The translations under genes and the position numbers were made by a program. 42,775 nucleotides of DNA from Desulfobulbaceae bacterium (GTDB taxonomy: Bacteria > Desulfobacterota > Desulfobulbia > Desulfobulbales > Desulfocapsaceae), in the NCBI GenBank assembly GCA_008933635.1, contig WBUQ01000018.1, positions 1 through 42,775 on the forward strand, given 5' to 3'. Under the pieces are notes generated by a model that made no database searches, was not told where the DNA came from, and saw only the letters and a list, made by a program, of their open reading frames with translations. The first letter of the stretch is position 1, and each line of letters starts with the position of its first letter. This document shows positions 1 to 42,775 of the stretch, in pieces.

Positions 1-179
1 AGCATGGGCTTTCCGGCCGGTTGGGCGAAGGGTGGGAACCGGGGGAGGAGGAGGGCGACTGGCCCGACGAGAAGGCCGCCCATCGCCAGGTCTGCGACTA
101 TATCGCCGGGATGACCGATCGCTATGCTCTCAATCTCTATGGGCAGATATTCCTGCCCAAGCCCTGGAGCGCCCGCTGA
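1..179 (+). CDS. dgt: Deoxyguanosine triphosphate triphosphohydrolase, C-terminal fragment
   Basis: Only the last 58 codons are in the window; the reading frame runs in from the left edge and stops at TGA 177-179. The tail contains [21 protein letters not shown], which matches the conserved C-terminal stretch of bacterial dGTPase-like HD phosphohydrolases ([13 protein letters not shown]). Members of this family hydrolyse dGTP, or other dNTPs, to the nucleoside and triphosphate in the cytoplasm. The catalytic HD core lies outside the window, so the substrate cannot be judged. The sequence is GC-rich, like valS and nadC that follow on the same strand. Confidence 0.72.
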
Positions 180-430
180 CAACCGGCCCGGGAACAAGCT
201 GCAGGTTATGATCCAAGCCTGCCCGGATGGCCCATTTTTCCCGGGTTTTACCGGAAAACTGTTGAATTTAGGCCGCTTCACAGGTAGTGTCTGGGCAGTT
301 CGGGTTGCACCAGTTTGATCCGCTGTCCCTCAACCGTCCGTTCCCCTCGCCGGCCTCCTGCTGCATGCGATATTGCCCGCGAACACATCGGAAAAACGGC
401 TGATTCATTCCATTATCGATACTGAGAGTC

Positions 431-3100
<2,670 letters not shown>

Positions 3101-3109
3101 GAACGCGTC

Positions 3110-3946
3110 ATGGATAAGAATCTGCTGCACGGCATGATCCGGTCCTTTCTGGCCGAAGATATCGGTCGTGGCGACCTGACCAGCGAATCGATCTTTACCG
3201 AGGCGGAGACCGGCCGCGCCCGGTTGGTTCCCCGGCAATCCTGCGTGGTGGCCGGGGTCGGCACGGTGGCTGCCGAGGTCTTCCGCGTGCAGAATCCCGA
3301 CATCGAGGTATTCGACCTGGTTGCCGACGGCGCCCGGGTCGGGCCCGGCGAGGTGCTGCTCACCGTCGAGGGGCCGGTGATCGATCTGCTCAAGGCCGAA
3401 CGGGTGGCCCTCAACCTGCTGCAGCGGCTTTCCGGCATCGCCACCCTGACGGCCTCCTTTGTCGACGAGGTGCGGGGGTATCCGGCGCGGATCACCGATA
3501 CCAGGAAGACCGTACCAGGCCTGCGGGTCCTGGAAAAATATGCGGTCCAGGCCGGTGGCGGCAGCAACCACCGCTTCAACCTGGCCGACGGCGTCCTGAT
3601 CAAGGACAACCATCTCGCCGCCTGCGGCAGTATTACCGAGGCGGTAGCAAGGGTCAGGGCGAAGGTGCCGCACACCATCCGCATCGAGGTGGAGACCGAG
3701 AACATCGAGCAGGTCAGGGAATGCCTGGACTGCCGGGTCGACATCATTATGCTCGACAACATGGATACTGCCGCGATGAAGGAGGCGGTGGCCATCATCG
3801 CCGGGCGGGCCCTGGTCGAGGCATCGGGCGGTGTCAGGCTTGCAAACGTCCGGGAAATAGCGGCAACCGGCGTCGATATCATCTCCATCGGTGCGCTGAC
3901 CCATTCGGCGCCCTCCTGCGACATCGGCATGGACTGGTTTGTGTAA
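3110..3946 (+). CDS. nadC: Nicotinate-nucleotide pyrophosphorylase (carboxylating)
   Basis: Quinolinate phosphoribosyltransferase: quinolinate plus PRPP gives nicotinate mononucleotide, CO2 and pyrophosphate, in de novo NAD synthesis. At 278 residues it has the family's normal length. Recognisable blocks, in order, are EDIGRGDLTS at the N terminus, LQRLSGIAT, TRKTVPGLR followed by a GGGSNHRFNL stretch (PRPP and quinolinate binding), LIKDNH, EVETEN, MLDNMD and EASGGV at the barrel's phosphate-binding end. It follows valS by 9 bases. Start ATG 3110 lies just after the valS stop with no strong Shine-Dalgarno, which fits translational coupling. Confidence 0.97.
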   Translation: MDKNLLHGMIRSFLAEDIGRGDLTSESIFTEAETGRARLVPRQSCVVAGVGTVAAEVFRVQNPDIEVFDLVADGARVGPGEVLLTVEGPVIDLLKAERVALNLLQRLSGIATLTASFVDEVRGYPARITDTRKTVPGLRVLEKYAVQAGGGSNHRFNLADGVLIKDNHLAACGSITEAVARVRAKVPHTIRIEVETENIEQVRECLDCRVDIIMLDNMDTAAMKEAVAIIAGRALVEASGGVRLANVREIAATGVDIISIGALTHSAPSCDIGMDWFV

Positions 3947-3971
3947 GTGTGTGAGGCGATGGAAAAAATTC

Positions 3972-4001
3972 TTGATTATTGCTGATACTTCATGGGATAA
4001 T
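3972..4001 (+). promoter_or_regulatory. Possible sigma70-type promoter before the zinc-ribbon gene
   Basis: TTGATT at 3972-3977 and GATAAT at 3996-4001 are separated by 18 bases. They lie about 85 bases ahead of the gene starting at 4086 and just after the nadC stop. This is read by eye from consensus only. Confidence 0.4.
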
Positions 4002-4085
4002 ACCCGACAAGTCGATGTCGTGTATTCTTCCGGTCCCAGGAGCAGACAACCCTGGAGAAGAGAATAACTCCATAGAGGAACTCTC

Positions 4086-4853
4086 ATGCGTTGCCCAAAA
4101 TGCGGTTTCATCTCGTTTGATCATCTGTCGAACTGTCTCAGTTGCAACAAAAGCTTCAATGATTTGAAAGACATGGTCCAGGGGACCGCATATATTACGC
4201 CGGCGCCGGCGTTTCTCAAAATCCATGCTGAGCCGGAGCAGTCCTTCGGCGATGACATCCAGATCAGCGATACGCTGGACGAGGAGTTCGAGGTGCAGGA
4301 TCCGGATCTCGACATCCTCTTCGAGGGTGAGGATGCCGAAGGCGCCCAGGAATCCGGCCTGCGACTGGAGAAAGATAGCGATCTCGACTCCGTGGGCGAG
4401 GGTTTCGAACTGGCGTTCGAGTCCGACAAGGAGGAAGAAGAGGGGATCTCCATGGATCTGGGGCAGTTTCATGACAATGTCGAGGACGATTCCGGCAGCC
4501 ATGCGGCCCAGTTCATGCGGGAAGAAGCAGCGGGACTCGAACTGCCCGATGAATTGACGGACATCTCCGACCTCGCCCCGCCGCAGAAGAAAAACATCCC
4601 GCCGGCGGCAAAGGCGTTGGATGATGATTTCGATTTCAGTCTGGATCTCGACACCGACGAACTGAAGAGCAGGCCGGCTCCGGCTGCCAAATCGGCCACC
4701 AGGGCCGCGGCCCTGGACCTCGGCGAAGTCGACCTGTCGATGGATGTGAAACCGAAAAAGGCTGCGCGCAAGCCCGCAGCCAAGGATTCCGACATGGATG
4801 GGGAGCTCGATTTCGAACTTGACCTTGGAGACCTTTCTCTCGACAAGGATTAA
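4086..4853 (+). CDS. Acidic protein with N-terminal zinc ribbon, function unknown
   Basis: 255 residues. The N terminus carries two cysteine pairs, C3-x2-C6 and C17-x2-C20, typical of a zinc ribbon of the kind found on small bacterial scaffold or regulatory proteins. The rest is highly acidic and probably disordered, with repeats rich in D, E and L (such as DEEFEVQDPDLDILFEGE and DFSLDLDTDEL) and Ala/Pro/Lys linkers near the C terminus. No enzymatic motif is visible. AGAGGA lies 8 bases before the ATG and supports the start. Its base composition matches valS and nadC, so it belongs to the ancestral chromosome. The acidic DLD/ELDL repeats could mimic a docking peptide, but that is speculation. 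Confidence 0.8.
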   Translation: MRCPKCGFISFDHLSNCLSCNKSFNDLKDMVQGTAYITPAPAFLKIHAEPEQSFGDDIQISDTLDEEFEVQDPDLDILFEGEDAEGAQESGLRLEKDSDLDSVGEGFELAFESDKEEEEGISMDLGQFHDNVEDDSGSHAAQFMREEAAGLELPDELTDISDLAPPQKKNIPPAAKALDDDFDFSLDLDTDELKSRPAPAAKSATRAAALDLGEVDLSMDVKPKKAARKPAAKDSDMDGELDFELDLGDLSLDKD

Positions 4854-4887
4854 CGAACTGACCGGACCTGCGACGGGGAGAAAACCA

Positions 4888-4916
4888 TTGACACGGTCCG
4901 GCAAGTCGTGTAAAAA
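4888..4916 (+). promoter_or_regulatory. Promoter of tRNA-Phe
   Basis: A perfect TTGACA -35 at 4888-4893, a 17-base spacer and TAAAAA as -10 at 4911-4916. The tRNA begins 15 bases after the -10, so transcription would start a few bases upstream of the mature 5' end. Confidence 0.75.
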
Positions 4917-4931
4917 GCCCACCTACAAGGT

Positions 4932-5007
<76 letters not shown>

Positions 5008-5017
5008 CTGTAATTTC

Positions 5018-5055
5018 AAGGGGTTAAGTCAAAAAATGACTTAACCCCTTTTTTG
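5018..5055 (+). terminator. Rho-independent terminator after tRNA-Phe
   Basis: A perfect 14-bp stem (5018-5031 with 5037-5050, arm AAGGGGTTAAGTCA) and a 5-A loop, running into TTTTTTG. It ends the tRNA transcript. Read on the other strand it could also stop transcription coming from the integrase. Confidence 0.9.
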
Positions 5056-5056
5056 T

Positions 5057-5085
5057 TTTTGCCCTGGTTTTGCCAAGATTTTGCC
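5057..5085. repeat. Three phased TTTTGCC repeats, candidate integrase arm sites
   Basis: TTTTGCC occurs at 5057-5063, 5068-5074 and 5079-5085, exactly 11 bases (one helical turn) apart. The cluster sits between the tRNA-Phe gene and the 3' end of the adjacent tyrosine integrase. Phased short repeats at this place are typical of arm-type binding sites for phage-like integrases, which have a separate N-terminal arm-binding domain. Confidence 0.5.
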
Positions 5086-5105
5086 AAAATTGAATCTCCC
5101 AGTTC

Positions 5106-6392
5106 CTATTTATTGTTACTTATCATCCTGTTATGGATGTCATTCATGGCTTTGCCGTCATGATTTGCTGCACTCTTTACGAATTTGGCATAGACCCTGA
5201 TTATCATATCAGTGTCCCGATGCCCCATGACGTGTGCAATCCATAACGGGTTTTCTCCGAGGGTCAAAGCCGTTGTAGCGAAACTATGCCTAGTCTGAAT
5301 CATAGGGCGGAATGGAATCTTAGCCATTTCAAGGGCCGGTCTCCATGTCCTGTTACTGAGATTTGCATGATTCAGCTGATTACCGGCGGTTGTGCAAAAT
5401 AGGTACTCGCTGTTCAATCTCTCACAAATAGCCTTTTGATCCAATAAAACTGCTTTCATTGCTGGGAGTAATTGGATTTCTCGACGACTATACTTGTTTT
5501 TTGTTCTACCTTCCATTCTGTGCCCTTGCTCATCGAGTGTCATCGCTCTGCTAATAGATATGTGACCGCTTGCCCAGTCTATGTCGTCTGGCTTCAAGGC
5601 GAATTGTTCTCCTTGCCGAATTCCCGAGCCAAAAGCAAATTGGAAATAGGGTTTCCAGTGGTCTGGCAAGGTGTGGATGATTCGCTGTTGCTCATCAATA
5701 GTAAAAGGTTCGATCTTGTAGGTTGTGGAATCCTCGGGAAGATTTTTGTATCCAAAAAATGGGTTGAAGGTTGAACCCCAGTTGAATCGAAGAGCGGCTT
5801 GCTTGCAAATCATCCTAACTGGGATTAGGCACTTGTTGAGAGTTTTATTGCTGACTATTTTGTCTCGGAATTGTTGTTGTTTTGCCCAGGCGTTGAACTC
5901 TTCGACCATTGCTGGTGAGATTTGTGAAAAACGCAACTCTCCAAAGAAGGGAATGATGTACAATTCAAGTTGGCGTTTATAATCAAGTAAGGTGCGTGCT
6001 GTGACACGCCCAGTTGTTTTGAGCAAGTCATACCACTCCCAGGCGAAGCGTTGAAAGACAAGCTCATCAGGGCTCAAGGATCGCCCGGAAATTTTTCTCT
6101 CAAGCTCTGAGAAGAAATCTACCTTCTTGCTCTTGGGAAACACCTTCCGGAATACAAATGTCCCGTCATGGATGGAAAGCATTATTCTGTCAAGCTGGTC
6201 TCTAACGAGCTTGGCGTTCTGCTGCGACCACGGCAGTCCCGATGATTCGCGGACTCGTCGGCCCAAATATAGAAAATCAACATATACTTTACCGTTGATT
6301 TCACGGACGGTACCTTCCTTGTTAACGTTAAGGGCAAGCTGTTTGCTTCGTATTGGTTTATTGACATGCTCTTGAATATTGTCTTGATACAT
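5106..6392 (-). CDS. Tyrosine-recombinase integrase of the tRNA-Phe element
   Basis: A phage-type site-specific integrase of 428 residues. The N-terminal part (EGTVREINGKVYVDFLYLG) looks like an arm DNA-binding domain. A SAM-like core-binding domain follows (FAWEWYDLLKTTGRVTARTL). The C-terminal catalytic domain has the first Arg in GSGIRQGEQ, a Lys/Arg-rich beta turn, QTRHSFAT, the GHRDTD histidine, and the nucleophilic Tyr in RVYAKF. I chose ATG 6392 because AGGGAG lies about 9 bases upstream; the longer GTG-initiated frame begins inside a GGAGG-like sequence. Being adjacent to and convergent with tRNA-Phe marks this as the element's left end. The gene is much more AT-rich than the chromosome to its left. 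Confidence 0.93.
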   Translation of the reverse strand: MYQDNIQEHVNKPIRSKQLALNVNKEGTVREINGKVYVDFLYLGRRVRESSGLPWSQQNAKLVRDQLDRIMLSIHDGTFVFRKVFPKSKKVDFFSELERKISGRSLSPDELVFQRFAWEWYDLLKTTGRVTARTLLDYKRQLELYIIPFFGELRFSQISPAMVEEFNAWAKQQQFRDKIVSNKTLNKCLIPVRMICKQAALRFNWGSTFNPFFGYKNLPEDSTTYKIEPFTIDEQQRIIHTLPDHWKPYFQFAFGSGIRQGEQFALKPDDIDWASGHISISRAMTLDEQGHRMEGRTKNKYSRREIQLLPAMKAVLLDQKAICERLNSEYLFCTTAGNQLNHANLSNRTWRPALEMAKIPFRPMIQTRHSFATTALTLGENPLWIAHVMGHRDTDMIIRVYAKFVKSAANHDGKAMNDIHNRMISNNK

Positions 6393-6490
6393 AGAAATTA
6401 GCTCCCTGTCATATAGCACCTCCTCTGTTACTATTTAACCATTTAATAAATAATAACAGAGGAAGTGAATATCTCAAAGTATCCTTTAAG

Positions 6491-6760
6491 CTATATATTT
6501 ATTCGCAGTAATGATTGTTTTTCCGGCTGCGATGGTGAATCGGGAGTTGAACTACTTACAGGATGGTTCTCGCTAATAGAGCTTGATCCTTCGACCCATG
6601 CCTTTATGGCTGAAGCCTTAAAAAGAACCTTTTTGGGAGTAGGTTTGAAATAATGCACCCCAAGAACAAACGTTTTATTATGAATTTTATTGTACACACT
6701 TTGCGTACGATAATTGAGCAGATCACCTACTTGTTCGGGCGTAAGATAAACTTCGGACAT
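6491..6760 (-). CDS. AlpA/MerR-like helix-turn-helix protein, probable excisionase
   Basis: An 89-residue protein with an N-terminal winged helix-turn-helix of the AlpA/excisionase type (YLTPEQVGDLLNYRTQSVYN, then the wing HYFKPTPKKVLFKASAIKAW). A Ser/Pro-rich tail follows. Proteins like this sit next to integrases, where they direct excision or activate integrase expression. ATG 6760 is preferred over longer frames because AGGTG lies 5 bases upstream. A large inverted repeat at 6784-6829 lies directly upstream and could be its operator or binding site. It is transcribed in the same direction as the integrase, which begins about 100 bases downstream. Confidence 0.8.
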   Translation of the reverse strand: MSEVYLTPEQVGDLLNYRTQSVYNKIHNKTFVLGVHYFKPTPKKVLFKASAIKAWVEGSSSISENHPVSSSTPDSPSQPEKQSLLRINI

Positions 6761-6783
6761 GTTGCACCTCGCAAAAAAAAGAA

Positions 6784-6829
6784 ATGCAGCATTATGTGAA
6801 CTGATTGCGTTCACAACTTAATGCTGCAT
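6784..6829. promoter_or_regulatory. Inverted repeat in front of the excisionase gene
   Basis: The outer arms ATGCAGCATT (6784-6793) and AATGCTGCAT (6820-6829) pair perfectly. Inner arms GTGAAC (6796-6801) and GTTCAC (6809-6814) also pair. The repeat sits 24 bases upstream of the start at 6760, where an operator or excisionase site would be expected. Confidence 0.5.
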
Positions 6830-6870
6830 ATATGGTTTATTGGGATTGGTACTAGAGGACAGACAGATGG

Positions 6871-6906
6871 TGTCAGTGGGGAAGTTATTAACCCCACTGA
6901 CAGTTT
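6871..6906 (-). terminator. Hairpin terminator after the 244-residue gene
   Basis: A perfect 11-bp stem (6871-6881 with 6892-6902, arm TGTCAGTGGGG) with a 10-base loop. It lies 17 bases beyond the stop of the minus-strand gene ending at 6919. The plus side is followed by GTTTT, so it is only weakly terminator-like in each direction. Confidence 0.5.
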
Positions 6907-6918
6907 TAAAAGAGGCGA

Positions 6919-7653
6919 TTAATCTTCTTCCTCGCCAGGTGCTCGTACTTCAATGTATTGGGTTAGTAGATTTTGGAAATATAAGAAATTTTTGTATGCT
7001 ATTGGAGTGAAGGCTGATAATTTTCCTTTAGGTTTTCTCAGGTCCTTTTCGATTAACTGAAGGAGCCCTTGTCGGTAATATTTAAGAGGGTTTTTTTTCA
7101 GGTCGGTTTCATCTTTTGAATTCTGATTAGATTTACCGGTAGGCTTATTATTTGAGGCCGTCTTTTTTTGCTGACTAACAGATTGCAGTAATATTTTAAT
7201 TTCCTTTTGGAAATTAATTATTTCCTGTTCAGATGCATCCTTTTGAATCATTTCAATATCATGTTCTAATAGAAACTTTTTAGGAGATTCACCTTTACAA
7301 AGTTGGTATAATTTTTTCAAATTTGTGATGTTAATAGTTAGTAATCCTGAATATTTGTATTCGCTAAATTTCGAGTAAATATACATGAAATCCTTTATCT
7401 GAAAATATGGGATTTGAGGGAGTTCTTCCTCGGTATATTTCTTCCAGGATAATTTCTTCTTTTTCACCTCCGTTTTCTTGTTCATAAGTTTCTCTCCGAC
7501 CTTGATCGCTGAGGCCGACGTTTTTTGATTTAAACTAGTGTAAATCGAGTACGCCTCAGTAATTTCATCAATCTTTGGTTTGAGATTTGAGGTCTGGTCA
7601 ACCTTCCTCTTGCTGCCCTTACTGCCATTACTGCCCTTAAATTTCTTTTCCAT
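6919..7653 (-). CDS. Basic protein of unknown function, element-borne
   Basis: 244 residues, strongly Lys-rich. The N terminus holds a short Gly-Ser-Lys repeat (KGSNGSKGSKRK), then a probably folded helical core (EEELPQIPYFQIKDFMYIYS), a low-complexity linker (KKTASNNKPTGKSNQNSKDE) and a second helical segment (KYYRQGLLQLIEKDLRK). I do not recognise the family. ATG 7653 is chosen because GGAGG lies 9 bases upstream; an in-frame TTG at 7668 is less likely. It starts about 200 bases from the iteron-like repeats and is transcribed away from them. That placement would suit a plasmid-type replication or partition accessory, but no motif proves it. Confidence 0.65.
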   Translation of the reverse strand: MEKKFKGSNGSKGSKRKVDQTSNLKPKIDEITEAYSIYTSLNQKTSASAIKVGEKLMNKKTEVKKKKLSWKKYTEEELPQIPYFQIKDFMYIYSKFSEYKYSGLLTINITNLKKLYQLCKGESPKKFLLEHDIEMIQKDASEQEIINFQKEIKILLQSVSQQKKTASNNKPTGKSNQNSKDETDLKKNPLKYYRQGLLQLIEKDLRKPKGKLSAFTPIAYKNFLYFQNLLTQYIEVRAPGEEED

Positions 7654-7855
7654 TGTGTTTTCCTCCAAATGGAAATTTGAATAGTGTGCAAACCGAATAG
7701 TAAAAATCCGGAATGCTGTTTGGAGGAACCTACGGTTTTTTTCTTTTAAAATGTTTTCGTTGGTTAAACATCAGTTGCATAAATAATATACTATATATAC
7801 AATATGATAGGTCAACTTTGTTATGATCCAATTGCGAACAACAAGTAAAAATGAA

Positions 7856-8000
7856 TGCATTAACTCCTATTGCAATAACTCCGAATTGGTCAATAAATTG
7901 CATTAACTCCGACTGTACTCCATCGAAACTTTATGAAAGTGCAATAACTCCGATTTCGCATATCAGAGGGGAGGATCAAAAATACTTGCATTAACTCCGT
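7856..8000 (+). repeat. Five iteron-like direct repeats, consensus TGCAWTAACTCCGA
   Basis: Copies lie at 7856-7867 (TGCATTAACTCC), 7871-7884, 7899-7912, 7940-7953 and 7987-8000, all in the same orientation. Copies 2 and 4 read TGCAATAACTCCGA; copies 1, 3 and 5 carry TGCATTAACTCC. Start-to-start distances are 15, 28, 41 and 47 bases. The array lies in the 458-base non-coding stretch between two divergent genes (7653 and 8112), in AT-rich DNA, as replication-origin iterons or operator arrays often do. A TGTACTCCATCGA string at 7914 may be a decayed sixth copy. Confidence 0.8.
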
Positions 8001-8111
8001 ACATATTCTTTCATACTTAAATCAGATGTATCAATTACCCCCTCTCCCCTTCAGTAAAGAAAAATCAGATCTAGCTAGAGTGGCTATCAACTCAAGGAAT
8101 TGGCGTAAGAG

Positions 8112-9188
8112 ATGGAAACATCAGAGAAAGGTCATAAACAACAGATGAAGGCTCTGATAGAGGGGTGGGAGAAAGATGATCCTTCTGATGAATTAACAAA
8201 GTTATACAAGAAGGATCTCATTCATTTTAAGAAATGGGTGAGTGATGAGAAAGCTTGTTTGGATCGGTTGATCATATGTTTGGGTTGGAAAAGCAATGGG
8301 AAAAATAGCCTGTTCAAATGTCCAAAATGCAAAAACACCACAGCATGGATTCGACCAAAGAAAGAAGGAAAAGGAGATATACAAACTCATAGACTAATCT
8401 TTGAATGTAAGAAGTGTTTTGCATCGCCGTCGCCGAAGTCTATGACGATGATGACAGGATCAAGAAAACCTCTGGGTTTCTGGTATTTGTGTATATATGT
8501 GATTGGATTGATGGGTGGTCGAGTGCCATGGTTGTACCTCAATAAGGAGAGAATCTGCTTTAAGAGTGACGGTGAGACACACACTATCCAACGACGTGAT
8601 CTAGTCGTCATATTAAGTAAGATACTGACAAAATGTAAAAACTCTCATGACAGGGTCGCTTACGCTCAGTTGTTGAAACTCAAGTTTCAAGATCATGTAC
8701 CTTTAAGAAATTTTTTATCATGGTATAAGTCTATGAGTTGGGTGCCATGGAGAATTGCGTTTGAAATGGATTCATATAGTCCAATGAATGTTATGCAGTA
8801 TTGCGAAAGTAGATATTCACCTAATGCCATTTATAGGGTGTTTTTTTGTGATGATAAAAAGCTTTTCGAAGGAGAGTGGCTTCTATTAATTCAAATTGAT
8901 GGTAACAAAAATATTGGTGCCATTGAATGGTTTTATGTTAGTGGAATTGCTGAAGTTGCAGATGATAATGTGCGCAAAAACGATAATTATACAGTTGTAG
9001 GAGTGTTTTTAAAAGATGATAAACTTGAGAAATGTTCCCATCCATTTGGATTAGGAAAAAATATCAGGAATGCTATTAGGAAGAGTGTTTCAGTTAGCAG
9101 AATAGAGGGATTATATTTTAATAAGATATATATTCCCCCTCCAAGAATATTTGCTGAATTCAATCAAGAATTTGAATTATTAAAATAG
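8112..9188 (+). CDS. Zinc-ribbon protein with IS1595-like N-terminal region
   Basis: 358 residues. A zinc ribbon at about residues 70-103 (CPKCKNTTAW then CKKC) is followed directly by SMTMMTGSRKPLGFWYLCIY. That order (CPxC, CxxC, GT/TG-x-S-R-K-P-L-x-x-W) resembles the start of IS1595/ISXO2 transposases. The remaining ~200 residues show no clear DDE or DDN triad, so I do not call it a working transposase. It may be a domesticated or diverged relative, or an unrelated zinc-ribbon protein. The start ATG 8112 has only a weak AAGAG upstream. The gene lies just downstream of the iteron array and reads away from it, so it is also a candidate for the protein that binds those repeats. Confidence 0.6.
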   Translation: METSEKGHKQQMKALIEGWEKDDPSDELTKLYKKDLIHFKKWVSDEKACLDRLIICLGWKSNGKNSLFKCPKCKNTTAWIRPKKEGKGDIQTHRLIFECKKCFASPSPKSMTMMTGSRKPLGFWYLCIYVIGLMGGRVPWLYLNKERICFKSDGETHTIQRRDLVVILSKILTKCKNSHDRVAYAQLLKLKFQDHVPLRNFLSWYKSMSWVPWRIAFEMDSYSPMNVMQYCESRYSPNAIYRVFFCDDKKLFEGEWLLLIQIDGNKNIGAIEWFYVSGIAEVADDNVRKNDNYTVVGVFLKDDKLEKCSHPFGLGKNIRNAIRKSVSVSRIEGLYFNKIYIPPPRIFAEFNQEFELLK

Positions 9189-9389
9189 TTAAGAGAATGA
9201 GTGAAATCGTAAAGAAATAAGCAATACATATAATGACAGTCGAATGGATTGCTAGAGAAGCCTGACTCTTTGGGGTGGTTACCGTGCTTACGAAACAGTC
9301 ATTTCCTTGTTTATACGAAATTCGATTAGGTCTATTCTTCTGTAATTGAGAAAACTAAGCAGGATAATTGGAATTAAAATGGAGATGTT

Positions 9390-9584
9390 ATGGACACAGG
9401 CATAGCGTTAAGTTTAGTTGGAATAATAGTATCTGTCATAATAGGAGTATTCTGGTTAGCCTCCTCAAATAAGAAAAAGCAAAGTAACAAAATCAATTTC
9501 AGTGCCAAGGACAGAAGCACAATCAATACCCGGGATGTTGTTGCAGGTGACTCTAACAGTGATATGAGCAACAAAGATGAGTGA
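9390..9584 (+). CDS. Small single-pass membrane protein with C-terminal TRDVVAGD motif
   Basis: A 64-residue protein. Residues 5-26 form one hydrophobic segment (IALSLVGIIVSVIIGVFWLA), followed by a basic stretch (NKKKQSNK). By the positive-inside rule the tail is cytoplasmic. The tail carries INTRDVVAGDS at residues 45-55. Nearly the same motif (TTRDVVAGN) stands at residues 38-46 of the next protein. GGAG 5 bases before ATG 9390 supports the start. The stop TGA overlaps the start of the next gene by 8 bases, so the two are translationally coupled. I infer a membrane effector or anchor that docks to the TPR-PIN partner through the shared motif; no known family was recognised. Confidence 0.75.
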   Translation: MDTGIALSLVGIIVSVIIGVFWLASSNKKKQSNKINFSAKDRSTINTRDVVAGDSNSDMSNKDE

Positions 9585-12500
9585 TAAATGGTTTGACAAG
9601 CTGCGACACCTGTTCAGGAAGAGTCCAGATACTCAGAGAAACTCAGAGGGTAACATCTGTTTTGATAGTAGGCATGGGGCAGAGATAACGACAAGAGATG
9701 TCGTTGCTGGTAACAAATTTTCAGGTTCATCTATTAATTATGGAACAATTTCCAACGTGACTAACAATGTTCATTTGGCACCCAGTGGGCATGATCAGTC
9801 ATTTTTTGTTGGAGATATTGATGCAGATGATTCAGCAGATGATTATAGGATTAAAGAAGCGGAAATTAAACAGCGTCTATGGAAATTAGATGAAGCAATA
9901 GATTTATATGTAGAAATTCTATCAGACAAACCTCCCTTAAAAACTACATTTCTATCCTACATTAATTTAACGATTTGTTATTTATTGTTATCCGAAACAC
10001 CGGGTAATATCTATTTGGCTAGGAAGTGTTTTGAATCCGCAAGAAAAAATATATTCAAACCACAAGAAGAAAAACTTTATTATACAAAAGCTTTTTTGCT
10101 TTTTGCATTAGGTGATGAAAATATAGGAGAGGCTCTAGAATATTTGAATCAGGCACTTAATATTAACCCTGAATATGTTCGTGCAATAAATTTGAAAGCT
10201 TCACTATTGGAGGAGAAAAAAACGCCTATTACAGATGTTTTAAATGAATTATATTTTGATGAAAATGGTGATTTATTAAAGATACATCAAGATGACATGG
10301 GAAGTTTAAAGAATGTAGGTCATTTATACTCAAAAAAAGGTGATTTTGATTCTGCTTTAGATATTTTTCACAAAGCTCTTGCCATACGTGAAGATGATGC
10401 TGTTTTACACTGCTTCATAGGTGATGCACATTTATTCAAAGCATTGGGTAGTGGTGTAGATTCCGATATTGTCCTGAGTGAAGATGGGGTTCAGGAGTTA
10501 AGCTTAGCCGTAAAGTTTTATCGCTCTGGCAATGAATTGTACAAAGGAGGACAATATCCCAAGGATTTAAACTATTTTATAACTAACTATACAGCAGCTT
10601 TATGTTTAATAGGTAAACATAGAGAAGCATATGAAAAAGCTCAATATGGACTCAAGCTAGGCGTAGACCATGAAGAGTTATTCTTAAATAAGGCCAGACT
10701 TGAAACAATTTTCGGTAATTACGAAGATGCACATGAGAGTTTTGATAAAATTTCAGATGAAAATAGACTATTTGAAAGAGCAAATATTTTTTTATCAGAA
10801 GGCAGGTCAGATGATTGTATAAAGTTTCTCCATCAGTTAATGGAATCACAGGATAATGATTCTGAAATTTTTGCTAATTGTGAAGATTTGTTGGTTGAAG
10901 CATATCTACAAAAAGATAGTTTGGACAAAGTTTCAGGTCTGTTGCTAAAAGTAGGAAGAGAAAGAAGGGATACATGGCGTACCAAACTAGGATGGGCTAG
11001 ATATTATGATAAAACATCTGAATGGAATAGATGCGAAGAATTTGCATTAATTGCTATTCAGGAGTCAGATCGTCACCCAGGATGTGTTGTTGATGTTGTA
11101 AATATTTATGGTCGGAATGAACAATTCGGAAAAATAATACTGTTGTTACAGTCAATTATTGACGAAGAAAGGTGCTCACAAACATCTTATGCAGCTTTTG
11201 TCTATCGTAATCTTGCGAAAGCTCAATTGTTCGATGGACGATACCACGAGGTAATCAAATCTGCAGAGAAAGCCAAAGAGGTAAATGTCTATGAAGATGA
11301 GATTGGCAATCTGCAATTAGAAGCGTATTTGAAAATTGGTGATTATACAAATGCCAAATCGGTAGCAAAAGCACTCTACAGGAATCATCAAGATGATTAC
11401 CACCTAATCTATACTCTTGGAGCACTCCATATTGCAACTTGGGATTTAGAGAATGGGAAAAAATTTCTTGAACAATGTTTAGGTATCAACGATCAAGATG
11501 TTCGTGTATTGATTACACTCGGCCAAACATATTTTCTTGAAGGAGACTGTAACAAATCTCTAGAATTTGCACGACTAGCTAAAGATATTGATGTGTCTGA
11601 TCCCTCTTCACAAGCACATTCGTTTTTTATTCAACTTCATATGCTTTGTGGGGAAGTGGACTTGAGTGCTAAATATATGCACGAGTTTCACAATGACTTC
11701 CCTGATCAACAGATAGTTCATGTGTTTGGTTCTGAACATACTGAGACTGGTGAGACAAAAATACCTAATGAGTTAGCAGAAATTTTACAAGAAAGGGCAA
11801 CTAATTTTAAAACTGCCCTTGATCTGTATCGGAATAATTCTTTGCCACTAACATTCTTAGCAAAAACATTCAATTTAGCCGTAAGCGTTGTGTACGATTG
11901 GAGGAGATACTACGATTTAAAAATAAATATAGAGGATGGAAACCCTAAAGTTGTATTTGAAGAAACAAAGAATGTCCTCTCATTTGATAAAATTATATTA
12001 GATTATTTATCTTTGCTAATATTTGCAAGACTGGGTTTGCTTAATGAGATTCTTGATGAATTTAAGGGTATTTATGTTTCACATAGAACTTTGGAGGAAA
12101 TTACTTCGTCGATAGTGGTACAAAATGATTTTATGTCTAGAGAGATATTTAATGCACTACGATTTAGCCCGAAAGTAATTTATTTTTCCCCAGAGTCAAC
12201 TCTTAATGTGATTGAGGAAGAGGTCGTTGATGTATTTACCCAATCTGTAGAAGAGTCGCTTGTTTATGCACTAGAACAGGATATGCCAATTTGTTTTGGC
12301 GATGTTAAGGTGAGAAATTATGCAAAACAAAAAGGAAAGTTTATTAGCAGTGGGCCTGTTGCTATGCTGCATCGGTTGGCAGGGAAAAATAGAATTTCCT
12401 TGGCTGATTTGGCGAGAAAAAAATCAATCTTAATGGCGGAGTCTCATGACTTTATTACTTTCACATCGAAAGAGATGTTTGCTCTCGCATCAAAAAATAA

Positions 12501-12972
12501 TTTTATATTAACTGATGAATTGAAACAATATTTTGACTATTGTCTGAAAATTGATCCAGATGTTGACTCCTTTTGTGATGTTTATATTAATCTCTTTACA
12601 ATGCTTAATAAAAAAGGTGTTAGCTTTGAGTCTCTGACAGAGTGGATGAAATACTATGTAAGTACGTTTTGTAAATTGTCTTTTAAGGATACTATGAAAT
12701 CTTACTGGAATCCATATTTAAAGAGTCAGAAAAGCGGTGAAGTTATTCGTTATAGTAGAGCAGAGTATGCCTTGTTCTATCTATTTGTGTTTGTTGAAGT
12801 TGTTTTTGCAGGCCAGCAGGTAAAAAATTACCTGATCAGGTCTTTTTTGTATGAAATTAATCATGCTCCCCTACTAATATCATGTAATTCTTTGAGGCGC
12901 AAAGCGATAGAGTTGGCCCCTAAGGTTATTGAGCAAGGAAGCATTGGGGTAAATCAGAAGCAGATTAAATAA
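9577..12972 (+). CDS. Giant TPR protein with C-terminal PIN-like nuclease domain
   Basis: 1131 residues. The N terminus (38-46) repeats the TRDVVAGN motif of the upstream membrane protein, then a G/N-rich segment (SSINYGTISNVTNNV). Residues ~85-720 are a long array of tetratricopeptide-type helix pairs (for example KKGDFDSALDIFHKALAIRE and EYLNQALNINPEYVRAINLK). Residues ~800-945 look like a PIN domain: D809 in ILDYLSLLIFARLGLL, E840/E841 in SHRTLEEIT, E892/E893 in EESLVYALE and D909 in CFGDVKVRNYAKQKG. They fall in the order and spacing of DUF3368-like PIN ribonucleases. The YRNNSLPLTFLAKTFNLA block before it resembles sequence preceding the PIN domain in PIN-TPR-GreABC type conflict proteins. 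The C-terminal ~180 residues are helical and unassigned. I infer a sensor plus RNase of a defence or cell-suicide module. Confidence 0.8.
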   Translation: MSDKWFDKLRHLFRKSPDTQRNSEGNICFDSRHGAEITTRDVVAGNKFSGSSINYGTISNVTNNVHLAPSGHDQSFFVGDIDADDSADDYRIKEAEIKQRLWKLDEAIDLYVEILSDKPPLKTTFLSYINLTICYLLLSETPGNIYLARKCFESARKNIFKPQEEKLYYTKAFLLFALGDENIGEALEYLNQALNINPEYVRAINLKASLLEEKKTPITDVLNELYFDENGDLLKIHQDDMGSLKNVGHLYSKKGDFDSALDIFHKALAIREDDAVLHCFIGDAHLFKALGSGVDSDIVLSEDGVQELSLAVKFYRSGNELYKGGQYPKDLNYFITNYTAALCLIGKHREAYEKAQYGLKLGVDHEELFLNKARLETIFGNYEDAHESFDKISDENRLFERANIFLSEGRSDDCIKFLHQLMESQDNDSEIFANCEDLLVEAYLQKDSLDKVSGLLLKVGRERRDTWRTKLGWARYYDKTSEWNRCEEFALIAIQESDRHPGCVVDVVNIYGRNEQFGKIILLLQSIIDEERCSQTSYAAFVYRNLAKAQLFDGRYHEVIKSAEKAKEVNVYEDEIGNLQLEAYLKIGDYTNAKSVAKALYRNHQDDYHLIYTLGALHIATWDLENGKKFLEQCLGINDQDVRVLITLGQTYFLEGDCNKSLEFARLAKDIDVSDPSSQAHSFFIQLHMLCGEVDLSAKYMHEFHNDFPDQQIVHVFGSEHTETGETKIPNELAEILQERATNFKTALDLYRNNSLPLTFLAKTFNLAVSVVYDWRRYYDLKINIEDGNPKVVFEETKNVLSFDKIILDYLSLLIFARLGLLNEILDEFKGIYVSHRTLEEITSSIVVQNDFMSREIFNALRFSPKVIYFSPESTLNVIEEEVVDVFTQSVEESLVYALEQDMPICFGDVKVRNYAKQKGKFISSGPVAMLHRLAGKNRISLADLARKKSILMAESHDFITFTSKEMFALASKNNFILTDELKQYFDYCLKIDPDVDSFCDVYINLFTMLNKKGVSFESLTEWMKYYVSTFCKLSFKDTMKSYWNPYLKSQKSGEVIRYSRAEYALFYLFVFVEVVFAGQQVKNYLIRSFLYEINHAPLLISCNSLRRKAIELAPKVIEQGSIGVNQKQIK

Positions 12973-13163
12973 GATTAAATGCTATTTCACTTTACATTCC
13001 ATTTGCAATAATACATACAGTTTCCACTGTGTCGTGTTGCTTACACTATTAAAAGGAATGTTCATTATTTGTGTTTGCATGCTGCGAAATTAATCTTTTG
13101 TGGGTAAGCATATTTTTAAAATAAAGAATTGAATTATGATTTCTAGCTGCTATTGTGTGCACC

Positions 13164-13263
13164 ATTAAGAAAATAGCAATTTCCTTAATAATAATTGTGA
13201 TCACACAGGTTCTTTTGAATAGTTAAGAAAATACGCAGTCTCTTAACAATAGTCAAAAGTGTG
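13164..13263. other. Cluster of inverted repeats in the 594-base gap after the TPR-PIN gene
   Basis: The gap 12973-13566 has no convincing gene. Inside it are an imperfect hairpin ATTAAGAAA/TTTCCTTAAT (13164-13172 with 13180-13189), the palindrome TGTGATCACA (13196-13205), and a longer imperfect hairpin. The longer one pairs CACAC (13202-13206), TTTTGA (13213-13218) and GTTAAGA (13222-13228) with TCTTAAC (13241-13247), TCAAAA (13253-13258) and GTGTG (13259-13263). It could be a terminator region without a T-run, a small RNA or a protein-binding region. Confidence 0.45.
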
Positions 13264-13566
13264 CAATTTGTTAGGTCGCAATCAATATCCTGCCTTCTAT
13301 TGAATGGTTGCTTCATTTCCATGAATCGCTTCCCTCGCCAAATCACTTTCAAATCGTAAACTACGAATAATTATTCTTTCATCTCCTTCGCCTTTACACA
13401 ACAGTGCTTTTTGGCTGCTACAATACTTTGCTGCCACTATGTAGAAAAAAAACTGTAAATAATCAAAGGCATGGGTCAGATTCATTTTGACATTTTCAAT
13501 TTTTCAGCTACTAATCCATAAACAGATGTCAGAATCCATTATCATCATGGCAATAGGTATAAATTG

Positions 13567-13854
13567 ATGACTATTACGAAAGCCAATCTCGTCCAGCAGG
13601 TATATAAGAACCATCACGATCTGACCAAAACTCAGGCCAGCGATGCTGTTGAGGCATTCCTTCGCCTGTCAAAAAATACACTCATTAATGGTTCCGACCT
13701 CTTATTGAGTGGATTTGGGAAGTTTAACGTCAGAGATAAGAATCCACGCCGGGGACGTAATCCGCAAACAGGCGAAGACCTTATACTCAGTGCACGAAGG
13801 GTGGTGACTTTTAAGCCGTCCGGGATATTGCGAGATATGATCAATGGAGAGTAA
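13567..13854 (+). CDS. IHF/HU-family DNA-bending protein (IHF-alpha-like)
   Basis: 95 residues from ATG 13567. The full HU/IHF fold is visible: the TKANLVQQVYKNHHDLTKTQ helices, GSDLLLSGFGKFNVRDKNPR with the FGKF turn, RRGRNPQTGEDLI including the conserved Arg-Asn-Pro-Xaa-Thr-Gly minor-groove-intercalating arm, and RRVVTFKPS. Proline at the arm tip and the RNPQTGE sequence place it with IHF alpha subunits. An element-encoded IHF-like protein may help integrase and excisionase bend the attachment site or act at the iterons. AGG lies about 10 bases upstream; an adjoining TTG at 13564 is a less likely start. It is probably a horizontally acquired paralogue rather than the housekeeping copy. Confidence 0.88.
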   Translation: MTITKANLVQQVYKNHHDLTKTQASDAVEAFLRLSKNTLINGSDLLLSGFGKFNVRDKNPRRGRNPQTGEDLILSARRVVTFKPSGILRDMINGE

Positions 13855-14020
13855 GTCAGTAGAATAATTGGCGTGAATTGCGAGATCGACTTTGTTTCAT
13901 GCCTATTCTGCCGTGATTATGATAAAAATGATTTACTCTCCACTATTGCAATCGCCAATGACGGTACTTTCCCCGTGCTGATCATTTGTACCTGATCTCA
14001 GCTCTTCGAATGGTGATATC

Positions 14021-14605
14021 TTGGCCTATATACGATCGAAAGGAATTCTCACCAAATGGCTCGACAACAAGGGTTTCGGGTTCATAACACCGGAAAAGGA
14101 TAAACAAGAAGTCTTTGTTCATATCTCTTCATTTGCTAGGAATCTACCGCGGCGGCCACAAATTGGCGATACGGTCTTTTTCTACGTCATAAAGGACGAG
14201 AAAGGAAAAATCAAAGCCGTTGACGTGATCATTGAAGGTGTTGCGTCTGTCACCAAAACTGTTGTCTCCCGAAGAAGACCCATGGATGTAGAACGGAGCT
14301 CAAGAGGTAGTTGGAGACTACTCGTTATTTGTGTCATTCTCATCATTGGGGGCAGTGCTACCATTTTTGATAAATTCCTTTCTCGCAATGGTCAGCAGAT
14401 GCCAGCTTTTTCTCGAGTATCTACTGGATCGAGTGCTCCTCAGAAAGCTGTACAATCGTCATCAAGATATACCTGCGCTGGAAAGACCAGATGTTCACAG
14501 ATGAGCTCTTGCGAGGAGGCGACATTCTATCAGCGCAACTGTCCTGGAACTCTAATGGATGGTGACGGCGATGGGGTACCTTGTGAGAGGCAGCATTGCA
14601 ATTGA
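14021..14605 (+). CDS. Cold-shock domain / membrane / excalibur-domain protein
   Basis: 194 residues, probably starting at TTG 14021, the only reasonable start ahead of the fold. Residues 5-72 form a cold-shock (OB-fold) nucleic-acid-binding domain: KGILTKWLDNKGFGFITPE with the GFGFI RNP1-like motif, VFVHISSF as RNP2, and IGDTVFFYV. A transmembrane helix follows (LLVICVILIIGGSATI). The C terminus is an excalibur calcium-binding domain, YTCAGKTRCSQMSSCEEA followed by the DGDGDGVPCE calcium loop. This CSD-TM-excalibur layout recurs in proteobacteria. The cold-shock part would be cytoplasmic and the excalibur part outside. The molecular role is not known to me. Confidence 0.85.
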   Translation: MAYIRSKGILTKWLDNKGFGFITPEKDKQEVFVHISSFARNLPRRPQIGDTVFFYVIKDEKGKIKAVDVIIEGVASVTKTVVSRRRPMDVERSSRGSWRLLVICVILIIGGSATIFDKFLSRNGQQMPAFSRVSTGSSAPQKAVQSSSRYTCAGKTRCSQMSSCEEATFYQRNCPGTLMDGDGDGVPCERQHCN

Positions 14606-14900
14606 GTTACCACTCTGTAGTTTGTTGTCATCCTAGCACTCTGGAATAGTCTCAATTTCCAAAATTCAGCCGAACCTCATGCTTACAGTGAACATCTCCT
14701 CCTCCTAGGGAGAATCATGTTCCGTTCAAAATAATCTAGAAAAATCTTCTGTCTGTCGCTGATTATTTAAGTTATGATATTTCGGAAATACTTTGATTTA
14801 GAAGGACCTTAACCAAAGTCACTAAAATGATATAACATCTCAATCCGTGGAGATCTGCAGGTCAGCTCAATAATTTGTTGGGTATAAAACAGGATGCAAA
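14606..14900. other. Intergenic stretch, nothing recognised
   Basis: About 295 AT-rich bases between the cold-shock/excalibur gene and the nuclease gene. I see no gene, RNA or clear repeat; it presumably holds the promoter of the nuclease gene. Confidence 0.4.
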
Positions 14901-16004
14901 ATGGCAATCGCTATTCACATTGAAAAAGTTAGGCAGGGGCTGCGGGAAGGCAGATTTACTTCAGAGGCGGCTGTTTCGCAGGGAATACTTTTGCCGGCTT
15001 TGCATGCGCTTGGGTGGCCAGTTTTTGACACATCAATCGTAATTCCAGAATTTTCGGTTGAAGGCCGACGCGTCGATTATGCATTATGCCATCCTGAAAA
15101 CAGACCATCGGTATTTATCGAGGTCAAGAAGGTTGGATTATCCGAAGGCGCAGATCGACAGTTATTCGAATATGCTTTCCATCTTGGTGTACCGATGGCG
15201 ATCCTTACGGACGGCCAAGAGTGGAGTTTTTACCTTCCTGGTGAGCAAGGCCGTTACGACGAACGCAGAGTTTATAAACTTGATCTTCTGGAACGAGATA
15301 TTGCCGAGGCAAAAAGCAGACTTGACAGATATTTGAGCTACACCAATGTCTGTTCAGGTGCCGCTCTAAAGTCTGCACGTTCAGATTATCAGAATGTGGC
15401 ACGTGTCCGAATTATCGAAACGAATTTTCCTAAAGCATGGGAAGCTTTGCTTAAAGATCAGGATTCGTTGTTGTTGGAGCTGCTGGCTGAGAAAGTTGAA
15501 GACCTTTGCGGGTATAAACCTGATTTAGATATTTGCAGTCAATTTCTGGAAATGCAAATTCAGAACAACAAACATGTTGAGAAATATGACGTTGATAAAA
15601 AACCTCCTATAAAACAGACGAAGCCATTCACTCCTGCTGCCAGCACCAATCACTCTCGAACCGTTGACAATTTTAATTTCATATTCAAGGGACAAGAATT
15701 TCCTGCTCGTTCGGCGAGAGAGGTTATGACAAAACTTTTCCAACTGCTGTCTCAAGAGGATAGCGGGTTTCTTGATAGATTTGCATCACGTAAACATGGC
15801 AAGAAAAGGAGATATCTTGCAAGGGACAAACATGATCTCTACCCTGGTCGACCTGATTTGGCAGAACAACACTCTGTTGAAGTTGTTGCAGGATGGTGGA
15901 TTGGGACTAATTATAGCCGGAGAAACATACAGGATATAATCGAATTGGCACTTGAAGTTGCTGGGCCACAACTTCGTAATGCAACCAAGGCAAATGTATT
16001 GTGA
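14901..16004 (+). CDS. HsdR_N-type nuclease-domain protein
   Basis: 367 residues. The N-terminal ~140 residues match the type I restriction R-subunit N-terminal nuclease fold: TSEAAVSQGILLPALHALGW, VDYALCHPENRPSVFIEVKK (the D...E-x-K PD-(D/E)xK core), DRQLFEYAFHLGVPMAILTD and GQEWSFYLPGE. No helicase motifs follow, so it is a stand-alone relative, not HsdR itself. The C-terminal ~110 residues (NFNFIFKGQEFPARSAREVM to IQDIIELALEVAG) form a second domain; its W-x-x-G-T-N-Y/S pattern (GWWIGTNYSR) is common beside restriction-like nucleases. AGGA 7 bases before ATG 14901 supports the start. Its role is probably defence or element maintenance. An attC-like sequence follows its stop. Confidence 0.8.
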   Translation: MAIAIHIEKVRQGLREGRFTSEAAVSQGILLPALHALGWPVFDTSIVIPEFSVEGRRVDYALCHPENRPSVFIEVKKVGLSEGADRQLFEYAFHLGVPMAILTDGQEWSFYLPGEQGRYDERRVYKLDLLERDIAEAKSRLDRYLSYTNVCSGAALKSARSDYQNVARVRIIETNFPKAWEALLKDQDSLLLELLAEKVEDLCGYKPDLDICSQFLEMQIQNNKHVEKYDVDKKPPIKQTKPFTPAASTNHSRTVDNFNFIFKGQEFPARSAREVMTKLFQLLSQEDSGFLDRFASRKHGKKRRYLARDKHDLYPGRPDLAEQHSVEVVAGWWIGTNYSRRNIQDIIELALEVAGPQLRNATKANVL

Positions 16005-16010
16005 TCACTT

Positions 16011-16085
16011 GCCCAACGAATCACTGCACTGGATTTTTACTTCGCTGCGCTCCGTAAAAGCCAGTGAGTTCAACCGGTAGGAGGC
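16011..16085 (+). repeat. attC-like (integron recombination site) sequence
   Basis: It begins GCCCAAC (16011-16017), matching the RYYYAAC end of attC sites. It continues GAATCACTGCACTGG and folds into a long hairpin: CACTGG (16027-16032) pairs with CCAGTG (16061-16066), and TTTTAC with GTAAAA (16054-16059), around TTCGCTGCGCTCC. The right end reads GTTCAACCGGTAGG, one base away from the usual CGTTAGG. The next gene starts immediately after. No integron integrase is recognised, so this may be a relic or a cassette landed at a secondary site. Confidence 0.5.
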
Positions 16086-16538
16086 ATGATGAATGACATA
16101 AGTCGCACCTCGGCAAAAGGTCTTGCTCGATACGCAAGAGAATATTTTGATGCTGCTGTTGCGGCAGATGATGTTTTAGGAATGCGTCCTGGGTATGAAA
16201 TAGTTGCTCCAGCACCGGTTTTGTTTCTTGTTGCTCATTCGATAGAACTCACCCTTAAAGCATATTTGTTGTACAAAGGTAAATCATCGGAGGATATCAA
16301 AAAACTTTCTCACAAACTTAAGGATTGTTGGGATGAGGCCAAAAGTGAAGCTGTTGAGGATCATGTTACATTAACTACCGATGAAATTGAATTGTTGGAC
16401 CTAATAAACGATCTGCATGTATCCACTGAGCTAAGATACATAAAAACAGGATATAAAAATTTTCCAGTGTTTGGTCCTCTCTACAAATTGGCAAAAAAAC
16501 TATTGGATTTAATTTGTCCTCTTGTAGAATGTAATTAA
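16086..16538 (+). CDS. Small HEPN-like protein
   Basis: 150 residues, starting at ATG 16086 with TAGGAGG directly upstream. The centre reads VAHSIELTLKAYLLYKGKSS then LSHKLKDCWDEAK. This is the pattern of HEPN-superfamily four-helix proteins (helix with HSIEL-x-LKA, then a Gly, then a His-containing helix). The exact Rx4-6H catalytic motif is not visible, so it may be an inactive or regulatory member. HEPN proteins often act as RNases or toxin partners in defence and toxin-antitoxin loci. It follows an attC-like site and the HsdR_N-type nuclease gene, so it could be a cassette gene. Confidence 0.6.
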   Translation: MMNDISRTSAKGLARYAREYFDAAVAADDVLGMRPGYEIVAPAPVLFLVAHSIELTLKAYLLYKGKSSEDIKKLSHKLKDCWDEAKSEAVEDHVTLTTDEIELLDLINDLHVSTELRYIKTGYKNFPVFGPLYKLAKKLLDLICPLVECN

Positions 16539-16577
16539 GGCAATTTTGCTCCTAACTGCGACTGTAACAGACCGCTT

Positions 16578-16638
16578 ATAGATTGCCGCGGATACTTTCC
16601 GCGCCGTTCTTTTGGAAAAGGAATCATGTGCAATCTAT
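16578..16638. other. Nested inverted repeats (cloverleaf-like) between the two HEPN genes
   Basis: The outer 9-bp arms ATAGATTGC (16578-16586) and GCAATCTAT (16630-16638) enclose two smaller hairpins: CGCGGA/TCCGCG (16587-16592 with 16598-16603) and TTCTTTT/AAAAGGAA at about 16607-16623. The shape suggests a structured RNA or a foldable mobile-element end. No function is assigned. Confidence 0.4.
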
Positions 16639-16759
16639 GAAGAAAAGAAGCAAACATCGCAATTTTATCAAAGATTAGCAATTAAAATAAAAGTATATTC
16701 CTCGATTAAGTTTAATAATGTGTTCAATTAACGATTATTATTAAGTGCCAAGGGGCATT

Positions 16760-18109
16760 ATGAACAATATAAAAAAATTCCCAAAGATTCCAAAGAAAGA
16801 TATTTCTGATTTATATCCTTTGGTCCAGTCAGATATAGTTCCGAAAGTATATGAGTCACAAATTGTTTCTTATAAAGCTGAAGAAATAAATGAGTATAAT
16901 ATAGGCATTTGGCACAGATTTCTGGCAAAATATTATGGTCAGCCGACCGAAATTAATGCTTTTTTATGCAAGGCTAAGGATCATAAATGGATTCTTGATG
17001 AGAACTCCGAATTTCAGTCTGTCTGCGAGGCAGCTTTCCGTTACTCTGACGAATCACGTTCAAAGATTATTTTTTTAAATGTAAGCTCTGAGAATGAAAA
17101 AAACTATGATAATGGTTTGCTGACTATAGCCCCCACATTCTTAGAGTGGAGGTATTTTTTTGAATTGCCGTCAAAAAATATAATAACTATTGGGAGCAAG
17201 AATATTCATACAGAAATTTATATTTCTCTTGTTAATCCAGATAAATCAAATAAAGGAGAAATAAAGAAAGAGACTAAAGAATTTATTTCTATCCTTTTGG
17301 AAGATATCAAAAAGCACTCTGATAATCTTTTCAATCCGAAAAAGAGGTTTCGTGAAAAAGAAGTCTTTGCCTATACTTTGTGTAATGTTTACCTGTCAAA
17401 TTATTTAAGTGCTGAACATATTATTAAAATATCGGATCGAGAAGAGGAAAATTTGGCCAAAAATGTATTTGAATTTTCTGATAAGACACTTTTTATGGAT
17501 AAAAATGCTGCTGCACAGACTGGATCTACTATGCTTACTTGTGGCCTTTTTTATAGTTCTGCAATTTCGTACCTATTCATGGCCCTTGAAGGATTTATCA
17601 ATATTATATTCCATCGTTTTGTGAAGAAAGATGTTAACGATTTGGATATGGAAAGAGGGTTGAATATTGAACAAAAAATTAGACTGATGCCATATCTTTG
17701 TGATCGTTTTAACTATGACTTTAATGAAGTGGCCTCTGAAACATATAAAAATTTTATTCAACTTAAAAACTATCGAAATAAATTATTTCATTCAAAAGTA
17801 GATGACTCACTATTTAGCCTGATGGACATTTATGGATTATTTCATTACAATTATGGAATGGATGAATACAAAAATGATTTTCTACCTTATTATAAATCGA
17901 GATTAACTAAAAGTAATGTCATTCAAGTTAAAGAAATAGTCGACAAGATGATTGATAATATTATCAACGCTATGGATCAAACAGCACAAAAATATGTGAA
18001 AGAACATATTTTGAACAGTTTCGTAATTCCTTTCATGAATTCATCGGTGGGACAAGATCCACTGCTGCAACCAAAGAATGAAGAAGATAGCATTCCAATA
18101 AGAGCATAA
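16760..18109 (+). CDS. Large protein with C-terminal HEPN-type RxxxxH motif
   Basis: 449 residues. ATG 16760 is preferred because AAGGGG lies 4-5 bases upstream; the in-frame GTG at 16745 would add five residues. The N-terminal ~230 residues are a mixed alpha/beta region I do not recognise. From about residue 255 the protein is helical (FYSSAISYLFMALEGFINII, then RLMPYLCDRFNYDFNEV). It contains YRNKLFHSK with R339 and H344, an exact R-x4-H catalytic signature of HEPN ribonucleases and Abi-type proteins. I infer an abortive-infection-like RNase. It is strongly AT-rich and lacks obvious partner genes apart from the upstream HEPN-like gene. Confidence 0.7.
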   Translation: MNNIKKFPKIPKKDISDLYPLVQSDIVPKVYESQIVSYKAEEINEYNIGIWHRFLAKYYGQPTEINAFLCKAKDHKWILDENSEFQSVCEAAFRYSDESRSKIIFLNVSSENEKNYDNGLLTIAPTFLEWRYFFELPSKNIITIGSKNIHTEIYISLVNPDKSNKGEIKKETKEFISILLEDIKKHSDNLFNPKKRFREKEVFAYTLCNVYLSNYLSAEHIIKISDREEENLAKNVFEFSDKTLFMDKNAAAQTGSTMLTCGLFYSSAISYLFMALEGFINIIFHRFVKKDVNDLDMERGLNIEQKIRLMPYLCDRFNYDFNEVASETYKNFIQLKNYRNKLFHSKVDDSLFSLMDIYGLFHYNYGMDEYKNDFLPYYKSRLTKSNVIQVKEIVDKMIDNIINAMDQTAQKYVKEHILNSFVIPFMNSSVGQDPLLQPKNEEDSIPIRA

Positions 18110-18453
18110 CAATACTGGGGACAGGATGCTAAACTCTCCAACCAGAAAATGTACAGGATAAACCGGTGATTTTCGCATTCTCGACGGCTGCGACGCGATT
18201 AAAATTCCCGCGTGAAATCTCAAGATGTTCATAATCTACTAAAACATTATTTTACTACTGTGTATACGAACTTCAGGTGTTCACATATCTCCCATAAAGG
18301 TTGCCTAACCTCGCTTAAACCTATTTAGCATTTGCATCCGTTTTACCTTCTTACTGTCGAAAAAAATTGAAATTGCTACAGAGAGATTGTCTGATTGGTT
18401 GGGTTGTCCAAGATAATAATCAGATGACAGGTTAATTTTCAACCATATGACCA
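18110..18453. other. Intergenic stretch, no gene seen
   Basis: About 344 bases between convergent genes. It contains GC-richer short repeats near 18160-18220 (CGACGGCTGCGACGCG) that could fold weakly, but no clear terminator, RNA or gene. Confidence 0.35.
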
Positions 18454-19056
18454 TTACAGCCACTCCATATCGATTGAGGCAATGTCGACATCGGGAAAAT
18501 TGAAATCGCATACAAGATGTTCGATAGGAATGCGTTTTTTGTCAGGGCTTATAAAGCCGATGATGATTTGATCGATACTCGATAGACTTGCTCTGATTTC
18601 TGCTATTGACTGCCAAATGTGATTGTAGGTGGTGTTTAATATTTTTGATCCGATATGGTAGTAACCTGATCCAAACCACAATCCTTTCTCGATTTCCTCT
18701 CTGTATTGCAGGAGACTGCAAAAGCAGGCCTGCAAATCATCCCTGATGCTGACACAAGCTGATCCTAGAGATATGAGTGATATTACCTCTTCATACCTGT
18801 CGTGGGCGTCCTTTTCAATGAAATCCCCATTTCTGAACTCAACTAAATCGTTGATATCAAAGGCCCGCAAAATCGCATTCAGTTGTTTCAGCCGATACAA
18901 TCTTGGTGGGTTGTCTGCCAGTTGTTCTTCTTGCCAAGCCTGAGATTCTCGAACTAGGACAACAAATTCAAGGTAACAGTTCAATAGATCCTTCGACGAA
19001 ACCAATCCAGATTTGAAAGAGAACATAGTAAAAGTTGGGTCATTGAGCCTTGTCAT
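18454..19056 (-). CDS. Hypothetical protein, function unknown
   Basis: 200 residues, mostly predicted helical (RLYRLKQLNAILRAFDINDL, RYEEVISLISLGSACVSIRD). A final segment, GFISPDKKRIPIEHLVCDFN, contains two to three beta strands. No motif, signal peptide or membrane segment is visible, and I do not recognise a family. ATG 19056 is the first start but has no clear ribosome site. It lies downstream of, and in the same direction as, the RadC, peptidase, DUF2958 and recombinase genes, so it may be the last gene of that minus-strand group. Confidence 0.6.
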   Translation of the reverse strand: MTRLNDPTFTMFSFKSGLVSSKDLLNCYLEFVVLVRESQAWQEEQLADNPPRLYRLKQLNAILRAFDINDLVEFRNGDFIEKDAHDRYEEVISLISLGSACVSIRDDLQACFCSLLQYREEIEKGLWFGSGYYHIGSKILNTTYNHIWQSIAEIRASLSSIDQIIIGFISPDKKRIPIEHLVCDFNFPDVDIASIDMEWL

Positions 19057-19120
19057 TAGTAATCATTAAAAATATTATAAAAACAGTATCCTAATCGGGG
19101 AAGAGTACTTGGTTGACTGC

Positions 19121-19597
19121 TTATGATAAATATCCTGCGTCAGCCATAGAAAGGGTTGTATCGCCGATAACCAGGTGATCAAGGACACGGACATCAATGA
19201 TCTGTAGGATTTCTTTCAGTTTCGCGGTGAGTTCGATGTCGTTGACGCTCGGATCGACAACTCCTGAAGGGTGATTATGGGCAAGGATGACTGCAGCGGC
19301 ATTGAGTTGCAATGCTTCCTTGGCAATTTCCCGGGGATGAACCGTAGCACTATTGATGGTACCACGAAACATTTCTTTGAAAGCGAGAACTCGGTATTGA
19401 TTGTCGAGGAACAAACAGCCGAACATTTCACACTGATACTGCATCAATTTGTGATGTATGGCCTCCTTCGCATCGGTTGAGTTGCGTATGGTAGACCCTC
19501 GTCGCAATTGATATTTCAGTAGTCGTTTGGCCTCTGATATTACTGTTTCTTTCGGTGCCGGCAGATATTCCCCGTCCTCATTTTGGACATAAATCAT
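19121..19597 (-). CDS. RadC-family JAB/MPN domain protein
   Basis: 158 residues. The JAMM metal-binding signature is complete: AAVILAHNHPSGVVDPSVND has H-x-H-x(7)-D spacing. The family blocks FLDNQYRVL, GTINSATVHPREI and VLDHLVIGD are present. It lacks the N-terminal helix-hairpin-helix of chromosomal RadC, as do the short YeeS-type RadC proteins carried by mobile elements. The family's biochemical role is unsettled despite its DNA-repair name. AAGGAGG 6 bases before ATG 19597 gives a strong start. It sits downstream of the cysteine peptidase and DUF2958 genes, a typical accessory set of integrative elements. Confidence 0.92.
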   Translation of the reverse strand: MIYVQNEDGEYLPAPKETVISEAKRLLKYQLRRGSTIRNSTDAKEAIHHKLMQYQCEMFGCLFLDNQYRVLAFKEMFRGTINSATVHPREIAKEALQLNAAAVILAHNHPSGVVDPSVNDIELTAKLKEILQIIDVRVLDHLVIGDTTLSMADAGYLS

Positions 19598-19717
19598 GGT
19601 TGTCCTCCTTGCTGAGGTTGATATTGTAGTAAATATTTGAAGTTACGGTTAAGCGGAGAGGGTAATTCAGAAACTCTTTAGTATCACTTGGTTACGGGTG
19701 AGATTCAGCTGAGAAGG

Positions 19718-20242
19718 TCATTTCCCCTCAAGAAAGAAGGTGGCTGTAAACTCAAGCAAAAATGCCTTGCCGTCGCTGATTTCATCAGTACTGCATGCTT
19801 TGCGGTTGATGTACTTTTTATGACTTGAGTCGAGCAGGACAAGTCGGTTGGGTGAAATCGCCTGAACTACTGACCAATGGCTAAAAGACTCGGTACTGTA
19901 GCAGATGATGACGCAACGGTTATTACCGTTATGAAGGAAGGCTTCGAGTTTTGCCCAAAAATCTGACAATTCAAGCTGTTTGCGGCGTTGAAAGGGTCTG
20001 CTGTATGAGATCCCAAATTGTGGTTTGAAGATATGTCGGAGCAGTTTGGCTATTTTTACTTCATTGATGCCATAGACCAGAAAGTTAGCCGATTTACGCT
20101 GTTTTAACTGAAGTTTCAGCATTTTGAGGAATATGAGCTGCCAATCCGCGAAGCTCATTCTTTTGGATATCAACCTGGTAGCGTTGATGAGCGAGTAAAC
20201 CCCGCAGAGTCCGTCAAGTTCGCCCTGGTTATACGGTCGCAT
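19718..20242 (-). CDS. C39-like cysteine peptidase, translationally coupled to the DUF2958 gene
   Basis: 174 residues from ATG 20242, whose A is the last base of the preceding gene's TAA stop (TAATG), so translation is coupled. The N terminus has QGELDGLCGVYSLINA with C13 in a papain/C39-type G-x-CG-x-x-S-x-x-N context. HWSVVQAI supplies the catalytic His and RLVLLDSSHK the Asp. This order (Cys, His, Asp) and the length match C39-like and related papain-fold peptidases. No signal peptide or membrane segment is present, so it is cytoplasmic. The substrate is unknown. On a mobile element it could process a partner protein or act on a host or phage target. Confidence 0.65.
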   Translation of the reverse strand: MRPYNQGELDGLCGVYSLINATRLISKRMSFADWQLIFLKMLKLQLKQRKSANFLVYGINEVKIAKLLRHIFKPQFGISYSRPFQRRKQLELSDFWAKLEAFLHNGNNRCVIICYSTESFSHWSVVQAISPNRLVLLDSSHKKYINRKACSTDEISDGKAFLLEFTATFFLEGK

Positions 20243-20556
20243 TAGTAACAGTTGATAAGCGGTACCTGTTTGGCAGGGACGACTTCCCAATGTAAATCAC
20301 AGTCAATTTCGACAAAACCGATTTTAATGGACTGTAATTCAGAGAAAGATATGTACCCCCATTCGGCATTGACGATATCGCCGTTGAGAATGGTATATCC
20401 AAAGAACAGGTCTTCGCCGTCATACTCAACTATGTACCAATCACAGCCGCCGATGAAGAAATGTAAATGCACTAATTTCTCCGCCAGTGGTATCGATTCG
20501 GTTGCATAGAGCCTTGGTATACTGTCCAACTGCGTTGTTGATGGTGTGTTCCACAT
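20242..20556 (-). CDS. DUF2958 family protein
   Basis: 104 residues. The pattern IPRLYATESIPLAEKLVHLH, then WYIVEYDGEDLFFGYTI, then EWGYISFSELQSI and VEIDCDLHWE matches DUF2958, a small family common on plasmids and integrative elements, often beside RadC and antirestriction genes. Start ATG 20556 is chosen because GGAGG lies 5 bases upstream; the ATG four codons earlier lies within that ribosome site. The stop overlaps the peptidase start by one base. The biochemical role of DUF2958 is unknown; an antirestriction or mobility accessory is a common guess. Confidence 0.85.
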   Translation of the reverse strand: MWNTPSTTQLDSIPRLYATESIPLAEKLVHLHFFIGGCDWYIVEYDGEDLFFGYTILNGDIVNAEWGYISFSELQSIKIGFVEIDCDLHWEVVPAKQVPLINCY

Positions 20557-20690
20557 AGTTTCCTCCATTGTATGAGTTGAATGATTCCGCTGCGGTCGCA
20601 GTGGTGTTGAAAACGTTGATTGAAAACGTGAGTAGGGTGGGGGATGACCGATGAAACACGAAGTACCTAATATATGTTAGGCTTAAAAAA

Positions 20691-21329
20691 CTAAGTCAAA
20701 ATGGAATTGGCGAGGTTCTGGTTCATCTCTGGCAATACATCAGCATAGAGAGCTGTCATGTTAATACTGGCGTGGCCGAGCTGCTTTTGAACGAACCTCA
20801 AGTTGTTGGTTTTAGCCAAGAGCATGGTTGCATAGGTATGGCGGGCACTGTGTATCGAGTAGTGTTGTTGGATATTTGCGGCTTTCAATGCCTTCTTAAA
20901 ACTGAGATAGAGCCCGGTGGTGGTAAACTGTTTCCCGCCATGACTCGCCAATAAAGGTGCTTCGGGTAGTACAGACTCGCCGAGGACCTTCTTTTTGTAA
21001 TCGATATACTCCCTGATATGTTTGACGATATCGCGGTCTAGGTACACATCACGTTTTTTGCCGTTCTCGCCTCTTCCTTTGCCGTGACGGACAATAAGGT
21101 ACATGTCACTGACGCCTTTGATATGAATATCCCCGATTTTCAGGTCGGCGATTTCCGATACACGTAGACCTGTGTTGAATGCGATATGCACTAACATGTA
21201 CCTCGTGATCCAAGTACTCCGCCCGAAAGTGGTGTCGACGACAGCCTTTTCTTCGCAAACTTTGAGCAGCCGGCGGGATTCACTAGACGAGAGGAACTTG
21301 TCTCGAGTAATACGATACTCGTTGTTCAT
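20691..21329 (-). CDS. Short tyrosine recombinase, catalytic domain only
   Basis: 212 residues containing essentially just the tyrosine-recombinase catalytic domain: NTGLRVSEIADL (first Arg), RHGKGRGENGKKRDVYLD (Lys beta turn), HSARHTYAT (H-x-x-R), LGHASINMTALYA (His and the nucleophilic Tyr). The ~30-residue N terminus is too short for a normal core-binding SAM-like domain. Such truncated recombinases are known, for example some resolvases and fimbrial switches, so it may resolve dimers or invert DNA rather than integrate the element. Palindromes lie directly upstream (21455-21526). Confidence 0.88.
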   Translation of the reverse strand: MNNEYRITRDKFLSSSESRRLLKVCEEKAVVDTTFGRSTWITRYMLVHIAFNTGLRVSEIADLKIGDIHIKGVSDMYLIVRHGKGRGENGKKRDVYLDRDIVKHIREYIDYKKKVLGESVLPEAPLLASHGGKQFTTTGLYLSFKKALKAANIQQHYSIHSARHTYATMLLAKTNNLRFVQKQLGHASINMTALYADVLPEMNQNLANSILT

Positions 21330-21454
21330 ATTATCTCCGGTAGAATTATGAGAGGTAAGAAAATGCAGTGAACACTGCGAATTTTGATACCTATATTATA
21401 CCAGAATTTCGATAAAAAGTCAATAACTATCCGATATTGCATATTATTCAAGTT

Positions 21455-21526
21455 TTGAAGTTTAAACTTCAATTTCACAACTTTAGTTGAAATGGTGATT
21501 TTTTGTTAAATGATTTCAATTGAAAT
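21455..21526. repeat. Two perfect palindromes in AT-rich DNA
   Basis: TTGAAGTTTAAACTTCAA (21455-21472) is a perfect 18-bp palindrome and ATTTCAATTGAAAT (21513-21526) a perfect 14-bp one. They lie in the 407-base non-coding gap between the recombinase and the probable replication gene, both on the minus strand. The rest of the gap (21540-21736) is extremely AT-rich with TATA repeats. They are candidate operators, recombination sites or origin elements. Confidence 0.55.
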
Positions 21527-21736
21527 GTTGAAAAAAATCGTTTGAACAACAAGTGATGTGAATATTAATATTAGATGATAAACATTGTCTGTTATGGTTA
21601 AATTTATAGAATTTATAGTAATTAGTAATACTATAATAAGCAATGTGTATATTAGATACTAATATACTAATAAAATGTATAGTCTAGAGGGATAAAAACT
21701 GACAATGTATATATATTATATTAGTGTATTGGTAGG

Positions 21737-23002
21737 CTATTTATAAAATTCTTTCAATTTTTTTCCTTTTGGTGGGTTATCAGTATTGTCATCTTGATTA
21801 GTGTCAATCGGTTTCCAATTAATCGCAATTTTTCCTTTCTTAATCCATTTTATTTCAAACTTTTTAACACGACGCTCTGTTTGAATTATCAACTCATCAA
21901 GTTTGGAATATTTCTCTAGTGAATTGGACAAATCAAGGCCGTTTGATTTTGCGTAATTAGCTTCATCTATGAAACATTCAAAATGAATTATGTCTTTATC
22001 CTTATGATAATAGTCTTGATCGCAATTTGGTGGAACGTATTTCCGGTATTGTTTTTTTGAAAATTGTTTGAATTGGAACAAACTCATAGTGCTATCTGAC
22101 GGAAATATTAATTGCGCAAAATTTGGGTTAATAAGAAAATCTTTTATGTATTTTATATTAATCTTTCTCAATAGATTTGTTGTAATAGTAGCCTCATATC
22201 GTACACGGTCACATTTATCGTGAGACCAATACTGTTCAAAAAATAACTTATCTTGATCGTCACCCCGTTCATAAAACTTTACTCTTTTACCAGGGGTAAT
22301 AGTATTCTTATTTGAGAAATCAATAAAAAAAACAGCATTACTATCTCTGTCAGTTGAATAGTCTTGTTTATGTGAGTATCCATTAAAATATCCACCTTTT
22401 AAATACGTTTTTTTAGCATGAGGACTGAAATAATTCCTTCTAAATACATAAAAGAGATTACCGACATCGGTTGAATTTCGACAATAAAAGTCGATTGTAT
22501 ACTCAACAGATGCAACTTTTAAGGCAGAAGGCCTGAACAATTTTGATGTTTTTTGATTGAGATATGCAAGAATCTCAACAGTTGGGTCTGAAATGTTCAA
22601 CTGACATTCAGGATAATAAGGTTTAATTGGATTATAGTTAACACCTATTTGATGATTCTTAGATCCTTTCTTTGTTTGAATCCACAGCCATGCAAAATTT
22701 TTATACATACCGCCGGTACGCTGGGCTGCTATGACTTTGGAGTTGTTAGGTTGATGGATTTTTCCAGGGAAGATCTCATTGAGATCATTATAATCAAGTT
22801 CTTTTGACGACAACTTTATTCGATGAAAAAACGGAACAATTTTTGTAATACCTTTCAATGCCTGATTGGTAACATAAGAATCCGAAGGCAAAGCTTTTTG
22901 ATGAGTAGTCTTCTTCATGGTCGTGTGCTCTGAATGAAAATTGATTGGAGTAGGTATTATATACGGATCAATTTTCAAAATCATTGATTTTAATGCTAAC
23001 AT
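21737..23002 (-). CDS. Possible rolling-circle-type replication initiator
   Basis: 421 residues, AT-rich and Lys-rich. Features in order: a loop with NDLNEIFPGK, then KVASVEYTIDFYCRN (an E-Y-T-x-D strand), KRVKFYERGDDQDKLFFEQY, CDRVRYEATITTNLLRKINI (the V-R-Y-E-x-T strand), and a helical C terminus. The K-x-Y-x-K/R-G...V-R-x-E-x order resembles phage and plasmid replication initiation factors of the Rep_trans / gene-II type, but an HUH motif is not obvious. The call is therefore tentative. The start is uncertain: ATG 23002 lacks a ribosome site, and an internal ATG (MKKTTHQ, position 22918) is possible. It is transcribed towards the AT-rich palindromic region that could be its origin. Confidence 0.45.
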   Translation of the reverse strand: MLALKSMILKIDPYIIPTPINFHSEHTTMKKTTHQKALPSDSYVTNQALKGITKIVPFFHRIKLSSKELDYNDLNEIFPGKIHQPNNSKVIAAQRTGGMYKNFAWLWIQTKKGSKNHQIGVNYNPIKPYYPECQLNISDPTVEILAYLNQKTSKLFRPSALKVASVEYTIDFYCRNSTDVGNLFYVFRRNYFSPHAKKTYLKGGYFNGYSHKQDYSTDRDSNAVFFIDFSNKNTITPGKRVKFYERGDDQDKLFFEQYWSHDKCDRVRYEATITTNLLRKINIKYIKDFLINPNFAQLIFPSDSTMSLFQFKQFSKKQYRKYVPPNCDQDYYHKDKDIIHFECFIDEANYAKSNGLDLSNSLEKYSKLDELIIQTERRVKKFEIKWIKKGKIAINWKPIDTNQDDNTDNPPKGKKLKEFYK

Positions 23003-23534
23003 ACAAGAGGCAAGACTATTCTGGCAAAGCCGATTCGCCTTTTAGTACTATTGAATCTGAATATCATGAAGAGTTGCAACGAAATAGAAGTTAATTTAAC
23101 ATTTTGTAAGGTTTTTGGTTCGGAAGGCCGGATGAGGTTGTTCTTTAATGGCGCAAGCTAGTCGTATTGAAATAGTTATGTTTTCGAATTGATTGGTTAT
23201 GTATATATGGAGGTGATGCCAAGTCTTGTTAAGAAAATGTATATTTTCCTAAGTTTAGTGGGATTATGGAATGGGAGGTGTAACTACGTATATACACTAG
23301 ACACTTTAAATTCGTGAATTTGCTGGAATACAGCACCTTAGGGTAGCAATCTTAACCGTTCATCTCGCCGAGAGTCACTGTTTCTATAAAAAAGTATCTT
23401 TTAGTGAAAAAAATAGAATCAATGTTTGGTTTCCACTTTGCTCAACCTTCTTCAATGGCGTCTACAACGATTTCGACGAGAACGAAACCACCCCGATATA
23501 ATGGACCGACCTGGAAAACAGTGGATGAACCGGA
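23003..23534. other. Intergenic stretch with decayed coding fragments
   Basis: About 530 bases. An open frame (23312-23500, no ATG) ends in a protein-like FNGVYNDFDENETTPI and may be a gene remnant. A 33-codon frame at 23216 begins directly on a GGAGGTG box, too close for normal initiation. Nothing else is recognised. Confidence 0.35.
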
Positions 23535-23566
23535 AAAAGGGCAGAAGGGATCGATTCTGCCCTTTT
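23535..23566 (-). terminator. Hairpin terminator after the PEP-CTERM fragment
   Basis: A perfect 12-bp stem (23535-23546 with 23555-23566, arm AAAAGGGCAGAA), an 8-base loop and flanking A/T runs on both sides. It lies about 30 bases beyond the minus-strand PEP-CTERM stop and can work in both directions. Confidence 0.75.
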
Positions 23567-23593
23567 AAGGTTGTAAACCGGTTGCTTCTATTC

Positions 23594-23923
23594 TCATCGG
23601 CGCCGACCGATCGAGACCAAGCAAGTCAGACCGGTGCCGAAAAGTACCAGGGTGGTGGTGGGCTCTGAAACCGGAGTAGTGCCTCCATCACCATTATTGT
23701 ATTCTGGATTGGCGAGAAAAACGCCAGAGGTGGAAGTATACTCTGAGGTGGCCGATATGACATGGTGCTCATTCCAGTCCGAAAAAGTAATGAATGCTAC
23801 TACATTCGATGTTTGGCGTTGCTTCTCGTTTTGGATAATGCTTTGAGATTTGCGCAGATTATTTCCTTGAAAAGACAGTATTCTTGTGATAGATGGAAAG
23901 GGATATACTTCAATGTGGTACAA
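23594..23923 (-). pseudogene. Fragment of a PEP-CTERM-like surface protein
   Basis: The C terminus, VSEPTTTLVLFGTGLTCLVS plus IGRRR, is a PEP-CTERM-type sorting tail: a (P/S)EP motif, a hydrophobic helix with LFGTGL, then an Arg cluster. An exosortase normally recognises this tail for export and anchoring. The first residue of the motif is Ser rather than Pro. The frame upstream is only about 85 codons, has no ATG or signal peptide, and reads like random sequence near its 5' end. It is most likely the surviving 3' end of a longer gene, with its own terminator still in place. The break may date from insertion or deletion at the element's right side. Confidence 0.6.
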
Positions 23924-23929
23924 TTGACT

Positions 23930-24382
23930 ATGCCCAGAAAATCCAAATTCCCATATTTTTTCTGTTTTATTCTAATTGTTATCAGCATCACTACTTGCTT
24001 TGCAGGCAGCAACGGGTGGTGTGTTGATCAAAACATTACGAGTGAAGATACACATATTGAATTATCAGATTGCCATTCAATCTTGTCAGTTTATAACGAG
24101 ACTGTTGTTAGGAATCTTGAAACGAAACACTCCACTGGCAATAAACATTGTACAACCTGCTATGATATCACCCCGGATGTTCTTGCAATAAAATTGTTGG
24201 ATGATCTGTTCGAATCTCACCTTTTTGTTCCATCCCTTAGCACCATTTACATTCCATTACAGTATTCAGAACTTGAAAGCTTTTCCATTGCATCGTCCGG
24301 CGGAGTAGTGGCGATCTATCAATCCTTCTCGCTTCAAAACCCGCTAACTATAGCCATCCGCACTGTTGTTCTTCTGATTTGA
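23930..24382 (+). CDS. Small exported cysteine-containing protein, function unknown
   Basis: 150 residues from ATG 23930. The signal peptide is clear: basic MPRKSK, hydrophobic FFCFILIVISITTCFA, a likely cut before GSNG. The mature part holds cysteine pairs, including HCTTC near residue 73. A C-terminal hydrophobic stretch could be a second membrane anchor (NPLTIAIRTVVLLI). The shape is reminiscent of DUF2946-like periplasmic proteins with an HxxC/CxxC metal site, but I cannot confirm the family. It precedes the cytochrome c assembly genes by about 300 bases on the same strand, so a copper, haem or thiol role is plausible. Confidence 0.55.
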   Translation: MPRKSKFPYFFCFILIVISITTCFAGSNGWCVDQNITSEDTHIELSDCHSILSVYNETVVRNLETKHSTGNKHCTTCYDITPDVLAIKLLDDLFESHLFVPSLSTIYIPLQYSELESFSIASSGGVVAIYQSFSLQNPLTIAIRTVVLLI

Positions 24383-24676
24383 TACCCTTCTTTATTGACT
24401 GAATCGGTTTAATTCTTTGCTTCTTTCTTTGACCACCTTGCGTGTCAAACGAAAGGCGTTTGAATTGCTGCGATAAGTCAGCCTGTTTGTTCCCGGATCT
24501 TTCGCCGTCATTACCATGATGTGATGCGTATTTTTCTAATTGCATAAGAAATATATTCGCATGCTGATGGATAATGCCGGTGCTTCTCAGAAATCAAGCT
24601 TGTTTTTTGACGTCCGACGTCCAGCATCAATCTGAACAACTATGATGAAGGAAGATAGCCTTCTCTGGAGTTACTT
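24383..24676. other. Intergenic stretch ahead of the cytochrome c locus
   Basis: 294 bases. A tandem GACGTCC pair (GACGTCCGACGTCC near 24610) is the only repeat noticed. It presumably carries the promoter of the TPR-resB-ccsA genes. Confidence 0.35.
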
Positions 24677-25246
24677 ATGAAAAATACCCAAGGTCAACCA
24701 CGGTTATTTACTGCAATCGCTCTTTCCCTGATAGTTGGATTTGTGGGTGGTGTGATTGTCACTGTCTACAAAACCCCATCAATAGTATCTCAACTGCCAC
24801 AATCTCAACAAAATGAACCAACAGATAAGGAAATAAAAAAACATATCAAACATATGGAAGATGAGGTGGCAAAAAAACCGAAAGACTCCACAGCGTGGAT
24901 CCAACTCGGTAATGCCTACTTTGACTCTGAAACACCGGAAAAAGCCATTGATGCGTATCTCAAAGCATTATCTCTATCTCCCAATAACCCTGATGTCCTT
25001 ACTGATCTCGGAGCAATGTACCGTCGAGTCAAGAAGCCCGAAAAGGCGATCGAATACTTTGATAAGGCAGCGCAAATTGACTCAACGCATGTGCAATCGA
25101 GATTTAACAAGGGAGTCGTTCTTTTTCATGATTTGAACGATAAAGAAGGAGCAATAAAAGCCTGGAAGGAAGTTGCTAAACTGAAACCGGATTTTTCCAT
25201 CTCAACAGGTCAAACTATCGTGCAGCTTCTAGAAAGCGTTAAGTAG
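24677..25246 (+). CDS. Membrane-anchored TPR protein (CcmH/NrfG-like)
   Basis: 189 residues. An N-terminal transmembrane helix (AIALSLIVGFVGGVIVTVY) is followed by a linker and three tetratricopeptide repeats (AWIQLGNAYFDSETPEKAID, VLTDLGAMYRRVKKPEKAIE, SRFNKGVVLFHDLNDKEGAI). TPR proteins of this layout accompany cytochrome c maturation genes, where the periplasmic repeats hold apocytochrome c near the haem ligase. It lies 47 bases before resB on the same strand, with GGAG about 8 bases before the ATG. Confidence 0.8.
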   Translation: MKNTQGQPRLFTAIALSLIVGFVGGVIVTVYKTPSIVSQLPQSQQNEPTDKEIKKHIKHMEDEVAKKPKDSTAWIQLGNAYFDSETPEKAIDAYLKALSLSPNNPDVLTDLGAMYRRVKKPEKAIEYFDKAAQIDSTHVQSRFNKGVVLFHDLNDKEGAIKAWKEVAKLKPDFSISTGQTIVQLLESVK

Positions 25247-25293
25247 CAGGGTTAACTTTCTTCGGGTCGGCAAGTTCAACTACAGGTAATAAC

Positions 25294-26667
25294 ATGATAT
25301 CTAAAGAAAATCCCATCGTGGAATTTTTCTCTTCTGTCCGTTTAGCTATATTAATTATCTCTCTGCTCGTGGTGACCTCAATCATAGGCACCATTCTCCC
25401 ACAAGAGCAGCCGCTAGGGTTTTATATAGAAAAATACGGACAAACTAACGCCATTATTATGGAGATACTCGGTTTTTCTAACACGTATGCTTCCATGTGG
25501 TTTAAAACTCTTCTTTTCGTTTTATGTCTCAACCTCGTTGTCTGTTCTTTGGTCCGGGTTCCTCAAGTATTGAAGTTTATAAAAAATGATAACTTGAGTG
25601 CTGATATTACAAAAATTAAGCGAAGTAAGGACAAATTCCTATTCGCCTCAAATGAAGACAAGCAAACGGCAGAAAACGAAATTCGCTCGGTGTTGAAAAA
25701 AAATAATTGGAAAATTCGATCAAAGCAAAATGCTGATTTCCTGCTGTTATTTGCTGAAAAATCCGCATGGTCCAGATTAGGTGCCTATTTTGTGCATGTG
25801 AGTATTCTCATCATTTTTCTGGGTGCTCTCATTGGTAGTATTTTCGGTTTTAAGGCCTTTGTTATGCTTCCTGAAGGAGAAAGCACCGCTGATGTTTATC
25901 TGCAAAATGATGAGCAATCAAAAATCCCTTTGCCGTTCAAATTACGCTGCGATAGTTTTGATATTGAATATTACGAAAATAGTATGCCTAAAGAATACCG
26001 CTCAGAGTTAGTAGTTCTTGAGGAGAACAAAGAGGTCGTGAAAAGGCAGATCACTGTTAATGATCCCCTCAGCTATGCAGGATTGACATTTTATCAGTCA
26101 AGTTATGAGCCCATGAGTGATCAGTACACAGTAGAACTCACCAAAAAAACTAGCTCCAAAGAAGACAATAAGACAAGGATGGCTAGACAGAAGTTGTATG
26201 TAGAACCAAGGGAAAAAATGGAATGGAAGGATAAAAAAGTGAGCTTCGAAGTCGTTGAAACAGGGGTTGATGGCCATGGTCACGGCCCTTATACATTGTG
26301 GTTTGACGATGAATTGGGAGAGCCTGTTCGACTTATTGCAGAAGATAAAAAACACGTGACGATTAACCGTGGAGACATCTCATATACTTTGATGATTAAG
26401 CAACGCTACGCAACGGGACTTCAAGTAGTGAAAGATCCAGGAGTTTGGCTTGTGTATATAGGGTTCGGCTTAATGCTTTTTGGGCTGTACGTCGCGTTCT
26501 TCATGTCTCATCGACGGCTGTGGATCTCTGTTCAGGAAACTGGATCGACTTTAACAATTATCCTGAGTGGGTCCAGCAATAAAAACCAGGCGGGTTTTTT
26601 AAAGACTCTTGAGGATATTGCTGCCGATCTGCTCAACGAGAAATCTCTCGGACTCAGGAGGATATAA
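25294..26667 (+). CDS. resB: Cytochrome c biogenesis protein ResB (Ccs1)
   Basis: 457 residues. ResB forms, with CcsA, the System II haem exporter and apocytochrome c haem lyase of the cytoplasmic membrane. Transmembrane segments appear near residues 13-31 (LAILIISLLVVTSIIGTILP with the typical PQEQP after it), 67-85 (FKTLLFVLCLNLVVCSLVRV), 165-185 (YFVHVSILIIFLGALIGSIF) and near the C terminus (WLVYIGFGLMLFGLYVAFFM). A large periplasmic domain lies between the last two, including the conserved NDPLSYAGLTFYQSSYEP. The His before the third segment (YFVHVS) is the expected haem-proximal residue. ccsA begins one base after its stop. Confidence 0.95.
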   Translation: MISKENPIVEFFSSVRLAILIISLLVVTSIIGTILPQEQPLGFYIEKYGQTNAIIMEILGFSNTYASMWFKTLLFVLCLNLVVCSLVRVPQVLKFIKNDNLSADITKIKRSKDKFLFASNEDKQTAENEIRSVLKKNNWKIRSKQNADFLLLFAEKSAWSRLGAYFVHVSILIIFLGALIGSIFGFKAFVMLPEGESTADVYLQNDEQSKIPLPFKLRCDSFDIEYYENSMPKEYRSELVVLEENKEVVKRQITVNDPLSYAGLTFYQSSYEPMSDQYTVELTKKTSSKEDNKTRMARQKLYVEPREKMEWKDKKVSFEVVETGVDGHGHGPYTLWFDDELGEPVRLIAEDKKHVTINRGDISYTLMIKQRYATGLQVVKDPGVWLVYIGFGLMLFGLYVAFFMSHRRLWISVQETGSTLTIILSGSSNKNQAGFLKTLEDIAADLLNEKSLGLRRI

Positions 26668-26668
26668 C

Positions 26669-27517
26669 GTGAACTCCGTTCAATTTTTAGGATATGCAAC
26701 GTTTATTTATCTCGCAGCGACCTTTCTTTATGTTGCACTTGCAATTTTTAGAATCGAAAGGCTTGGCTTGTTCGCAACAATTTTTACGATTATCGGGGTG
26801 TTGGTGAATAGCATCGGGATAGGTTGGCGATGGGTCGAGTCATATCAGCTCGGCATTGGCTATATCCCACTTACCAATATGTATGAGTCGCTCGTATTTT
26901 TTGCCTGGTCCATCGCTATTGTGTATCTGGTAATTGAGTATATTTATAAAACTAAATTCTTTGGCAGTTATGTAGTGCCATTTGCGTTCCTGGCAATGGC
27001 CTATGCCACTTTTTCAGCGGAATTTTCAAAAGATATAAAACCACTCCTGCCAGCCTTGCAGAGTAATTGGCTGGCGGCCCATGTCATCACCTGTTTCATC
27101 GGCTATGCCGCATTTGCCATAGCGTGTGGTCTCGGGATTCTTTACCTGATCAGAATTAATTCTGAAGGCAAAGGAGGAGAATCTCGTGCATCCGAAGCAA
27201 CAAAACCCAAGTTAGAACAGCTTGATATCATAATCTATAAAATGATTATTTTTGGTTTCCTCTGGCTTACTGCTGGAATCATCACGGGCGCGGTTTGGGC
27301 AAATTCAGCCTGGGGAACTTACTGGAGTTGGGACCCAAAAGAAACCTGGTCTCTCATCACTTGGTTTATTTATGCACTTGCTCTGCATGCTCGATATACC
27401 AGAGGTTGGGATGGTGCGCGCATGGCCTGGGCTGCTCTGGTAGGTTTTCTGTCGGTTGTTTTTACCTACTATGGTGTCAATTTCCTCCTCTCTGGTTTGC
27501 ATAGCTATGGTGGGTGA
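26669..27517 (+). CDS. ccsA: Cytochrome c biogenesis protein CcsA (ResC/CcsB)
   Basis: 282 residues from GTG 26669, with AGGAGG 7 bases upstream; this beats a longer frame overlapping resB. It is a polytopic protein with about eight membrane helices. The haem-binding WWD segment is WGTYWSWDPKETWSLITW, and conserved His residues flank it (AAHVITC and LHARY, plus LHSYGG near the end). CcsA carries haem across the membrane and joins it to the CxxCH of apocytochrome c together with ResB. It lies directly after resB, and the DUF1573 gene follows. Confidence 0.96.
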   Translation: MNSVQFLGYATFIYLAATFLYVALAIFRIERLGLFATIFTIIGVLVNSIGIGWRWVESYQLGIGYIPLTNMYESLVFFAWSIAIVYLVIEYIYKTKFFGSYVVPFAFLAMAYATFSAEFSKDIKPLLPALQSNWLAAHVITCFIGYAAFAIACGLGILYLIRINSEGKGGESRASEATKPKLEQLDIIIYKMIIFGFLWLTAGIITGAVWANSAWGTYWSWDPKETWSLITWFIYALALHARYTRGWDGARMAWAALVGFLSVVFTYYGVNFLLSGLHSYGG

Positions 27518-27667
27518 GAAAAAAATACAACCTTTGCCTGATAGGTTGTGGAAAACGTCTTTCAGAGGCATTTCGGTCTAGGGATACAACAGCGAATTGG
27601 GCCTATCACTATAGTGCTAACGCCCTGTCACAAACAAAGAATTGGGACATTCAACATAAGGAGACAG

Positions 27668-28129
27668 ATGAATACAGGGAGACAATCTATCAATGGTTCG
27701 GCAACTCAATTCAAACAGGTCTCGAACCGTTTGATCTTATTGGGTTACATAATTGCGATGAGTTTTTTGGCCCTCTTTCTGACCTATTTACCAACTACAT
27801 TATACGGCAGCAGCGGCCCCATCGCCTCAATTTCAGAGCAGCAATATGATTTTGGAGAGGTTTCTGACGGAAGTGAAGTCGAGCACGATTTTCTTATTAC
27901 GAATCGCGGAACTGAGCAATTGATGATCACCGATGTTAAAACAGGTTGAGGTTGTACTGCTGTCTCGTATCCGAGACAAATCCCAGCCGGAGGCGAGGGA
28001 AAACTTCAAATTAAGGCTCAGATAAGTAAGAAGAATAGTCTGCAGTATCGTCGGATAATTACCGTTACCACAAACGATCCTGTAAGGCCAACAATAGAGC
28101 TCGTCTTGAGTGGTTCAATAAAGAACTAA
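27668..28129 (+). CDS. DUF1573 protein with in-frame UGA (probable selenoprotein)
   Basis: 153 residues if TGA at 27947-27949 is read as selenocysteine (position 94). Start ATG 27668 follows AAGGAG. Residues ~26-45 are a membrane/signal helix (LGYIIAMSFLALFLTYLPTT). The DUF1573 Ig-like domain follows: YDFGEVSDGSEVEHDFLITN, GTEQLMITDVKTG, then UGA, then GCTAVSYPRQIPAGGEGKLQ to the TAA at 28127. DUF1573 proteins normally read (S/T)CGCT here, so the UGA replaces the first Cys of the CGC motif exactly. The frame stays open and conserved for 59 codons after it. A 7-bp hairpin at 27961-27978 starts 11 bases after the UGA, in the right place for a bacterial SECIS. The gene sits between ccsA and a DsbA-like oxidoreductase. 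A nonsense mutation is the alternative. Confidence 0.8.
27961..27978 (+). promoter_or_regulatory. Candidate bacterial SECIS hairpin
   Basis: TGTCTCG (27961-27967) pairs perfectly with CGAGACA (27972-27978) around the loop TATC. The loop begins 19 bases after the in-frame UGA, within the usual 16-37 base window for SelB-binding bacterial SECIS elements. Confidence 0.6.
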
Positions 28130-28192
28130 GATAGAAGATTAGAACGGTCTTTTTACCTTCAATTACAGATCCAAATTTAAGGAGATACTCAT

Positions 28193-29059
28193 ATGAAATA
28201 TTTAAAATTTCTTATCCCCAGCGTAGCTTCATTGATGGTAGCACTCTCGTCGCCCACGTTTGCCGTAACTAACCCTAGTGGGCAAGATGACCGAGTCCAG
28301 TGGAAGCAACTCGGAGATCTGCAATTGCCGAGTAAACCGCTTGATTTTGCGTATTCATTGGATGGGAATTATGCCTTTATTCTGACAAGCAACAAGGAGA
28401 TCCTGGTCTACAACCAACAGGGGAAACTGCAAGGGCGTATCCCTGTCGATGAGGGAGTGTCGGCAATCGATATCGCTCCTCTTGGACAATTCCTTTATCT
28501 TATTGATAACAAAGATAATCGTCTTGCCACTCTGTCTGTCGATTTTGTCATCGATATTGATACCTCGGCTTCTCCAATCAAGGGGGCTCCAGATGCGCCA
28601 GTTACCATTGCCGTCTTTTCCGATTTTGAATGCCCATATTGTAGCAAATTGGTTCCTCTCCTTGATCAAGCATTTAAAAACAATCCCAAAACAATAAAAA
28701 TTGCGTTTAAAAATCTTCCTCTGAAAATGCATGAAATGGCTGGACCTGCTGCATTAGCCGCTTTGGCTGCGAACGAGCAGGGGAAATTCTGGGAGTTTCA
28801 TGATCGTTTATTCACCGAGAACAAACTCACCGCTGATTCATTCACAAAAATCGCAACTGAACTTGGACTGAATCAAGAACGTTTTAATGCGGACGTGAAT
28901 TCGCCTGTTTTGCTTGGAAAAATCAAAAAGGACGTTGAGGAGGCCGATAGGCTCGGCATAACTGGGACACCAGCCGTGTTCGTCAATGGCAAAAAGCTGA
29001 ACCAACGTACCATAACCGAGCTCCAACGGATGATTAACGAGGAATTAAGTAAAAAATGA
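28193..29059 (+). CDS. DsbA-like periplasmic thiol:disulfide oxidoreductase
   Basis: 288 residues with a signal peptide (FLIPSVASLMVALSSPTFA). Residues ~40-115 look like a short beta-propeller fragment (FAYSLDGNYAFILTSNKEIL, IDIAPLGQFLYLIDN), the kind of blade repeat often found ahead of such domains. The thioredoxin-fold domain begins near residue 125 (GAPDAPVTIAVFSDFECPYC, with C147-x-x-C150) and ends with the cis-Pro loop GITGTPAVFVNGK. AAGGAGA 8 bases before ATG gives a strong start. It probably keeps apocytochrome or selenoprotein thiols in the right state for the ResB/CcsA system upstream. The next gene overlaps by four bases (ATGA). Confidence 0.93.
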   Translation: MKYLKFLIPSVASLMVALSSPTFAVTNPSGQDDRVQWKQLGDLQLPSKPLDFAYSLDGNYAFILTSNKEILVYNQQGKLQGRIPVDEGVSAIDIAPLGQFLYLIDNKDNRLATLSVDFVIDIDTSASPIKGAPDAPVTIAVFSDFECPYCSKLVPLLDQAFKNNPKTIKIAFKNLPLKMHEMAGPAALAALAANEQGKFWEFHDRLFTENKLTADSFTKIATELGLNQERFNADVNSPVLLGKIKKDVEEADRLGITGTPAVFVNGKKLNQRTITELQRMINEELSKK

Positions 29060-29880
29060 ACATGGAAACAAACAGTCTTGTTGTATTTGAAGGCTTAAAA
29101 CAACCCTCTCGGGTTTTTATAGCACATCATTGGCGAAAACCTCCAAGCATATCGATTGTCATTCCGATTCAAAATGAGGATGCGAACATTGCTCCCTTAT
29201 TGGCTGAAATTAAAAAGCATCTCGATGGAAGGTATGATTATGAGGTCATATTCGTCGATGATCATTCAACAGATGAAACGGTTACTATTCTAAGAGAGCT
29301 TGCTGCAGAGTTCCCAATCATGCGACCCATACGTCTTAATCGAAGATGTGGGCAAAGTGGTGCTCTTTTGGAAGGAGTAAAGGCAGCCAGAGCTCAGCTT
29401 ATCGTTACTCTCGATGGCGACGGCCAGAACGACCCTGCGGATATCGATGCACTTATACGGTGTTATGATCAAACAGCGAGCTATTCACCTCGCTGTTTGA
29501 TCATCGGTTACAGGCGTAGCCGCCAAGATTCCATCTGGAGGCGATTTTCTTCGAAGATAGCCGATACTGTTCGTGGCATGGTTTTACGTGATAGCACTCC
29601 AGATGGTGACTGCGGCATCAAAGTTTTCTCTCGTGGTTTGTTTCTCGAATTGCCAGCATTCAATCATATGGACCGTTTTCTCCCTGCTTTGGCCCGCCAG
29701 TTCGGAGGAACGGTGGTTTCAGTGGAGGTTCATCATCGTCCTAAAAAGAACGGTTCTTCACATTACGGGGCCTTAGACAAGCTCGCCGAAGATATTGTTG
29801 ATCTTTTGGGTGTTGTCTGGCTGGGGCGTCGTGCAATCAACACAGAAGTGAGCAAAGAAAGGACACGAACACATGGATAA
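29056..29880 (+). CDS. Family 2 glycosyltransferase (dolichol-phosphate-mannose-synthase-like)
   Basis: 274 residues, overlapping the previous stop (ATGA). GT-A fold motifs: SIVIPIQNEDANIAPLLAEI, EVIFVDDHSTDETV (nucleotide-binding Asp pair), TLDGDGQNDPADI (metal-binding DGD) and STPDGDCGIKVFSR. No C-terminal membrane helices, unlike many polyprenyl-phosphate sugar transferases. It likely makes a polyprenyl-phosphate sugar or acts in glycolipid synthesis. Its placement after the cytochrome c genes may reflect co-transcription only. A sharp hairpin at 29959-29988 lies 80 bases downstream. Confidence 0.88.
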   Translation: MNMETNSLVVFEGLKQPSRVFIAHHWRKPPSISIVIPIQNEDANIAPLLAEIKKHLDGRYDYEVIFVDDHSTDETVTILRELAAEFPIMRPIRLNRRCGQSGALLEGVKAARAQLIVTLDGDGQNDPADIDALIRCYDQTASYSPRCLIIGYRRSRQDSIWRRFSSKIADTVRGMVLRDSTPDGDCGIKVFSRGLFLELPAFNHMDRFLPALARQFGGTVVSVEVHHRPKKNGSSHYGALDKLAEDIVDLLGVVWLGRRAINTEVSKERTRTHG

Positions 29881-29928
29881 GGCAACAGTATGGCCAATAT
29901 CGGCTTTTTACGGCAGGCTATTGTTTCA

Positions 29929-30341
29929 CTAGGAGTCTGTCGGATTTGACTTTCCACTATCAACTCCACCCGCCAGGGTGGAGTTGATGCAATTAGCTAT
30001 CTGATAATGTTTGCCAATTATCTGGCCATACGCCATCAACCTGGATTGAATTTCTCTTGGGTCGGCCTGTTCTTTGACATCCTTTAGCTCCTCAGAGCAA
30101 ATAATCGTTTTAAATTCCAGCCAATGACACAAGTGTCCATTCACCGGAAACTGCCTCCAGACCCCGCATGAAAAATTGTCGGAAGCCCAAGACATGTTTG
30201 ATAATGCCGAATAAGCTTGAACAAAACCTTTACACCATCTCCATTATGGACGGCTGGTGAATATTTCAGAATGTTCAATAAAGAGAGAAACTGACAGGGG
30301 AGACTAACCATTCTTCTGCATGGTAGTCCGACTCCCCACAA
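29929..30341 (-). pseudogene. Unidentified frameshifted remnant, possibly a transposase 3' end
   Basis: In the 423-base gap between the glycosyltransferase and peptidase genes, two overlapping minus-strand frames (about 30341-30141 and 30195-29929) read like one protein broken by a frameshift (LLNILKYSPAVHNGDGVKVL, then PREIQSRLMAYGQIIGKHYQ). The second ends in SGKSNPTDS, reading into GAGTCTGTCGGATTTGAC, a sequence resembling insertion-sequence ends. I do not recognise the family. Confidence 0.3.
29959..29988. repeat. Perfect 13-bp hairpin
   Basis: ATCAACTCCACCC (29959-29971) pairs perfectly with GGGTGGAGTTGAT (29976-29988) around GCCA. No T-run follows, so it is not a classic terminator. 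It lies at the end of a possible decayed insertion sequence. Confidence 0.6.
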
Positions 30342-31332
30342 TTTGGAGGTTGTCTGAGAGGTAGTCTAGGGGATCTGTAAGCTTCCCGGCAACTATTACT
30401 TCAAAGTGAAGGTTCGCTCCGGTTGTACGACCTGTGTTTCCAACTTGCCCTATTATTTGCCCTTCATCAAGCTTTTGTCCTTTTTGAACGTTAGCTAGCT
30501 TGAGATGGGCATAACGGGTCTTTACACCATTGGGATGAACAACATCCACAGTCAACCCATAGCCATGTAGCCATCCTGTTTGTACAACCACACCATCGGA
30601 CCAGGTAAAGACCTCCGTTCCTACTGGTCGCGATATGTCTACACCTTTATGAAATTTTTGACGATTGCTGACGGGATCTCTCCTCTTTCCGAAGCTTGAA
30701 GAAATAAAACCCTTCCCTGCAGTTTGTTGTGATTTTGAGATTGCCGGAATTGTGCCTTTCACTGTTTTCTTTGTGTAATTAAGTTGCTGACGTGAGGAAG
30801 AGGATTTGTTCGTCATTAGTTTTTCGTCGGCACTGTTTATCATTTTTTTGCTAAGTTGCGCTTCAATTTTGATTTTGGCTGTCGCAATCTTGCCTGGTAA
30901 ATTAAGTATCTGGCCTAATTGGAGCTTGCTGCTGTCTATTCCTTGATTTGCGTTCAATAATTCCTTTAGGGGAATATCGTATTGTGCTGCTATAGAGCTC
31001 GGAGTATCCCCTTTCTTGATTGTGTAGAATTTGATGGGGAAGTCTGGTTGGCTCGATAGAGTGGGAAGATTTTGCATGGTGACCTCGGTGGAAGGGTAAT
31101 TCAGAGACACTTTCACTGGAGGAGATGATTGATTCATGGACGAGATCGGTTTTATCTGAATTTGATCAGAGGTCAGGGGGATTTCAGTTTTGATGGTACT
31201 GCTATTATTACTCTCAAAGATATCGAAGAATCCGACCTCAGGTTTGCTTGCAACTATTGATGTATTCAAAGTACTCAATAGGAGGGAAAAATATAGCAGC
31301 GTCAGGGCAAATGAGATTTTTTGAATTGACAT
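30304..31332 (-). CDS. LysM and M23 (LytM) domain murein-hydrolase-type protein
   Basis: 342 residues. An N-terminal signal segment (FALTLLYFSLLLSTLNTSIV) is followed by a LysM peptidoglycan-binding domain (YTIKKGDTPSSIAAQYDIPL, SKLQLGQILNLPG). A linker leads to a C-terminal M23 domain: SSFGKRRDPVSNRQKFHKGVD holds the zinc-binding H-x3-D, and TRYAHL a conserved His. The final motif reads GANLHFEV where active enzymes have H-x-H (AHLHFE), so the catalytic His before Leu is Asn. It may therefore be a degenerate LytM factor that activates amidases, like EnvC or NlpD, rather than an endopeptidase. The ribosome site before ATG 31332 is weak. Confidence 0.88.
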   Translation of the reverse strand: MSIQKISFALTLLYFSLLLSTLNTSIVASKPEVGFFDIFESNNSSTIKTEIPLTSDQIQIKPISSMNQSSPPVKVSLNYPSTEVTMQNLPTLSSQPDFPIKFYTIKKGDTPSSIAAQYDIPLKELLNANQGIDSSKLQLGQILNLPGKIATAKIKIEAQLSKKMINSADEKLMTNKSSSSRQQLNYTKKTVKGTIPAISKSQQTAGKGFISSSFGKRRDPVSNRQKFHKGVDISRPVGTEVFTWSDGVVVQTGWLHGYGLTVDVVHPNGVKTRYAHLKLANVQKGQKLDEGQIIGQVGNTGRTTGANLHFEVIVAGKLTDPLDYLSDNLQIVGSRTTMQKNG

Positions 31333-31664
31333 GTGTCGGTGATATCCGTTGTGTTCTAAGCAATGCGTAATTGATCCTTTGAACGATTTGTGATCATGGA
31401 TTGTTTCTGGGTTGCATTATCTTAACTAATCGAATGCATAGTAAAATATTTTTCTTTTGCGTGCAAATAGAAATACCACATTGTCGGATTTCTATAGTGA
31501 CTGATGGTAGCTCCAAAGAGGGAAAGAACCTCATTCCTAGATTACAAGGAAAGGCAGCTTTTCCTAATCCGATGCAGCTTCAGTTGTGAACATACGGCTC
31601 GAAAAAGCTGCAGCATTCCCATGATTACTATTATTGACCAAGGCGCTGTGTTTATAAATACCAT
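31333..31664. other. Intergenic stretch, nothing recognised
   Basis: 332 bases between the LysM/M23 gene and the ribosome-hibernation gene, both on the minus strand. Only a weak GCAGCTT/AAGCTGC pair (31577-31611) was noticed. It should contain the promoter of the M23 gene. Confidence 0.35.
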
Positions 31665-32051
31665 CTATCCCTCATCAAATTTGCTCATCGATTCCGAGCT
31701 CTCGGCTCGTGCGACAAGATTTCTTGCTCTACTTCTCTCTTTAACTCTAGACCGATCTCCAAAACGATTGAGTTTCTCAAGGGTGTGTTCCATGACATCG
31801 GCGAGAGCAGCATAAAGATTTTGTGCCGACTTCACAAGTCTGACACCTTGAAACCTGCCGTCATTTACGTGTACACTTACCGTAAAGCGATCTTGTCGTG
31901 CCCGAAAGGGTGAGTTGTGCATTCCAAGTGTGACATGAATTCGACTTTCTTTCAAAGCTGGAAACTTCTCAATAACACTCTGTATTCGCTGTGTAACAAC
32001 TTCTTTCACTGGCGTTGATCGGTTCAAATTTTTGAAAATTATATATATCAT
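31665..32051 (-). CDS. Ribosome hibernation factor (HPF/RaiA, S30AE domain)
   Basis: 128 residues. The S30AE fold is recognisable: MIYIIFKNLNRSTPVKEVV, SRIHVTLGMHN, DRFTVSVHVNDGRFQGVRLV, NLYAALADVMEHTLEKLNRF, then a basic tail. Short HPF/RaiA-type proteins bind the 30S decoding region and silence ribosomes in stress or stationary phase. GAGGAG 5 bases before ATG supports the start. It is the last gene of the minus-strand operon headed by the PpiC lipoprotein and lies 45 bases after hflK, linking membrane proteostasis to translation shutdown. No long C-terminal dimerisation domain is present. Confidence 0.88.
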   Translation of the reverse strand: MIYIIFKNLNRSTPVKEVVTQRIQSVIEKFPALKESRIHVTLGMHNSPFRARQDRFTVSVHVNDGRFQGVRLVKSAQNLYAALADVMEHTLEKLNRFGDRSRVKERSRARNLVARAESSESMSKFDEG

Positions 32052-32095
32052 AGCTCCTCGCTTTTCTTCGAGAATGGGTATTTGAGGCGGTATTG

Positions 32096-33304
32096 TTACC
32101 CTTCCTCTCTTTCTTTGAGAACTGTTTGATCGGATTGTGACGATAGTTCCTTTTGCAAAAGACGTAAGTTGAATTTTCCTCCGTCTGGATCAACAATGTA
32201 TTTCTTTACCTTAGGCATAATCTTCTCCATGCTTTCGAGATAAAGACGATTCAGAGTGACATCTGATGATGCTTTTTGCAGGTCTTGTTCATATTCAACG
32301 AGCATTTGGCTGAAACGACCAGCTTCACCACTGGCTTTGTTGATAACCGAAATTTTATATGCTTCGGCCTCTTGAAGAATCTTGGCGGCATCACCTCTTG
32401 CTTGAGGAACGACGGTATTTTGGTATCCCCATGCATCATTGACGGTTTTCTCGCGATCCTGATTGGCATTTGATACGTCCCGGAATGCTTCGGCCACCTC
32501 CTCCGGCGGATACACCTTATTCAAGTTAATCCCCACCAATTCCAGCCCGCTACGATATTTATCCAATAATCCTTGCGCCTTGTCACGTATCAATTCCTGC
32601 AGGCGCTCTTTGCCTATGGTCAAAATATCGTCAACCCGCATTCCGCCGCCTATTTCTGTGATGGAGGTTCGGATGGTTTCATTGATAAGTTGACAATCTC
32701 GGTAGTTGACGCTGTACAGATAGTCGGATGCATCCTTGATGCGATATTGAACAACGGCTTGGATATCAACGATATTATCGTCCCCTGAAAGGAATTGAAT
32801 GACCTCGGGTGATGAGTGGATCGATTCGTGTTCCGGCAGCAAAATGCCGATTCCTTCCCGGCGAACCGTGGCTACATTAACAATGTCAACTTCCTGAAAA
32901 GGCCATGGCAGACGGTAGTGCATACCTTCGCTAATGCCTTGGTTGACCTCCTTGCCGAATAGACGCACCACGGCCACCTCACCAGGATTGACGACGTAAA
33001 CGCCACTCAGCACGTAGAGCAGAACTGAGAGTAAAACACTTCCAAAAAGTGTTTTTCGAAGACTCAAATTGGCAAAGGCGCGGCGGATATCACTCTTTAC
33101 AGATCCGCGATCACCGCTTTCTGTCTGAAAAATACTGGTCACGAAGTGGGCGGCTTCTTGAAGGGTTTTCCAGAATGCAAAGCCACGAGTTCGAAGTTCA
33201 GCGAGTACGGGAAGAGTATTCTGTGTCGATGTGTTCTCTACTGACTGTTGCGGGCCATCTGTATTAGGATTGTTTTTTGACGATTTATCTCCTTGATCAT
33301 TCAT
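32096..33304 (-). CDS. hflK: FtsH protease modulator HflK
   Basis: 402 residues. The cytoplasmic N terminus is followed by a membrane helix (LFGSVLLSVLLYVLSGVYVV) and an SPFH/band-7 domain: VNPGEVAVVRLFGKEVNQGI, GMHYRLPWPFQEVDIVNVAT, FLSGDDNIVDIQAVVQYRIK. A long coiled coil follows (GDAAKILQEAEAYKISVINK). HflK and HflC form a large cage around FtsH in the inner membrane and tune its proteolysis. The ATG at 33304 overlaps the hflC stop by 8 bases. In most bacteria hflK precedes hflC; here it follows, and a third SPFH protein lies further upstream in the operon. Confidence 0.93.
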   Translation of the reverse strand: MNDQGDKSSKNNPNTDGPQQSVENTSTQNTLPVLAELRTRGFAFWKTLQEAAHFVTSIFQTESGDRGSVKSDIRRAFANLSLRKTLFGSVLLSVLLYVLSGVYVVNPGEVAVVRLFGKEVNQGISEGMHYRLPWPFQEVDIVNVATVRREGIGILLPEHESIHSSPEVIQFLSGDDNIVDIQAVVQYRIKDASDYLYSVNYRDCQLINETIRTSITEIGGGMRVDDILTIGKERLQELIRDKAQGLLDKYRSGLELVGINLNKVYPPEEVAEAFRDVSNANQDREKTVNDAWGYQNTVVPQARGDAAKILQEAEAYKISVINKASGEAGRFSQMLVEYEQDLQKASSDVTLNRLYLESMEKIMPKVKKYIVDPDGGKFNLRLLQKELSSQSDQTVLKEREEG

Positions 33305-34217
33305 TTTGTGAGAGACCTCCTTCGGCGATAATTGTTGATGCGTTGTTGCCGAAATATTTCAAGATACTGGATTCGCTTGGCAATATCGTGGTGGTTTTTT
33401 CATCAATAAATTTTTCATAAGCTTCTAATGACCGGGTGAATTCGTAAAATTCCGGTCCTTTTTGATAGGCGCTCGCGTATATACGGATTGCCTGGGCGTC
33501 ACCTTCTCCCTTTGTAATCTCGGCTTTTTCACGTGCCTGGGACAGCAGCACCTGCATTTCCTTGTCTGTTTCAGCGCGGATCTTCGACGCTTCTTCCGCG
33601 CCTTCAGAGCGATATTTGCGGGCTATTTGCTCGCGTTCCGCTCTCATCCGCTGAAACACACTGAGTTTATTTTTTTCAGGGAAGTTCAAAACCTTGACCC
33701 GAACATCAACCACCGCCATACCATAGGGTTCAACCTTTTCATTGGTCACCTGTGTTACCCTATTCATCATCTCCGGTAATTTCATACCTGTTTCCTCGGT
33801 AGTTATTAGCGAGGATAACTCGTATTGACCAAAGGCTACTCCTAGCTCCGAGGAGATGATATCCGTCAATCGATCACGTGCGCCTGCCGTATCACGAACC
33901 GTCTTCATAAACAACACCGGATCTTTGATATTCCATACCGGGTAGGACTCGGTGACGATATTTTTTTTGTCTTTGGTCAGGAATTCGGTTTGATTTGGTA
34001 GGTAGACCATCATCCGATTGTCGTAACGCCGAACACTCTGGACAGGATCGGGAAGTTTCCAGTAAAGTCCAGGTTCTTTGATGGCACGAACAGGCTTGCC
34101 GAACTCGGTAACCACCACATATTCAGTTTGGTCGACCTGGAAAAAGATCAGATTGACGGCAAAAAAGCCTGCCACTAAAAAACTTGCTGCTATAACCATC
34201 ATTTTTGTTGTTTTCAC
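33297..34217 (-). CDS. hflC: FtsH protease modulator HflC
   Basis: 306 residues from GTG 34217; the GTGA overlaps the stop of the preceding fusion gene, and GGAGGG lies upstream. Membrane anchor: MMVIAASFLVAGFFAVNLIF. The SPFH domain follows (QTEYVVVTEFGKPVRAIKEP, GLYWKLPDPVQSVRRYDNRM). HflC signatures include DVRVKVLNFPEKNKLSVFQR and MRAEREQIARKYRSEGAEEA, then KGEGDAQAIRIYASAYQKGP, where HflC proteins carry the GEGDAEA block. It partners HflK encoded next. Confidence 0.94.
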   Translation of the reverse strand: MKTTKMMVIAASFLVAGFFAVNLIFFQVDQTEYVVVTEFGKPVRAIKEPGLYWKLPDPVQSVRRYDNRMMVYLPNQTEFLTKDKKNIVTESYPVWNIKDPVLFMKTVRDTAGARDRLTDIISSELGVAFGQYELSSLITTEETGMKLPEMMNRVTQVTNEKVEPYGMAVVDVRVKVLNFPEKNKLSVFQRMRAEREQIARKYRSEGAEEASKIRAETDKEMQVLLSQAREKAEITKGEGDAQAIRIYASAYQKGPEFYEFTRSLEAYEKFIDEKTTTILPSESSILKYFGNNASTIIAEGGLSQNE

Positions 34218-35773
34218 TTTTGCACTCCCTCCAGGACAGATCCGCCATCCAAGCGGCCGTTAAACATCCATAAATCGGTGGTCTGAATATCGATGCGTTT
34301 GTCGACGATTAATTTGTCAACCCCTGGCAGTATTCTTTCCATGGTTTCGATATAAAGACGGGTTTGGGTAATTTCTCTGTTTTCATTAAAAGCGGTCAAG
34401 CGGGTTTGAAAAGAACCCGCATCTCCTCGGCTACGGGTGATTTTTTCTTCCCGGTAGGCTTCGGCTGTTGCAGCGATTTCGGCGGCCTGCCCGCGACTAG
34501 CAGGAATGACTTCGTTTTTGTAGGCATAGGCTTCGTTGAGATATGTGACCTGATCTTCTTTGGCGCTGGCCACATCCTGGAATGCGGGCAAGACCTCCTC
34601 GGGTGGGCTAGCTTTGACTAATTGAACCGCAATTACACGAACACCAGCTTTTGTCTTATTCAGTATTTCTTGAGCCGCAGTGAGGGTTTTTTCCTGGATG
34701 TCAGCCTTACCTTCGGTGAGAACAGTATCCACGCGGTGGCGGCTGATGATCTGGCGGAGGGCTGATTCAGTGGCAAGACCCACAATTTTTTCCGGTTCGG
34801 AGACGCCGTAGGCAAAATCAAAAGCACTCTGAACGGAATAGTGTACCGTGGCGCCCACTTCGATAAGATTTTCATCGCCAGTGAGCATCAGGGATCTTTG
34901 CGTTTCGGCTGTACGAACTTTGTCGACATCAACGAGATCCACCGTGCTGAAGGGCCATGGTAGTCGGTAGTGTATTCCTGGTTGGATATCGGTTGCCGTA
35001 GGTTTTCCGAATCGCTTTTCGATGGCCACCTGATCCGATCCGACAGTATAAATACCTGTGGCGAGATAGGTTGTCAGGAGAATTGGTGCGCTGATCTTGC
35101 GCAAGCATGGGCTCCATTTTGCACCATGTTGCAACAAGAAATTGCCATGCAGCACATCCGGAAGACCACCGGCTCGCAATGCAATCGATGCGCCAAACAT
35201 GATTTCCAGGCCAGCCCAAGCAACCAAGGCAACCACAACAACCGCAGCCAAGCGATCCATGGTAGTTAGGCCGACTTGGTAGCCGACCAAGCCGACTACA
35301 ACGACCATGGAACTGTACATATCTAACTTGGAATGGAAGCCGTCAGCGATCAAGCTGGGTGAATTGGTTTCTCGGCCTACGAAAATTTTATAACGGGCCA
35401 TAAAGAAGCAGATGACGATAGTGAGTCCGGCACCAGCGGTGACAACCGGTACGTTGGTAAGGGTCGTTTGTTCGGCCCGAATGACCTCCATGAAAATGTC
35501 GAAGCCGGCGTAAAGAATCAATAGACCAATGATCAAGGCCACGACATTTTCGATACGGCTGATGCCGTGACTACGTCGTACGTCTTCCCTTCGGGTCAAG
35601 ATCAAACCTGACAGCACGATTCCCGAGACAAAGATATCCGAGAAGGAATGCCACGCTCCTGCTTTCAGCGCCAAGCTGCCAGAATACCAGGCCATGCCTA
35701 ATTTTAGTATTATCAGACCGACATTGACTCCGATAGTCACTGCCAGTGTTCTCTCTTTTCTGTTGAGCTGCAC
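34214..35773 (-). CDS. Fusion of cation diffusion facilitator and HflK-like SPFH domain
   Basis: 519 residues from GTG 35773 with GGAGGAG upstream. Residues 1-203 are a CDF transporter membrane domain of about six helices. Two HxxxD metal sites, H42-x3-D46 (GAWHSFSDIF) and H147-x3-D151 (ADGFHSKLD), fall in the expected second and fifth helices. This is the His-Asp/His-Asp pattern of zinc-type CDFs. The usual cytoplasmic CDF domain is missing. From ~225 there is a new membrane helix (ISAPILLTTYLATGIYTVGS), then an HflK-like SPFH domain (SDQVAIEKRFGKPTATDIQP, GIHYRLPWPFSTVDLVDVDK) and coiled coil. The frame is continuous with no shift between halves. I infer a metal transporter built into an HflKC-like membrane ring. 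Confidence 0.9.
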   Translation of the reverse strand: MQLNRKERTLAVTIGVNVGLIILKLGMAWYSGSLALKAGAWHSFSDIFVSGIVLSGLILTRREDVRRSHGISRIENVVALIIGLLILYAGFDIFMEVIRAEQTTLTNVPVVTAGAGLTIVICFFMARYKIFVGRETNSPSLIADGFHSKLDMYSSMVVVVGLVGYQVGLTTMDRLAAVVVVALVAWAGLEIMFGASIALRAGGLPDVLHGNFLLQHGAKWSPCLRKISAPILLTTYLATGIYTVGSDQVAIEKRFGKPTATDIQPGIHYRLPWPFSTVDLVDVDKVRTAETQRSLMLTGDENLIEVGATVHYSVQSAFDFAYGVSEPEKIVGLATESALRQIISRHRVDTVLTEGKADIQEKTLTAAQEILNKTKAGVRVIAVQLVKASPPEEVLPAFQDVASAKEDQVTYLNEAYAYKNEVIPASRGQAAEIAATAEAYREEKITRSRGDAGSFQTRLTAFNENREITQTRLYIETMERILPGVDKLIVDKRIDIQTTDLWMFNGRLDGGSVLEGVQK

Positions 35774-35788
35774 CTTGGCTCCTCCTCG

Positions 35789-37354
35789 TTATGCGCCTTC
35801 TTCCAGTATCGAATCTATGGTCTCATCAAAAATGATCAGGTTGGCCTGGTCTAGTAAGTCTTTCTCCATCTTGAGAGTTAATTCGTCATGTTTACGGGCG
35901 GTAATCTCCTGTTTGATTGTTGCACGGGCTTGTTCAAACGTCATGTGCGCAGATTCTTGGCGTTCACGCACTTGAACGATGTAATAGCTGTTGTAAAACA
36001 GAAACGGCAAGCTAATGTCCTGTTCTCCAAGGCCAAGCACATTTTCGTGGAATCCGTGGCTGGCGATTTCTTCGATAATCTCGGTTTTTTCCGAAATCCA
36101 TCCATCCAAAGCACCTCCTTTTTGGGCTGTTTCGAGGTCTTCTGAATATTCCTTGGCGATTTTATCAAAAGGCTCGGCTTTCCTGAACGGGCCGGGGTTG
36201 AGCTTCTTGTAGGCATCCTTGACCTTTTTTTCCGCTTGCTTTTTCTCCGCATCCGTTTGACCGGCACCGATGCGGATATAGTTGACTCGCACTTGGGGTG
36301 GTTGGACGAACACCTCTGAATTCTTCTTAAAAAAGGCTTGCATCTCTTCCTCAGATACCTTGATTTGATCGTCCACCTCTTCTTGATGAAGTATTTGTAT
36401 GAGAATATCTTCTCGGATATGATCGCGTTCGTTTTTGGTCTCTGTGCTCAACATCTGATCGTAGCTGTCTTCTACCAGTAACAGCCTATCGATCATCGTA
36501 TTCAGAAGTTTCTTCTTCGATGCAAAATCCCCATACCGTTCGCGTTCGTCTTGCGGAAGTTCCTCGAATTCTTCATAAAATTCTCCGACAGTGAAGGGTT
36601 TGCCATGGATGGTCATCAATGTGCGATTTTGTTTTTCCTGGAACCACAGAGCTGTGTTTTTAGTACGAACGGCCTTTGCAACGTCATCTCTGGCGGTTTC
36701 GAAGGATTTTCCAGAATAGGTATTCCTGTTTTGTTCATAATGCATTCTCAGATCAGCTTCTAGCGGTTCAGGGACTTGAAGAAGCTCATCGTAACGTGCG
36801 ATTACGGCATTCTTTCGTAAATTTTCCAGGTAGTCTTGAAAATAACGCGCCTCTTTTTCAGTCTGAATCAGGGAGCGAACCTGATCGGTTGCCTGGGCAA
36901 GTGTATCTTGACCGAAAGCAGTGCGATCCCTCTCATAACGTTCTCTCACCTCTTCGTCGGTGACCTTGATCTTTTGTCTATGGCTATTTGAAAGCTCCGA
37001 GATGTTCAGCTCCTCCGATATATGTTTCATTGCATGTTTAATGTTTTTTCGGTTATCCATTTTCATGGAGGTGATTTTACGATTGATCATTTTGTCGAGA
37101 ACCAGCCCTTCGACAAGTTTGCGGTATGTTTCTTTTTCGCGAAGCTGCTCTATTGCTTCACTGTTTTTTTCAAAAGCCTTTTGTAAGTCAGCGACAGTTT
37201 TTTTCATTTCCTGGCGGGTGATCTTTCCTCCTTCGAACACCGCGACTGTATCGGCATCCTGTGGTTGGGGCGAATTCCAACAACCGGAGAGAAGGACTGC
37301 TGCTATTAAAACTGTGACGATGAAAGGCAGTATGGGGTAAGTCTTTTGTTGCAT
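35789..37354 (-). CDS. Lipoprotein peptidyl-prolyl isomerase (PpiC/SurA-type)
   Basis: 521 residues. The lipoprotein signal is clear: FIVTVLIAAVLLSGC with the lipidated Cys at 25. A SurA-N-like helical region follows (KLVEGLVLDKMINRKITSMK). Two long chaperone segments then lead to a parvulin domain: VRVNYIRIGAGQTDAEKKQA, FDKIAKEYSEDLETAQKGGA and GEQDISLPFLFYNSYYIVQV. It would be anchored in the periplasm, folding or delivering envelope proteins. It heads the operon with the CDF-SPFH fusion, hflC, hflK and the hibernation factor. It is divergent from the two-component system, which may control the operon. Confidence 0.92.
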   Translation of the reverse strand: MQQKTYPILPFIVTVLIAAVLLSGCWNSPQPQDADTVAVFEGGKITRQEMKKTVADLQKAFEKNSEAIEQLREKETYRKLVEGLVLDKMINRKITSMKMDNRKNIKHAMKHISEELNISELSNSHRQKIKVTDEEVRERYERDRTAFGQDTLAQATDQVRSLIQTEKEARYFQDYLENLRKNAVIARYDELLQVPEPLEADLRMHYEQNRNTYSGKSFETARDDVAKAVRTKNTALWFQEKQNRTLMTIHGKPFTVGEFYEEFEELPQDERERYGDFASKKKLLNTMIDRLLLVEDSYDQMLSTETKNERDHIREDILIQILHQEEVDDQIKVSEEEMQAFFKKNSEVFVQPPQVRVNYIRIGAGQTDAEKKQAEKKVKDAYKKLNPGPFRKAEPFDKIAKEYSEDLETAQKGGALDGWISEKTEIIEEIASHGFHENVLGLGEQDISLPFLFYNSYYIVQVRERQESAHMTFEQARATIKQEITARKHDELTLKMEKDLLDQANLIIFDETIDSILEEGA

Positions 37355-37423
37355 TGTTTCCCCTATTGTGATCAGCGTTGATTGCCGGAATTTTCGAGGT
37401 AATCCTTCGATAGCATATGCTTA

Positions 37424-37471
37424 GGATACCCGTGCACCTCGCAGGAGGAGTTGTGAAGTGCACGGGTGTCC
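37424..37471. promoter_or_regulatory. Inverted repeat between the divergent PpiC and two-component genes
   Basis: GGATACCCGTGCAC (37424-37437) pairs with GTGCACGGGTGTCC (37458-37471) at 13 of 14 positions, with a 20-base loop containing AGGAGGAG. It lies in the ~360-base divergent intergenic region. It is a candidate operator for the adjacent OmpR-type regulator or a hairpin in a leader transcript. Confidence 0.45.
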
Positions 37472-37716
37472 ATTATGAAAAATGGCTTGCAGGGTCCTAG
37501 GAGAGATCCCGGCAACCATGTTGAATAACTTTCTACCAATAAAAAATTGCTGGAACCTTACTGCACCGTTACTTTTTTGAAGGAATCTGATTTATTATTG
37601 ATCTAAGCTTCTCGCAAGGCTATGCATGAAGTTGTATGAGACCGCCTTTGCGAACTAGGAGCAAGAGGTCGAATGACGAAAGTTCCATGTGTGGGCAATG
37701 GGAGGAAAGATACTTC

Positions 37717-38394
37717 ATGAGAGTGCTATTGATTGAAGATGACCGCCAGATATCCGATTTCATCAGCAAAGGTCTGATCCAGGCTAACTTTGCAGTTGAT
37801 CAGGCCGATGATGGGGAAACCGGGTTATTGCTTGCCAGACAAGCGCATTATGACGCAGCCGTTGTTGATTTGATGCTACCCAAACTGGATGGTTTGAGTT
37901 TGATTGAAACTCTGAGAAAAGCGAAAATCAAAACACCGGTGTTGATTTTAAGCGCCAAGCGAGGTGTGGACGACCGTATCAGAGGATTGGAAAGTGGAGG
38001 GGATGACTACCTGGAAAAGCCTTTTGTTTTTGGAGAATTACTGGCGCGTCTGCATGCCCTTATACGCCGTGCCGGCGGTCTGTCGGAGCCAACAAGTCTG
38101 TCATATGCCGATTTGACCATGGATTTGCTGAAGAGAGAGATCAAACGGTCCGGTGAAGTTATTGAGTTGCAACCGAGAGAATTCGCCCTCCTTGAGTACC
38201 TGTTGCGCAATTCCGAGCGAGTTCTTTCTAAGACCATGATATTGGAGCGTATTTGGGATTATCGTTTCGATCCTCAGACCAACGTCATCGATGTGTTGGT
38301 CTCACGTTTGCGAAGTAAAATTGACCGGGATTTTCCTAGCAAACTCATACATACCGTCCGTGGTATAGGTTATGTTCTTAAAATCTCCCCTTAA
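37717..38394 (+). CDS. OmpR-family response regulator
   Basis: 225 residues from ATG 37717, with GGAGG 11 bases upstream; a longer upstream frame has no support. Receiver domain: MRVLLIEDDRQIS, phospho-acceptor D51 in AAVVDLMLPKLDG, LILSAKRG with the conserved Ser and Ala-Lys, and LEKPF with the Lys. The C-terminal winged helix of the OmpR/PhoB type (LQPREFALLEYLLRNSERVL, DPQTNVIDVLVSRLRSKID) binds DNA. It is overlapped by the sensor kinase gene. By position it may regulate the divergent PpiC/CDF-SPFH/hflCK operon. Confidence 0.96.
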   Translation: MRVLLIEDDRQISDFISKGLIQANFAVDQADDGETGLLLARQAHYDAAVVDLMLPKLDGLSLIETLRKAKIKTPVLILSAKRGVDDRIRGLESGGDDYLEKPFVFGELLARLHALIRRAGGLSEPTSLSYADLTMDLLKREIKRSGEVIELQPREFALLEYLLRNSERVLSKTMILERIWDYRFDPQTNVIDVLVSRLRSKIDRDFPSKLIHTVRGIGYVLKISP

Positions 38395-39772
38395 GTCAGT
38401 AAAAAGTATCAAATTCAAGATAACCGTTCTGTATTCCGGACTTTTCCTTTTCAGTTCTCTTTTACTTTTTGCTGCTATCTATGTCTCCATTGCTTCGACC
38501 TTGACACGTCATGATCGAGAAATGCTACTCACAGAGCTCAGGGAGCTGGCATCTGAATATTCTAATAGCGGTTTGCCGGCTACCGAAAAGCTTCTTGAGG
38601 TGAAACGTAAATTCCATCGGCAACATCCATTTCTCGTGCGTATCGCTGATGTGGGCAACCGTACCGTGGATATTTACATGCCTTCGCCTTGGACGGAATT
38701 CAACGTAGAAAAACTGGAGGAAATGCCCCCTGAAGAACAGCCGTTATGGCTCAATCTCCCTGCCATAGGAGGAGATCATTATCTCGATGTGGCTTCTATG
38801 CGCCTTAATAACAGATACTGGTTGCAGGTGGGGATGAGCAGCGAGGAGAGGGATAATATTTTGCTTCGCCTTCGCGCAACTTTCTGGGTTGTGTTTGGTC
38901 CGATGGTGATATTAGGCTTCATCTGTGGATGGATACTAGCCTATAATGTGTTACGGCCTGTACGTAATCTGCTCTTCGCTGTGAAATCAGTCCAAACTGG
39001 GATTATGGATGCCCATGTGCCCGTGCGCGGCGTAGGCGACGAGCTGGATGAATTGGCCATTCATTTCAACAAAATGCTGCAGAAAATTTCGGCGGTATTG
39101 CAGGCTATGAAGGACTGTGTGGATAATGTTGCCCATGACTTGCGCACCCCGGTTACACGGTTGCGTAACCTGGCTGAAAATGCCTTGCAGGAGCCCTACA
39201 ATACTTTCAGTCAACATGCGGCACTTGTTTCATGTGCTGAGGAGTCTGAACGCATTAACGTGATGCTCAATATTTTACTGGATATCTCAGAGGCTGAATC
39301 GGGTGTTATGCAGCTTGATCGCCAGAATATCAAAATATATGGATTGGTGCAAAACATCGTCGATGCCTATAGTTTATTAGCTGAAGATAAGTCGATCCAA
39401 ATTCGGATAGACGGTGATTGCATGCTGGAAGCCAAGATAGATCCAAACCGTATGAGTCAGGCTCTGGCGAATTTGATAGATAATGCCGTAAAATACACTC
39501 CTGCCGGTGGGATGATAGATATTGTTTTTCTGATTGATGAGGAAAATGTCATTATCCGCATCCATGATAGCGGGATAGGTATCGACCCTGAAGAATTGCC
39601 CCAGATCTGGGACCGCCTTTATAGAGGAAAACAGAATCGGAGTCAAAGGGGGCTTGGCCTTGGGTTGAGCCAGGTAAAGGCTATTGTTGAGGCTCACCGA
39701 GGCAATATCAAGGTTGCCAGTGAGCGTGGTCAGGGTTCTGTCTTCACAATTTCTCTCCCTGCCATGATTTGA
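38372..39772 (+). CDS. Sensor histidine kinase
   Basis: 466 residues; its ATG 38372 overlaps the regulator gene by 23 bases. A first membrane helix (LYSGLFLFSSLLLFAAIYVS) is followed by a periplasmic sensing loop of ~140 residues and a second helix (FWVVFGPMVILGFICGWILA). A HAMP domain follows, then the dimerisation box NVAHDLRTPVTRLR with phospho-acceptor H255. The ATPase domain includes NLIDNAVKYTPAGG (N box), IRIHDSGIGIDPEELP (G1) and RGLGLGLSQVKAIVEAH (G2). It autophosphorylates and passes phosphate to the regulator upstream. The ligand is unknown; the neighbours suggest an envelope-stress or metal signal. Confidence 0.96.
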   Translation: MFLKSPLKSVKSIKFKITVLYSGLFLFSSLLLFAAIYVSIASTLTRHDREMLLTELRELASEYSNSGLPATEKLLEVKRKFHRQHPFLVRIADVGNRTVDIYMPSPWTEFNVEKLEEMPPEEQPLWLNLPAIGGDHYLDVASMRLNNRYWLQVGMSSEERDNILLRLRATFWVVFGPMVILGFICGWILAYNVLRPVRNLLFAVKSVQTGIMDAHVPVRGVGDELDELAIHFNKMLQKISAVLQAMKDCVDNVAHDLRTPVTRLRNLAENALQEPYNTFSQHAALVSCAEESERINVMLNILLDISEAESGVMQLDRQNIKIYGLVQNIVDAYSLLAEDKSIQIRIDGDCMLEAKIDPNRMSQALANLIDNAVKYTPAGGMIDIVFLIDEENVIIRIHDSGIGIDPEELPQIWDRLYRGKQNRSQRGLGLGLSQVKAIVEAHRGNIKVASERGQGSVFTISLPAMI

Positions 39773-39883
39773 TACATGTCTTCCCCATTCAATGCGTGAA
39801 ACATGAATATCGCTGTGTTTTTCTCACACTTCAAATTTAACCTCAGTTACGCCAGGCCAAACAGGAACAGAGGGTGAGGATTT

Positions 39884-40210
39884 TTGATTATAAAGACAAC
39901 ATTGCTGTTTATTGCCACAGCTTTGGCGGAAATTATCGGTTGTTTCTTGCCCTATGTCTGGTTGCGCAAAGGTGGCGCGGTTTGGTTGCTGTTGCCGGCT
40001 GCTGCAAGCCTCGTCCTGTTCGTCTGGTTGTTGAGCCTTCACCCAGTTGCCAGCGGTCGGGTATATGCCGCTTACGGCGGAGTGTATGTGGCAACCGCCT
40101 TGGTTTGGCTACGAGTGGTAGATGGGGTGAAATTGTCAGTTATAGACTGGATTGGAGCAGGTGTCGCCTTGCTTGGCATGGCGATCATTGTGGTGGGATG
40201 GCGTTCGTAA
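39884..40210 (+). CDS. YnfA/UPF0060-family membrane protein
   Basis: 108 residues from TTG 39884, with GAGGA just upstream. Four predicted transmembrane helices: [60 protein letters not shown] and [18 protein letters not shown]. The GGVY-A-x-A-L-x-W core and the [11 protein letters not shown] start match the UPF0060 (YnfA) family, distantly like small multidrug-resistance transporters. Its role is uncertain. It follows the kinase gene by 110 bases on the same strand, so it may be part of the same stress response. Confidence 0.9.
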
Positions 40211-40325
40211 GGCGCTCGATCAACGTTTTTTCTGAGGTTTCGTGTGCATTCTTTTTAGGGTTACTCGTCTTGGTGGCAACATCCCGGTTGAGGTCGATCA
40301 GTCAGCCCCTTTTCATTCTTTCTCA

Positions 40326-41147
40326 TTAACACACAATAAGCACAGGACATGGTGCTTCCCGCACAATAGCAATATTGGTGTTTCCAAAAAGAAATTCCTG
40401 AGCTTTTGACATCTTTGTACATCCTACTATGATCATGTCATAATGGCCACGACGCTGCTCTTCCAAGATGCTGTTGGCTATTGTTTTTCCTTCAATAGTT
40501 ATATTTCGTTCCCGAACGTTTGTTTCGGAGATTCCTCCTTGGAGTATGATCGTTTTAGTGCGTTCCATGAGATGGATCATTTCGGTGTTTGATTTTACAA
40601 AAGCCGCTTGGAATTCTTCTTTTGTAGCAAAAAAGTCTTGCGATTGAATTCTTAGGAATCCCATTGCCGTGATAGTAATATTTCTTTGATGTGAAAAATT
40701 GTCGGCTATGTAGTGGGCAGCACTAATAGTATTTCCCGCACTATGAATGCAGAAGAGTATGTTTTGGGTTTGTCGGGGAATCGCTTCGTCGTAGTCGTTT
40801 GAAGCTAAGGTGAACTGAGTTCTTCGAAGATCGTAGTACGTGCCGACAAAATACCCAGCCGCATTGAAGAGAGCAATTTCCAGCAGATTGCTGAAATATG
40901 CAACGCTGCCAACAGGACTGTCCATCATGGCGCAGGGGAGATAAAGAGCAGAGGCGGCGAGAGAAGTGAACATTCCCCCCTTTTTTCCGAACCAATAGGC
41001 CCCTAAAAGTATTGGGATAAAATACAATTCGCGGTTTATTATATCGACAGAGGAGAGGTGAAGTGTCGTGGTGTAATCGAACAAAGCAATGAGTAGTATA
41101 GTAAATACCACGATCGCAATTTTATGAGATTTTTTGAAAGAAATCAT
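40326..41147 (-). CDS. Membrane-anchored universal stress protein (UspA domain)
   Basis: 273 residues. The N-terminal ~110 residues hold three to four membrane helices (IAIVVFTILLIALFDYTTTL, FIPILLGAYWFGKKGG, LLEIALFNAAGYFVGTYY), similar to the membrane part of DUF4118-type sensors. The C-terminal half is a UspA fold: ILFCIHSAGNTISAAHYIAD, a variable middle, and MIIVGCTKMSKAQEFLFGNT then VREAPCPVLIVC. The ATP-binding G-x2-G-x9-G(S/T) motif is altered, so nucleotide binding is doubtful. UspA proteins usually are soluble, so the membrane anchor is notable. It probably belongs to the stress cluster. AAGGA precedes ATG 41147. Confidence 0.85.
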   Translation of the reverse strand: MISFKKSHKIAIVVFTILLIALFDYTTTLHLSSVDIINRELYFIPILLGAYWFGKKGGMFTSLAASALYLPCAMMDSPVGSVAYFSNLLEIALFNAAGYFVGTYYDLRRTQFTLASNDYDEAIPRQTQNILFCIHSAGNTISAAHYIADNFSHQRNITITAMGFLRIQSQDFFATKEEFQAAFVKSNTEMIHLMERTKTIILQGGISETNVRERNITIEGKTIANSILEEQRRGHYDMIIVGCTKMSKAQEFLFGNTNIAIVREAPCPVLIVC

Positions 41148-41333
41148 GATAATCCTTGTTTATAAAATACGACTTGCCCTCATTTTATTTCCGTAACAAT
41201 CGGTGCCAATAAAGCATACGAAAAATTATGTGGAAGCTCAAATAGGGGCGGGGAATGAAAAATGAAATGCAGCAAGGTTGAACATCATTACCATTCCAAT
41301 GGTGATTTGTTTTCTGCTAATCTTTATTGTCCA

Positions 41334-42311
41334 TTAATGAATGCTGGGGACGCCGTCAAGATCGCGCAAGGCGTCACGGAGGTCATCAAGCACTTCATCA
41401 ACAGATTCATAATACACAGTCGAGTATCCTGAGAAATGAAGGAGAACATTATTCAAACGTTCCGGAATGTATGGGTACACTTTCTTTAAATTGACAAGAC
41501 GGTTTTGTTCCATGATAGAAAAATCTTCTGGCTGTAAACAATCCACTACGCTTTTGAACATTGGGTTTGTTTTTATATCAGCATAGAAATACACTCCCAT
41601 TCCTACTAAATAGGTGATGACTTTTCCTAGTCCACTAAGATCCATGCTGTACGGATTGGCAGGGAAATCGTAAATGTAGTCGAAATCGATCCAACGGTAG
41701 ATGTTCTGATCCCGATCAAATAAGATATGGTCCCACCGAACGTCCCCATGAACAAGACCGTTCTCATGAAGAAAAGTTAGTGATTGTAGGCAATCACTAA
41801 CCCCGGTTAAAATCCCCAAAAGTTTGGTGTGAAAGAACTCCTCATGGGGAATGTTATAACTCCCCACTAGTTTATTCAGTGAGGGGCCGCTAATATAATC
41901 AATAACTCGCACATTATTTCCAGCTATATCATTTACATCGTCTCCATGCATAAAGAATGGATTCTCTTGGACGGCACTAAGTACCCGTGCTTCCTTGAGT
42001 GGACTTCTGCAGAAATGAACCTTATATCCACCAACTTCAATATCAAACTCTTCGAAGAAAACCAGCTTTACAATCTTTGTCTCTCCTGTCCGCAAGTTGA
42101 TGGTTCGTTTTACCCAAAACTTAGACTCGTTATCCTGGCCAAAACCTTCCTCTCTTTCATTTCGCGTAATCAAATAAGGAGTGTCGTTGAGAATCATGAC
42201 ATCACCTGGGTCAAGCGCCATAAAATCTGTAGTGTCATCAACAATACGCATACGTGATGCAGGTTTCCTGCCCCGTTCAACAATAAGTTCTTCTACTTGA
42301 TTTTTATTCAT
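41334..42311 (-). CDS. Protein-kinase-like protein with altered catalytic loop
   Basis: 325 residues from ATG 42311, with GGAAGG 8 bases upstream; longer frames have no support. The kinase fold is recognisable: a beta-strand Lys (KIVKLVFFEEFDI), a helix-C-like Glu in LKEARVL, and the catalytic loop LVHGDVRWDHILFD (H188, G, D190). Then comes WIDFDY where kinases have DFG. The usual loop is HRDxxxxN; here it is HGDxxxDH, as in aminoglycoside/fructosamine-type kinases, and the DFG Gly is Asp. It may phosphorylate a small molecule or act as a pseudokinase. No membrane helix. It is isolated in its strand group, with a sharp hairpin about 90 bases upstream. Confidence 0.75.
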   Translation of the reverse strand: MNKNQVEELIVERGRKPASRMRIVDDTTDFMALDPGDVMILNDTPYLITRNEREEGFGQDNESKFWVKRTINLRTGETKIVKLVFFEEFDIEVGGYKVHFCRSPLKEARVLSAVQENPFFMHGDDVNDIAGNNVRVIDYISGPSLNKLVGSYNIPHEEFFHTKLLGILTGVSDCLQSLTFLHENGLVHGDVRWDHILFDRDQNIYRWIDFDYIYDFPANPYSMDLSGLGKVITYLVGMGVYFYADIKTNPMFKSVVDCLQPEDFSIMEQNRLVNLKKVYPYIPERLNNVLLHFSGYSTVYYESVDEVLDDLRDALRDLDGVPSIH

Positions 42312-42396
42312 GACATACCTTCCAGGCTTTGCACTTTGACGTAATGAAATAGTAGGGAGAAAGAGAAGAGGCACAATTGAAGAAAGAAATTTTTGC

Positions 42397-42416
42397 CGCG
42401 AAAGATTTCTTTCGCG
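42397..42416 (-). terminator. Perfect 8-bp hairpin ahead of the kinase gene
   Basis: CGCGAAAG (42397-42404) pairs with CTTTCGCG (42409-42416) around ATTT. On the minus strand it is followed by GCAAAAATTTC, on the plus strand by ATAAAAAAGG. It could end the upstream minus-strand transcript, but the T-run is poor. Confidence 0.4.
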
Positions 42417-42546
42417 ATAAAAAAGGAAAATGATACCGCCGCAGACCTCGCCCCCACATGCTTTGTCGACAAATTCGGGTCATCCACTTTTGGTTCAGTA
42501 TATCGCAAACCTTCAGCAGGTTTTCATATAACGTTGCCATATCAGC

Positions 42547-42599
42547 CACCCCGAGGTTTCAAATCTTTTCAATTTACTGTAAGGATTGATCTCGGGGTG
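42547..42599. other. Inverted repeat in the intergenic gap
   Basis: CACCCCGAG (42547-42555) pairs perfectly with CTCGGGGTG (42591-42599), separated by 35 bases. It lies within the 391-base gap 42312-42702, which holds no recognised gene. A second imperfect pair, GCCTGACCTGACA (42645-42657) with TGTCAGATCAGGC (42682-42694), one mismatch, lies near the end of the Gly-rich gene and may be its terminator. Confidence 0.45.
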
Positions 42600-42702
42600 T
42601 CCAATAATTTAGATGCCTTACTGTTGCTAACGTTGATATTGACTGCCTGACCTGACATCCACACGGCATGTTGTCCGTTTTCTGTCAGATCAGGCCGACA
42701 TA

Positions 42703-42775
42703 TTTACCACCAGCCGCCGTTGTTGTCCCCTCTGCCACCGCCGTGGTTGTCTCCTCTGCCGCCGCTGTCGTTCCC
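42703..42775 (-). CDS. C terminus of a Gly-rich repeat protein (partial)
   Basis: The last 23 codons of a minus-strand gene running off the right edge, stop TAA at 42703-42705. The tail reads GNDSGGRGDNHGGGRGDNNG then GWW, a repeat of GGRGDN units. No domain can be assigned from this fragment. Repeats of this kind occur in disordered surface or RNA-binding proteins. Confidence 0.5.

Follow-up and report, generated by a model that had tools for sequence, protein, structure and literature searches.

An in-frame UGA beside ResB and CcsA genes of a Desulfobulbaceae bacterium: a predicted selenoprotein of the OS_HP2 (DUF1573) family

Background

A TGA codon at positions 27947-27949 of a 42,775-nucleotide stretch of DNA from a Desulfobulbaceae bacterium (contig WBUQ01000018.1 of assembly GCA_008933635.1), the whole of which is called the window here, raises the question of whether it ends a short protein or is read as selenocysteine (Sec) within a longer one, and what such a protein might do next to genes for cytochrome c maturation. 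A sequence-only reading of the window had proposed a new selenoprotein, in which Sec replaces a Cys of the DUF1573 CGC motif, with a role in cytochrome c assembly.

Selenoproteins with this domain have been listed before. The GOS selenoproteome paper of 2008 (PMC2398784) tabulates OS_HP2 under pfam07610 with the motif UxC, and DUF1573 with UGC is a table entry in PMC9312934 and in PMC13188914, a 2026 review that credits the DUF1573 selenoprotein to Zhang and Gladyshev 2007 (Olavius symbiont). As far as these table entries go, the DUF1573 row of the two later papers is OS_HP2, the tables being linked by us through pfam07610. Among the titles and opening lines of abstracts returned by a literature search, there was no DUF1573 protein or selenoprotein tied to cytochrome c biogenesis or ResB.

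Results

The following features, all on the plus strand, are considered. Handles beginning with G, C and L denote genomes, contigs and loci, and G000 is the genome of the window.

24677-25246, plus strand: TPR protein, first gene of the cluster (profile match, synteny)
25294-26667, plus strand: ResB (PF05140, 333.3 bits)
26609-27517, plus strand: CcsA/CcsB haem ligase subunit (PF01578, 188 bits; TIGR03144, 287.2 bits, cut-off 187.6)
27658-27663, plus strand: putative ribosome binding site AAGGAG, 5' of the ATG (read from the sequence)
27668-28129, plus strand: predicted selenoprotein gene (OS_HP2/DUF1573) of 153 codons, the UGA decoded as Sec, followed by TAA (PF07610, NF041425)
27947-27949, plus strand: in-frame UGA predicted to encode Sec94, the U of U-G-C (UGA in orthologues, Cys elsewhere)
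28193-29059, plus strand: thioredoxin/DsbA-like protein with CPYC (PF13462, 85.4 bits)

The frame 27668-28129 was confirmed to run through the TGA for 59 further codons to a TAA, giving 153 residues, and the same DUF1573 domain continues throughout: the Pfam PF07610 match covers residues 55-149 (70.8 bits) and spans the UGA at residue 94. The product scored 118.5 bits against NCBIfam NF041425, "OS_HP2 family (seleno)protein", for which the curated cut-off is 100, and the locus scored 112.4 bits in the genome scan. The UGA aligns with the first Cys of CGC in Cys homologues (for example L030, L084 and L086), just where the sequence-only reading had placed it, so that the product shares with Cys-form DUF1573 proteins the domain and the position of the motif, and with OS_HP2 a DUF1573 domain carrying U-G-C (UxC) at the active position. 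The open length of the frame was not taken as evidence: in 41 frames of the window 90 or more open codons precede a TGA, and seven of these, this one included, remain open for at least 58 codons beyond it. UGA is by default a stop, and such ordinary openness also suits a pseudogene or a real terminator, in which the UGA would be a nonsense mutation or a sequencing error and the product would have 93 residues or not be made at all. It is homology on both sides of the UGA, together with conservation of the UGA in relatives, that goes beyond chance, rather than openness or the hairpin described next.

Two hairpins follow the UGA.

27961-27978, plus strand: hairpin 1, 7 bp, candidate for the upper stem of a bSECIS (sequence, fold)
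27981-28000, plus strand: hairpin 2, UCCC-a-GCC-GGA-GGC-ga-GGGA (fold)

The bacterial SECIS model, as given in PMC13188914, has an apical loop of 3-9 nt with a G among its first two nucleotides, a stem of 4-16 bp and a distance of 16-37 nt to the UGA. Hairpin 1 (UGUCUCG-UAUC-CGAGACA), to which the sequence-only reading had pointed, is real, with seven perfect pairs, and its spacing fits, but the rule on G holds only if the closing G-C pair is opened, which gives a loop GUAUCC that begins 17 nt past the UGA; orthologue loops lack that G (UUUCCC in G002, UUUUCC in G080b). The hairpin of this single locus is weak evidence, because 20 of 200 shuffles of its 63-nt stretch folded equally well (z -1.21) and the window holds 33 perfect stems of at least 7 bp with loops of 3-8 (~0.77 per kb); a z value this modest also counts in favour of a plain terminator or pseudogene. 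Hairpin 2 has a loop starting with GG that begins 39 nt past the UGA, just beyond the 16-37 nt range, and its letters are similar in relatives, yet the same letters encode a conserved PAGGEG. Strict covariation was not relied upon, because RNAalifold on 10 loci gave a consensus of -7.05 kcal/mol with no strong common stem, and the register of the stem shifts between subclades. A search of the window with Rfam at the gathering threshold returned a tRNA and nothing else.

The family as a whole was examined by comparing 42-nt stretches with synonymous recodings, with offsets given relative to the first UGA base. From 43 OS_HP2 loci, 32 Sec forms (own included) and five Cys forms were used, and six that the script could not place were dropped (L031, L032, L083, L092, L099 and L101). 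In the Sec forms the mean z was -0.90 at +3, -1.42 at +9 and -1.49 at +15, compared with -0.59, -0.44, -0.28 and -0.43 at -60, -42, +60 and +105. The five Cys forms fold as strongly as the Sec forms at +3 (-0.90), but the signal is weaker at +9 (-0.45) and absent at +15 (+0.26), the values at -60, -42, +60 and +105 being -0.41, -0.11, -0.27 and 0.01. With related loci and so few Cys forms, these z values are not independent tests. The own locus gave synonymous z values of -1.85 (+3), -0.01 (+9) and -1.54 (+12). The family thus shows a folding signal at the place of the hairpin, and the hairpin of the window fits the textbook model in part.

Conservation of the UGA was followed in a set of 193 genomes, the own genome among them. 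NF041425 matched in 12 of these and exceeded its cut-off in seven; 10 of the 14 match rows carried one TGA and the four without TGA were all below the cut-off, while all nine rows over the cut-off (own included) carried one. Within the genus, three of the four other genomes had no match. In a wider phylum sample, 161 of 395 genomes matched, 45 of them over the cut-off, and by hand count 43 of the 53 places over the cut-off had one TGA and 10 had none; among the weaker phylum matches listed, many lacked TGA. Both UGA and Cys forms occur among the homologues, and NF041425, as a model designed for the seleno family, may lean to Sec forms. The script assigned U to the motif in 32 of 43 loci examined.

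The own gene was compared with the three syntenic orthologues G002, G017 and G080:C17. Relatives such as these might have carried stop-free Cys frames, but all three retain the UGA, and in these and in the own gene the distance from UGA to final stop is 60 codons, UGA counted. Between the own gene and the three orthologues, pN/pS was 0.22-0.24 over 45 codons 5' of the UGA and 0.22-0.29 over 58 codons 3' of it; among the three orthologues themselves it was 0.30-0.37 before and 0.34-0.49 after. Protein-level constraint is therefore similar on both sides of the UGA, and this purifying selection beyond a shared UGA argues against a pseudogene or terminator. A sequencing error or nonsense mutation at the UGA was rejected, as the identical codon stands in other genomes.

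The genome encodes the means of Sec insertion. The draft (4.55 Mb, 240 contigs, 96% complete, 2.1% contamination, contigs grouped by binning) contains selB on C50 (360.2 bits, cut-off 242.25), selA on C127 (623.7 bits, cut-off 267.9), selD on C131 (370.1 bits, cut-off 125) and a tRNA-Sec on C5 (69 bits, gathering threshold 47), for which ARAGORN agrees (tRNA-SeC, anticodon tca). The selD gene carries an in-frame TGA of its own, read as AGUAAK. The Sec machinery is thus complete in the draft genome, the membership of its contigs resting on binning. Besides these genes, a thioredoxin-like gene (L106, G000:C233:4983-5450) has an in-frame UGA and reads UPHC; its score against the best-fitting model is under the cut-off, and it is a possible further selenoprotein of the same genome.

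Any sense reading of TGA would leave the frame open, which would also accommodate reassignment of TGA to Trp or near-cognate read-through. However, homologues without UGA align Cys there and not Trp, the tRNA-Sec and SelA, SelB and SelD are encoded, and the CcsA and thioredoxin genes on either side both terminate in TGA, so that decoding as a residue other than Sec has a close to negligible chance of being right. The machinery, the curated seleno-family model that the product passes and the fact that 27668-28129 is the single DUF1573 match found in the draft genome likewise count against a pseudogene or terminator, which we regard as very improbable. We therefore conclude with high confidence that the product of 27668-28129 is a predicted selenoprotein of the OS_HP2 (DUF1573) family. 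Sec in place of Cys, as the sequence-only reading had it, is strongly supported by NF041425, the machinery and the UGA in orthologues, but its novelty is not: at the family level OS_HP2 is already in print, and the gene is a new example.

A model of the product was computed with U given as C to the alignment and structure programs. The alignment A2 has 31 rows (L034 was left out, its stretch crossing a stop), and its residues 94 and 96 are invariant by construction, because the rows were chosen for U at the motif. AlphaFold2 with these 31 sequences (mean pLDDT 88.8, pTM 0.67) predicted a helix at residues 10-39 followed by one Ig/ASH-like beta-sandwich domain, with residues 92-95 in a loop that joins strands 85-91 and 96-100 and in which the U-G-C motif starts. 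The top Foldseek rows were ASH/PapD-like domains (OCRL1, HYDIN, CEP192) and 2qsv of Porphyromonas gingivalis, with query TM-scores of about 0.5-0.6; 2qsv was also the sole PDB sequence match with an E value no higher than 0.1 (8.2e-4). Judging by the N-terminal helix and by the ResB/CcsA neighbours, the domain would face the periplasm. Within the OS_HP2 family, the version in the window is short, single-domain, helix-anchored and placed within a TPR-ResB-CcsA-thioredoxin cluster, and several homologues have a longer C-terminal part.

The neighbours named by the sequence-only reading, a DsbA-like protein and ResB/CcsA, were borne out by the PF13462, PF05140 and PF01578 matches. For CcsA, 26609 is a mechanical ORF start, and the alignment with the G002 orthologue begins at about 26669. 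Adjacent ResB and CcsB-type proteins are the feature by which the cluster resembles system II cytochrome c maturation clusters. The order TPR-ResB-CcsA-OS_HP2-thioredoxin was found in four genomes (own, G002, G017 and G080:C17) at 65-87% protein identity. Among 11 fetched OS_HP2 stretches, three had the cluster, and in the other eight none of the four partner genes was found. Among the best 20 CcsA loci, three (own included) had the whole cluster, and in 16 the stretch compared contained ResB-CcsA but neither OS_HP2 nor this thioredoxin. In the remaining one, of G046, TPR-ResB-CcsA-thioredoxin is present and OS_HP2 is missing, which ties at least the thioredoxin to the cluster. A second CcsA of the own genome (G000:C187:7819-8661, 59% identity) suggests that the cluster in the window may be an accessory one.

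The adjacent thioredoxin has its own Cys/Sec switch, its motif being CPYC in the window and, through a UGA, UPYC in the same-genus G002 orthologue (L047). Of 30 thioredoxin loci, a first script read 15 as U-P-x-C and 11 as CPYC; two of the four that it left unresolved are UPYC and the other two, G017 and G080:C17, have no internal stop, so that U-P-x-C occurs in 17 of the 30. The thioredoxin part resembles the Rcas_1661 family thioredoxin-like (seleno)lipoprotein (NF041057) weakly, as does the Sec/Cys alternation in relatives, but its 65.3 bits fall a long way short of the curated cut-off (190), and the own copy is CPYC.

Elsewhere in the window, 4932-6419 holds a tRNA gene and, after it, a tyrosine-integrase gene on the minus strand. 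Together with the HSDR_N-type protein encoded at 14901-16004, these may represent an integrated element. Three Band_7 genes in a row, one with a fused cation-efflux domain, occupy 32096-35773 on the minus strand.

Discussion

The Sec reading of the UGA leaves the question of what the protein does. The thiol-reducing partners of system II are CcdA and ResA/CcsX, and system II cytochrome c maturation is not known to include a selenoprotein. For the cluster in the window, the thioredoxin next to OS_HP2 is a candidate for such a thiol-reducing partner. In the mechanism we propose, the OS_HP2 product would be a membrane-anchored selenoprotein, for which SelB would deliver Sec-tRNA at UGA 27947-27949, aided by the downstream hairpin or hairpins. 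Its Sec-Cys pair would cycle between a selenenylsulfide and the selenol/thiol form and, with the thioredoxin, could pass electrons to apocytochromes or isomerise disulfides in them, and the apocytochrome CXXCH cysteines would thereby be reduced for ResB/CcsA.

Because three other genomes keep the linkage, a role in cytochrome c assembly, as suggested by the sequence-only reading, is plausible, but it is a role that we still infer. On the synteny in four genomes, a part for OS_HP2 in thiol handling for system II has a probability a little short of even. The competing explanation agrees on Sec and contests the role alone: the protein would carry out periplasmic thiol, peroxide or metal chemistry without a cytochrome c job, and its linkage to the cluster would be incidental. 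In line with this, six other TGA-bearing relative loci (G051, G077, G005, G098, G080:C71 and G080:C3) were found to have no neighbour of the window beside OS_HP2, and CcsA, ResB and the thioredoxin are absent beside 29 phylum loci (L076-L104) in stretches of about 2.3-3.3 kb. Weighing further against the cytochrome role, just three of 10 other TGA- or Cys-type neighbourhoods show the link, and 16 of the best 20 CcsA loci have ResB and CcsA with neither OS_HP2 nor this thioredoxin. Incidental linkage is, however, at odds with a five-gene order kept at such protein identity in three other genomes, and with G046, where the thioredoxin at least stays with the cluster. We consider incidental linkage an evenly balanced possibility.

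More tentatively still, cytochrome c assembly might have a branch that depends on selenium: an OS_HP2 subclade would have been built into an accessory system II cluster, and Sec in OS_HP2, joined in some genomes by Sec in the thioredoxin (UPYC), would reduce or isomerise apocytochrome thiols. The linkage to ResB/CcsA offers a clue to the function of a family that is otherwise only a table entry in the three papers cited above. Furthermore, the standard code cuts the protein at residue 93, and an annotation that recognises the UGA regains a redox protein.
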